IMG/VR virus record: IMGVR_UViG_3300042448_000434
Location: 1-43,350 of that record
From: a virus
Direction: 5' to 3' (one strand)
DNA: 43,350 nt
Shown here in pieces: positions 1-43,350 of this stretch (positions are counted from its first letter, which is position 1; each line of letters starts with the position of its first letter). Made by a program: the position numbers and the translations under genes. Under the pieces are notes generated by a model. It had not been told where the DNA came from. It searched no databases and saw only the letters and a list, made by a program, of their open reading frames with translations.

Positions 1-135
1 AGGCGCATAAGCAAAAGCAAAAAGCGCGGCAAGCACTCTAAGAGTGCATCTGCTAACAAGGCTAGTAAGAACTACGCCAAGCCATACAGGTCGCAAGGGC
101 GTTAAAATGTGCATTAAGGCGCACTTTACCTGTTA
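1..135. repeat. Left copy of terminal direct repeat (circularity overlap)
   Basis: These 135 bases recur at 43216-43350 with a single difference (T at 127, A at 43342). Bases 1-105 are the 3' part of the small basic-protein gene that is complete at 43183-43320, so the left end of the window cuts through a gene. This is what a circular or circularly permuted genome looks like when an assembly runs past its starting point; a short true terminal repeat is the alternative. Confidence 0.9.
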
Positions 136-204
136 ATGTACGTTTTAATGTACATTATGACTACAAATTGTGCAATAAAAGGCACATTAAGCAATATGCA
201 AAAA

Positions 205-265
205 GTGCAAATTGCTAAGTCAAATGAGCATAAATTGTGCAAAGTGTAAAGTCAAATGAGCATAA
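205..265. repeat. Tandem direct repeat, two 29-base copies with 32-base period
   Basis: Copies lie at 205-233 and 237-265 and match at 26 of 29 positions. They share the exact 17-mer AAGTCAAATGAGCATAA (217-233 and 249-265) and both begin with GTGCAAA. The copies are separated by three bases. This is an iteron-like layout about 40 bases upstream of the promoter-like box before the endolysin gene. Confidence 0.8.
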
Positions 266-306
266 TGTGTAAAATGCCCAGTTTTTGATAATATAAACGT
301 GACAAA

Positions 307-316
307 TTGTAAATTA
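307..316 (+). promoter_or_regulatory. TTGTAAATTA box before endolysin
   Basis: Exact TTGTAAATTA eight bases before the ATG at 325. It is one of nine similar boxes found close upstream of rightward late genes. If it acts as a -7 element, transcription would start at or very close to the start codon. Confidence 0.45.
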
Positions 317-324
317 TACATACT

Positions 325-759
325 ATGAAACTATCAGAAAACTTCAGCCTTGAAGAGCTTAGTAAAACCTCTACCGGTTTGGATAACACTCCAAACAAAG
401 AGCAGATAGAAAACCTCCGGCAGTTAGCTATTAACGTACTACAGCCAGCTAGGGATGCCCTTGGTCCGATTAAAGTTACCAGCGCCTTCAGAGCGCCTGC
501 CGTCAATTCAAAGGTGGGTGGGGCATCAAGCAGCCAACATACAAAGGGAGAAGCGGCTGACCTTATGATGTCAGGAGGGCAAAAGAAGCTTTTAGAATGG
601 ATTATTGCGAACGTAGAGTTCGACCAGATAATCTCTGAGTTCCCTGATGCAAATGGCAACCCGCAGTGGGTTCACGTTAGCTACAGAGAAGGCAGCAACC
701 GCAACCAAAAACTTAAAGCAATAAAGTCAAATGGTAAAACTAAATATGTACCTTTATGA
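325..759 (+). CDS. M15-type peptidase endolysin
   Basis: A 144-residue protein resembling the Peptidase_M15_3 family, zinc-dependent enzymes that cut peptide cross-links of peptidoglycan. The expected zinc site is visible: SSSQHTKGEAAD around residues 68-79 supplies His72 and Asp79, and WVHVSY supplies His117. There is no signal peptide, so export to the cell wall would depend on a holin. It lies downstream of two holin candidates and the repeat region, and upstream of a spanin-like lipoprotein, which fits a lysis role. Its stop overlaps the next ATG (ATGA at 756-759). The length is normal for a single-domain phage M15 lysin. Confidence 0.85.
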   Translation: MKLSENFSLEELSKTSTGLDNTPNKEQIENLRQLAINVLQPARDALGPIKVTSAFRAPAVNSKVGGASSSQHTKGEAADLMMSGGQKKLLEWIIANVEFDQIISEFPDANGNPQWVHVSYREGSNRNQKLKAIKSNGKTKYVPL

Positions 760-860
760 GCGACAATAACTTTGACAACTGGCTAAATGAACTTGAAGAA
801 AAACCACAACCTATCTGTAGCATCGATAATCCTGACGGCTGCGATTCTTGCGGCAGTTAG
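756..860 (+). CDS. Small overlapping ORF (34 aa), function unknown
   Basis: Starts in the ATGA overlap with the endolysin stop and ends inside the signal-peptide region of the next gene, which is read in another frame. The peptide is acidic and Asn/Asp-rich at its N-terminus and ends with Cys-containing CSIDNPDGCDSCGS. The coupling to the endolysin stop is typical of this genome and is the main support for it being real. It may be a tiny lysis-module protein or serve only to couple translation of the spanin. Confidence 0.45.
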   Translation: MSDNNFDNWLNELEEKPQPICSIDNPDGCDSCGS

Positions 861-1200
861 TGGATGCCGTACTGCTCAACCTATCCTAGAGAGTGTAACT
901 GTTCGGGACACGGTAATTGTAACCAAAGAGCGAATCCTAAAGGACACGCTCCTGCTGTACAAAGACACGACAATATATCAAGAAAAAGTCAGTCTAAAGA
1001 TTGAATATATCGATAGGTTTGTCAAGGTAAAGGTTGTCTGTCCATCAGACACCATCAGGCTTACAACGGTAAAGGTTGTTACCAAGACTCAGGTAGTAAA
1101 AGAAAATCGATTTGCAGAAAGCATAAAGTCGCTATCTGTGCTTTTTTTGATTATCTTTACAGGACTAGTGGTTATTTGGTTAGTTAAGTTGACTAAGTAG
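787..1200 (+). CDS. Unimolecular spanin candidate (lipoprotein with C-terminal membrane anchor)
   Basis: A 137-residue protein with a lysine-rich N-terminus, a hydrophobic stretch and a lipobox VSGC that places the lipidated cysteine at residue 27. A middle region rich in charged and beta-forming residues (about 35-105) is followed by one C-terminal membrane segment (about 115-134) and a short basic end. A lipoprotein signal plus a C-terminal membrane helix is the layout of unimolecular spanins such as T1 gp11, which link outer and inner membranes and fuse them in the last step of lysis. Position right after the endolysin and just before the terminator agrees. Sequence similarity to known spanins cannot be judged here. 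Confidence 0.7.
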   Translation: MNLKKNHNLSVASIILTAAILAAVSGCRTAQPILESVTVRDTVIVTKERILKDTLLLYKDTTIYQEKVSLKIEYIDRFVKVKVVCPSDTIRLTTVKVVTKTQVVKENRFAESIKSLSVLFLIIFTGLVVIWLVKLTK

Positions 1201-1221
1201 TTTTAGTTTTTTGTGTGAATG

Positions 1222-1246
1222 AGAAGGGGGCTTACGCCCCCTTTTC
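1222..1246. terminator. Bidirectional terminator between converging units
   Basis: GGGGGC (1226-1231), loop TTAC, GCCCCC (1236-1241), flanked by AA on the left and TTTT on the right. It follows the spanin gene on the plus strand and directly adjoins the last leftward gene (stop at 1246-1248), so it can end both units. Confidence 0.85.
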
Positions 1247-1398
1247 TATTTACCCTTAATGCTCTCCTTCCATTCTATCATACAGACTGCATATCGCTGT
1301 GCTGTGGTGGGATAGTCTTGAACCATTACCTCATCGCCCATACAGCGTTCAGCATATTGTTTTTTGTTTTCCGTTTCAAGTGGTTTCGGTATCGGCAT
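1246..1398 (-). CDS. Small RCMGD-motif protein (50 aa)
   Basis: Reads MPIPKPLETENKKQYAERCM at the start, then GDEVMVQDYPTTAQRYAVC and a basic end. The pattern E/K-x-F/Y-x-x-RCMGD, then M, then a Q-R-x-AVC stretch is a small conserved module I know from many phages, often close to or fused to head-maturation genes. Its biochemical role is not known to me. It is the last gene of the leftward unit and ends at the bidirectional terminator. The reading frame is open upstream of this ATG through a hydrophobic stretch, but no normal start codon is available there, so the ATG at 1398 is preferred. Confidence 0.7.
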   Translation of the reverse strand: MPIPKPLETENKKQYAERCMGDEVMVQDYPTTAQRYAVCMIEWKESIKGK

Positions 1399-1486
1399 TT
1401 TGTTTTTCTTTATCGTTATACAAATAATTACAGGAACAAGAAGCTCCGTGGCAAGTGCAACTCGCCGTCCAAATAATCTTTTCCAT
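1376..1486 (-). CDS. Possible small Cys-rich ORF (36 aa)
   Basis: ATG at 1486 lies five bases after the stop of the membrane-protein gene (1491-1733). The peptide begins MEKIIWTASCTCHGASCSCN, with four cysteines. It overlaps the start of the 50-residue RCMGD gene in another frame. Position in the operon favours it, but there is no recognisable family and it could be chance. Confidence 0.25.
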   Translation of the reverse strand: MEKIIWTASCTCHGASCSCNYLYNDKEKQNADTETT

Positions 1487-1490
1487 AGTA

Positions 1491-1733
1491 TTAATTTACC
1501 AATTTACGATACACAAACTCCGCTACAAGTGGCGAGAAAAGTGCGTAAACAATATCAATTCCAATTACAAAATAGAATAGAACTGAGAACCAGAATGTTG
1601 AGCACAATACGCAGTTGAATGGCTTAAAGTTTAGTCGCTGTTCTACAAAACTCACATAGGGGTCAAATATATACAGGTAGGAAAACATCAATCCGGTGGC
1701 TACTACAACCACCCAGGTTTCATAAATTGTCAT
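1491..1733 (-). CDS. Membrane protein with CxxC motif (DUF1360-like?)
   Basis: An 80-residue hydrophobic protein with a first membrane segment near residues 7-24 and more hydrophobic stretches around 46-75. Between them lies FNCVLCSTFW, a Cys-x-x-Cys next to Phe-Trp, which recalls the DUF1360 family of small membrane proteins. It starts in an ATGA overlap with the stop of the sigma-like gene upstream, so the two are probably translationally coupled. Function unknown; a role at the host membrane is the most that can be inferred. Confidence 0.65.
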   Translation of the reverse strand: MTIYETWVVVVATGLMFSYLYIFDPYVSFVEQRLNFKPFNCVLCSTFWFSVLFYFVIGIDIVYALFSPLVAEFVYRKLVN

Positions 1734-2131
1734 AAATCTTTACTTAAATTATCATCTTTGGTGTAGCGAAGATACTTCATAACTATGCTGCCATCCTCTA
1801 CAATTCTTACCTTTCCAGATATTTTTTGTCCATATACATCGCTCCACTTCAAAGAGGTCATCTTGTTGTACATAGCCGAGAATATCATAGAGATTACAAG
1901 GTTCGCTGCGCTTTCGTTTGGCCTGTAGTAGTGCAGAAACTTCTCGCAACAGCGCATAACGCCCTCATCGATTAGCACCTGCACAAGTTCTTGGTTGTCT
2001 GGTGACTTAAATGAGGAGTTGGCTATCTCTCCAGCCCTGTCAAGTATAAACCTGCCGAGCTTCTCTGTTATCCTGCCGTTCTCCACCGAGAGCTGCGCCT
2101 CAATCTCTATCTGCTCCTTGTCGTATCTCAT
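1730..2131 (-). CDS. Late sigma-like factor (T4 gp55-type)
   Basis: With the ATG at 2131 (MRYDKEQIE) the product is 133 residues; an ATG at 2179 would overlap the upstream gene much more. The core follows the sigma region-2 pattern seen in T4 gp55: a helix around ITEKLGRFILDRAGEIA, a gap, then QELVQVLIDEGVMRC with an aromatic HYYRPNES stretch and NLVISMIFSAMYNKM. In T4, gp55 directs host RNA polymerase to late promoters that have only a -10-type element. This gene lies near the end of the leftward unit. The assignment comes from pattern recall, not alignment; a general small DNA-binding protein is the alternative. Confidence 0.55.
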   Translation of the reverse strand: MRYDKEQIEIEAQLSVENGRITEKLGRFILDRAGEIANSSFKSPDNQELVQVLIDEGVMRCCEKFLHYYRPNESAANLVISMIFSAMYNKMTSLKWSDVYGQKISGKVRIVEDGSIVMKYLRYTKDDNLSKDL

Positions 2132-2324
2132 TTTCCAAGGAAGTAAGCATTGATAATATCTCTGGCATATAGTCTGCAAGTTCTGAAGGTCTCACCTTCA
2201 TATTTTTTGCTATGCCAACGAGTGTGACGTTCTCTCTGTTGATGACGCGGACCCTTATCTGCTCATAGAGCTCAATAAGGAAGTCGGCCTCATCCTTGCT
2301 TAAGATTTCGTAATAGTCGTCCAT
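2100..2324 (-). CDS. Small HTH-like protein (74 aa)
   Basis: Acidic, helical protein with a stretch (VTLVGIAKNMKVRPSELADY, about residues 34-53) that looks like a helix-turn-helix. It overlaps the sigma-like gene by about 30 bases at its 3' end and the next upstream gene at its 5' end, so it belongs to the same tightly packed operon. It could act with the sigma-like protein, but nothing beyond position supports that. Confidence 0.6.
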   Translation of the reverse strand: MDDYYEILSKDEADFLIELYEQIRVRVINRENVTLVGIAKNMKVRPSELADYMPEILSMLTSLENEIRQGADRD

Positions 2325-2533
2325 TCTTTGTCGGAATAAGGTCTAATCATTTTCCCAAACTCTTGGTCGAGTTCTTGGATTTCATCCATCAGCTTCCATT
2401 CCTTCCTGTACGCATCCTTAATGTCCTTGAGTGTAGAGTCCTGACCTGTGTTGGCGAACAGAGATGCCATCTCCATAAGCTTTTGGTCAATAGCCTCTCT
2501 TATATTTATGTCTGTGTAATACTTAGATTCCAT
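2300..2533 (-). CDS. Hypothetical protein (77 aa)
   Basis: Charged, mostly helical protein rich in Lys, Glu and Asp, with no membrane segment or motif that I recognise. It overlaps the RusA-like gene upstream by 11 bases and the HTH-like gene downstream by 25 bases, as expected in this compact leftward operon. Confidence 0.6.
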   Translation of the reverse strand: MESKYYTDINIREAIDQKLMEMASLFANTGQDSTLKDIKDAYRKEWKLMDEIQELDQEFGKMIRPYSDKEWTTITKS

Positions 2534-2891
2534 AAACTTCGTATCCTTTTATTTTAATTTTAACCTGATAAACGTTTTTTGGTAGGCTCCCGTCAAATTC
2601 AATCTTAACTCTCTTAAAATAGGTAGGAGTGTCATCTGCAACATACCCCTCTTGGACAAGACAATCAGATAGAAACTTTGAAACAAGAATACCGTTGTCA
2701 ATGTCAAGACGACTATTGTAGCTAATATCCAGACAAAAACTTTCACAAGTAAACTTGTCAAATTTTTCAAGCTCTTGTAGAATTGCTGCTTTGTAATCAT
2801 TTTTATATTTTAGTCTAGTTGCCCAGTGAACACCAGCGTATATTTTGTTTAGGCTTGGTGGCTTGGGCAGGTTTAGGATTATTTCTTCCAA
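2523..2891 (-). CDS. RusA-like Holliday junction resolvase
   Basis: The recognisable protein begins LEEIILNLPKPPSLNKIY, typical of RusA N-termini, so I place the start at the TTG at 2891 (122 residues, near the usual RusA size of about 120). The ATG at 2996 would add 35 atypical residues lying entirely over the upstream gene. Acidic residues expected for metal binding are present: RLDIDNG (Asp63 and Asp65 in this numbering) and VADDTPTYF (Asp86/87). RusA-family enzymes cut branched DNA at Holliday junctions, useful for resolving recombination intermediates before packaging. It belongs with the exonuclease and annealing genes of the same unit. Confidence 0.75.
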   Translation of the reverse strand: MEEIILNLPKPPSLNKIYAGVHWATRLKYKNDYKAAILQELEKFDKFTCESFCLDISYNSRLDIDNGILVSKFLSDCLVQEGYVADDTPTYFKRVKIEFDGSLPKNVYQVKIKIKGYEVYGI

Positions 2892-3289
2892 AGCTCTAAC
2901 ACTTGAGAATTTCGGATGTTGAGGTAGCCGACCACTTTGGTCACTTTCTCTCGGTTGGCAAACTCTGTAGTCTTTGGCATTCTGCGTTCTTCCCAAGCTG
3001 GAACTGGTAGGTCCGTTAGGTTGAATACAAAAACACCAAAGGGCGTAGAATTAATGTACAATGGTATCGTACGAAACTCTAACGCCCTTGATAGCAGGTT
3101 GTCATATTTACTTTTCTCTATGAGAAGGTCATCGTAGTGTGTCTTACGACACTTTAGCTCGATGTCGGAGTTGGTGGCGACAGAGTAGCAATCGTAAAAG
3201 CTAAACTCATCGCGGCAGGTCTCCAGGTCAGGTAGGTTTCCCTCCTTTAGATAATTGAAAAGCTCTCGCTCATTTCTGATTAGCATCAT
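2879..3289 (-). CDS. PD-(D/E)XK-like nuclease
   Basis: A 136-residue protein with the pattern DIELKCRKTHYDDLLIEKSK around residues 42-61, where ELK matches the E-x-K core of PD-(D/E)XK nucleases and the following basic/aromatic helix is typical of small phage members. A preceding acidic strand (FYDCYSVATNSD) could supply the first Asp. A following beta strand (GVFVFNL) fits the fold. The substrate is unknown. It lies between the RusA-like resolvase and the DUF1599 gene and overlaps the latter by about 20 bases. Confidence 0.6.
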   Translation of the reverse strand: MMLIRNERELFNYLKEGNLPDLETCRDEFSFYDCYSVATNSDIELKCRKTHYDDLLIEKSKYDNLLSRALEFRTIPLYINSTPFGVFVFNLTDLPVPAWEERRMPKTTEFANREKVTKVVGYLNIRNSQVLELWKK

Positions 3290-3548
3290 TTATTGCAATC
3301 TTCAGAAGGATAAGATACCCGATTAGGTCGGATATTGTATCTTCTGTGTCGGAGTTAATTCCCCTATTTCTTATCCTCATAAGCTTATCGTCAATCCTTG
3401 CGGTCAACGATATTACAGCATCTGAGTTTCCAAAGATGGCAACAGGGCTAAGGGCCGAGTCACCATAGGCTCTATTTTTGGACAGCAACAAATCACGAAC
3501 AGAGTTCGACATTTCCGTTATCTTATCTTCAGAACTTTTCATTTTCAT
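3270..3548 (-). CDS. DUF1599 (Nmad1-like) protein
   Basis: Starting at the ATG at 3548 (or 3542), the product is about 92 residues. The core LLLSKNRAYGDSALSPVAIF followed by ARIDDKLMRIRN and an acidic helix with ISDLIGYLILL matches the DUF1599 / nucleotide-modification-associated domain 1 pattern. Family members occur with nucleotide-modification or nucleotide pyrophosphohydrolase functions in phages. Metal-binding acidic residues are plausible in AYGDSAL and ARIDDK. The longer frame to 3614 begins inside the upstream gene and lacks family similarity there. It may act on dNTP pools. Confidence 0.65.
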   Translation of the reverse strand: MKMKSSEDKITEMSNSVRDLLLSKNRAYGDSALSPVAIFGNSDAVISLTARIDDKLMRIRNRGINSDTEDTISDLIGYLILLKIAINDANQK

Positions 3549-3831
3549 CAAACAAAGATACTTCAAATTTATATACTTTCTTCTTTCCGTTAGATTCAAG
3601 TAACAGACGACCATTTATAGGATTAAAAAACACATACCTTTCGGAGTGTCCTGTGTAGTCAGATACGTCAAACTTATACTCTTGGTTGTTGAGCACAAGG
3701 TTTAGGTCCTCATCCAATTCAGCAGAAGTTATCTGCTCTATGTTCAGGTTAAAGAATAGGCAGATAGTGTTCCCCCAGTTCCTTTTGTACTCTCTAACTA
3801 ACGAGAGGTTGGGCGTAGATTCTGCTTCCAT
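3529..3831 (-). CDS. Hypothetical protein (100 aa)
   Basis: A soluble protein of mixed charge with many predicted beta strands in its C-terminal half (YVFFNPINGRLLLESN, KVYKFEVSLFD). No family recognised. It overlaps the helicase gene upstream by 38 bases and the DUF1599 gene downstream by about 20 bases. Confidence 0.6.
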   Translation of the reverse strand: MEAESTPNLSLVREYKRNWGNTICLFFNLNIEQITSAELDEDLNLVLNNQEYKFDVSDYTGHSERYVFFNPINGRLLLESNGKKKVYKFEVSLFDENEKF

Positions 3832-4723
3832 CGAATTGGTTTACTTCGTAATATCTATTAGTCATTCTGTCGTAGTACATATATACCCATCCAAGCTTAC
3901 CCACAGCCTTCGGCTTGGCTTTCACAATGGAAATCTTTACCTGATTAGGCTCGTAGGGCACTCCGTTGCTGTCGCACAGCCCGTAGGGGCAGCGCCAGAT
4001 ACTAACGACCATCATACCCTTCCGGGACCACTGCATACCACCTGCGATGTCGTTCATAGTCGGAACATCCACAAAGGGGATTCCGTCTTTGTACTTAACC
4101 TGCTGGTGCTTAGTGTGTACCGTTACAATGGTGTGGTAGTCGCGCTCTGCTGAGTGCTTCCTTACCCTCGTGAGAATCTGCCCGATGGCGATGTCCTCCC
4201 TTACTCCCGAAGAAACATCCGTCTTTATCTCGGTGAATGGGTCTACGATGCAGCCGTCAATCTTTATATTGTATCGCGATTCTATGTCAGCAACAGCCGT
4301 GTAGAACCCTTCTATGGTTATGTCTTGCAATCCTGAGTCGATGATGTAGAAGTGCTTGCTGATAAAGTCTATGGCCTTCTGTGCCTCTTCATCTGATGCC
4401 GTCACCATATCGTTAAGCAGGAATGGCTTACGGAGATAAACCCAAGCGAGCTCTGCGAATACATCAACCGGGCTTCCTGTTTCTGGTGAGTATACTGCCC
4501 ACTTCCATCCGGAGAACTCAGCGAGGTTCATCATAATCTCAAATCCAAACTGGGACTTGCCTTGGTGTGCACCTGCGTATACATAGGTGGTGCTTCCTCG
4601 CTTTACTGAGTATTTGTCGAAGAGAGAGTGGAATCCAACCCATTCTCCTTTTTTCATACCATCGTTGCGTAGTTCGTAAAGTTGCTCTTTTACTTTTTCT
4701 ATGTCGAATATAAATTCTCTCAT
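3794..4723 (-). CDS. DnaB-type replicative helicase (RecA-fold)
   Basis: A 309-residue RecA-fold ATPase. Walker A is YAGAHQGKSQF (Gly51-Ser57, GxxxxGKS) and Walker B is KIDGCIVDPF with Asp161. A later strand ending TIVTVHTKHQQ (around residue 200) and the GGMQWSRKGMMVV segment match the sensor and DnaB-C-type motifs. It lacks the N-terminal primase-binding or primase domain of full DnaB or T7 gp4, so it is either a single-domain replicative helicase or a related DNA-processing ATPase. It starts four bases inside the preceding gene's end. It is the only replication-fork motor visible in the genome. Confidence 0.75.
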   Translation of the reverse strand: MREFIFDIEKVKEQLYELRNDGMKKGEWVGFHSLFDKYSVKRGSTTYVYAGAHQGKSQFGFEIMMNLAEFSGWKWAVYSPETGSPVDVFAELAWVYLRKPFLLNDMVTASDEEAQKAIDFISKHFYIIDSGLQDITIEGFYTAVADIESRYNIKIDGCIVDPFTEIKTDVSSGVREDIAIGQILTRVRKHSAERDYHTIVTVHTKHQQVKYKDGIPFVDVPTMNDIAGGMQWSRKGMMVVSIWRCPYGLCDSNGVPYEPNQVKISIVKAKPKAVGKLGWVYMYYDRMTNRYYEVNQFDGSRIYAQPLVS

Positions 4724-5043
4724 TTTGTAAATTCTTGGTTGTAGTCTTGTTCTTTGTGTGCGAATGATTCTGATATTGGCTTTTGTTCAAAGCACTGCTT
4801 GACATAAAATTCTTTAATCTTTTTGCCTGTCAGCCCATTCTGAACCATCATTTGGTAGATGATTTCAGGGTTGGCGTTGATATGTTCTATGCTCTTTGCT
4901 CTTGACACAAACTCATAAGGTCTGTCCTCTGAGCCCTTGTAGTGGTTGACGTATGATTTACCATAGGTAACCTTCCAAGCAAGCTGAACCTTGTATAGGT
5001 ATATTGTCTGAAACAATGGTTGCTGTTCTGTAGTTTCCTCCAT
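4720..5043 (-). CDS. Hypothetical protein before helicase (107 aa)
   Basis: Soluble, fairly basic protein with a central helical region (EFVSRAKSIEHINANPEIIY). No family recognised. Its stop overlaps the helicase ATG by four bases (4720-4723), so translation is likely coupled. A loader or accessory for the helicase would fit its place, but only position suggests it. Confidence 0.65.
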   Translation of the reverse strand: MEETTEQQPLFQTIYLYKVQLAWKVTYGKSYVNHYKGSEDRPYEFVSRAKSIEHINANPEIIYQMMVQNGLTGKKIKEFYVKQCFEQKPISESFAHKEQDYNQEFTK

Positions 5044-5047
5044 TTTG

Positions 5048-5140
5048 TTATTGTGTGCAATAGCAGTCTCCTGTTCCTTCGTTAATCTGTTGGATTGTCC
5101 GCAGGCATACTGGGCAGGGTTCTGTAGTTTCTTTTATCAT
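5048..5140 (-). CDS. Tiny zinc-knuckle-like protein (30 aa)
   Basis: The ATG at 5140 overlaps the stop of the preceding gene in the form ATGA, and the stop lies four bases before the next ATG at 5043. The peptide has CPVC near its start and CYC near its end, the spacing of a single small zinc-binding knuckle. The tight fit into the operon is strong evidence for a real gene despite its size. Function unknown. Confidence 0.7.
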   Translation of the reverse strand: MIKETTEPCPVCLRTIQQINEGTGDCYCTQ

Positions 5141-5298
5141 TTCTCGTTGGTGTTAGTATCCCAATGGTATTCGCACTCTCCATCTTTGATAGGTGGGTTC
5201 ATAAAGTAGGATTGCCACATTCCCGTAGGGGCAGTGTATCGGTAGCAGGTCATCTTGAGGTCGCAATCTGCGCCACTACATTTAGTGATGTCGGTCAT
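5137..5298 (-). CDS. Small Cys-rich phage protein (53 aa)
   Basis: I choose the ATG at 5298, giving MTDITKCSGADCDLKMTCYR, because an ATG at 5331 lies within the preceding small gene. Cysteines at CSGADC, TCYRY and GECEYHW suggest a zinc-binding protein; the pattern KCSG-C-LK-CYRYTAP followed by QSYF and PP-x-CEYHW is a conserved small phage family I recognise without a known function. Its stop overlaps the next ATG. Confidence 0.7.
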   Translation of the reverse strand: MTDITKCSGADCDLKMTCYRYTAPTGMWQSYFMNPPIKDGECEYHWDTNTNEK

Positions 5299-5386
5299 AC
5301 CATCTGCGATACATCGCTGCCGCAACAGCAATACGTTGTGGGTAGAACGGATAGTCGGGCTTGAGTTTAGCCATAGCTATTCTCAT
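5282..5386 (-). CDS. Small basic protein (34 aa, or 30 from internal ATG)
   Basis: Starts at 5386 (MRIAMAKLKP) or at the second ATG at 5374, 16 to 28 bases after the stop of the upstream gene. It ends inside the next gene's start (overlap of 17 bases). The sequence DYPFYPQRIAVAAAMYRRWY is short, aromatic and basic. Operon position and the overlap pattern support it. No function known. Confidence 0.55.
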   Translation of the reverse strand: MRIAMAKLKPDYPFYPQRIAVAAAMYRRWYDRHH

Positions 5387-5402
5387 AAACTGATTACGCT
5401 CA

Positions 5403-5648
5403 TCAATTAATATCTTCCTCTGTGTCTTCATAGTGCTCTCCGTTGTTTCCATTTTGTCCGATTATGTCCATCCTTGAATTTAACTCCTCCTCCTTCTCAG
5501 CCCATTCAGCATCAAAGATTCTACGACTCAGCAAGTCCTCTTCAGACTCCTTTAACTTTCTGCTACCGCCAGATGTTTTCTGGTTGTCAACGTGACTCTG
5601 GCTGTCGCCTAAGTCATCCCAATATAAAAAACGGAACTTGTTATCCAT
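5403..5648 (-). CDS. Hypothetical acidic protein (81 aa)
   Basis: Highly charged with an acidic C-terminus (EHYEDTEEDIN) and a Ser/Lys/Glu-rich middle, probably helical. No family recognised. It follows the terminator behind the SSB-like gene, so it may be transcribed by readthrough or from an unseen promoter in the 58-base gap. Confidence 0.6.
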   Translation of the reverse strand: MDNKFRFLYWDDLGDSQSHVDNQKTSGGSRKLKESEEDLLSRRIFDAEWAEKEEELNSRMDIIGQNGNNGEHYEDTEEDIN

Positions 5649-5660
5649 ATTATTGGTGAT

Positions 5661-5685
5661 GAAAAAGGGGGCATAGCCCCCCTCA
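5661..5685 (-). terminator. Terminator after SSB-like gene
   Basis: On the minus strand GGGGGC, loop TAT, GCCCCC is followed by TTTTT (5667-5680 stem, T-run at 5662-5666). It lies between the SSB-like gene and the next leftward gene and probably attenuates rather than ends the unit, because genes continue closely packed beyond it. Confidence 0.75.
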
Positions 5686-5706
5686 ACATTCAGCTATCTA
5701 ACATTG

Positions 5707-5952
5707 TTAGAATGGGAAGTCATCAGACCCTCCATTTACAGGAGCTGGCTTTGGCGTGTAGGCTTCCTGTACCTTTAGGTACTTCTCGCCATCGCGCTTA
5801 GACATAAGCTCCAGGTTAACCCAGCCGCTTTCGTTTTTAAGGCTATCGATTTTCTCGAAGTCCTTTGGCCCGAAGGCGATTTTGACGATTTCGCCATATT
5901 TGGTCTTGACCACTTTGGTCTTCCCGATAAAAATTGCAGTTTGTTCTGACAT
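5707..5952 (-). CDS. SSB-like protein with DDFPF tail
   Basis: An 81-residue protein whose first about 65 residues are beta-rich with basic patches and whose last residues are a Pro/Gly-rich linker ending in SDDFPF. That acidic, Phe-ending tip is the hallmark of bacterial single-stranded DNA-binding proteins, where it recruits repair and replication partners. At 81 residues it is much shorter than a normal SSB (about 110-180), so it is either a minimal OB-fold or a protein that mimics the SSB tip. Placement between the HTH protein and the helicase genes supports a role on single-stranded DNA. Confidence 0.6.
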   Translation of the reverse strand: MSEQTAIFIGKTKVVKTKYGEIVKIAFGPKDFEKIDSLKNESGWVNLELMSKRDGEKYLKVQEAYTPKPAPVNGGSDDFPF

Positions 5953-5964
5953 CTTTTTGAATAA

Positions 5965-6354
5965 TTAAGATAAAATTAATTGTTTGATATGTTCATACAT
6001 ATCCTCTAACCTTCGAACCTTGATTTTGAGTTTCTCCACATCATCGTTCAAGTCTTGTCCCACATAAAGGTCTTCGAGTGCTGAGAAGCAAGCGAAGTAC
6101 GCCCTTTCGTAGGACTTGTCTGCATCTAACCAAGACTCGTGGCTACGCTCATAGTCGTAGACACTCTTCCTGTCGATGTTTAGGATAAGTGATATTTCAG
6201 TACCACCATATCCGTTCTGCTTAAGTAAATTAACCGTAAGTCGTTTTGCTCTCGTTACGCTTTGGTTTTTCTTTGGACTCATAATAAGTTCTTGGGCAAC
6301 CTCGGTGTACTGAGAAACAGTCTCGACTATTTTATAAAATAAAGTTTCTTGCAT
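5965..6354 (-). CDS. DnaA-C-like HTH / coiled-coil protein A
   Basis: 129 residues. The middle (VTRAKRLTVNLLKQNGYGGT, then EISLILNIDRKSVYDYERSH, residues about 33-72) follows the pattern of the DnaA C-terminal DNA-binding domain: an RA-start helix, LL, G-x-x-x-EI, then DR-x-SV in place of RDHSTV. The C-terminal 40 residues form a likely coiled coil. The second half resembles the protein encoded at 7846-8277, suggesting a duplicated gene pair. The start at 6354 overlaps the exonuclease gene by 23 bases; MSPKK at 6282 is an alternative start. A role in origin recognition or regulation is inferred. Confidence 0.55.
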   Translation of the reverse strand: MQETLFYKIVETVSQYTEVAQELIMSPKKNQSVTRAKRLTVNLLKQNGYGGTEISLILNIDRKSVYDYERSHESWLDADKSYERAYFACFSALEDLYVGQDLNDDVEKLKIKVRRLEDMYEHIKQLILS

Positions 6355-7075
6355 AATTGTTTGTGTATTCTCCGTCTAAGAAAAGACCTTCGTATAACTC
6401 TATACTCTTGTTTAGTTCATAGATACCGGAGTTGATAAACTCTTGACTGGAAGTAAAAATACCAATCTCATAAGGCCAACTCTTTTCCACGACTACAAAG
6501 ATAAAAGATTCTACTTCAAATAAACTACTATACAATGCAGCCTGCTGATTATACAAAAGATACTTGGCTGACTTAGCGAACTCCCCGATGGGCTTCGCCG
6601 TTGTCTTTAGGTCTACGATGTAGTCCGATTGCCAGTTCTCCACAAGCATATCTGCCTTGGCCTTAAACTTATGCCCTTTGTAGAGTCCGACCTTCGGAAC
6701 CTCCGGTCTGCCTCCAAGCATTAACGCTTGAACATCTGAGTTATTCTGAAGGCGCTCACTCATACCAAGGTAGTCTCTGTAGTCAGACTGAGATAGTATC
6801 AAGCTATCTGAGTTCTCTTCCACAAACTCTTGGTATACTTTGGTGCGAGCATCCCTACGAATATCACAAACAACTGCCTTATCAATACCTTCAAGGACAA
6901 GTGAGTGCACCGCCTTACCGATGTCAAACGCTTGGTTCGAGCCTTGCTGCCACTTACCAGTACGCCATAGATGGAACTTGGTAGGCGACTCACGAAGGAG
7001 TTTCAGGGAACTATTGGACAGATATTCTCTGTCGGCATAGTATGCCTCATCATCCTTAAAAATATCTTCAGTCAT
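6332..7075 (-). CDS. RecE-like exonuclease (PDDEXK, DUF3799-type)
   Basis: 247 residues with the order of motifs typical of PF12684-type exonucleases: LSNSSLKLL near the start, GKAVHSLVLEG (His57, Glu62), KAKADML (Asp142), YIVDLKTT (Asp155, Lys157) and QQAALYSS (Gln177-Tyr182). These enzymes degrade one strand of duplex DNA to leave tails for an annealing protein. The annealing-protein candidate lies just upstream in the same operon (7289-7804), separated only by a small gene, making a RecE/annealing-protein pair of the usual phage type. Confidence 0.85.
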   Translation of the reverse strand: MTEDIFKDDEAYYADREYLSNSSLKLLRESPTKFHLWRTGKWQQGSNQAFDIGKAVHSLVLEGIDKAVVCDIRRDARTKVYQEFVEENSDSLILSQSDYRDYLGMSERLQNNSDVQALMLGGRPEVPKVGLYKGHKFKAKADMLVENWQSDYIVDLKTTAKPIGEFAKSAKYLLYNQQAALYSSLFEVESFIFVVVEKSWPYEIGIFTSSQEFINSGIYELNKSIELYEGLFLDGEYTNNYARNFIL

Positions 7076-7292
7076 TTAGCATTGATTCAAGTTGGTAAAT
7101 AACCTCAACGATATGTTCTTTAGACATTGACATAAGGTATATCTCATTGTCCTCATCAAACACTTGGAATAGGTCAACCACTTCTCGGCCCTCTTGCTTC
7201 TCGAAACGTATCGTAAAGAAAGTTCCGTTGGTCATTGAGACGGTATGTGAGTTGACGAACTCGTTGTCGTCTTGGTTATCTAAATCGCTCAT
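7068..7292 (-). CDS. Hypothetical acidic protein in recombination operon (74 aa)
   Basis: Acidic protein with alternating strand-like segments (SMTNGTFFTIRFEKQ, VDLFQVFD, EIYLMSMS) and a C-terminal helix. Four-base overlap with the annealing-protein gene upstream and eight-base overlap with the exonuclease gene downstream. It may help link the two partners, but no family is recognised. Confidence 0.65.
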   Translation of the reverse strand: MSDLDNQDDNEFVNSHTVSMTNGTFFTIRFEKQEGREVVDLFQVFDEDNEIYLMSMSKEHIVEVIYQLESMLND

Positions 7293-7804
7293 TGGAATAT
7301 AGATTCGTATTGCTCTGCGGTGTAGGTATACTTGCCTTCGAGTGCAGACTTGACGTGAGCCTCTTTTCCTTGCGCTACAGCCTCTTTCATAGAGTCAACG
7401 ATATCTTGGGTCAAGGGACGCTTAGAAGATGCGGCAGGAGGCGAATCTTGCTTCTTGATAGCCATATCCACCTCATCTGCTGTAGCGATAGAAGTATCGA
7501 TGCCAATTCCTAAGAACCCAAGGGCACGACCTACGGCTGAAGTTTCGCAGTTCTCGACATAAGACGTTTGGTTGATGCGGCTTGATGCCTTATCCTCCTG
7601 TGCCATACCCTGAGATACTACCAGCCCCTCAGCGTTCAGGATGCTTGCTCGTACTACACAAGACTCAGAGTCTATTTGCAGTAGTTCAGTATGGATTCCA
7701 TACCCAGCGTAGGCAGGGATAGAGCGAAGGGCTTTCACACGCTGATTGACCTCAACGTACTCTTTTCCCTTGATGTTGGTGGTTTTGAATTTATAAGTGC
7801 TCAT
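7289..7804 (-). CDS. Single-strand annealing protein candidate (Erf/Rad52-like)
   Basis: 171 residues. The stretch SYVENCETSAVGRALGFLGI followed by SIATADEV (about residues 83-115) is a motif I associate with phage single-strand annealing proteins of the Erf/Rad52-like group. Downstream is a Ser/Pro/Lys linker and a small C-terminal domain. Pairing with an adjacent RecE-like exonuclease strengthens the call. Such proteins pair single-stranded tails during recombination-dependent replication and repair. The precise subfamily is uncertain. Confidence 0.7.
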   Translation of the reverse strand: MSTYKFKTTNIKGKEYVEVNQRVKALRSIPAYAGYGIHTELLQIDSESCVVRASILNAEGLVVSQGMAQEDKASSRINQTSYVENCETSAVGRALGFLGIGIDTSIATADEVDMAIKKQDSPPAASSKRPLTQDIVDSMKEAVAQGKEAHVKSALEGKYTYTAEQYESIFQ

Positions 7805-7845
7805 AGTTGTTTAGTTAAGTTTAGACAAAGATAATATAAAATTGG

Positions 7846-8277
7846 TTAATCGACAAATAATTCCACTTGTTTCCCTACATATTCTTTCAGTCGGAGTAAT
7901 TTAGACCGCAGTTCCATTACCTCCGTGCGTAATTCTTGGATGTCTTTAATCATAGCATCATCGGCATTATCAAGGTCTCCCCTGACAAACTTACTGACAC
8001 AAATCACAGCATCAGCGTAAAGGTCTCTGTAGTCTTGGTAAATCATACAACCATCGTGAGTACGCCGATAGTGGTAGGCACTTGCTCTGTCCATATCCAA
8101 GCATCCACCTATTTCAGGGTAAGTTGAATACTTGTATACTGCATTTACAAATGCCCTTCGGGGCATTACACTCTCAGGTCTGTGGCTCTTCTCGTTGCTG
8201 TAGTTAGTGTTTCTGGCGATGAAGTAGTCCCAGATACTTGTTAGTTCTGACTGATTGATTTTTATTTTATGTTCCAT
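7846..8277 (-). CDS. DnaA-C-like HTH / coiled-coil protein B
   Basis: 143 residues. MPRRAFVNAVYKYSTYPEIG followed by GCLDMDRASAYHYRRTH (about residues 38-75) matches the helix-turn-helix pattern of protein A (5965-6354): EI, hydrophobics, then DR-x-S-x-Y-x-Y/H-x-R. The C-terminal part (ELRTEVMELRSKLLRLKEYV) is a clear coiled coil, suggesting a dimer. The gene lies directly downstream, in the transcribed sense, of the AT-rich palindromic element at 8301-8404, a typical place for a protein that binds it and controls its own gene. The function is inferred. Confidence 0.55.
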   Translation of the reverse strand: MEHKIKINQSELTSIWDYFIARNTNYSNEKSHRPESVMPRRAFVNAVYKYSTYPEIGGCLDMDRASAYHYRRTHDGCMIYQDYRDLYADAVICVSKFVRGDLDNADDAMIKDIQELRTEVMELRSKLLRLKEYVGKQVELFVD

Positions 8278-8300
8278 TTTGTTTTTTGATGTTAGTGTAT

Positions 8301-8404
8301 TATATTATACTATTAGCAATAATAGTATACTATCTATATTATTATAATATAGGTTACTCGTAAGAGTAACCTTATAGTGTAATATAGATATAATACTATT
8401 ATAC
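8301..8404. repeat. AT-rich nested palindromic element 1
   Basis: Contains a perfect hairpin 8306-8315/8320-8329 with loop GCAA, a GC-containing hairpin GGTTACTC/GAGTAACC (8352-8359/8364-8371) with loop GTAA, and an outer stem joining 8331-8340 to 8381-8390 perfectly, extendable to 8319-8328/8393-8402 with two mismatches. The first hairpin and the long stem compete for 8320-8329. It carries AGTATACTAT (8324-8333) and ends with ATACTATTATAC, both shared with the element at 13.86-13.91 kb. It lies in a 145-base gap between two leftward genes. Confidence 0.8.
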
Positions 8405-8413
8405 GGGGTTTTT

Positions 8414-8433
8414 GGGGTTCGCTTACGCTCCCC
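8414..8433 (-). terminator. Possible weak terminator hairpin over a stop codon
   Basis: GGGG (8414-8417) and CCCC (8430-8433) can pair around the stop codon of the coiled-coil gene (8423-8425), with a small inner GC/GC pairing. There is no clear T-run on the minus strand, so terminator activity is doubtful; it may work with the palindromic element next to it. Confidence 0.3.
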
Positions 8434-8758
8434 TTTGTAGTAACTCATTGATGATTGTTGCTTGTTGCTCGTTCATTGCAGCAACCTCTTCGTGCAAAGC
8501 CTTAAGTTTTGCATACTCAAGTTTCGCATTGTCAAGCCTCTCCAATGTATGAATAAGGTCGTTAGTCCTTGTAGAATGTACGGAGTAGAACTTATCCAAC
8601 TCCATAGTAAGGGCAAGATAGTCATCCTGTTTCCATTGATTAACCTCTTTCGAGAACTGAACCAAAGAACCAACCACATACATAAGTTTATCTAAGTCAC
8701 TAAGGAATAGAATCTTAAGTGAATTGGTATCTATTTGTTTTTTCTTCCTTGTCTCCAT
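8423..8758 (-). CDS. Coiled-coil hypothetical protein (111 aa)
   Basis: Lys-rich N-terminus, then helical heptad-like segments (LIHTLERLDNAKLEYAKLKA, LHEEVAAMNEQQATIINELL) giving a C-terminal coiled coil. No enzymatic motif or membrane segment. It is the last gene before the AT-rich palindromic element and is preceded by a 43-base gap. Confidence 0.6.
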   Translation of the reverse strand: METRKKKQIDTNSLKILFLSDLDKLMYVVGSLVQFSKEVNQWKQDDYLALTMELDKFYSVHSTRTNDLIHTLERLDNAKLEYAKLKALHEEVAAMNEQQATIINELLQRGA

Positions 8759-8801
8759 TCTGGTATTGTTATAGTTAGCGTTAAGATTATGAATAGAATT
8801 A

Positions 8802-9542
8802 TCATAGAGCCTGAGAATCGTATTCGTATTCTTCCCTCATATCATCCTCAGAAACAAAATGACCCTTTTCGTTTCTCCAAACACCCATATTATTATCAAA
8901 CTTAAGGCGACTACCTGTAGAGTCCTGCACCATATAAATAGTGCCCTCAGCATCCCACCTATCCACTTCATCAAAGTAATGCGTTCCGGCGAAGCCCATA
9001 CCTGATTCTGAGTACCTAAGTTCCATATAGACACCCAATCTTGCCAATACACTTGCCATATAGTCAAACCAATTTGTAGGCGGAGCCCAAGCCGTAGTAA
9101 AGTGTATTCTTATTTCTACTTTCTCCACATCACCATTTTGATAAGTCCTGTGATTGATGTCGTATACATCAGCATCCCACTTAACTCCCCAATTCGCTAT
9201 ATTCCAATGATACCAATCCGTACATCCGTATTTCTTCAAATACTTGTTGAACATTGCTTGGGTAATTGGTCTACCTTGCCAAGGCATCTCCCCCTTTTTC
9301 TTTAGTTTAAGGAACTCTTTTAACTCTTCCTTGGTAACCACCTTAGCGGGAGCAGAAACGCCGCGTAAGGGCTCCGGAGTGGGCAATGCGGCCTCAAAAG
9401 AGAATGCCTTCCCACCCAAGGTAGGGCTACCCCATCCACCCGAAGATTCCTTCGGTTCTGTAAATAATAATTTGGAAATAATATCATCGTATATCCCAAG
9501 GACAGAATGAATTTCCAGTGTGTTGTCGCAATAATTTGGCAT
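8802..9542 (-). CDS. Api92/DUF1281-like ferredoxin-fold protein
   Basis: 246 residues. MPNYCDNTLEI at the start, WYHWNIANWGVKWDAD in the middle (about residue 111-126), TTAWAPPTNWFDYM (about 149-162) and a later GMGFAGTHYF segment are the conserved blocks of DUF1281/Api92-like proteins, which occur in plasmids and phages and have a ferredoxin-like fold. The function of the family is unknown to me; a role in host takeover or counter-defence is a guess. The start codon is preceded by one of the six repeated A-rich leaders. Confidence 0.8.
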   Translation of the reverse strand: MPNYCDNTLEIHSVLGIYDDIISKLLFTEPKESSGGWGSPTLGGKAFSFEAALPTPEPLRGVSAPAKVVTKEELKEFLKLKKKGEMPWQGRPITQAMFNKYLKKYGCTDWYHWNIANWGVKWDADVYDINHRTYQNGDVEKVEIRIHFTTAWAPPTNWFDYMASVLARLGVYMELRYSESGMGFAGTHYFDEVDRWDAEGTIYMVQDSTGSRLKFDNNMGVWRNEKGHFVSEDDMREEYEYDSQAL

Positions 9543-9563
9543 AGTTTCTATTTTTTATTAGTT
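9543..9563 (-). promoter_or_regulatory. A-rich leader, copy 1
   Basis: Minus-strand AATAAAAAATAGAAACT directly before the ATG at 9542. It is one of six near-identical leaders; it may replace a Shine-Dalgarno sequence in translation initiation. Confidence 0.5.
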
Positions 9564-9794
9564 AGTTAATTCTTTATCAAATAGTTCCCAATTTAGCGAT
9601 TCTTCGCTATCAAGGTCACAGGCAATTTCGATGTTGTTAAGATGTGTCCAACACTCATCGGCCATTCCCGTTGATTGTTGAAATTGTTTCGCCAGGTTAT
9701 TTTCATAGATAAACCTTCGAATAACATATAGGTCATCTTTAACCATAGCAAGTCGATGCTTTAGTATTTCTATTTCAGTCATTTTACTTTTCAT
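9558..9794 (-). CDS. Hypothetical protein (78 aa)
   Basis: Two helical halves (EILKHRLAMVKDDLYVIRRF and a more acidic C-terminus with ECWTHLNNIEIACDLDSEES). No family recognised. Its 3' end overlaps the repeated leader of the next gene, so the stop codon sits within the control sequence of the Api92-like gene. It carries its own copy of the leader upstream. Confidence 0.6.
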   Translation of the reverse strand: MKSKMTEIEILKHRLAMVKDDLYVIRRFIYENNLAKQFQQSTGMADECWTHLNNIEIACDLDSEESLNWELFDKELTN

Positions 9795-9814
9795 AGTTTC
9801 TATTTTTTATTAGG
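9795..9814 (-). promoter_or_regulatory. A-rich leader, copy 2
   Basis: Minus-strand AATAAAAAATAGAAACT directly before the ATG at 9794, identical in its core to copy 1. Confidence 0.5.
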
Positions 9815-9818
9815 TTAA

Positions 9819-10010
9819 TTAAATACAAAGGCGAACCTCTCGCATTGTGCTGTTCAAGTCATCGGACACAATAGTAATTGAGTCGTCAATGTAGAAAAAG
9901 TATAGGTCTTCGGTGCGTTCACCTTCGTGTACCTCTACCACCACCGCATCGTGGTCGTCAAGGTGCTGAATTGCTTGGCGTAAGTCGCCTATCGTTAGAA
10001 TGGTTTTCAT
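9819..10010 (-). CDS. Small phage protein, TIGDLR type (63 aa)
   Basis: MKTILTIGDLRQAIQHLDDH at the N-terminus, then DAVVVEVHEGERTEDLYFFY. A TIGDLR-x-A followed by a run of Asp and a VVV-strand is a pattern I have seen in small conserved phage proteins of unknown role. Acidic, probably an alpha/beta fold. It is flanked by repeated A-rich leaders on both sides. Confidence 0.6.
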   Translation of the reverse strand: MKTILTIGDLRQAIQHLDDHDAVVVEVHEGERTEDLYFFYIDDSITIVSDDLNSTMREVRLCI

Positions 10011-10030
10011 ACTTTCTATTTTTTATTAGT
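10011..10030 (-). promoter_or_regulatory. A-rich leader, copy 3
   Basis: Minus-strand AATAAAAAATAGAAAGT directly before the ATG at 10010; differs from copies 1 and 2 by one base near the start codon. Confidence 0.5.
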
Positions 10031-10304
10031 TATTTTTCCATAGCATCATAGTTCCCGGGTCGTACCACTCGAAGTACCATCCGTATTTTTCTACCATAGC
10101 ATTTATCTTAGGCTCTACACCAAAAGTGTTATTCCAAGCACTATGATAGTAGTCGAATAGTTCGGGAGTAGATTCTCCAGAAATCCAAATACCATCGCAG
10201 TCATTATTCTCGGCCCTTCCATAGAAATCATCGGTGGTTCCACAAACGTGGACACCTTTTTTCCTCAAGAAATCCATCATCTCAATCGTGTTTTTATTTT
10301 TCAT
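10026..10304 (-). CDS. Hypothetical aromatic-rich protein (92 aa)
   Basis: Short Lys-rich N-terminus, then VHVCGTTDDFYGRAENNDCD and a Tyr/Trp-rich C-terminal half (LFDYYHSAWNNTFG, KYGWYFEWYDPGTMMLW). Soluble; no family recognised. It has a repeated A-rich leader upstream. Confidence 0.6.
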   Translation of the reverse strand: MKNKNTIEMMDFLRKKGVHVCGTTDDFYGRAENNDCDGIWISGESTPELFDYYHSAWNNTFGVEPKINAMVEKYGWYFEWYDPGTMMLWKNN

Positions 10305-10324
10305 AGTTTCTGTTTTTTTTAGTG
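10305..10324 (-). promoter_or_regulatory. A-rich leader, copy 4 (variant)
   Basis: Minus-strand AAAAAAAACAGAAACT directly before the ATG at 10304. It has C instead of T in the TAGAAA core and a longer A-run, so it is the most diverged of the six copies. Confidence 0.45.
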
Positions 10325-10927
10325 AAATATAAGTCCAACCTTACCTGTGGTATTATACCACTTGGTAGCAAACAAATCGTACTCTGAGGCATCAATGTAT
10401 CCCGCAGATAATAAAGCATCCTTTGTCTTAAATACCTGGCTATGACGCTCGGTATCTTTGTCAATAGTATCGACAAGTTTACCACCATCAGAGAATATAA
10501 AGTCAAAGTTATAGGGCATATCACTACCCCGAACGATATTCAGAGAATTAGTGTAAGCATAAAAGTTTACACTTGGATTCTCCCTTGCGACAGAATACCA
10601 CTTCTCTAAATATGCAGGGGAATAGAAATCTCCGCTATCGTGTACACGCACAAATTCTGCACGTTTCTTTCTAACTTCCTTGGACATAATCTCAACGAAG
10701 TTATCTTCTAATGTAGCCTCATATCTTTTCTCAAAGGCAGGGCTTACATTGCTCCATATATATGCACCTTTCTGTGCATAACAATACTTCACACATTTAT
10801 CGGCAAAAGGACAAATCATCTTGCCAGTTTTCTGTGATTTATAGGCAGTAATACCAAAGTTAAATAGTCTAACTCCGAACTTCTTGCCTGTCTTTTTAAT
10901 CTTAGAATTCTGTGTTAATAGTTCCAT
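10319..10927 (-). CDS. Gene-88 family protein (GP88-like)
   Basis: 202 residues. The order of motifs matches the phage gene 88 family: NSKIKKTGKKFGVRLFNFGI at the start, CPFADKCVKYCYAQKGAYIW (about 39-58), RYEATL, then FVRVHDSGDFYSPAYLEKW (about 90-108) and NFYAYTNSLNIV. The clustered cysteines (CPFADKC-x-x-YC) suggest a metal site, perhaps iron-sulphur, although this is not shown. The family is widespread in phages and its activity is unknown to me. It starts four bases before the SH3-like gene's end. Confidence 0.8.
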   Translation of the reverse strand: MELLTQNSKIKKTGKKFGVRLFNFGITAYKSQKTGKMICPFADKCVKYCYAQKGAYIWSNVSPAFEKRYEATLEDNFVEIMSKEVRKKRAEFVRVHDSGDFYSPAYLEKWYSVARENPSVNFYAYTNSLNIVRGSDMPYNFDFIFSDGGKLVDTIDKDTERHSQVFKTKDALLSAGYIDASEYDLFATKWYNTTGKVGLIFH

Positions 10928-10931
10928 ATCA

Positions 10932-11243
10932 TTACGATTTATAAGAAAAGTTTATGTATTCTTTTTTCTGCACACGCATAGATATAATACGCTCAGGGTC
11001 AATACTCGTATATCTTTTGCGGTTATTGTCCCAAATAACGAGCATAGTATCTGGAGCAGTACGCTTGCCTCCTCGTAGAAACTTATGGACACCAAACCTA
11101 CCATTTATCTGAGTAAGTGAGCCGTCTTTCTTGCAGTACAATGCTCCGAATATAGTTCCGGTACTTTGTAGTTTTTGCACAATACTTTGTAGATAAGTAA
11201 CCTCACCAACAAGTATATTTCTAAAGTCTAATTCTTGTGTCAT
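10932..11243 (-). CDS. SH3 beta-barrel-like phage protein (103 aa)
   Basis: The core CKKDGSLTQINGRFGVHKFL then RGGKRTAPDTMLVIWD and KRYTSIDPERIISMRV matches small phage proteins commonly labelled SH3 beta-barrel fold proteins: KDG-x-x-R/Q-x-x-x-R-F/L-GV-x-K-x-x-x-GG. The N-terminal 35 residues are helical. Function unknown. It precedes the gene-88 protein in the same unit. Confidence 0.6.
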   Translation of the reverse strand: MTQELDFRNILVGEVTYLQSIVQKLQSTGTIFGALYCKKDGSLTQINGRFGVHKFLRGGKRTAPDTMLVIWDNNRKRYTSIDPERIISMRVQKKEYINFSYKS

Positions 11244-11261
11244 TTTGTGTGTGTTTATTTG

Positions 11262-11558
11262 TTATTTTAAGTCTACTAAATTTCCATCCCATTTCTCACC
11301 ATTTAAGTACCATTCCCAATTCTTCTGATTTATACTAACTTTGGGGATTGCATTTAGACGTTCTTTCGTAGTCTTGCTGAACCATCCGCAGTTCTGTATA
11401 GATATAGTTCCCTGTGGGTCATTATACTTATAGGCTATCGGGTTATTGTGCAACTTTAGTATGGACACATTCGCCAATACTTCTACCTGCATATTTCCTT
11501 TCTTAAATTTCCTTGCGCTCATAAAAGCCGCTACTGATTCCTGTGATATGTTTGTCAT
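11262..11558 (-). CDS. Conserved small phage protein (98 aa)
   Basis: The ATG at 11558 (MTNISQESVAAFMSARKFKK) overlaps the stop of the upstream gene as ATGA; an upstream ATG at 11675 lies wholly inside that gene. The segments FKKGNMQVEV, ISIQNCGWFSKTTKERLNAI and WEWYLNGEKWDGNLVDL match a family I recognise from Bacteroidota phages, with a conserved NCGW-x-S-x-TTK-x-RLN block. Beta-rich, function unknown. Confidence 0.7.
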   Translation of the reverse strand: MTNISQESVAAFMSARKFKKGNMQVEVLANVSILKLHNNPIAYKYNDPQGTISIQNCGWFSKTTKERLNAIPKVSINQKNWEWYLNGEKWDGNLVDLK

Positions 11559-11776
11559 AATTGTGCTTTTTTGATAAAATAATTTGCTACTTCTGGTATG
11601 TGTTTTTTGTAGTAAGGTTGGTTGCTCTTGCACCAATCTTTTATTTCCTGTTTTGTACCAAATGGTTTCTGCCAAGAATTATTATTCATAACGAGATTAA
11701 ACATAGGTTCTAGTTCATCTATAAAACACTGAACCGTCCAACCTTCCCATATATGCCTGTCTGTTAATTTATTCAT
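11555..11776 (-). CDS. Conserved small phage protein (73 aa)
   Basis: GWTVQCFIDELEPMFNLVMN, NSWQKPFGTKQEIKDWCKSN and QPYYKKHIPEVANYF are the blocks of a small family I recall from Bacteroidota phages, usually next to the gene family encoded at 11262-11558. Soluble and helical, function unknown. It is coupled to the following gene by an ATGA overlap and has a repeated A-rich leader upstream. Confidence 0.7.
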   Translation of the reverse strand: MNKLTDRHIWEGWTVQCFIDELEPMFNLVMNNNSWQKPFGTKQEIKDWCKSNQPYYKKHIPEVANYFIKKAQL

Positions 11777-11797
11777 AATTTCTATTTTTTAATTTCG
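11777..11797 (-). promoter_or_regulatory. A-rich leader, copy 5
   Basis: Minus-strand TTAAAAAATAGAAATT directly before the ATG at 11776. The last bases of the upstream 55-residue gene lie within it. Confidence 0.5.
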
Positions 11798-11949
11798 TTT
11801 TCAAAAATTCTCTGTACTATAGAAGACGAAGCCCCTATTGCGCTAAAAAGATTATGGCTAAACTTATGTTTAATCATAATACAATTCTGCTGTTTTTCCG
11901 ACATTTCTCGCCACCATTGTAGTGCAAGAATTCTATTGTTATTTTCCAT
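11782..11949 (-). CDS. Small hypothetical protein (55 aa)
   Basis: ATG at 11949, directly behind a copy of the repeated A-rich leader. The peptide starts MENNNRILALQWWREMSEKQ and continues with a basic, Ser-rich helix ending NEIKK. It fills an otherwise empty 184-base gap between two leftward genes and has the same leader as its neighbours, which makes it convincing. No function known. Confidence 0.7.
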   Translation of the reverse strand: MENNNRILALQWWREMSEKQQNCIMIKHKFSHNLFSAIGASSSIVQRIFENEIKK

Positions 11950-11970
11950 AATTTCTATTTTTAATAATTG
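11950..11970 (-). promoter_or_regulatory. A-rich leader, copy 6
   Basis: Minus-strand TTATTAAAAATAGAAATT directly before the ATG at 11949; one A shorter than copies 1-3. Confidence 0.5.
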
Positions 11971-12212
11971 TTAGTATCTATATCTAAATCCTCAGAGTAT
12001 CCCTCTAAGATTTCCTGTAATCTTATTCTTAAATCATCAGGTAAATCATACAACTTACCATTGACATTTATACGAGGATTCCTATCCCAAATTCCATAAT
12101 TACCAGATTCATCATCTATGTAAAGACGTAGGGAGAAATCTATACCTATTTCTATTCCATAATCTAAGAAATCCGCGTTGGTTTCTTCTATCGATATGCT
12201 TGAAGTTTTCAT
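11961..12212 (-). CDS. Hypothetical acidic protein (83 aa)
   Basis: Acidic protein with many Asp and Ile residues, a beta-rich N-terminal half (GIEIGIDFSLRLYIDDESGN) and an amphipathic helix (LPDDLRIRLQEILEGY). No family recognised. Its stop codon lies within the leader of the 55-residue gene downstream. Confidence 0.6.
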   Translation of the reverse strand: MKTSSISIEETNADFLDYGIEIGIDFSLRLYIDDESGNYGIWDRNPRINVNGKLYDLPDDLRIRLQEILEGYSEDLDIDTNNY

Positions 12213-12224
12213 ATTTATTATGTA

Positions 12225-12506
12225 TTAATTGTTCTCTAAAATCTTGCTAACTAAATGCCAGTAATGGAATCCTTCCCTTGTAGAATCAAAGGTGAAAGCA
12301 CCGTATAAATCGAAGGCACTATATGAATACCCTTCGGCCTGGGTCTTTCGTATAATATAATCCAAATGCCCTGTATCATTGTCGTCCTCCACAGCAGTAT
12401 AAATCTTATAGATTACATCTATAGCGCCCTCGCTGCCCAATGATGCAAATAGTTTCTTATATAAATACCTATGGAAATCTGTGTTTGAAAATTCTGTGTA
12501 GTTCAT
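12225..12506 (-). CDS. Hypothetical protein (93 aa)
   Basis: Helical, aromatic-rich protein (FHRYLYKKLFASLGSEGAID, then AFDLYGAFTFDSTREGFHYW). No recognised family, no membrane segment. It is preceded by the terminator-like hairpin at 12547-12568 and followed by the 83-residue acidic protein after a 12-base gap. Confidence 0.6.
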   Translation of the reverse strand: MNYTEFSNTDFHRYLYKKLFASLGSEGAIDVIYKIYTAVEDDNDTGHLDYIIRKTQAEGYSYSAFDLYGAFTFDSTREGFHYWHLVSKILENN

Positions 12507-12543
12507 AATTGTATAAATTGATTGTTAAACATTTGTGGAAATA

Positions 12544-12570
12544 AAAGGGGCAGCATTTCTGCCACCCCCA
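12544..12570 (-). terminator. Terminator-like hairpin in early unit
   Basis: On the minus strand a GGCAG...CTGCC stem extended by G/C runs is followed by TTTTATTT. It lies between the 87-residue gene upstream and the 93-residue gene, so it may partly stop leftward transcripts. Confidence 0.6.
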
Positions 12571-12592
12571 AGGAGATAAGAATCCACATAAC

Positions 12593-12856
12593 TTACCCCT
12601 TAATTATATCTTTAATCTCTTCTAACTTGGATAAAAGTGTAGCAGTATTTCCATTTATACCGAAGTATCTTTTGACATCTGTTACCTTCCAATTTCTATG
12701 AGGCTTGATGCCTGCTTTATATAACCTTACATCCCTCATTGATACAACTAAATTGTAGTATCCTCTGGAACTTGCGGCACCATTTATATACATAGGATTC
12801 GATAAATCCCTACCGAATTGGCTTTCGGATATCTGTATTAACTCTTTACTTTGCAT
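12593..12856 (-). CDS. Conserved small phage protein (87 aa)
   Basis: YYNLVVSMRDVRLYKAGIKP then HRNWKVTDVKRYFGINGNTA (about residues 52-71) followed by a helix rich in Leu and Glu. The block GIKPHR-x-WKVTDVK-x-YFGI is one I recognise from Bacteroidota phages, without known function; the small basic domain may bind nucleic acid. Its start overlaps the stop of the 36-residue membrane peptide gene by 11 bases. Confidence 0.7.
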   Translation of the reverse strand: MQSKELIQISESQFGRDLSNPMYINGAASSRGYYNLVVSMRDVRLYKAGIKPHRNWKVTDVKRYFGINGNTATLLSKLEEIKDIIKG

Positions 12857-12956
12857 CTTTGAAAAGTTGTTTGAAGATTTGTATGCCTTGAATGATTACT
12901 AATGGTATGAGGAATATGCCCCAGATTAGTATAATTATTTGAATAAAAGAAATCAT
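12846..12956 (-). CDS. Single-membrane-segment micropeptide (36 aa)
   Basis: ATG at 12956, reading MISFIQIIILIWGIFLIPLV followed by a short amphipathic, basic tail ending KDAK. Residues 3-25 make one strong membrane helix. The stop lies in the first codons of the next gene (GATGCAAAGTAA), an overlap typical of this genome. The gene occupies a gap otherwise without coding sequence. Its action is unknown; small early membrane peptides in phages can modify the host envelope. Confidence 0.6.
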   Translation of the reverse strand: MISFIQIIILIWGIFLIPLVIIQGIQIFKQLFKDAK

Positions 12957-12997
12957 AATGTGTGAATTTTATTTGTATAAATAATAATAGGACTATC

Positions 12998-13276
12998 CTA
13001 CCATTTTGGGTTCTCGAAATATATACGAGCGTACATATTCTTTCTGTACTTTGGCTTCTTGTAAGTTTTTACAATTAGTTTAAGGTCATCCGTATCTTGG
13101 ACAGGAATATATTTATAGCCATCCCTGTCGTATACCTGTGCGTATGCCCTCTTGCCAATTCTATTTTTAGGCTTAGACTCCCTTGTACTTTTAACCTTAG
13201 CGGCTTTGTATTTCCTTGAGCCAAGGAATAATTCTAACTCTTCTGGAGTTATTAGTTGAAATGATTGCGTTAGCAT
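12998..13276 (-). CDS. Small basic hypothetical protein (92 aa)
   Basis: Strongly basic (RKYKAAKVKSTRESKPKNRI, KKPKYRKNMYARIYF) with a beta-type C-terminal half. Likely to bind nucleic acid, but no family is recognised. It is the second gene of the leftward unit, behind the terminator-like hairpin at 13311-13333. Confidence 0.6.
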   Translation of the reverse strand: MLTQSFQLITPEELELFLGSRKYKAAKVKSTRESKPKNRIGKRAYAQVYDRDGYKYIPVQDTDDLKLIVKTYKKPKYRKNMYARIYFENPKW

Positions 13277-13310
13277 TTGTGGATATTTTTGTGGGTTATT
13301 TGTATAAATA

Positions 13311-13333
13311 AGGGAGGGTGATTAGCCCCCCCT
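13311..13333 (-). terminator. Terminator after first leftward gene
   Basis: On the minus strand AGGGGGGG, loop CTAATCA, CCCTCCCT (one G-T pair), followed by TATTT. It lies just after the stop of the 82-residue first gene and would let that gene be expressed more than those behind it. Confidence 0.7.
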
Positions 13334-13342
13334 ATATTGGAA

Positions 13343-13591
13343 CTATTCAGCGAAAACAAACTTTTGCTTTGGTACAAATGCTGTTTTGAGTTCCGGTGCA
13401 CCTAATTTTGCTACTATTGCTTCGATATGCTTTGACATATGGCGTAGGTATTCTTCGGATTCTCCGGGTGCTTCGATTGCGTATAGTGCCTGAATAATTG
13501 CATATTTTGCCCGGTCGTTATCTGTAGCGATTCTGTTGCGCGATACGTTAACAAGTACGGCGGTCATTTGTGGATTCTGTGTGTTAGACAT
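13343..13591 (-). CDS. First leftward gene, hypothetical (82 aa)
   Basis: With the ATG at 13591 (MSNTQNPQMTAVLVNVSRNR) the product has 82 residues. The longer frame starting at 13645 would begin upstream of the predicted transcription start and encodes an unlikely Thr run. The protein is mixed alpha/beta with a helix-rich middle (YAIIQALYAIE, YLRHMSKHIEAIVAKL). As the promoter-proximal gene, isolated by a terminator, it is probably the most abundant early product. Function unknown. Confidence 0.65.
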   Translation of the reverse strand: MSNTQNPQMTAVLVNVSRNRIATDNDRAKYAIIQALYAIEAPGESEEYLRHMSKHIEAIVAKLGAPELKTAFVPKQKFVFAE

Positions 13592-13642
13592 TGTATAAAT
13601 AGTTTTAAGTGTTTCTGTTGTTGTTGTGGTTGTTCCACATAT

Positions 13643-13675
13643 CAAATATACTGCAAAGAAAGTTTCAAACGCAAA
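13643..13675 (-). promoter_or_regulatory. Leftward early promoter, Bacteroidota type
   Basis: On the minus strand TATATTTG (13643-13650) is preceded, after 21 bases, by TTTG (13672-13675). This matches the TTTG / TAnnTTTG arrangement of Bacteroidota housekeeping promoters. Transcription would begin near 13636, about 45 bases before the ATG at 13591. Confidence 0.7.
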
Positions 13676-13800
13676 GTTGAAATGTTGAACGGAACAAATT
13701 TTGATTGTGTGTCTAACTGACCACTAAGTCCGGGGGGAATGAATCAAAAACGACTCCCCTCCAAATCATTCACATTTTCTCTGTCTATTATTATACTACT

Positions 13801-13826
13801 ATAGAATACTCTATACGAGTATTCTA
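13801..13826. repeat. Palindrome GAATACTC/GAGTATTC
   Basis: GAATACTC (13804-13811), loop TATAC, GAGTATTC (13817-13824), with two more pairs outside. It is part of the AT-rich element 2 and is similar in style to the GC-containing hairpin of element 1 at 8352-8371. Confidence 0.75.
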
Positions 13827-13858
13827 GTATTATTACATTTATATTATTACAATATATA

Positions 13859-13912
13859 GTAATATAGAAAGTATACTATAGATAGTATACTATATATAGT
13901 ATACTATTATAC
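13859..13912. repeat. AT-rich element 2 with three 14-bp iterons
   Basis: AGTATACTAT occurs at 13870, 13884 and 13898, exactly 14 bases apart. The first two and the last two copies each form perfect inverted repeats with the intervening bases, because ATAGTATACT also reads across the spacers. The element starts with GTAATATAGA and ends with ATACTATTATAC, as does the right part of element 1 (8379-8404), so the two are related, with extra iterons here. GTATAC-centred palindromes suggest binding sites for a dimeric protein. Confidence 0.8.
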
Positions 13913-13944
13913 AAACTTCTTTTAGTAATTCATAACGTAATTCA

Positions 13945-13955
13945 TTGTATATTTG
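13945..13955 (+). promoter_or_regulatory. TTGTATATTTG box before first rightward gene
   Basis: Contains a perfect TATATTTG (13948-13955) only three bases before the ATG at 13959. No good TTTG lies at the usual upstream distance. If it is a -7 element the transcript would start in or just before the start codon. Confidence 0.5.
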
Positions 13956-13958
13956 CTT

Positions 13959-14246
13959 ATGGAACTAAGAGAACTCATTAGAGAGCTGCTAAGGCACAGT
14001 ATGCCCAAGGGTGACCTGAAGGTTGCTTTGTTTGACTTTCATAACTCTATGGTAGGCCAGAGTGCCTACATCAAGGTTGTGGAGAACCCCAAGACTGTTT
14101 GTGGTTCCTGCATTCAGAGGGTAAAGGCAAATGTTATGAAATACTACCACTACGAGTACGAGCCTAAGTTCGATGACGAGTTCTACTTCTCTTTGAAGTT
14201 TGGTGTAAATTCAATTCCTGTGTATGTCCTCCATAAGAAACGCTAA
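13959..14246 (+). CDS. Small CxxC protein before terminase (95 aa)
   Basis: I use the ATG at 13959 (MELRELIREL); a TTG six bases earlier lies inside the promoter-like box. A central KTVCGSCIQRVKANVMKYYH (about residues 46-65) gives a Cys-x-x-Cys next to a basic helix, which may be a small zinc-binding or DNA-binding element. It overlaps the terminase small-subunit gene by 23 bases. I recall similar CGSCIQR proteins just before terminases in flavobacterial phages, of unknown role. Confidence 0.65.
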   Translation: MELRELIRELLRHSMPKGDLKVALFDFHNSMVGQSAYIKVVENPKTVCGSCIQRVKANVMKYYHYEYEPKFDDEFYFSLKFGVNSIPVYVLHKKR

Positions 14247-14688
14247 GAACGAAGTTGTCTCTGGCAGGGGCGCGGGTTTGACTCCTTTGCAGGAGCAGTT
14301 CATCGAGAGGGTGCGTGAAGAGGGGTTCGAGCATCAGGGCAGTATTGCGAAGGAGCTAAACTATACGAGCTACTACAGGGACAGGAACAACTACGGTACT
14401 GCTTTTTATTTGGCCTTGCGTAGCGCCATAAACAAAACCGAGGAGAAGGTAGAGGCAACCAAGGGTATGAACCTAGAGCTTCTTGTTAAGATACGCGATG
14501 AGGCTATGAGCACTGGTGATGTCAAGATGGCGATGGAGGCTATGAAGATGATTAACGATATGCAGGGCTTCAAGGCCCCTGTGAAGGTGCAGCAGACTAA
14601 GATTGATGTGAAGGCAACGATAGACCTCACCCAATCGAACCAAGACCTTAGTGGGTACATCGACATAGGCTACGAGGATGAAGATTAA
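14224..14688 (+). CDS. terS: Terminase small subunit
   Basis: 154 residues. The N-terminal part (LTPLQEQFIERVREEGFEHQ then a short helix-turn-helix-like stretch up to residue 70) fits a DNA-recognition domain; the middle is helical (ELLVKIRDEAMSTGDVKMAM) for oligomerisation and the C-terminus is acidic (YIDIGYEDED), as expected for contact with the large subunit. The call rests on this layout and on the position directly before the large subunit, whose start it overlaps by 11 bases. It would recognise phage DNA for packaging. Confidence 0.8.
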   Translation: MSSIRNAKNEVVSGRGAGLTPLQEQFIERVREEGFEHQGSIAKELNYTSYYRDRNNYGTAFYLALRSAINKTEEKVEATKGMNLELLVKIRDEAMSTGDVKMAMEAMKMINDMQGFKAPVKVQQTKIDVKATIDLTQSNQDLSGYIDIGYEDED

Positions 14689-15928
14689 TCTTTACAACCC
14701 CTCGGCTCCCCAGAGGGACTTCCTTGACCTAATCCACAAGGACAAGCCTTTCATCTCTCTTGTTGTTGCTGGAAGGCAAACTGGCAAGACTTTTATGATG
14801 ATGAACGATGCTGTTATGCGTGGGCTCAATAATCCTCGACAGCGTATGTTCTGGGTCAGCCCTATTCAGGACCAAGCGAACAAGGTGATGAAGGACATCG
14901 AGGCTGCGTTTATAAACCACCAAGATTTGTTTATGCAGATTGTAAAGCGGTTCGACAGGAAGAACAATGAGATGTTTTTCCACAACGGCAGCTTTATCAA
15001 GTTCCGCTCTGCCGACTCCGGGGACAACCTTCGTGGTGCAACTCTTGACTTCATCTACATCGATGAGGCTGCTTTCATAAGCGAGGACTTCATAAACGAG
15101 GTCCTGCTGCCTATGGTTACCCGAACAAGTGGTAGGGTCGTTATGTGCTCGACCTTTAATGGCAAAAACTGGTATTGGGACAAATATGTGCAGGGTATGG
15201 AGAAATCCAACTGGGAGCAGATAAAGTCCATCAAGAGGACATACCTAGACCTAAACGATGAGGGTGTCGACAAGACGGTGCTTGGTATCAAGCAGAGTAT
15301 GACAAAGGCTCAGTTCGACCAAGAGTTTCTGTGCAAGCCAGTGAGTGGGGACGCTCTGTTCCATAACATCGAGGATGCGGTACGGCAGGCTGCGCCAAAC
15401 ACAACCGAACGAGTATATATGGGGATGGACATTGGTGTTGCCTATGACTACACTGTTCTAACTGCCCTGAATCAGGATTATGACATTATTGACATTGACA
15501 GGTTTCAGTATCGAGAACTTGCTATGGACGCTAGTGCCTTCAAGAATCGCATCAAGGACTTCTATCTGAAGCACGATGAGCATTTAATGGCCTGCTACTT
15601 TGAGGTCAACAACAACGACTTGCTGTTTGATGAGATTACCGATGATGAGAGGATGTACAAAATGTTGCCCTTTCATACAACAGGACAGACAAAGCCGGAG
15701 ATTATAAAAAATCTTATAAAGCTGTTTGAGGACAAGAAGATTACCATCCCAGATAACCTTGACCTGATAAAGGAGCTTTACGACTTTAAGAGCAAGAGGA
15801 ACCCAATTACCGGAAATATGCAGTTCTCGAACTCTATTGGCAAGCACGATGATATGGTGATGTCTTTGGCTATAGGTGCGTGGTGTGCGTACAAAGAGCA
15901 AGACGGTGGAGTAACAATGTTCTTATGA
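14678..15928 (+). CDS. terL: Terminase large subunit
   Basis: 416 residues with the expected two domains. ATPase: Walker A AGRQTGKTF (Gly32-Thr38), Walker B FIYIDEAAF with Asp129 and Glu130, and a motif III-like VVMCSTFNG. Nuclease: GMDIGVAYDYTVL (about 247-259) with the first metal-binding Asp, and a C-terminal GKHDDMVMSLAIG (about 391-403) with the last acidic pair. It packages DNA into the prohead and cuts it. Full length for the family. The end overlaps the next gene's ATG as ATGA. Confidence 0.95.
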   Translation: MKINLYNPSAPQRDFLDLIHKDKPFISLVVAGRQTGKTFMMMNDAVMRGLNNPRQRMFWVSPIQDQANKVMKDIEAAFINHQDLFMQIVKRFDRKNNEMFFHNGSFIKFRSADSGDNLRGATLDFIYIDEAAFISEDFINEVLLPMVTRTSGRVVMCSTFNGKNWYWDKYVQGMEKSNWEQIKSIKRTYLDLNDEGVDKTVLGIKQSMTKAQFDQEFLCKPVSGDALFHNIEDAVRQAAPNTTERVYMGMDIGVAYDYTVLTALNQDYDIIDIDRFQYRELAMDASAFKNRIKDFYLKHDEHLMACYFEVNNNDLLFDEITDDERMYKMLPFHTTGQTKPEIIKNLIKLFEDKKITIPDNLDLIKELYDFKSKRNPITGNMQFSNSIGKHDDMVMSLAIGAWCAYKEQDGGVTMFL

Positions 15929-16602
15929 AATTCGGACTAAAGCTTAAAATGATGGATGCTGTCCGGGAGGACAGACTCGACAAATTTCTTAGCGATATAC
16001 CCATCTTGGAAAGGCTGGATGTTATGAACGCTGCTGACGCTGTCGAGGAGGGCAGTTTTAGGGCCATAGACGCATCTTCTATAGCCTCCCGGTATAATGT
16101 GTACACTGACGTATTAAATATGTCTCTAACGCAATTTATTTTATTGGAGTACGCAATCAAAGCTGACTTCAACGAATCCCTAATTGCCAAGACGGTCATA
16201 AGGCCCAAAGATGAGCCTGAGTTCGACAACACGGACCAAGAGAAAGAGGAGGCACTTATTTCTTCGATATACGAGGAAGACGCTATTGCAGTGTCATACA
16301 TAATAAAAAGTATGATGAACAGCCGAGAGTATGTTCTGTTCACCAAATTTGAAGGGGTGATATACAACAGGTACGAGCTGGAAGAGGGGGAAGAAGAGGA
16401 AGAGCCAGAAGAGCCAGACACCTTTACCGAAAGGTGGTTTTGGTATTCCATTGTTAGGGCACTAGCGAATGAAGACCTACAGAAGTTTCAGTACGTTTAC
16501 GATATGCGTATGTCGGATGTTCTAGTTGAGCTTGCCTACCGAGTACAGCTTTCAAAACGCATTGAGGCAGAGCGTAGGGCTGAAGAAGCCCGTAGGCGTT
16601 AA
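15925..16602 (+). CDS. Tail assembly chaperone candidate (225 aa)
   Basis: Starts at the ATG at 15925 in an ATGA overlap with the terminase stop; the longer frame to 15880 is inside the terminase. The protein is helical and acidic, with an EEGEEEEEPEEPD linker (about residues 155-167) followed by WFWYSIVRALANEDLQKFQY and a very basic end (RIEAERRAEEARRR). Two helical domains before the tape-measure block suggest a tail assembly chaperone. I see no slippery site or in-phase overlapping extension, so if it is a chaperone it has no obvious frameshift product. Confidence 0.45.
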   Translation: MKFGLKLKMMDAVREDRLDKFLSDIPILERLDVMNAADAVEEGSFRAIDASSIASRYNVYTDVLNMSLTQFILLEYAIKADFNESLIAKTVIRPKDEPEFDNTDQEKEEALISSIYEEDAIAVSYIIKSMMNSREYVLFTKFEGVIYNRYELEEGEEEEEPEEPDTFTERWFWYSIVRALANEDLQKFQYVYDMRMSDVLVELAYRVQLSKRIEAERRAEEARRR

Positions 16603-16603
16603 T

Positions 16604-16613
16604 TTGTAAATTA
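16604..16613 (+). promoter_or_regulatory. TTGTAAATTA box before tail gene
   Basis: Exact TTGTAAATTA 12 bases before the ATG at 16626, right after the stop of the preceding gene. Confidence 0.45.
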
Positions 16614-16625
16614 TCAAAAGGTTTA

Positions 16626-17078
16626 ATGACTACTTTGCATAACTTTATCAAGAATCTTCGTGGTTTCTCAGAGGGACATCAGATGATTCGAGTTTTTAAG
16701 GTAATCGGGTCTATCGAAGAGGTCGACACTATGAACGTGGATGCCCGGTCTCTTTTTATCTCAGTAGAGTCCACAAATATTTCGCATCGCAACAATACCT
16801 CAAAGGTTACGTTTGCCATCTTCGTAGTAGACAAGAGTTTTTCGGATGATGAGGATGCACTGGTTCTTTCTATGCAAGAGAACATATTTGTCATTGGTCA
16901 GGTGCAGGATTTTATTCTTAGCATCGATAATGACGTAGACTTCGGTGAAGTAACAATCGCACAAGCGCCAAACACTGAATACAACCTTACTGCCGCGGTC
17001 TGCACATTTGAAGTGGACTTCGATAAAAATATTTCTTGCGGAGAAGACTCTCTGAACTCTACCTATGTAGCTGAGTAA
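16626..17078 (+). CDS. Tail terminator/completion-like structural protein (150 aa)
   Basis: N-terminus MTTLHNFIKNLRGFSEGHQM, a strand pattern (SLFISVESTNISHR, KVTFAIFVVDKSFSD) and a C-terminal beta strand ending TFEVDFDKNISC. This alpha/beta outline (short helix, paired strands, then helix) fits small tail terminator or minor-tail proteins in Bacteroidota siphophages. It lies between the chaperone candidate and another small structural gene ahead of the tape measure. Exact role uncertain. Confidence 0.5.
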   Translation: MTTLHNFIKNLRGFSEGHQMIRVFKVIGSIEEVDTMNVDARSLFISVESTNISHRNNTSKVTFAIFVVDKSFSDDEDALVLSMQENIFVIGQVQDFILSIDNDVDFGEVTIAQAPNTEYNLTAAVCTFEVDFDKNISCGEDSLNSTYVAE

Positions 17079-17731
17079 TGAGCGCAGCTAGACAGGGAGG
17101 CCAGCTTAGGGCTATTATGGTAAGAAAGATTCGGCAAGCTGAAATCAGCGAAGCTATGGTTGACATTCTTGCTGGAAATAGTCAATACTATACTGGTAAG
17201 CTATCTCAGGCAATACTAAACCGCGACCTGTCTAAAAATCTAAGGCTTTCATATTCTATCAATAAAGATATGAATGTGATTGAAAATGTTGTCGTTACGT
17301 TTGTAAACAGACTGTCCGGCCCAAAGTACGCAGAACTAGTAGAAGAAACGCTTGGCGAAAACTCAAGTCAAGAAATAAGTGTAAGTAAAAGGGCTATTGA
17401 AAGCTGGATATTCGCAAAGGTAAAAAACGGAACTTGGAAGAACGCTTACGGCACAAACTACAAGAAGGTCAGGAAGTCAAGGCTTGGCGCAACAAAAACA
17501 TACTTTTACCCACTCTCAGAAAAAAAGGCAAGAGCTAGTTTGGCATTTGTAATAGCTCGCTCTATCAACGAAAACCAAATACTAAAGAACAGAAGTCCGT
17601 TCTTAATAAACCCTAGGATTAACCTCCGCGCAGAGTTTGCGATTCTGTCAGGGCTTGAAGAGTTTAACGAAATATGGCTTCAAGACCTGGGATTTGAGTC
17701 AATCAACAAAGTAATTAGTATATTCCAATAA
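17078..17731 (+). CDS. Head-tail joining or tail completion protein (217 aa)
   Basis: Basic protein with an N-terminal helix (AIMVRKIRQAEISEAMVDIL), middle strands (NVIENVVVTFVNRL) and a C-terminal KSRLGATKTYFYPLSEKKAR block. Size and place before the tape measure fit tail completion proteins of the gp10 type, but no conserved motif is clear. It starts at the stop of the previous gene (one shared base), and its stop lies two bases before the tape measure ATG. Confidence 0.45.
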   Translation: MSAARQGGQLRAIMVRKIRQAEISEAMVDILAGNSQYYTGKLSQAILNRDLSKNLRLSYSINKDMNVIENVVVTFVNRLSGPKYAELVEETLGENSSQEISVSKRAIESWIFAKVKNGTWKNAYGTNYKKVRKSRLGATKTYFYPLSEKKARASLAFVIARSINENQILKNRSPFLINPRINLRAEFAILSGLEEFNEIWLQDLGFESINKVISIFQ

Positions 17732-17732
17732 T

Positions 17733-20700
17733 ATGGCATCTCAAGACAAGTTAGACAAGGAAATTACATCGGTTAATAAGCTAACCGCCAGTATTGGTGC
17801 GCTTACCGCTAAGTTTACATCGCTCATTGAAGAGGGAAAGGACTGGAAAGCAATTCAGGGTGAAATTGGTTCAGCCGTTACTAAGTCTCGTGAGGACTTC
17901 ATCAAACTTGTAAAAAGTGCTGAACTTGTTGCTAAACAATTTGCAGCCGATGGAAAAGCAGCAGAGGGGACATCCGAGAGAATTCAGGACCTTCAAAGGA
18001 AAGTAAAATCTCTTGACTCCACATACAGCACCCTTGTAAACAAAACCCTAAAGGAACTTCGTAAAGAGCAGACTGCTTATAAGGAGCAACTACGTCAATT
18101 AGCGGAACAAGAGAAGGTCGCCAGTCAGCAAGAAAAGGCGATTATACAACAAAGACGGACCGAGGCCAAACAAGCTCTAAAAGAAATTAAGGAGCGAATT
18201 GCTAACGAGAGAGCGGACAAGAAAAAACTTTACGACCAAGAGACTGCTCAGATTAAGGAGTTGCTAAGGCTTCAAAAGAATAGGCTCAGTCAAATATCTC
18301 AAGAAGAGGCTAAGGCTAAAACTGACAGAAAAGAAAGAGTCTCCGCTGTAAAAAAGGAGTTTAGTGATATCCTTACTCAGCAAAGAGCAGAGACAAGGTT
18401 AGCTAACGAAAAGGCCGCAGCAAACAAAAAGGCAGCAGCGGCAGCGGCAACAGCAGCAGAAAAGCAAAAATTCTTTGGCAAGGCTTTTACGGACTCGTTT
18501 AGTCCGCAGGCCATCGGTAAGGCAGTAGCAAGTATCGTAAAATTCATCGGAATATATGAAGTACTTGGAAGAACCGTTGGGCTTGTTTCTGACTTCTTTA
18601 AAAACTCCATTAGTCAGTTTATTGCTTTCGATGCAAACATATCAAAGGTTTCTGCTGTCACTGGCTCAAGTGGAAAAGAATTAGAGGCACTGACAAAGGA
18701 AATACGTTCTGTGGCTGTAGAAACAAGGTTTACGGCTTCAGAAGTTGCTGAGTTGGCGGTTGAGCTTGGAAAGCTTGGACTTTCCTCTAGGGAAACTGCT
18801 GGCCTTATTAATCCAATTGCAATTGCAGCACAGGCAACTGGCGAAAGCCTAACTTCCGTAGGCTCTGCCCTTGTGAAGGTTAGCAATCAGTTTCAACTAT
18901 CAACAGCTGAAGCATCCACATCATCGGCAATCTTAACACAAGCTGTAAATAAATCAGCACTTACACTTGAAGATTTTGGAGTTGCAATTGGATATGTTGG
19001 ACCACTTGCGGCACAAAGCGGACTTGATTTTGGCAAGACAGCCGCAATCCTTGGAGTTTTGTCAGACAACGGCTTTAGTGCTTCACGGGCTGGAACGGGA
19101 CTAAGGGGTATATTGATAAAGTTAAAGAAACCTGGAGAGGATATTACCGAAACACTTAATACCCTTGCCGATTCAAATATCAGCGTAGCAAAGGCTGAAG
19201 AGCTTGTTGGAAGAACTTCCGCAGCTCAACTTATAACGATACTTCAAAACATTGATGCAGTAAATGAAAACATTATTGTTCAAGAAGGCTTTGCAGAGCA
19301 ACTGCGAGCTACTGGAGCCCAGATGTCGAGCTTTAGCGGACAAGTCGATATCTTAAAAAGTGCATACGCGGAACTTCAGCTTTCGGTAGGAAACTTTTTA
19401 GTTAGAAGCGAAGTGGTACTTACGCTTATAGGTTCTCTTAGTTCAAAGTCAGAAGAACTCGCGAGAGGATTTGTTCTTGTTAAAAATGAATCAGAGCGAC
19501 TTGGTGATGCTTTTTCAAAGCGCCTATCTGAGGGTCTAAAAGAAGGGAATACTGAGCTTGAAATATTAAACAAGTTGCTTGCTGACTCAAATGATGAGAA
19601 CATCAAGGAAGTACTTGCTACTCTTAATTCAGCAAACCCAAAGTCACTAAAGGAATTAAATGATGAGTTAGATAAAATCCAAAGAGGCCCCGATTGGGCA
19701 AACAACGCAATATTTGCCATACAAGCGTTCAGCCCAGCCTTGGCTAACGCATCAAGGGGGATATTAGATTTTGTTCGAAACACAGACGAAACAACAAAGA
19801 GCGTAAAGGGATTAACATCACAAATAACACTGCTTAGGAATGAACAGACAAAAAATACAGTTCTTGAGTTTGGAGTTCGTTCGGTAAATAAACAATATGG
19901 AGAACAAGTTGACCGAATTGCAGAAATAACAAATAAAACAAAACAAAAAGATGACGCAATAAAGCTTTCTCAAAAGTTACAGGCTCGGTCAAATTCTGCC
20001 GAAAAAGAGTCAAACAAATTATTGCAATCTTCCGATTCGTTGGAAAGAGCAAAGGGCGTTCAGTTAGCAGGTCGTGCAAAAGGATATAATGTTTTAATAA
20101 CTAGATTAAGGGAGTACACAAGTGTATTAAAAGAGAGCGAAACTCCCGGAGGAGCCAAAGACCCCACAGACAAGTTTAAAAGCGAGTTCCAGCTAAGGCT
20201 TCGTGGTTTTGAAATTGAAAGAAAAGCAGTTGATGACTCTTTAAAAGATTCCGAGAAAGCCTTTAAGTTTAGGATGGACTTAATAGAAAAGGAATATGTT
20301 TCAAAAGAGCAAAAGGCAAAGGAAGAAGGAAACCTCTTTGAAGTATTATCTAAAAAGAGAGATGAGCAGCAGTATTTAATTTCAGTATTTAACGAAGAAC
20401 TTGGTGATTATGCGGAAAAAACTGGTGACCTTACAATTAGGGCAACTTCGTTCTTTGACGAGTATAGTAAAAAGTTTAAGAATAGCGCAGAAAACACTTT
20501 ACTGCTAACAAACGCCACTGAAAAATTTGGAGATGAGCTAGAAAATCTGGCACAAAAAAACTCTGAGCTTTCTCTTGATAGTCAATTAACAATTGTCAAA
20601 GAAGCTAATAACCTATATACTGACGCATCTACTGCAATTGCCGCTTGGACCGATAAGCTAAAACTCTTAAACGAGCAGTACGATGACAGCACCTACGGGC

Positions 20701-21851
20701 AAATTAATTTAGCCGTAGCTCAAAAAAAATACATTGACCAAGTAAAGGATGAGTTAGACTTATTCACAAAGGACTATGAGGATTTATACACAGCCCTAAG
20801 CGCATCTATTGGTGAAGACTTAGCTAAGGAAATACTAAGGCCATTTGCGGATGTTATTGACACCCTTAGTGCTGATTTAAACAATGCCATATTAAATGGT
20901 ACTCTTTCTGATGAGCAATTAACTGAGTTAAAAAGGAGGCTTGTATTCTTAAAGGGGACCCTAAAGGATGGTATCGGAAAGGATGATATTATTCTAAACA
21001 TAGACATCACGCCGCAAGAGGTTATTAAGGCTGCTCTTGACACCACACTTGATGCAATTTCTAAATTTAACGATGTTGCCTTTAACAACACTAAGGATAG
21101 GCTTAATGCTGAAAAGGATTCTATTAAGAATGCTTCTGATGTAGAAAACGAAATACTAAACGCAAAACTTGAAAATCAGTTAATAACTGAGGCTGAGTAC
21201 AGAGCGCAGGTTGAGAAAAACAGAAAAAAAGAAGTACAGGCCACAAACAAAATTGAAAAACAGATTTTTGAGGCCGAGCAGAAAAGGGAAAGACAGGGTG
21301 CTTTAGTAGATTACATTACAGCGCTAGCATCGATAATTCCAAACTTAATCGTAAGGGAAAAGAAGGGCGACCCTATTACAATATCTTTAATGGCAGCAAT
21401 AACGGGAGCTCTTGCTACGGTTTCTTATGGAGCTCAAGTTAGGGCAATTAATCAACGTAAGTTTTTCCCAACAAAGTTTGCCGAAGGTGGTATTGTATCC
21501 GGGCCTTCTCACGCTGAAGGCGGAGTACCATTTACCGTTCGAGGACAGGGCGGGTATGAGATGGAAGGTGGCGAGTATATCGTAAACAAAAACTCTACGC
21601 AGAAGTACAGAACTTTACTAGACCAGATAAACGGAAAGAGTAAATCAGACTACAAGTTTGCGGCTGGTGGAATTGTAAAAGACCCAAGCGTTATTGCCAA
21701 CAGGCAGATTGAGCTGCTTGAGGCTATTGCATCTTCAAACATTACAATGGTTGGTAAATTAGATAAACCAGTTCGTTCGTTTGTGTCAGCAACAGACTTA
21801 CGCTCTGATGAAAACGCTCGTAGAATCCAAGAACGCAACTCTCAATTATAA
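17733..21851 (+). CDS. Tail tape measure protein
   Basis: 1372 residues, by far the largest gene of the tail block. Long Lys/Glu/Ala-rich coiled coil (about 1-245), then the TP901-type tape-measure core (FDANISKVSAVTGSSGKELE from about residue 298, through VAELAVELGKLGLSSRETAG, to GLRGILIKLKKPGEDI near 470), then more coiled coil, and a C-terminal Gly-rich block FAEGGIVSGPSHAEGGVPF near residue 1249. At about 0.15 nm per residue the tail would be roughly 200 nm. It acts as the ruler and may help DNA cross the envelope. Confidence 0.9.
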   Translation: MASQDKLDKEITSVNKLTASIGALTAKFTSLIEEGKDWKAIQGEIGSAVTKSREDFIKLVKSAELVAKQFAADGKAAEGTSERIQDLQRKVKSLDSTYSTLVNKTLKELRKEQTAYKEQLRQLAEQEKVASQQEKAIIQQRRTEAKQALKEIKERIANERADKKKLYDQETAQIKELLRLQKNRLSQISQEEAKAKTDRKERVSAVKKEFSDILTQQRAETRLANEKAAANKKAAAAAATAAEKQKFFGKAFTDSFSPQAIGKAVASIVKFIGIYEVLGRTVGLVSDFFKNSISQFIAFDANISKVSAVTGSSGKELEALTKEIRSVAVETRFTASEVAELAVELGKLGLSSRETAGLINPIAIAAQATGESLTSVGSALVKVSNQFQLSTAEASTSSAILTQAVNKSALTLEDFGVAIGYVGPLAAQSGLDFGKTAAILGVLSDNGFSASRAGTGLRGILIKLKKPGEDITETLNTLADSNISVAKAEELVGRTSAAQLITILQNIDAVNENIIVQEGFAEQLRATGAQMSSFSGQVDILKSAYAELQLSVGNFLVRSEVVLTLIGSLSSKSEELARGFVLVKNESERLGDAFSKRLSEGLKEGNTELEILNKLLADSNDENIKEVLATLNSANPKSLKELNDELDKIQRGPDWANNAIFAIQAFSPALANASRGILDFVRNTDETTKSVKGLTSQITLLRNEQTKNTVLEFGVRSVNKQYGEQVDRIAEITNKTKQKDDAIKLSQKLQARSNSAEKESNKLLQSSDSLERAKGVQLAGRAKGYNVLITRLREYTSVLKESETPGGAKDPTDKFKSEFQLRLRGFEIERKAVDDSLKDSEKAFKFRMDLIEKEYVSKEQKAKEEGNLFEVLSKKRDEQQYLISVFNEELGDYAEKTGDLTIRATSFFDEYSKKFKNSAENTLLLTNATEKFGDELENLAQKNSELSLDSQLTIVKEANNLYTDASTAIAAWTDKLKLLNEQYDDSTYGQINLAVAQKKYIDQVKDELDLFTKDYEDLYTALSASIGEDLAKEILRPFADVIDTLSADLNNAILNGTLSDEQLTELKRRLVFLKGTLKDGIGKDDIILNIDITPQEVIKAALDTTLDAISKFNDVAFNNTKDRLNAEKDSIKNASDVENEILNAKLENQLITEAEYRAQVEKNRKKEVQATNKIEKQIFEAEQKRERQGALVDYITALASIIPNLIVREKKGDPITISLMAAITGALATVSYGAQVRAINQRKFFPTKFAEGGIVSGPSHAEGGVPFTVRGQGGYEMEGGEYIVNKNSTQKYRTLLDQINGKSKSDYKFAAGGIVKDPSVIANRQIELLEAIASSNITMVGKLDKPVRSFVSATDLRSDENARRIQERNSQL

Positions 21852-22504
21852 TGGCTATAGATATACTATATGACAACGGTGCTCCATTCGGCAGCCCTGT
21901 TCAAGCAGGCGAAGGTGGTGCTTTGCTAGACTACACTGAGACAAATGGAGTGGCATCTATAACCTATGAAGCTGGAGAACCGCCAGTATTCACCCCAGAA
22001 GCTGGTGATGTAGCGATAATCTTCAACACGGCAGACCTAACAGACTTTGGTGTATTTTATGTTACTGGCGCTACTATGGCCCCTATGATTGGAGAATACC
22101 CGGTATCGATAGGCGGGATTATTGACAAGAACTTTTATTCTTTTTCAAAGGAATTTGGGGAGTCATACAACGTACAGATATATAGCCTCGAACTATATTC
22201 TGAATTAGTTGCTTCTTTTGCTAATACTTTTAAGGTTAATACGCAGATAGCGAAGGCACACTACTCAGACCTTATGATTGCATATTCTAAGAATACATCT
22301 CATACCGTTGTGGTAGACAATTTAAGGAGAAGTTTCTGGGACAATAAAGACGCTTTGCTTGCAGACACTATTTTCCTAATAGACAACTGTGGCAATGGAG
22401 ACAATATGGCATACAAGGTTAGCATTAACGACTCTACCTTTGAGGTGTTTAATAACAAATTTAAAAGTACGGTAAGCTTTAACCTAGCGTCAAGCAAACT
22501 GTAA
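21851..22504 (+). CDS. Distal tail protein candidate
   Basis: 217 residues, starting one base into the tape-measure stop. Strand-rich with FGVFYVTGATMAPMIGEYPV in the first half and a C-terminal half with DNLRRSFWDNKDALLADTIF. The place directly after the tape measure and before a large tail-tip protein is where distal tail (Dit) proteins lie in siphophages. Motif support is weak; position is the main evidence. Confidence 0.55.
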   Translation: MAIDILYDNGAPFGSPVQAGEGGALLDYTETNGVASITYEAGEPPVFTPEAGDVAIIFNTADLTDFGVFYVTGATMAPMIGEYPVSIGGIIDKNFYSFSKEFGESYNVQIYSLELYSELVASFANTFKVNTQIAKAHYSDLMIAYSKNTSHTVVVDNLRRSFWDNKDALLADTIFLIDNCGNGDNMAYKVSINDSTFEVFNNKFKSTVSFNLASSKL

Positions 22505-22513
22505 TTTATAGGT

Positions 22514-25030
22514 ATGAGCTACAGACTAAGAGTAAACAATCAGTTCCTTGATTTATTTCCCAATCAAGAGATTGCCATTGGTGTGGATTACTATGACACC
22601 ACAAACATAGATTCCATAAAAATACCATTTAGCTTTAACTCTGACGTTCCATACACTCTTAAAAACAAAACCGCATTAGGCTATAACGATGCCAACGGAT
22701 ATGGTGGTATTCCATTGACGGAGTACGATTATGAGGTATACAAGGGTGATGACATTGTTTCGTCAGGGAGGGCAAGGGTTCAATCTGTAGTTATAAACTC
22801 CCTTGAACCAATATTTACCCTTGAGTTAAAGGATAAGGTCTCTGAATTTTCTAAGGCTCTTAGGGACCTAAAGATTGAAGATATATACAACGATGCTTTC
22901 TCTACCCAGGTTAGGACTTTGTCTACCTACTTGTCCGCTAACCAAGGTTACGACCAAAGGGACATTGAGATACCATTTATTGATTTCGATAACATTCAAA
23001 AAACAACAGGATATGAATCACGTCAATTTACTTCGTGGGGCACTAGTGGAAAAAAGTTTGGTCTTATGCCAGCGCTTAGAGTCATTGACTTTATTGATAG
23101 GGTATTTAGTGCAGCTGGTATAGCGTACACTTCAAAGTTTGTTTCAGGAACAGGTTCTTGGGACCCTAGGAATCTTTACATACTTTATCCAACTTATCTA
23201 TCGGCAACCCCAGCAAGCAAGAGAGAGAGCTTTCTGTTTCCATTTCCATATAATGTTCAGGCAAATACAGACCAAGATTTATCTACAGGAGACATAACCC
23301 TACTTGGAGTAAATTATACTATTGCCCCAATAACAAACTATAAGCTAATAGCAAAAGAATCATACGAACCATTTGGGCCAACCAACTACGCCGCAGAAGA
23401 AATCGTTATTTCAAGAGAATATGGGGACCAAGTCAGAAAGCCTGGCGGTGTTACTGACTGGGGTGATGAAAATGTAGGATATGTTTCCTACGGCTCTAGC
23501 TTTGATGCCAAGTTTTCTTTTACTAACGGAAGCGTAACCATTCCAGCCCTGAAGACCTGTTTACTTACAATCGATAGAGATATATCTGACCAAGGTATTT
23601 ATCCACACATTGTAAGTGTTCAAGGTACTTCTAATGCGGTATTTACTCCCTATGTTTTGATTTACGAGTCATATACAACATCTAGTGCTCCAAAATACAG
23701 GATACCAATAGTTGACAATTCCAACAACCCAATACAATTAACGGTTGCATCTATTGAACAAAATACCGGAATTGATAGCAACGGATACTCTGTTCAGCCA
23801 AGTTCTACCATTGTTTTTAATTCATTCACAGGAAGTATTGATAGCACAGAGCTGTATCAGATAAGCGGGGGAAGCACATATTCATACGCTATTGGCGTTT
23901 ATATGGATTCCGGCTCGATAGACGCAAGGACAAGCTGTATTGCTTTAAATCAGAATACTCAAGGTCTTCAATTGATTAATGTGGATGATGATGCCGTGTT
24001 AGTCCAAAATGACTTTGTAAAACAAAGGACATTTGGATACGACTGGAGCACCCTTGGCTTAAAGCTTGACAACATTGGCTCGGTTCCAGCAACAGTCCCA
24101 AGTGACAATTTTCAATTCAAAGAGTCTTTGTCTAACAATAAGTCTTATGGTGTTTATGACATTATGATAGACATTATGAAACGCTTTGGACTTAGCGTAA
24201 TCTACGATTACACGACTGGCGATATAATTCTTGACAACCTGAAAGACATAAGGCTTACAATAGCTGCAATGGATGGATATCTTGACACGCTAAAGCCATT
24301 TGAGGTTGAGTCTGGCGTTGTCCCACCAAAGACCCTAAAGCTTTTAAACAAATTAGAGAACGGAATATATGACAAGACAGATTCCGAACTAGCTATTGGT
24401 AGCTTTGATGGTGTGTGGAAGGCAAATGGTTCCGGAGAAAAGTCTTTAGAGTTTAAGACATCTTTAATCAACCCAACAAACAAATCTGTTTGTGGAGAGC
24501 AATTCTTTGGCGACCCAATACTTTTAAGCAATGGACTTGTTGCCATTCAAGAGATTGGTGATATAAAATACGAAATCCCTGACTACGATAGGGTTGGGCT
24601 TAGGATATTTTACTTAAGGGAGCCTAACTTTGGTACTACATTAAGATATCCTGTGTTCCGCGAGTACAATGATTACGGGCAAAGGATTCGGCAGATTCTA
24701 TACAAGAGTGCTGGAACTTACTTACTTCAGGGATACCCTGTTAACTCACTATCCGGTAATCAGATAGACTTGCGGTTTGTTTTGGCAGATGGCAGTACAT
24801 CTGATTCCTATGACTACTTGGTTAGCACTGAGCGCTTTGCGGCAAACGAAAAAAGCAAGATGTCTTTTTACGCTGCGATACCCGATACTATGTTTCAGAA
24901 CGGAGACCTTTACAAAAAGAAGTTTAGGTTTAATAAGACTGGAGAAAACTTTATCGTAAACTCGTTAACTGACGCTAAAATCTATAATGGGTATATGTAT
25001 GGCAAATTTGAGGTGATTTTTGTAGATTAA
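22514..25030 (+). CDS. Tail-tip/baseplate protein (838 aa)
   Basis: Large strand-rich protein lying after the distal-tail candidate. An N-terminal part (LRVNNQFLDLFPNQEIAIGV) is followed by a long region of alternating strands and turns, then DIMIDIMKRFGLSVIYDYTT (about residue 552-571) and a C-terminal KFRFNKTGENFIVNSLTDAK. It probably forms the hub or receptor-facing tip of the tail. No enzymatic motif is visible. It ends four bases before the next ATG. Confidence 0.65.
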   Translation: MSYRLRVNNQFLDLFPNQEIAIGVDYYDTTNIDSIKIPFSFNSDVPYTLKNKTALGYNDANGYGGIPLTEYDYEVYKGDDIVSSGRARVQSVVINSLEPIFTLELKDKVSEFSKALRDLKIEDIYNDAFSTQVRTLSTYLSANQGYDQRDIEIPFIDFDNIQKTTGYESRQFTSWGTSGKKFGLMPALRVIDFIDRVFSAAGIAYTSKFVSGTGSWDPRNLYILYPTYLSATPASKRESFLFPFPYNVQANTDQDLSTGDITLLGVNYTIAPITNYKLIAKESYEPFGPTNYAAEEIVISREYGDQVRKPGGVTDWGDENVGYVSYGSSFDAKFSFTNGSVTIPALKTCLLTIDRDISDQGIYPHIVSVQGTSNAVFTPYVLIYESYTTSSAPKYRIPIVDNSNNPIQLTVASIEQNTGIDSNGYSVQPSSTIVFNSFTGSIDSTELYQISGGSTYSYAIGVYMDSGSIDARTSCIALNQNTQGLQLINVDDDAVLVQNDFVKQRTFGYDWSTLGLKLDNIGSVPATVPSDNFQFKESLSNNKSYGVYDIMIDIMKRFGLSVIYDYTTGDIILDNLKDIRLTIAAMDGYLDTLKPFEVESGVVPPKTLKLLNKLENGIYDKTDSELAIGSFDGVWKANGSGEKSLEFKTSLINPTNKSVCGEQFFGDPILLSNGLVAIQEIGDIKYEIPDYDRVGLRIFYLREPNFGTTLRYPVFREYNDYGQRIRQILYKSAGTYLLQGYPVNSLSGNQIDLRFVLADGSTSDSYDYLVSTERFAANEKSKMSFYAAIPDTMFQNGDLYKKKFRFNKTGENFIVNSLTDAKIYNGYMYGKFEVIFVD

Positions 25031-25034
25031 CCAG

Positions 25035-25535
25035 ATGGCAAAGACTTATAACGATTATCCAGTAGCGGCTTCAAATAACGCCAAAAGAGCATTAGCTTGG
25101 CGTGAAAAGTACGGCAATGAGGTGAAGGGTGGAACTTCTATTGGTTGGACACGCGCCAATCAACTGGCAAGCCGTGAGTCTCTTTCGTACTCCACGATTG
25201 CTCGTATGGCTGCATTTAATCGCCATCGCAAGAACAGCGCAGTAGACCCTAAGTTCGCATCCACACCCTGGAAAGATAGGGGATATGTTGCTTGGCTTAT
25301 ATGGGGTGGCACTAGCGGTGTCAACTGGGCCATCAGAAAGGCAGAATCTATTCGTAACGGTCGTTTCTACAGTCAGGAAGATAAGGAAATGGTGGAGGGC
25401 ATTGCAAGCATTGTACGCTCAATTGAAGACCTAAAGAACCGTATGAAGACGGCAAAGAAGGAGTATCAGAACTTAGTCAACGAGGGGGTAGAAATTACCC
25501 TTGATGAGTTCCTCAAGATGGTTGGCCTTAAATAA
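25035..25535 (+). CDS. Head-maturation-associated domain protein (166 aa)
   Basis: The block YPVAASNNAKRALAWREKYG, then GGTSIGWTRANQLASRESLS and TIARMAAFNRHRKNS followed by WLIWGGTSGVNWA (about residues 8-104) is a conserved phage domain that usually sits next to or is fused to prohead protease genes. The C-terminus is helical (DLKNRMKTAKKEYQNLVNEG). It lies directly before the protease-scaffold gene, as expected. Its activity is not known to me; a role in capsid assembly is inferred from its usual context. Confidence 0.7.
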   Translation: MAKTYNDYPVAASNNAKRALAWREKYGNEVKGGTSIGWTRANQLASRESLSYSTIARMAAFNRHRKNSAVDPKFASTPWKDRGYVAWLIWGGTSGVNWAIRKAESIRNGRFYSQEDKEMVEGIASIVRSIEDLKNRMKTAKKEYQNLVNEGVEITLDEFLKMVGLK

Positions 25536-25537
25536 AA

Positions 25538-25547
25538 TTGTATATTA
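25538..25547 (+). promoter_or_regulatory. TTGTATATTA box before protease-scaffold gene
   Basis: Exact TTGTATATTA seven bases before the ATG at 25555, in a 19-base gap. Confidence 0.45.
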
Positions 25548-25554
25548 ACGAAGT

Positions 25555-26529
25555 ATGAAAAAGATTAACGAAAAGTTACCCATTTACGACATTGTTATGA
25601 AAGACAATGAGGAGAGTGGTATGTATCGTATTTCGTTGGTTACAAACCCAGCAATCCAAGAAAACTTTATCTACTTCGCTGAGGAGAAAAAAGATATGTT
25701 CTTTGTTGATGAAGAAAAGGGTATTGTCGTTGGGCCTGTTATTGTGCCAAACAAACCAATCTTTCGTAGTGCAGAGACCGGAGGCTATTATGTCCAGTTC
25801 TCTGTCGATACAATTGAAAAGATGATGCGTAGTTACGCAGAGAAAGGTCTTCACAACTCTTTTAACATCCAGCACCAGTATGAGACCGATGAGGTTTATA
25901 TGTTGGAGATATGGATGAAGGAGTCTGAAGAAGACAAGAGTAAAATGTACGGTTTCGATTTACCAGTCGGAACTGTATTTGCTAAAGCATACGTCAAGTC
26001 ACAAGCAATTCGTGATGAGATTAAAGCTAGCGGCCTTAATGGTTTTTCTATTGAGGTTAAAAATTTTGATATGGTAGAACAAAAATTCGAAAGTAATATG
26101 GATTTCAAATTCGCTGTTGAGCTTGGTGAGCGTCTCTCAAACCTAGAGGCTAGCATTAACAAGCAAAACGAAACAATCGCAACCTTAATGGAACTTTGGG
26201 CTGAGTCGCAAGAGCAGTTCAACGAAGTCGTTGAGGCCAATGAAGAGCCTGCTGTAGAGCCTGCCGTAGAGGTAGCTGAAGAGCAAAACGTAGAACTCTC
26301 CGAAGAGCCAGTGGCGGCTGTTGAGGAAGTAGTTGTAGAACCTGTTGTAGAAGTACAACTAGAAGAGGTAGAGGATGCCTCTGTCGAAGAAGCTGAATTG
26401 ACTTTGTCTGCTGAACAAGCTGGCGAAGAAGAGGAAGCAACGGTCGTTGATAAGACGATTAAATTCGAACGAATCACCTCTGATAAAATTAAGATGGTTG
26501 ACAAGTTCTTTGGCAAGCGTCTTTATTAA
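25555..26529 (+). CDS. XkdF-like prohead protease fused to scaffold
   Basis: 324 residues. The first about 165 match the XkdF-type protease pattern: GPVIVPNKPIFRSAETGGYY, NIQHQYETDEVYMLEIWMKE with a candidate catalytic His, then GFDLPVGTVFAKAYV and GLNGFSIEVKNF with a candidate Ser. The rest is a coiled coil (about 185-215), a long Glu/Val/Ala-rich acidic stretch (about 218-300) and a basic end, a typical scaffold. A protease-scaffold fusion would shape the prohead and then remove itself. It lies right before the major capsid gene. Confidence 0.75.
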   Translation: MKKINEKLPIYDIVMKDNEESGMYRISLVTNPAIQENFIYFAEEKKDMFFVDEEKGIVVGPVIVPNKPIFRSAETGGYYVQFSVDTIEKMMRSYAEKGLHNSFNIQHQYETDEVYMLEIWMKESEEDKSKMYGFDLPVGTVFAKAYVKSQAIRDEIKASGLNGFSIEVKNFDMVEQKFESNMDFKFAVELGERLSNLEASINKQNETIATLMELWAESQEQFNEVVEANEEPAVEPAVEVAEEQNVELSEEPVAAVEEVVVEPVVEVQLEEVEDASVEEAELTLSAEQAGEEEEATVVDKTIKFERITSDKIKMVDKFFGKRLY

Positions 26530-26530
26530 T

Positions 26531-26540
26531 TTGTATATTA
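26531..26540 (+). promoter_or_regulatory. TTGTATATTA box before major capsid gene
   Basis: Exact TTGTATATTA 18 bases before the ATG at 26559; leaves room for a short leader. Confidence 0.5.
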
Positions 26541-26558
26541 CTTAAATTCAAAAATAAA

Positions 26559-27452
26559 ATGGCAATATCAGTTGCAACTTTAGATTGGGGCAACCGCACC
26601 CCCGACCTCTTTATCGATTCAATGGTAAAGAGTGCCAAAGTGTTGGACCGATTCCGTCTTGTTGACGGTGTCAAATCAAAAGTACAAGTCCCCATCTTCG
26701 ATGCGAGCTTGACCTTTGGTAATGACTTGTGTGATTTCACTGCCGCTAGTTCTGCATCTATCGATGAGAAAGAGATGACTGTTGAGACCTACAAGTGGGC
26801 TTTCTTGAACTGCAAAGACGTTCTAGAATCTACCTACCGCTCTGTGCTTCTTAAGCAAGGCCAACACAACGAAGAGACTATGGACTCTCAGTTCAAAGAC
26901 TGGGTTTTCGATTACTTCGCTAAGTTGTCTGCTCAGAAGGCTCTTGAGCTTGCTGCCACTACTCTAGCTACCGAGCTTTCTGCCGATGCTACTGTTCTTG
27001 ACTACGACACAAACGCTGCTTTCACTGCTGCTAACATCCTCGACAAAATGGAAGGTGCTTACCAAGTTATGAGCGCTGATATGTTGTCTGCTGTTTATGG
27101 TGATGCTGACCGTCAATTGAAGCCAGCTTTCTTTATGGGAACTGCCGCTATTCAATGTTACCAAATCGCTATCGCTGGTTTGTACACTACCACTGCTCAA
27201 GGTGTTGTTGAAGGAAACATTCCTGCCTACTACGGTATGGAGGTTATTCACTTCCCTTCACTTGCTGCTGGTTCATTCTTCATCTCTGCTCCTGAGAACA
27301 TCGTTATGTTGACCGACAACTACAGTGACGTTCGCGCTATCGATATGAAGTACGAAGCAGAATTGTCTAGCGACAAAATCTGGGGACAGTTTAAGCTTGG
27401 CTTCTCTTACCTGAAAGGTGAGGAAATCGTCTACGCTAAGAATTTCGCATAA
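26559..27452 (+). CDS. Major capsid protein
   Basis: 297 residues. MAISVATLDWGNRTPDLFID at the start, then SKVQVPIFDASLTFGNDLCD, a long helical spine (DWVFDYFAKLSAQKALELAA) and a C-terminal half with FFMGTAAIQCYQIAIAGLYT and LKGEEIVYAKNFA. This fits an HK97-fold capsid protein that follows a protease-scaffold gene. Codon choice is strikingly uniform (many GCT, TCT, GTT), as in the next gene, which suggests very high expression. A terminator follows it directly. Confidence 0.85.
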   Translation: MAISVATLDWGNRTPDLFIDSMVKSAKVLDRFRLVDGVKSKVQVPIFDASLTFGNDLCDFTAASSASIDEKEMTVETYKWAFLNCKDVLESTYRSVLLKQGQHNEETMDSQFKDWVFDYFAKLSAQKALELAATTLATELSADATVLDYDTNAAFTAANILDKMEGAYQVMSADMLSAVYGDADRQLKPAFFMGTAAIQCYQIAIAGLYTTTAQGVVEGNIPAYYGMEVIHFPSLAAGSFFISAPENIVMLTDNYSDVRAIDMKYEAELSSDKIWGQFKLGFSYLKGEEIVYAKNFA

Positions 27453-27461
27453 TAAATAATC

Positions 27462-27484
27462 GAGGGGGGCGAAAGCCCCCTCTC
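27462..27484 (+). terminator. Terminator after major capsid gene
   Basis: GGGGGC (27465-27470), loop GAAA, GCCCCC (27475-27480). There is no long T-run, so it may reduce rather than end transcription or stabilise the capsid mRNA 3' end. Confidence 0.6.
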
Positions 27485-27504
27485 ACTTAAAAAAATATAA
27501 TAAA

Positions 27505-28059
27505 ATGGGATGTGCTGTTGATTTTTCCGGACTTACTCTTTCTTACGCTTGTGGGACTGTTTCTTCCGGTGGTTTAAAAACTATTATTCTTGCTGACCTC
27601 GCTCAATTGAAAGAGGATGGCGCTATTACTGTTGCTGCTGGTGGTGCTGTCACTATCGGTGGAACTGGGCTTGTTACCTCTGGAGTTGATATCCTTACCC
27701 TAGGATTCAACAACAAAGATGCTTTTTCTAACTTTACTGACGTTAAGACTGTAAATGCTGATGGTTCTGCTTCTGTAGTTCCTACTATTCAGGTTGAGTT
27801 CTTGCGTATGGATGCTGCAAAGCGTACTACTCTGGAGGAGATTGCTACCCCAGGAGCTGAAATCGTTGCTTTCGTTGAAACTGCTGCCGGAACTTACCAT
27901 ATGGTAGGCTACGACTTCGGACTATACGCTGGTACTGTTGATGGTGCTTCTGGTGCTTCTCGTACTGACAAGAACCGCTACCAGATTACGCTTATCGGTG
28001 AAGAGAATGTACTTGCTTACACTCTTGACTCTGCTAACTGGGCTAAGGTTACTGCCTAA
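27505..28059 (+). CDS. Major tail (tube) protein candidate
   Basis: 184 residues, Gly/Ala/Thr/Val-rich and strand-rich, with the C-terminal FGLYAGTVDGASGASRTDKN followed by RYQITLIGEENVLAY, which looks like the end of a tail tube protein. Codon use matches that of the capsid gene, indicating high expression. It is enclosed by terminators on both sides, as an abundant structural product would be. A head decoration protein is the alternative. Confidence 0.55.
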   Translation: MGCAVDFSGLTLSYACGTVSSGGLKTIILADLAQLKEDGAITVAAGGAVTIGGTGLVTSGVDILTLGFNNKDAFSNFTDVKTVNADGSASVVPTIQVEFLRMDAAKRTTLEEIATPGAEIVAFVETAAGTYHMVGYDFGLYAGTVDGASGASRTDKNRYQITLIGEENVLAYTLDSANWAKVTA

Positions 28060-28081
28060 TAAGTTTAACCCTTCATTGGGG

Positions 28082-28110
28082 AAAGGGAGGGGTTTCCCCT
28101 CCCTTTTTTT
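28082..28110 (+). terminator. Strong terminator after tail-tube gene
   Basis: GGGAGGGG (28085-28092), loop TTT, CCCCTCCC (28096-28103), followed by seven T. The cleanest rho-independent terminator on the late strand together with that at 42818-42844. Confidence 0.9.
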
Positions 28111-28124
28111 ATTACCTTTACTTT

Positions 28125-28469
28125 ATGAAATTTATTTTAAACGGACAAAACAACGAGCTATCATTTGTAAAAGCTCCTGCTATGTCAGACATCGCATTTA
28201 CTATTAAGCTGACTAAAATTGTAGGAGAGCAGGAATATGTCTTTGATAACCTGTACGACAAGTATGATTTTGATGTAGCTAAAGACTTTATTGGTATTGA
28301 CCTTGATATCTCACCACAGGAAATTGCAGGTGGGGAGTATAAGCTCGAAATTTATGACAATATCCGAACATACGGAAATTACATTTGTTTAGTAGAAGAC
28401 TACACTTTTGAGAACTCTGATAGTAATGATGACTTATTTACCAGTACAGTTAAGATAAGTAACTTGTAA
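28125..28469 (+). CDS. Structural hypothetical protein (114 aa)
   Basis: Beta-rich soluble protein (AFTIKLTKIVGEQEYVFDNL, then GEYKLEIYDN near residue 66 and a C-terminal FTSTVKISNL). It lies between the tail-tube candidate and the portal gene, so a head or neck accessory is likely. No family recognised. Its Leu-stop codons (TTGTAA) are part of the box before the portal gene. Confidence 0.55.
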   Translation: MKFILNGQNNELSFVKAPAMSDIAFTIKLTKIVGEQEYVFDNLYDKYDFDVAKDFIGIDLDISPQEIAGGEYKLEIYDNIRTYGNYICLVEDYTFENSDSNDDLFTSTVKISNL

Positions 28470-28473
28470 ATTA
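28464..28473 (+). promoter_or_regulatory. TTGTAAATTA box before portal gene
   Basis: Exact TTGTAAATTA seven bases before the ATG at 28481; its TAA is also the stop of the preceding gene. Confidence 0.4.
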
Positions 28474-28480
28474 TATTAAA

Positions 28481-29725
28481 ATGAGCGTTTTCACTAAGGT
28501 TGTTGATTTTTTTGCTTCGAACACTTTTGTTGTTGCGAAGGACAGCAACATTGCCACAAACCCACTCGAAAAGTCAATTGAAAGCCTAGACAATCGCTAT
28601 GCGGTAGGCAATACAATCGCTGGCGACTACATCAAGTTTGGTTATGGCGATGACTTTCCCATCCTGTTGCAGCGTATGTACAACCAATCACCAGTTCACG
28701 CTGGTATTGTTACCAAGAAAGCAAAGATGGTTGCTGGAAACGGCCTAGATAGCTCCGTAGATGAAGCGTTCAAAGCTCCTATCAAAAGGGCAGAGATAAA
28801 GGCTTTCCTCGCTAACTGCGCTGGTAAGTCTCAAGGTCTGTACGAGCAGATAGTACACGCTGCGTTTCAGCAGGAGCTTAATGGTGCTTTTGCGTTTTAC
28901 ATTAAGTGGAACAAAGAACACAACAAGTTAATTGAGTTCAAGTCTCTTGACATTAAGGGTATCCGTATTGCGGAGCCAGACGAAAACGGTCGTATAACTC
29001 ACTACATTTTAAGACGTAAGTTTGGTAAGGGAGATGTGTCTATGCAACACAACCAACCAAAAAAGATTGCTGCCTTTGATAAGTTCGGAAAGGAACACGA
29101 GCAGGTCCTTTATGTCAAAAATCCATACAGCAACAATCACTATTACGGTGTTCCGAACTACATTTCAGCGTTCCATTTTATCAGTGCGGACTACGAATTT
29201 GGTAAGCACATACGCAACTCCGCTGCCAACGGATTTACTCCAAAAGTTCTCGCAACATTCGTTGGACGTAATATGTCTAATGACCAAAAGAGACTAGAGT
29301 TTGATAAGTTCAAGGCATCATTCGTGGGCTCTGAGTCAGAGACAGTTATTGCCTCTTGGGTAAAGAGCAAAGAAGACGCTCCTATATTTACTCCTCTTGA
29401 CGTAAGCAACTTAGACAAAACCATTGATATACTTAGCCGTCTTAATGACGCTAAGATTCTTACTGCTCACAATGTAACCTCACCAACTCTATTTGGTGTT
29501 ATGGTTGCTGGTAAGCTTGGTGGTACTGGTAACGAACTCGTTAGCGCATATCAGATTTTCCGAGCTACGGAGACACTGCCTAACCGGGCAAACATTATGG
29601 ACTCTATGAATAGGGTTCTTAATACCGTTGGTTATGACAAGATTAACTTGTCGATTATCGAAGAGCCTATAAACCTTGAATCGATTAAGGGGGCAAACAC
29701 TAACGACATTCCTTCTGAGCAATGA
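28481..29725 (+). CDS. Portal protein
   Basis: 414 residues. An N-terminal region with YIKFGYGDDFPILLQRMYNQ followed by SPVHAGIVTKKAKMVAGNGL, a middle with FIKWNKEHNKLIEFKSLDIK-like strands and PNYISAFHFISADYEFGKHI, and a late AHNVTSPTLFGVMVAGKLGG with a helical C-terminus are the usual blocks of Bacteroidota phage portals. It would form the 12-fold ring for DNA entry and exit and bind the terminase. It lies after the capsid gene instead of before it, which is unusual. It overlaps the connector gene by four bases. Confidence 0.8.
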   Translation: MSVFTKVVDFFASNTFVVAKDSNIATNPLEKSIESLDNRYAVGNTIAGDYIKFGYGDDFPILLQRMYNQSPVHAGIVTKKAKMVAGNGLDSSVDEAFKAPIKRAEIKAFLANCAGKSQGLYEQIVHAAFQQELNGAFAFYIKWNKEHNKLIEFKSLDIKGIRIAEPDENGRITHYILRRKFGKGDVSMQHNQPKKIAAFDKFGKEHEQVLYVKNPYSNNHYYGVPNYISAFHFISADYEFGKHIRNSAANGFTPKVLATFVGRNMSNDQKRLEFDKFKASFVGSESETVIASWVKSKEDAPIFTPLDVSNLDKTIDILSRLNDAKILTAHNVTSPTLFGVMVAGKLGGTGNELVSAYQIFRATETLPNRANIMDSMNRVLNTVGYDKINLSIIEEPINLESIKGANTNDIPSEQ

Positions 29726-30243
29726 GCATTGTAAAAGTTATCTTTATTGACGACAACTACGTCTATCAAAACTATCCTCTGCCCAAGAAGTTAGACCGTT
29801 CTTCCTTGCTGTCTCTTATTATGTTAGAGCAGGTTACCTCTATTCAGGACTTGTTAGGTACGGACCTATACGAGGAGCTTGAGCAAAAGGTTTTTGATGA
29901 GGATTTGACCTCAACAGAGGCTGGCTTATTTAAGTTAGTAAAGTACTGCCTTGCCCTTTATGTTGTCCGTAGTGCTATTTCTACTATCCGCACAGCGATA
30001 GGAAGCACAAAAGCAGAAGAAAAGAATTTAGACCAATATGCCCTTGATGGAATCTCAAGTGGGCTGGACTCCAAGATTAGTTATATCAATCAACGTATTG
30101 TAAATTATATCAAGGGTGATGCAACGCTTTTAGCGTCTGCTCAAGCCAGTACCAACGATTTGTTCAACGAGGAGGATTCGCAGCAGTCTTCGGTATACTA
30201 CCCAGTATATCCTATTGAAGGCGATTGCGATACTAACGCATAA
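29722..30243 (+). CDS. Head-tail connector protein (DUF6712-like)
   Basis: 173 residues with YPLPKKLDRSSLLSLIMLEQ then TSIQDLLGTDLYEELEQKVF near the start and a helical middle (LFKLVKYCLALYVVRSAIST). This pattern of a helical neck protein next to the portal gene matches the DUF6712 family of Bacteroidota phages, which I believe are connectors. Its start overlaps the portal stop (ATGA). Confidence 0.65.
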   Translation: MSIVKVIFIDDNYVYQNYPLPKKLDRSSLLSLIMLEQVTSIQDLLGTDLYEELEQKVFDEDLTSTEAGLFKLVKYCLALYVVRSAISTIRTAIGSTKAEEKNLDQYALDGISSGLDSKISYINQRIVNYIKGDATLLASAQASTNDLFNEEDSQQSSVYYPVYPIEGDCDTNA

Positions 30244-30248
30244 GGTCT

Positions 30249-33200
30249 ATGATAGAGAATTTATTTACGTTTGTCCGAACGCTCGGCAATCAGCGCATAC
30301 AGGGCAAAAAATTCTTTGTCACTCAGGTAGGTCTTCTCGGAACCGTTAGTGATAACTCCGGGTCAATTGGAACTGCTGGCAAGGTACTCTCTTCTACAGG
30401 TAGTGGAGTAAGCTGGATTACCGTTGGTACTGGCAGTAGTGACGTAGATGTTCTTGATGACCTAAGCGATGTAGTCATTAGCACTGCCGCAGAGGGCCAA
30501 TTGCTGCGTTTTAACGGCACTTCGTGGGTCAACTGGACTCATTCCTTTCTAACCTCTTCATCTACGCTAGGAGACCTGTTTAACGTGGGCAATTCTGCTG
30601 ATGGCGCTAACAACGGAGACATCCTTAGATTTGATGAGGCAGCTGGTCTCTGGGTTGCCGATGAATTTCCTTCATTTACAGAATCAGACACTCTTGACTC
30701 TGTAACTGACCGCGGCGCTACGACCACAAACTCTATAACCGTAGGTAATCTTTCCACATCTGGAACTGTTACCGCAGCCGTTGTTACCACCCCACTTATT
30801 GAGCGTGAGGGTGTCCTTACGATTAACAGCGAAGAGCAGGTTGACCAAGGTGAGCCAAATCCAAACTTGCTGTATGTCTCTTGGAATGGAGATAACAAAT
30901 TCGTTATAAATGCTGATGGTTATGCGATTGCAAACACAGGCTATAAGGTTACCGGAGGCACTGCCTCTGGATTCCTAAAGGCTAACGGAACAATTGATAC
31001 AAGCACATACCTAACCTCATATACAGAGACTCAGACCCTTGATGCTGTTACAGACTTGGGCAGCACAACCACAAACAACATAAGCGTTGGTGGACTAACT
31101 TCTACGTCTGTATCTACGCCAATCGTGCAATCAAATAATGGCGTTCTAACCATTACCGCTGATAGCTCCGGAAGTCTACAGCCAGAACAAGGGGACCCTG
31201 CGGTTAAAGTTTTATCTTTTAAGTGGAGCACTACGGAGTTTGGATTCCTAGACACTGACGGGAAGATTGCTTTCCAAGGATTTAAGACCCCAACGGGCAC
31301 AGCTTCTGGGTTCTTAAAGGCCAATGGAACGGTAGACACAAGTGTTTACCTTACCGCGATGGGTAATCTTGACGATATTGGAGATGTAACTCTTACTGGT
31401 GCTGAGGCTGGGGATGTATTAATGTTTGATGGCGAAGAATGGGTAAACTCTCCAATCGACAGTGCCGACTGGGTATCTAAAGTACAGCACGAAGTAAAGG
31501 CCGGGGTTGCCATTACAAAAGGGCAAGCGTTATATGTTACTGGGGCAGACGGCACAAATATAGTTGTAGGTATAGCCTCAAACGTATCTGAAGCTATGTC
31601 TTCTAAGACCATAGGTCTTGCCGCCGCTTCTGCCGCAGTAAATGGTAAGTTTTTCGTAATTACCGAGGGTCTTATTGGTGGATTGAATACATCTTCCGCT
31701 AATGCAGGTGATGCTGTTTGGTTAGGCGTAAATGGAGCTTTAATCTTTGGACTCACAAACAAACCTGTAGCTCCAGCGCACCTTGTTTATATTGGAGTTG
31801 TTACTCGTAAAAACGCAAACAACGGAGAGATTTTTATTAGCGTACAGAATGGATTCGAGCTCAAAGAACTTCACGATGTACTTATCAATGGAGTTACCAC
31901 CGGACAGCTAATTAGAAGAGAGGCTGATGGTCTTTGGAAGAATTGGACTCCAAACTATATCACCGCTAACAGCGCAGATACCTTACTCAATAAAACAATT
32001 CCTTTAGGAACTGGTATAGCCACTATAGTAAATATTGACTCAATAGACCCATTTATTGGCGAGTCATACATACCTATTTATCAGGACGGGATAAATAAAG
32101 ATGGGACAATATCTGTAGATTTAGAGGGCAGTATATCAATATCCAATCCAGGTATTGGCTATTACTCTGGTCAGGTAAATACAGAAGGTGGAAGTCGTTT
32201 CTTAATTACCATTACGGGTAATTTAGTTACAGGTACGTTATCCGAGTTTAACCAAGCGCTTACTGATGGAACATTTGCCACAGAGTCTTACGTTGGCACT
32301 CAAATATCTAATCTTGTAGACTCCGCTCCATCTACTCTTGACACCTTAAACGAACTTGCCGCTGCGCTTGGTGATGATGCAAACTTTGCAACAACTGTAA
32401 CAACTAGCATTGCAACTAAACAACCACAGCTCAACGGTACTGGCTTTGTAAAGGCATCTGGCACAACTATTAGCTACGATAATAGCACCTACCTAACTTC
32501 TGAGTCAGACCCAATCTTTACGGGCAGTGCCGCTTATGGGATTACGAATGAGAATCTATCAGAGTGGAGTCAAGCATACGGATGGAGTGACCATTCTACT
32601 TTTGGCTATCTGACTTCTGAGTCTGACCCTGTCTTTACGGGAAGTGTTGCTTATACTATCACAAGTGAGAATATAACAAATTGGGATACTGCATTTAGTT
32701 GGGGCAACCACGCTGATTATGGTTATCTAACTACCCTTCCTGACCACAATCACGATGACAGGTATTACACCGAAAGTGAGTCAGATACTAAATTTTACTT
32801 AGCCACAAACCCAAGTGACTATCAAACAACAACTGGAACCGTTGCAAACATTGCAAGTGGAACTATATCAAACCTAAATGCAGCTTGGACTGCGCCAGGT
32901 TCCTCCATAGCCAATGGCTTTGTCGTTTATAGATATGGTAGTAGCTCTACAAATCAACCCGTTGTTGCTGACAATGCAAACTGGTTAATAAACATATACT
33001 CGCATCCCGCGGAAGGAGTTTCATCTTACGGTCATCAGCTTGCTGCTGCCAACGGAAACAACATATATTTTCGTTCTGTAAGCAATGGAACATTTAGTGG
33101 GTGGCACAAGTTCTGGAGCACTAACGACTTTAGTTCTGCCACATTTGACAACTGGAATGCGGCATACAACAATACCATTACCGCGGCATCATTTGCTACA

Positions 33201-36077
33201 GCGACTGGTATACTTACGCTCACACAACAGGACTTAGGAACCGTAACAGTTAATCTTGACGGTAGGTACTTAACGTCTGCAAGCGACTCACAGACGCTCT
33301 CTTGGGATAAACCATCTATTACTTTAAGCATTTCAAACGGTAATAGTATTGCACTCGAAGGTCTTGCTACCGAAGAGTTTGTCACAGGTCAGGGCTATAT
33401 TACTGGCATTTCATTTGCCGATGTATCGTCCAAACCGACCACAATAGCCGGATATGGGATTACCGATGCTATCACGACAGCCAACATAGGTTCTCAGTCC
33501 GTATTGTATGCTGATTCATCTGGCAACTCAAACCTCCTTAAAAGTCTCGGTAGTTACGTTTGGTCTTCCTCAACTAATGGGCGAGACTTTCAGCAGGGTT
33601 TGCAAGTTAGTTTTGTCAGCAATAATGAAGGATATCAAAGTTATGGAAGTGTTGTCCGTTTACACACATATCCAAACGATGGAGCGTCTGCGGAATTATA
33701 TTTCCCTTACAGTGAGCAGTATGGTGGAAACTCTATGCAATATCGTCTTGGCTTGTATCATAATGCTGGCTGGAGCTCTTGGAAGACGGTAGTAGATTCT
33801 GAAAACATTGGAGAATACGCATTAACATCGCTTCCTGCTCACAACCACGATGATAGATACTACACTGAAACTGAGTCAGACGCTAGATATCCTTTATCCA
33901 GAGGTACACTAGGTACAACAACAAATGTTGGTGATGCAACTGGATTTGGAAATAATTTAGCATCTGGTACATATACTAGAAATTATGTTGGTCACGGTGG
34001 ACAAGTTTGGGTGTCTCACGATACTGGTGGCAGCGTAGGTAATTTTGCATTAGAAGTAACATATTATGGCGCGATGTATGTCCACACAAATGTGGATAGT
34101 TCTTCTTGGGCAACAAAGCAAATATGGACTTCAGATACATTTGCTAATAACTCCTCTAACTGGAATACTGCATTTGGATGGGGTAACCACGCCGGGGCTA
34201 ATTATATAGTAAGAGGCTCAACGCAATCACCGGGGTCGTGGACAGAGGCTACGAAATTCCAGTCGGCGGGAGACATTGGAACTGAGACATCGAGTGCTCA
34301 CTCATTGCAGATTTACTCTGCCGAAGGGAATGACGCATTTATGGCGTTTCACATATCCAGCGATTTTGCTGTATTTTTTGGTCTTGACAACACCACGAAT
34401 AGACTCTATACTGGCGGTTGGTCTGATGGAAACAACAAGTATCAACTTTGGGATTCTAGGGACTTTAGCTCAACCAACATAAGTAACTGGAACACAGCTT
34501 ACGGATGGGGTAATCACTCGGGACTTTATCTTGGGTTAAACTCAAAAGCTGCGGACTCTGAACTTATTGATGGAATTGACTCATCAAGCATCCTGTGGGG
34601 AAATGCTAGGGGAACTAACGATTCAGTTACAACGGATGCTGACGGATTAGATAAAACTGGTTTTTATACATCTAGCGCATTTGTAACTAGGCCAGAAGGT
34701 GTTGATAACTGGATGTACATACAGCATATTAAGCTGTACAATGACAACTCCCAATATCAAAAGCAAATTGGATACGATACATACGATGACCGTATGTGGG
34801 TTAGAACAAAAAGTGGAAACACTTGGAGTTCTTGGAAGGCTATTCTTACCAGTGAAAACATTGGAGAATATACTTTAACATCACTGCCTGCCCACACGCA
34901 TACTATTGCTGACGTAACGGGATTGCAGACCGCCCTTGATGGAAAACTTAGTGCTGAATCTGATACGCTAGACAGTGTTACTGGAAGGGGAGCTACTACT
35001 TCTAATCTAATAACTATAACTTCAAGTGATGTAGGATTAAAGGTTCAGGAAAACGGAACAAGTACAGCTTGGAGAGGCAGAATTGGTTCTTTTAACTCCT
35101 CTGCTGATAAGTCGTCATTCCTTGGAAACTATACTGGAAGAGCAGGTGTATTTGGACACAACAACGCCTTAAGCGCTTGGGATGACCTTTGGGTCAATAC
35201 TCTTGGTATATATGGTCAAGGAAATTTATATCTTTCTTGGAACACCTATGTAAAGGGGAATAGTAATGATACTAATTACCCTATAATCCATTCCGGGAAC
35301 ATAAGTTCCCAGTCAGTCAATTTTGCTACTTCATCAGGTAACTCATCAACTACGGACCAAACAGTCTTTGGTTCACTATTTATTAATGACGCGGCGGTAG
35401 CTACCAAGGAGTTTGTTACAAGTCAAGGTTACCTAACATCGCTACCTGCTCACAATCACGATGACAGGTATTACACTGAGACGGAATCAGACTCTAGGTA
35501 TGTAAATACTTCCGGTGATACAATGACTGGAAACCTCACGCTAAAGTATAGTACTGCGGATTCTAGCGATTATGAGGGTTTGATGTTTGCGCCATATAGC
35601 GATGCTGAAGGATTAAACGATTATATTATTAAGGCTGGCTCAGATAGGGGTGTATTTGGAAGAAAGTCATTTGGGTGGCACGTTCATACAGAGTCAGCAT
35701 TTGGAGTATACTCAAACGATTGGGAAAAACTATTTGGCGTAGAGGGTGGTACTGGAAACACTCAAGTGTTCGGAAGCCTTACTGTAAGCGGTTCAATCAC
35801 AGAAAACTCTTCTATTCGATATAAAAAAGATGTAGTAGATATTGAGTCCGCATCCGCAAAAGTTGAAAAGTTAAGACCAGTACGATACAAAAAGATAAGA
35901 GATGAATCGGAGGAGATTGGTCTTATCGCAGAGGACGTAGCCGAGCTATTCCCAGAGGTGGTAAAATATGATAATGAGGGTAGGCCAGATGGTGTCAACT
36001 ACTCTCGCCTAAGCGTAATTTTGCTGAAGGCAGTACAAGAATTAACAGAACGAGTAAACAAGTTAGAAAACAAGTAA
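30249..36077 (+). CDS. Giant tail fibre 1 with S74 chaperone domain
   Basis: 1942 residues. N-terminal strand-rich part, then repeated units such as TLDSVTDRGATTTNSI, FGYLTSESDP with FTGS, and LPAHNHDDRYYTE-like collar repeats (near residues 830, 1195 and 1732, plus a diverged copy near 1550). Around residues 880-958 (GSSIANGFVVYRYGSSS to FSGWHKFWST) is a pyocin-knob-like domain. The C-terminus (from about 1850) is an S74 intramolecular chaperone: SSIRYKKD has the Ser and Lys of the self-cleavage dyad, followed by IGLIAEDVAELFPEVVKY and a coiled coil. The domain helps fibre trimerisation and is then released. Confidence 0.85.
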   Translation: MIENLFTFVRTLGNQRIQGKKFFVTQVGLLGTVSDNSGSIGTAGKVLSSTGSGVSWITVGTGSSDVDVLDDLSDVVISTAAEGQLLRFNGTSWVNWTHSFLTSSSTLGDLFNVGNSADGANNGDILRFDEAAGLWVADEFPSFTESDTLDSVTDRGATTTNSITVGNLSTSGTVTAAVVTTPLIEREGVLTINSEEQVDQGEPNPNLLYVSWNGDNKFVINADGYAIANTGYKVTGGTASGFLKANGTIDTSTYLTSYTETQTLDAVTDLGSTTTNNISVGGLTSTSVSTPIVQSNNGVLTITADSSGSLQPEQGDPAVKVLSFKWSTTEFGFLDTDGKIAFQGFKTPTGTASGFLKANGTVDTSVYLTAMGNLDDIGDVTLTGAEAGDVLMFDGEEWVNSPIDSADWVSKVQHEVKAGVAITKGQALYVTGADGTNIVVGIASNVSEAMSSKTIGLAAASAAVNGKFFVITEGLIGGLNTSSANAGDAVWLGVNGALIFGLTNKPVAPAHLVYIGVVTRKNANNGEIFISVQNGFELKELHDVLINGVTTGQLIRREADGLWKNWTPNYITANSADTLLNKTIPLGTGIATIVNIDSIDPFIGESYIPIYQDGINKDGTISVDLEGSISISNPGIGYYSGQVNTEGGSRFLITITGNLVTGTLSEFNQALTDGTFATESYVGTQISNLVDSAPSTLDTLNELAAALGDDANFATTVTTSIATKQPQLNGTGFVKASGTTISYDNSTYLTSESDPIFTGSAAYGITNENLSEWSQAYGWSDHSTFGYLTSESDPVFTGSVAYTITSENITNWDTAFSWGNHADYGYLTTLPDHNHDDRYYTESESDTKFYLATNPSDYQTTTGTVANIASGTISNLNAAWTAPGSSIANGFVVYRYGSSSTNQPVVADNANWLINIYSHPAEGVSSYGHQLAAANGNNIYFRSVSNGTFSGWHKFWSTNDFSSATFDNWNAAYNNTITAASFATATGILTLTQQDLGTVTVNLDGRYLTSASDSQTLSWDKPSITLSISNGNSIALEGLATEEFVTGQGYITGISFADVSSKPTTIAGYGITDAITTANIGSQSVLYADSSGNSNLLKSLGSYVWSSSTNGRDFQQGLQVSFVSNNEGYQSYGSVVRLHTYPNDGASAELYFPYSEQYGGNSMQYRLGLYHNAGWSSWKTVVDSENIGEYALTSLPAHNHDDRYYTETESDARYPLSRGTLGTTTNVGDATGFGNNLASGTYTRNYVGHGGQVWVSHDTGGSVGNFALEVTYYGAMYVHTNVDSSSWATKQIWTSDTFANNSSNWNTAFGWGNHAGANYIVRGSTQSPGSWTEATKFQSAGDIGTETSSAHSLQIYSAEGNDAFMAFHISSDFAVFFGLDNTTNRLYTGGWSDGNNKYQLWDSRDFSSTNISNWNTAYGWGNHSGLYLGLNSKAADSELIDGIDSSSILWGNARGTNDSVTTDADGLDKTGFYTSSAFVTRPEGVDNWMYIQHIKLYNDNSQYQKQIGYDTYDDRMWVRTKSGNTWSSWKAILTSENIGEYTLTSLPAHTHTIADVTGLQTALDGKLSAESDTLDSVTGRGATTSNLITITSSDVGLKVQENGTSTAWRGRIGSFNSSADKSSFLGNYTGRAGVFGHNNALSAWDDLWVNTLGIYGQGNLYLSWNTYVKGNSNDTNYPIIHSGNISSQSVNFATSSGNSSTTDQTVFGSLFINDAAVATKEFVTSQGYLTSLPAHNHDDRYYTETESDSRYVNTSGDTMTGNLTLKYSTADSSDYEGLMFAPYSDAEGLNDYIIKAGSDRGVFGRKSFGWHVHTESAFGVYSNDWEKLFGVEGGTGNTQVFGSLTVSGSITENSSIRYKKDVVDIESASAKVEKLRPVRYKKIRDESEEIGLIAEDVAELFPEVVKYDNEGRPDGVNYSRLSVILLKAVQELTERVNKLENK

Positions 36078-36078
36078 T

Positions 36079-39000
36079 ATGGCAAATCTTTTAAGTACAG
36101 CTATAACTGGAACCACCACTACATCCGATAGTGTTGTTATTGGCGGAACATTCGCTAATAACGCATATAATTCTGTATCATCTACTCGTTTAATGTTTGG
36201 TGGAGGTGACGCGCCTAATAATTACTCCATAGGTACTAGTCTAAACAACTATGGAGGAAACTATACTAAGCTAGACCTACGTTGGCACACTGGTATTCGT
36301 ATGGGCGCACAACCCGGTTATGGCGGTATTCGTTTTTTTAGCGATGAAACACTTGCTACTCGTATTATGTCTATTGGGGAGACTGATGCCAACATCAGAA
36401 TAGATAATAACCTATATATTGGAGGTGCTGGAGGTTGGATTACGGACCTATTGGCCGCCAAACAAAACGCTTCTACTGCAATTACTACTAGCAACATCGG
36501 TAGCCAATCAGTAACCTATGCTACAACAGCAGGTTCTGCTACAAACTCGTCACAGCTTCAAGGTTATTCAGCATATTCGATTGTTGAGGAGTCTCGTGGT
36601 GTTCACTCCGGTAGCGACTTCCCCAGTGGCACACTTGTGCAGACCGACATCAATGCTGATGAATGGGCTGGTAATTCATTCGTAATGGAAGTATCTGGTA
36701 AAAGTTATGGCTCAGGAACTCCGTTTAAACTTGCAATGGAGGGTTACTTGTACGCTGATACAGTTATCAATGTTTCGGCGATGTCTTATGGCTCATACTT
36801 TCCAGGCCCTGTTAAAGTTATGCGCCTTAATGGAACACTTGCATTCTGGTGGCCTAGAGGCTCTTACTGGAACTCTTTTCAAGTACACGTTAGAAACGCA
36901 GATGGTGAATCTTGGAATAGGGTTACTGGTATTAGTGATTCAGTAGACCCACCGAGCGCAGACAAAAAGGTTTCTGTTACTCCTGTTCAAGTAATCCACA
37001 CAAACAACATTGCTTCTCAGTCGGTAAGCTATGCTACCACTGCAGGTGCATTAACTTCAATGAATATATCCCAGTTCACAAACAACTCGGGATATATTAC
37101 TAGCGTTGGAAACATTACAAGGCTGTGGGCAGAATCACACCCCACTGATTATTATGTTAGAGCAAATTGGACAGGTACTTATTGGCAATTAACAAGTAAT
37201 CACCCAAGTCCGGTTCAAGTAGGATATGCGGATAGTGCCGGAAGTGCAGGTTCACTAACTTCAATGAATATATCTCAGTTCACAAATAACTCTGGATATA
37301 TAACATCATCTGCTAGTATTAGTGGTAACGCAGCCTCAGCAACATTTGCGAGAAGAATTGCTGGGCCAGAAAGAATAGGTTTTAATGTCGGTGGAGACGC
37401 ATCTACATTTTATCCTATTGCCATATCTACTGGTGCCGGGTCTACGGAATCACAATACTCTGAGTTTGTAATTGAGCGAGGGGGATACGAAGACCCAGGT
37501 TATACTGGAATTGCATTTAGTACGTTCAATGCTAGATTTACATATAAGCCAAGCGGATGGGGATATGGTGCAGTATATTTTAATCTTGAGCAGCTTACAC
37601 AGACAGCGACAATGCTGGGTGACTATCTTGACCAATATCAAAGCTCTCAGGCTATAATTTGGTTAAGAGGAGCAACAAGGTATAATATATACTCAGTGTA
37701 CGGAGGCATAGGGCTTATATTTACGAATGAGGGTGGTACTAGCTATACTATGGCGTATGGTACATACGACCCAATCTCTACGCCAAGAGAAAAGGCTACG
37801 ACAGCCAAATACTATGATTCAACAGTAAGATATGCTGGTACAATATATACTGGTAGCAATGCTGTTATTCACGCAGGTAACATCGGCTCTCAGTCAGTAG
37901 CCAGTGCAACTACGGCGGGCTCATTAACTTCAATGAATATATCCCAGTTCACTAATAACAGTGGATATCTTACTACTGAAGCAGATACATTATCTAGCGT
38001 AACTGGAAGGGGCGCAACCACAGCTTCTCAAGTAAGTTTTACTAAGACTGATGACCACGCCATATCAGTAGGGACAATAAGAGGTAGAGTAGTAAATTCA
38101 CAAGGTGGGGAATTTATTCAGTTGTACGAAAGAGTTAACATTGGTGGTCCAAATGGTTGGGGTGCTGCAAATACAGCAGCTCCTAGTTATGGACTATCTG
38201 TTTATGGAGGGGCAACTATTGGATACGGTAATAGTGGAGGATTGGCTGTAACCGGAACACTATCCGCAACAAACTTTAGTGGTTCTTCAAGTGGGACTAA
38301 CACTGGAGACCAAACTAATATATCAGGTAACGCTGCGACAGCTACTTATGCTACTAGTGCTGGTAACGCCGATACTGTAGACAGCCTACACGCATCTTCT
38401 TTTGTAAGGAATGACACAACTCGACAATACTTAAAACCTTATTTTGAGTATAGTGAATGGCTAACTACGCAAAGTCCTTTGGATTTAGTTAATCAGATGG
38501 GCGGAGGCGGTTTTCGTGTAGACTTCTTGCATCCATCTTATACTGCAAATGGAAACTGGGGTCACGTTATGACTTGGTCAGGGTACAATGGCTATACAAT
38601 GTATCAAATGTCAGGGAGCTATGGCGATGGTGCTGACGTTGAATTGTATGTTAGAAATGAGGCAAACCACCAGAGGAATGCTTGGTCTAGCTGGAGGAGA
38701 TTATTGCACGACAACAACTACAACTCATACGCACCTACTCTAACGGGCACAGGGGCATCCGGTACTTGGGGTATAAGTATTACAGGTAATGCCAATACTG
38801 CAACCACTGCAACAACGGCAAGTAATCTTGCGGCAGACACCTCTACAAGATTTAAGGTCATAACTTTTACTGGAGAAGGGGGAGATTCTGGAAATGGGAA
38901 TAGCGGAAGCAACTATGGTATCTACCAACAAGGTGGCAGTTGGACCCATCCTTACCCAGACTTGTGCATTGGGTTTCACACTGGTATTAAAATAGGAGCA

Positions 39001-41700
39001 CAATCACAATATAATGGAATTCGATTCTATAACACTGAAACGTGGGGTACTGAAATCTTTTCAGTAGGTAATGGAGATAACCACGTTAGAGTATTAAATA
39101 ATTTATATGTTACAGGAACTGTAACTGGAAGTAATTTATCTGGTACAAACACAGGTGACCAGACTAATATATCAGGTAACGCTGCGACAGCTACTTATGC
39201 TACAAGTGCCGGAAGCGCAGGTACCGCAGGCTCTGCTGGTTCTGTTGATGGGTTAACCATAAACAATTCAGGAGCTCCAATAAATCCTGATAACGTAACC
39301 CAAAACCAGATAGGTTACAATACTTCTGTTTCTTTATTCGGACAGACAGATGGGGGACTATACTCATCAGCGTACAGTAGTTCTTGGATTCACCAAATTT
39401 ACGGAGACTTCAGGTCAGGCCAGATTGCAATCAGAGGTAAGAATTCCGGCACTTGGGGAGACTGGAGATTAGTAGTGGACGATAAGAATATCGGGACTTA
39501 CGCCGTGCCATACGGTAATATGACCAGCAGCACCGGTCTTAACGACAATAAGCTGTACCTAAGAACCAACGGAGACAACAACCATTACCTATGGAATGCT
39601 GCCGACGACTGGGAGGAGCTTGTATACTACAATGGCACTGGTTTTAGAGTTAAGGGCGCAACCGGGACAGTCTCTGCCACGTTTACGGATTCTGGTATTT
39701 CAATAGGAACTAGTTCAACACTTATTAGGTCATTTGATGCTCAGGGGTATTTAAGGATATATGGTTCATCAACAAACTATCTAGGTATCGGGCCATACAA
39801 TAACAATGGTTGGGTTTATTTCGAAAATAGTGGTAATTCAACTGGTATTTACTTTAATAGCCCGGGAAGATATGCGTTTGATTCCGTAGATGTAACTCCA
39901 TATAATGACAACGAGAATTCACTTGGTAGTGGTTCATACAGATGGGCTAACATCTACACTGGTGGATGGCTCAGAAACTATGGTGCTCAGGGTATGTACA
40001 ATGAGTCATACGGAACTCACTTCTATTCAAATTCTGCTGAAGGTTTTGTGGTAACTGGTTCTGGAGGCGTTGTTCAACTACAGTTCAGAAGCAATCATCA
40101 GAGTACACTTCGTGGATATGTCTATGCTGATACTAGCAATAACATTGGTTTCCTAAACAATGGAGGTGACTGGAGTCTCAGAACTGACTCCTCGAGAAAT
40201 TCTTTTATTTACGGGACAGATTTAACAATCAACGCTGCTGGTGCGGCCTCTTCAAACATCATTATGAACGATGGGGACGAAGGTTCCCGTATAATCCATT
40301 GTAATTCCAACAGAATTGGTTTCTTGAATCAAGCGAGTAGCTGGGGTTCTTACTGTAATGATAATGGCTCTTGGGAAAGTGATGTAGCGATGTACGCCCC
40401 AATCTTCTATGACACTGCTGACACTGGATATTACTTAGACCCAAACGCAACATCTAATCTTAATAATGTAAATGCTATAAATTTTAGACCAAGTAACGCT
40501 ATTTACTTCGGTGGAGGGAACAACTATTTTAACTGGACGAATAGTAGGATTTATTCAAACGTAGGAATTGAATCTGCTTCAGCAATCTATTCACCGCAAT
40601 TCCGTCTAACTAATTCTGCAAATAATGCCTACATAACTGGTAACTCAGAATGGGGTATGAGGATGGTAAACGATAATGGTTACATTCAATTTGGTCCAGC
40701 GAATGGAAGTTGGTCTCACATATATTCAGATAAGTCATTCTACTTTAACCAAGAACTATACGTTAACGGAACTCAGGTAGTAAAGAACTCTGGCACTTGG
40801 GGAATTAGTGTTACGGGTTCAGCGGCAAGTTCCGGTCGCTCTTCATCACTTGATATTGTTGGATATGGGGATGGTAATATGACCTATTACCAATCATCAG
40901 GAACATTTGCTGGATATAGTGGATGGGCAGGATATTTTGTTTCGAACCACGGGAATGGTTCAAACTACTACAACCAGACCATCATTACGCCGTTCTGGAG
41001 TCCGCCTCAGTATTCAAGACTTCAAGGTGGAACCTTTGTTGGTCCGTACACTTTTTGGAGTACAGAGAACTTGAATGATTACGCACCGAATATGAACCAA
41101 TACGTTCGTACTACGGATAACGTAACATTCAATACAACTACTTCTCCTACTATACTTGTAAACGGCCACTCGGATAACACCAAAGGATACCGTATTCACA
41201 ACACTAGCGGTTCATCTGTAAGTGCGATGTTCACCAACTCATCTAACCAGCTAGTAATAGCCGCAGGTGCAGTTGACCAGATAAACCTCAACAAGAAGGT
41301 ATATGTAAACGCAGTGGCACTCGGTGTAAACTTCGCACCATCGGCAACCGCTGGACGTATTGACGCATCCAACGACATTGTAGCATTCAACTCATCAGAC
41401 GAGCGCCTAAAGGAAAACATCACACCCATAGCGAACGCACTTGACAAAGTGAAGTCACTAACAGGTGTAGAGTTCGACTGGAAGCCCGAACATAAGGAAG
41501 CACACGGACACGAAGGACGTGATACGGGTATCATAGCACAGCAGGTGTTAGCCGTTATGCCCACCGCCGTTAGGACTAACGATACAGGCTACCTAGCCGT
41601 GCGTTACGAAAAGCTCATAAGTCTATTGATTGAGGGTATGAAGGAGCAGCAGACACAGATTGATGAACTTAAAACTAAGCTAGATGGCCTTACAAAGTAG
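36079..41700 (+). CDS. Giant tail fibre 2 with S74 chaperone domain
   Basis: 1873 residues, starting after the stop of fibre 1 with one base between. Shares with fibre 1 the linker words NIGSQSV, DTLSSVTGRGATT and NWGNH/WGISITGNA types and contains three copies of SLTSMNISQFTNNSGYITS plus a GYYLDPNATSNLN repeat. The C-terminus has the canonical SSDERLKENI (Ser and Lys dyad near 1772-1777), GIIAQQVLAVMPTAV and a final coiled coil. Two adjacent S74 fibres suggest two receptor-binding specificities or a nested fibre. The last 17 bases overlap the next gene. Confidence 0.85.
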   Translation: MANLLSTAITGTTTTSDSVVIGGTFANNAYNSVSSTRLMFGGGDAPNNYSIGTSLNNYGGNYTKLDLRWHTGIRMGAQPGYGGIRFFSDETLATRIMSIGETDANIRIDNNLYIGGAGGWITDLLAAKQNASTAITTSNIGSQSVTYATTAGSATNSSQLQGYSAYSIVEESRGVHSGSDFPSGTLVQTDINADEWAGNSFVMEVSGKSYGSGTPFKLAMEGYLYADTVINVSAMSYGSYFPGPVKVMRLNGTLAFWWPRGSYWNSFQVHVRNADGESWNRVTGISDSVDPPSADKKVSVTPVQVIHTNNIASQSVSYATTAGALTSMNISQFTNNSGYITSVGNITRLWAESHPTDYYVRANWTGTYWQLTSNHPSPVQVGYADSAGSAGSLTSMNISQFTNNSGYITSSASISGNAASATFARRIAGPERIGFNVGGDASTFYPIAISTGAGSTESQYSEFVIERGGYEDPGYTGIAFSTFNARFTYKPSGWGYGAVYFNLEQLTQTATMLGDYLDQYQSSQAIIWLRGATRYNIYSVYGGIGLIFTNEGGTSYTMAYGTYDPISTPREKATTAKYYDSTVRYAGTIYTGSNAVIHAGNIGSQSVASATTAGSLTSMNISQFTNNSGYLTTEADTLSSVTGRGATTASQVSFTKTDDHAISVGTIRGRVVNSQGGEFIQLYERVNIGGPNGWGAANTAAPSYGLSVYGGATIGYGNSGGLAVTGTLSATNFSGSSSGTNTGDQTNISGNAATATYATSAGNADTVDSLHASSFVRNDTTRQYLKPYFEYSEWLTTQSPLDLVNQMGGGGFRVDFLHPSYTANGNWGHVMTWSGYNGYTMYQMSGSYGDGADVELYVRNEANHQRNAWSSWRRLLHDNNYNSYAPTLTGTGASGTWGISITGNANTATTATTASNLAADTSTRFKVITFTGEGGDSGNGNSGSNYGIYQQGGSWTHPYPDLCIGFHTGIKIGAQSQYNGIRFYNTETWGTEIFSVGNGDNHVRVLNNLYVTGTVTGSNLSGTNTGDQTNISGNAATATYATSAGSAGTAGSAGSVDGLTINNSGAPINPDNVTQNQIGYNTSVSLFGQTDGGLYSSAYSSSWIHQIYGDFRSGQIAIRGKNSGTWGDWRLVVDDKNIGTYAVPYGNMTSSTGLNDNKLYLRTNGDNNHYLWNAADDWEELVYYNGTGFRVKGATGTVSATFTDSGISIGTSSTLIRSFDAQGYLRIYGSSTNYLGIGPYNNNGWVYFENSGNSTGIYFNSPGRYAFDSVDVTPYNDNENSLGSGSYRWANIYTGGWLRNYGAQGMYNESYGTHFYSNSAEGFVVTGSGGVVQLQFRSNHQSTLRGYVYADTSNNIGFLNNGGDWSLRTDSSRNSFIYGTDLTINAAGAASSNIIMNDGDEGSRIIHCNSNRIGFLNQASSWGSYCNDNGSWESDVAMYAPIFYDTADTGYYLDPNATSNLNNVNAINFRPSNAIYFGGGNNYFNWTNSRIYSNVGIESASAIYSPQFRLTNSANNAYITGNSEWGMRMVNDNGYIQFGPANGSWSHIYSDKSFYFNQELYVNGTQVVKNSGTWGISVTGSAASSGRSSSLDIVGYGDGNMTYYQSSGTFAGYSGWAGYFVSNHGNGSNYYNQTIITPFWSPPQYSRLQGGTFVGPYTFWSTENLNDYAPNMNQYVRTTDNVTFNTTTSPTILVNGHSDNTKGYRIHNTSGSSVSAMFTNSSNQLVIAAGAVDQINLNKKVYVNAVALGVNFAPSATAGRIDASNDIVAFNSSDERLKENITPIANALDKVKSLTGVEFDWKPEHKEAHGHEGRDTGIIAQQVLAVMPTAVRTNDTGYLAVRYEKLISLLIEGMKEQQTQIDELKTKLDGLTK
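37051..37102 (+). repeat. Fibre 2 internal DNA repeat, copy 1 of 3
   Basis: About 50 bases encoding LTSMNISQFTNNSGYIT; further copies at about 37255-37307 and 37924-37975 differ at only a few, mostly silent positions. Such repeats allow recombination within the fibre gene. Confidence 0.8.
37255..37307 (+). repeat. Fibre 2 internal DNA repeat, copy 2 of 3
   Basis: Same 50-base unit as at 37051-37102, with some third-position changes. Confidence 0.8.
37924..37975 (+). repeat. Fibre 2 internal DNA repeat, copy 3 of 3
   Basis: Same 50-base unit as at 37051-37102; ends NNSGYLT instead of NNSGYIT. Confidence 0.8.
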
Positions 41701-42079
41701 TGGTGCAATAAGCATAGATAACATCAGGACAGAATTAGGTCAAGCACAGGCTAACAGTTCGCTGCGCGCCCTATCCGCATTGGCTAATTTTTCTTCTCCT
41801 GACGCTATGGGTGAGTTCTATGGTTTCTCCGCCGCAACTGAATACCAGTTCTATCAAGGAGACGGAGGGGGTTTTGGAAATTTCGCTGAGGCCTGCTCTG
41901 ATGCATCGAATCCTTTAACTCTATATTCGTCATCTACGTCATTAGCGGTAAATGTGTATCTATACAATGATGCTGCATTAACTAGTCCTTTTGACGGAGG
42001 TGGCCTATGGTATAAATATGGAGCATCAGTATATGAAATAAGAAACGGTGGTAAGATAGATGCTGTTCGTGGTTGCTAA
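41684..42079 (+). CDS. Small fibre-associated structural protein (131 aa)
   Basis: MALQSSGAISIDNIRTELGQ, then a short ALSALANFSSPDAMGEFYGF is the N-terminal signature of many small phage structural proteins (MALQSSGAIS... SEFYG). The remaining half (about 55-131) is Gly/Tyr/Ser-rich and strand-forming, ending VYEIRNGGKIDAVRGC. It overlaps the end of fibre 2 by 17 bases, so it is coupled to it and may form a tip or receptor-binding part. Confidence 0.65.
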   Translation: MALQSSGAISIDNIRTELGQAQANSSLRALSALANFSSPDAMGEFYGFSAATEYQFYQGDGGGFGNFAEACSDASNPLTLYSSSTSLAVNVYLYNDAALTSPFDGGGLWYKYGASVYEIRNGGKIDAVRGC

Positions 42080-42084
42080 TCTTT

Positions 42085-42095
42085 TTGTATATTTG
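42085..42095 (+). promoter_or_regulatory. TTGTATATTTG box
   Basis: Contains perfect TATATTTG (42088-42095), 21 bases before the ATG at 42117. The spacing is suitable for a normal promoter with a short leader. Confidence 0.55.
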
Positions 42096-42116
42096 TATAA
42101 CTAATTAGTAATCAAA

Positions 42117-42494
42117 ATGGCTGTAATCGCAACTGTAGATAAATTCGGGATGACTTTCTCCGAAGCATATCACAAAATCACTCGTCTAACATACGAGTCC
42201 ACCGACCAAAAAACATTTATCTATCCTTCACCTGTTTCTGGTGTTGATGAGAATGGAGCTCCTGTTCCCACAATGCCTGCGCCTCCAACAGAGACTTGGG
42301 TAAAGAAGAACTTCTGCCACATCGAGGTAGCAACATACGCTACTGAGGAGACTCGCGAGAATCACTCTGAGCCTATCTACCGTACGCACCTTAACTTTGA
42401 GGCTATCGTTAGCGCTGAAGCTTCTGATATCATCGTTCAGGCTTACGATTATCTAAAGGCACAACCTGGATATGAAGATGCGGTAGATTGCTAA
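42117..42494 (+). CDS. Hypothetical structural protein (125 aa)
   Basis: N-terminal VDKFGMTFSEAYHKITRLTY, a Pro-rich middle (PVPTMPAPPTETWVKKNFCH) and a C-terminal helix with AYDYLKAQPGYEDAVDC. Soluble, no family known to me; similar small AYHKI-type proteins occur at the end of fibre blocks of Bacteroidota phages. Codons resemble those of the highly expressed capsid gene. Confidence 0.55.
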   Translation: MAVIATVDKFGMTFSEAYHKITRLTYESTDQKTFIYPSPVSGVDENGAPVPTMPAPPTETWVKKNFCHIEVATYATEETRENHSEPIYRTHLNFEAIVSAEASDIIVQAYDYLKAQPGYEDAVDC

Positions 42495-42499
42495 TATAT

Positions 42500-42509
42500 T
42501 CGTATATTA
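42500..42509 (+). promoter_or_regulatory. TCGTATATTA box
   Basis: One mismatch from TTGTATATTA, 23 bases before the ATG at 42533. Confidence 0.4.
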
Positions 42510-42532
42510 GTACCACATTAATGTAACTTATT

Positions 42533-42790
42533 ATGATTCAAATTTCAGAAGAAAAACTCGGTAGTGCTCGTGAACTTCGTGGCAAACAGCAACAAATCCA
42601 AATGGAAATTGGTGCTTTGTATGTCTCGGAACAGGACCTAAAAGCTCGTCAATCTCAACTCGTTGAAGAACTTCGTAAATCCGGCGAAGCAGTTCAGGAA
42701 CTTATGACCGAGCTTGCCGAAGAACACGGACACGGAACGCTAAACCTGGAGACAGGCGAATTTACTGTGTCTGAACAGATTACTGAGTAG
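42533..42790 (+). CDS. Coiled-coil hypothetical protein (85 aa)
   Basis: Glu/Gln-rich helix for nearly its whole length (LGSARELRGKQQQIQMEIGA, DLKARQSQLVEELRKSGEAV), then EEHGHGTLNLETGEFTVSE. Likely a coiled coil with a short beta tail. A small structural or assembly protein before the lysis cassette, isolated by a strong terminator. Confidence 0.6.
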   Translation: MIQISEEKLGSARELRGKQQQIQMEIGALYVSEQDLKARQSQLVEELRKSGEAVQELMTELAEEHGHGTLNLETGEFTVSEQITE

Positions 42791-42817
42791 TTTCTCCCAC
42801 CTTCCTTCTACTCTTTT

Positions 42818-42844
42818 GAAAGCCCTTCGGGGCTTTCTTTTTTT
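42818..42844 (+). terminator. Strong terminator before lysis cassette
   Basis: GAAAGCCC (42818-42825), loop TTCG, GGGCTTTC (42830-42837), then seven T. The last of the T-run overlaps the start of the next box. Confidence 0.95.
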
Positions 42845-42852
42845 GTAAATTA
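42843..42852 (+). promoter_or_regulatory. TTGTAAATTA box before lysis cassette
   Basis: Exact TTGTAAATTA directly after the terminator and 18 bases before the GTG start at 42871. A terminator followed at once by this box is good circumstantial evidence that the box is a promoter. Confidence 0.6.
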
Positions 42853-42870
42853 CTTAAACACTAACACGTT

Positions 42871-43032
42871 GTGAAGCCCGATTCCACAGAAGCTATTGCC
42901 ACCACTTGGAGCCTTACGGCAAGTGGAGTATTGCTCACCCAGCTACAATCCATTCTTGGGTTGGTTGTCCTAGTTTTATCCTTAGCATACACCCTATGGC
43001 GGTGGCACAGGGATATAAAGATTGGTAAGTGA
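42871..43032 (+). CDS. Holin candidate 1 (53 aa)
   Basis: GTG start at 42871, first residues KPDSTEAIATTWSLTASG, then a hydrophobic segment LLTQLQSILGLVVLVLSLAY (about residues 20-40) and a basic end RWHRDIKIGK. One membrane helix with a polar N-terminus and a positively charged C-terminus is a usual small holin shape. The stop overlaps the next gene's GTG by four bases (GTGA). It is the first gene behind the terminator and box, followed by a second membrane protein and, after the join, the endolysin. Its role is inferred from context. Confidence 0.6.
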   Translation: MKPDSTEAIATTWSLTASGVLLTQLQSILGLVVLVLSLAYTLWRWHRDIKIGK

Positions 43033-43217
43033 TTAAGCGAATCTTCGAGAGTCCAAAGACCACAATACTTGGTCTAATTGTAATAGCGCTTTGTTTTGTG
43101 CTGGTTTTCCTAGAGAAAGCTACGCTTACAGAGCTGTCTTTGTTTATGGTTGGTGGATTTTCTATGTTATTTCTAAAAGACGATGTCAGCGAAACTAAAA
43201 AGCCAGACGGCAAGTAG
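43029..43217 (+). CDS. Holin candidate 2 (62 aa)
   Basis: GTG start in the GTGA overlap with candidate 1. Short basic N-terminus (IKRIFESPK), first membrane helix TTILGLIVIALCFVLVFLEK (about 11-31), a turn with ATLTE, a second helix LSLFMVGGFSMLFL (about 37-51), then a hydrophilic charged tail. Two helices with a tight turn suit a class II-like holin or the antiholin partner of candidate 1. Its 3' end overlaps the basic-protein gene. Confidence 0.65.
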   Translation: MIKRIFESPKTTILGLIVIALCFVLVFLEKATLTELSLFMVGGFSMLFLKDDVSETKKPDGK

Positions 43218-43320
43218 GCGCATAAGCAAAAGCAAAAAGCGCGGCAAGCACTCTAAGAGTGCATCTGCTAACAAGGCTAGTAAGAACTACGCCAAGCCAT
43301 ACAGGTCGCAAGGGCGTTAA
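43183..43320 (+). CDS. Small, very basic protein across the contig join (45 aa)
   Basis: ATG at 43183 inside the end of holin candidate 2, in another frame. The peptide is rich in Lys, Arg and Ser (MSAKLKSQTASRRISKSKKR, then SANKASKNYAKPYRSQGR). Its last 105 bases lie in the terminal repeat, so the gene is complete only here and partial at bases 1-105. Being in the late operon, it may bind DNA or neutralise charge in the capsid, or be part of lysis; none of this is shown. No family recognised. Confidence 0.55.
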   Translation: MSAKLKSQTASRRISKSKKRGKHSKSASANKASKNYAKPYRSQGR

Positions 43321-43350
43321 AATGTGCATTAAGGCGCACTTAACCTGTTA
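43216..43350. repeat. Right copy of terminal direct repeat
   Basis: Matches 1-135 at an offset of 43215 with one mismatch (43342). The unique genome length is therefore about 43,215 bases. The mismatch could be a sequencing error, population variation or a real difference between two terminal repeats. Confidence 0.9.

Follow-up and report, generated by a model that had tools for sequence, protein, structure and literature searches.

Does a phage of about 43 kb encode a late sigma factor of its own, with a set of promoters to match? The question is raised by virus record IMGVR_UViG_3300042448_000434, all 43,350 bases of which were analysed and are called the window here. A first-pass annotation had proposed that a small protein of the leftward operon resembles the late sigma factor gp55 of phage T4, and that nine boxes ahead of start codons on the opposite strand form its regulon. 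We favour a reading of this kind, in which a gp55-like late sigma consisting of region 2 only would serve its own promoter set, and give it a probability of about 0.78 on the basis of the predicted structure and the sequence comparisons below.

Small early genes occupy a leftward block from about 1.5 to 13.6 kb, and a late block runs rightward from 13.96 kb to the endolysin gene (325-759), taking in the portal gene (28481) and tail fibres on the way. A relative (L002) reads through the joined window ends, which makes a nearly complete, circularly permuted genome probable. The nearest cultured matches are the Nonlabens phages P12024S/L for portal and protease, and Flavobacterium and Riemerella phages for the helicase, which indicates a phage of Bacteroidota with a probably flavobacterial host. 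A scan of genome and MAG contigs for the host yielded one short contig only and no host; this sole family contig (L173, JABJFP010000307), from the Euryarchaeota MAG SI074_bin128, is probably misbinned and was rejected as a host clue. The divergent intergenic region between the early and late blocks (13780-13920) is crowded with TATAGTATACTAT-type palindromic repeats.

Features of the window discussed in the text
Feature	Position	Strand	Context
80-aa hydrophobic protein, conserved KPFNCVLC...FW motif	1491..1733	-	follows in the sigma operon of most relatives
gp55-like sigma region-2 protein (predicted), 133 aa	1730..2131	-	AlphaFold2 model and structural matches
74-aa helical HTH-like protein	2100..2324	-	overlaps the sigma start by ~30 nt
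host-type (Bacteroidota sigma-A) promoter, TTTG-N21-TATATTTG	13643..13675	-	head of the early leftward operon
late box TTGTAAATTA	307..316	+	ahead of endolysin gene 325
late box TTGTATATTTG	13945..13955	+	late operon head, ahead of 13959
late box TTGTAAATTA	16604..16613	+	ahead of 16626
late box variant TTGTAGATTA	25020..25029	+	ahead of 25035
late box TTGTATATTA	25538..25547	+	ahead of prohead-protease-like gene 25555
late box TTGTATATTA	26531..26540	+	ahead of 26559 (probably capsid, by position)
late box TTGTAAATTA	28464..28473	+	ahead of portal gene 28481
box TTGTAAATTA	30098..30107	+	within gene 29722-30243
late box TTGTATATTTG	42085..42095	+	ahead of 42117
late box variant TCGTATATTA	42500..42509	+	ahead of 42533
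late box TTGTAAATTA	42843..42852	+	immediately 3' of a terminator-like hairpin

Predicted fold of the 133-residue protein

The claimed open reading frame exists, and by predicted fold its product is a sigma region-2 domain. The AlphaFold2 model, built with an alignment of 20 homologs, has a pLDDT of 83.5, and both Foldseek and VIA-align find its best PDB match in chain 7d7c_F, the T4 gp55 of an open complex with RNAP and promoter. Foldseek places this chain at rank 1 (prob 1.00, TM 0.59), as does VIA-align with Z = 12.7 and an rmsd of 1.6 Å over 91 residues at 13% identity, a score to be read in the knowledge that unrelated helical bundles can reach Z near 13. Almost all VIA-align rows below gp55 are also sigma region 2. 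After region 2 the model continues with a short helix and a beta-hairpin of low confidence (block pLDDT 58-76), at the place where T4 gp55 has a helix-loop-helix. The best viral structural match is A0A1B4XWX9 of Tenacibaculum phage pT24, likewise a Bacteroidota phage (TM 0.62/0.69, prob 1.00), an unannotated hypothetical protein with 18% identity.

The proposed likeness to gp55 and sigma factors is thus borne out by the predicted fold and goes undetected by sequence profiles. Neither the single protein nor the alignment found a reliable match in PHROGs, Pfam or the PDB sequences, and Pfam PF04542 (Sigma-70 region 2) gave no match above cut-off in the window or its relatives. An hhalign comparison with the T4 gp55 profile is co-linear over 51 columns but weak (probability 2.6%, P 0.017) and shows no reliable sequence similarity to gp55; no homolog turned up in cultured phages by tblastn.

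All sigma-bearing relatives examined have, immediately 5' of the sigma gene and in most cases overlapping it, a gene for a 74-residue HTH-like protein. Its AlphaFold2 model (pLDDT 88.7) matches sigma region 3 and TetR/AraC-type HTH domains equally weakly (Z 6-7), which is within chance range and supports an assignment neither as gp33 nor as sigma region 3. A degenerate pair of late-type boxes, TCGTAAATTGGTAAATTA, is seen on the minus strand at 1501-1518, 3' of the sigma gene and ahead of a short ORF. The pair, which the first reading had missed (1501-1509), recurs in L001, L002, L006 and L007 about 223 nt past the sigma gene.

The late box, its conservation and its spacing

The box has the form T[T/C]GTAWATTA. 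Eight of the nine boxes originally listed are exact and the one at 42500 has one mismatch; the gaps from box end to start codon are confirmed at 3-23 nt, except that no long ORF follows the box at 42843, only a 53-aa GTG ORF at 42871. Two further plus-strand sites had not been listed. The variant at 25020 begins 15 nt upstream of gene 25035, where relatives have a perfect TTGTAAATTA, and the copy at 30098 lies 151 nt upstream of tail-fibre gene 30249. A box at 4725, also missed originally, lies within an early gene on the opposite strand and was set aside as a late site.

The core TTGTAWATT occurs 10 times on the plus strand of the window and not once on the minus strand, with 1.8 expected over both strands and a maximum of 5 in any of 100 shuffles. 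When 8-mers were tested without bias in the 45 nt upstream of 23 late starts (744 k-mers), the box came first with 11 observed against 0.77 expected (P 7e-10). A scan with the family weight matrix recovers the same sites plus 25020, with few strong sites elsewhere. Strand counts, k-mer test and matrix scan agree that the box is not equally common within genes or on the minus strand.

Of 80 terminase relatives, nearly all have the box ahead of the orthologous late genes, and at the portal gene it is kept between L008 and the window despite differing flanks. Across 69 clusters of dissimilar flanks, conservation is limited to the box and its A/T edges; an upstream element sought there from -45 to -7 amounts to at most 0.14 bit, and no -33 element is seen. 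The box is missing where a late gene follows its neighbour with little or no gap. By comparison, the early operon is headed by a host-type promoter of two parts, and the late boxes have no second part. A putative promoter with a single element, as in T4 late transcription, agrees with these data.

Measured from the box start, the start codon is never nearer than 14 nt in 117 distinct sites, with peaks at 15 and 22-23 nt and distances up to more than 40 nt. This minimum is what a -10-type element would give, and we infer that the late box is such a promoter element. In flavobacteria the sigma-A box TAnnTTTG occupies -12 to -5 (PMC9723704). With the TA of the late box likewise at -12/-11, an offset of 15 would put the start site on the A of the ATG, and several late mRNAs would be leaderless.

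Several boxes of marine relatives have a GC-rich hairpin, terminator-like in most cases, immediately downstream and still ahead of the next start codon (55-72 nt), which is an unusual order for a putative promoter and a terminator. Such sites are L155 1427, L157 15511 and 12726, L166 2003, and L169 12292 and 9719.

Which factor reads the box

The box varies between genomes and does so in concert within them. L087, L088 and L090 have TCGTAMATTA at the late sites of each genome, and L091 has TTGTATATCA at both of its two sites. Variants that shift together within one genome point to one trans-acting reader, implying a single phage-encoded factor, from which concerted change would be expected. 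The 133-residue protein is, we infer, that reader.

Its distribution was followed by a profile scan of IMG/VR, in which 175 stretches encode sigma relatives; the best 80 of the 175 were fetched. Of 29 related records, 16 contain the sigma gene, and the others are in many cases fragments; in G001 the contig ends are cut exactly at the sigma locus. The long TCG-clade records G023 and G025 also carry it (42-45% identity). Rescanning the records without a hit with wider profiles added none. In G007 (53,339 bases; L252-L254) late genes have boxes and no sigma or partner is recognisable even at full sensitivity. Between its lysis genes and early operon, about 22 kb of other genes take the place of the sigma locus. 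They include a 3119-aa ORF and long plus-strand genes that make up a second set, so the record may be chimerically assembled, or the locus may really have been lost or replaced.

Such boxes without a recognisable sigma would fit a host factor as reader. The late boxes would then be extended -7 elements (TAnnTTTG) recognised by the host primary sigma, and the phage protein would act otherwise, for example by modulating RNAP. The late box does share a TAnnTT core with the flavobacterial sigma-A promoter (PMC9723704), and TTGTATATTTG at 13945 and 42085 even holds a perfect TATATTTG. However, most boxes end in TTA rather than TTTG, the G before the TA is invariant, and the -33 element that is present at the early operon head is not seen in the 69 flank clusters. 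The concerted switches to TCGTA and ATCA are unexpected from an unchanged host factor, and the phage protein itself has a predicted region-2 fold. We regard this explanation as improbable.

Position just upstream of start codons on the coding strand, in a phylum without Shine-Dalgarno sites, could also be that of a translation or mRNA element, either a start-site enhancer or a processing site. We consider this very unlikely: the spacing ranges too widely (14 to over 40 nt), the box is missing from late genes that have little or no intergenic gap, a copy under synonymous constraint lies within a gene, well away from the start of the following one, and in some relatives a terminator-like hairpin separates box and start codon. 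Equally hard to credit is a different phage protein as reader, with the sigma-like fold serving as an anti-sigma factor or in another process. Many of the early proteins scanned have no known function, and the HTH-like neighbour, judged by its model, could bind DNA; against this, the region-2 fold is most like gp55, and box and sigma gene occur together in most long records. The gp55-like late sigma with its own box is favoured by fold, enrichment, conservation, concerted variants and the lack of a -33 element, and the parallel late regulon originally envisaged is supported to that extent.

In this proposed system, a minimal sigma of 133 residues, consisting of region 2 and a short C-terminal hairpin, would be made from the early leftward operon, bind host RNA polymerase (RNAP) and guide it to late promoters of one element, T[T/C]GTAWATTA. 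Late transcripts would begin at the late start codons or a few bases ahead of them, and the switch would run from early to late.

Relation to T4 and to other flavobacterial phages

T4 late transcription uses the sliding clamp gp45 and the coactivator gp33. No PF00712 clamp was found in 12 records, and no clamp or gp33 family among the early proteins scanned; the host clamp or the 74-residue HTH-like neighbour could be a substitute clamp or coactivator. T4 gp55 ends in LDFLYEAND, a hydrophobic-acidic C-terminal epitope for clamp binding (PMC2988020), whereas the window family ends in KDDxxSxxL, lacks an aromatic-hydrophobic patch in the homolog alignment and has no clamp-binding tail. Shared with T4 gp55, which combines a region-2 fold with a single -10-type promoter element (7D7C; PMC7892883, PMC2988020), are the predicted fold and, presumably, a single late element and the reuse of host RNAP. 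The box TTGTAWATTA belongs to a ~43-kb phage of Bacteroidota type, whereas gp55 belongs to T4-type phages. In the literature searched, neither gp55-like sigmas nor late boxes are described for phages of Bacteroidota.

In a marine clade (L186-L251), a gene that precedes the HTH-sigma pair contains a box, TGTAAATTA, which lies 378-396 nt upstream of the sigma start. Its codons are fixed as TGT for Cys and AAA for Lys in 46 of 46 distinct sequences each, and adjoining codons are free to vary. Synonymous sites frozen in this way indicate a constraint on the DNA and suggest that the marine sigma drives its own operon from a hidden promoter. The window has no such in-gene box upstream of its pair. 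A more ambitious scheme, which we think rather doubtful, is a split late sigma, in which the region-2 protein would be joined by the 74-residue protein as a region-3-like part reading TYG before the TA, and the marine pair, self-driven from the promoter inside the upstream gene, would form a positive-feedback late switch without a sliding clamp.

Nonlabens phage P12024S (L174, NC_018271) is a candidate for a second late-sigma system in phages. It encodes an ECF-like sigma, B617_gp33, with an annotated region 2 that passes the Sigma70 region-2 profile, and has CGTTAMTA 12 nt ahead of six late starts on one strand only (167, 3019, 5400, 23949, 25189 and 26790), with AAACAAA upstream in five of the six. 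P12024S and the window have in common a phage-encoded sigma (predicted in the window), a motif that recurs ahead of late genes, and portal and protease proteins that are distantly related. Its late motif, however, has two parts (AAACAAA and CGTTAATA), whereas the late box of the window is single. This contrast suggests that flavobacterial phages recruited different sigma types for one task.

If the gp55-like reading is correct, the mode of late transcription that T4-type phages use would extend to small phages of Bacteroidota type, a large family without cultured members, which have a box of their own and apparently no sliding-clamp tether. Because the box changes in concert within this family, recognition between sigma and promoter could be examined directly by exchanging proteins and boxes from one clade to another.
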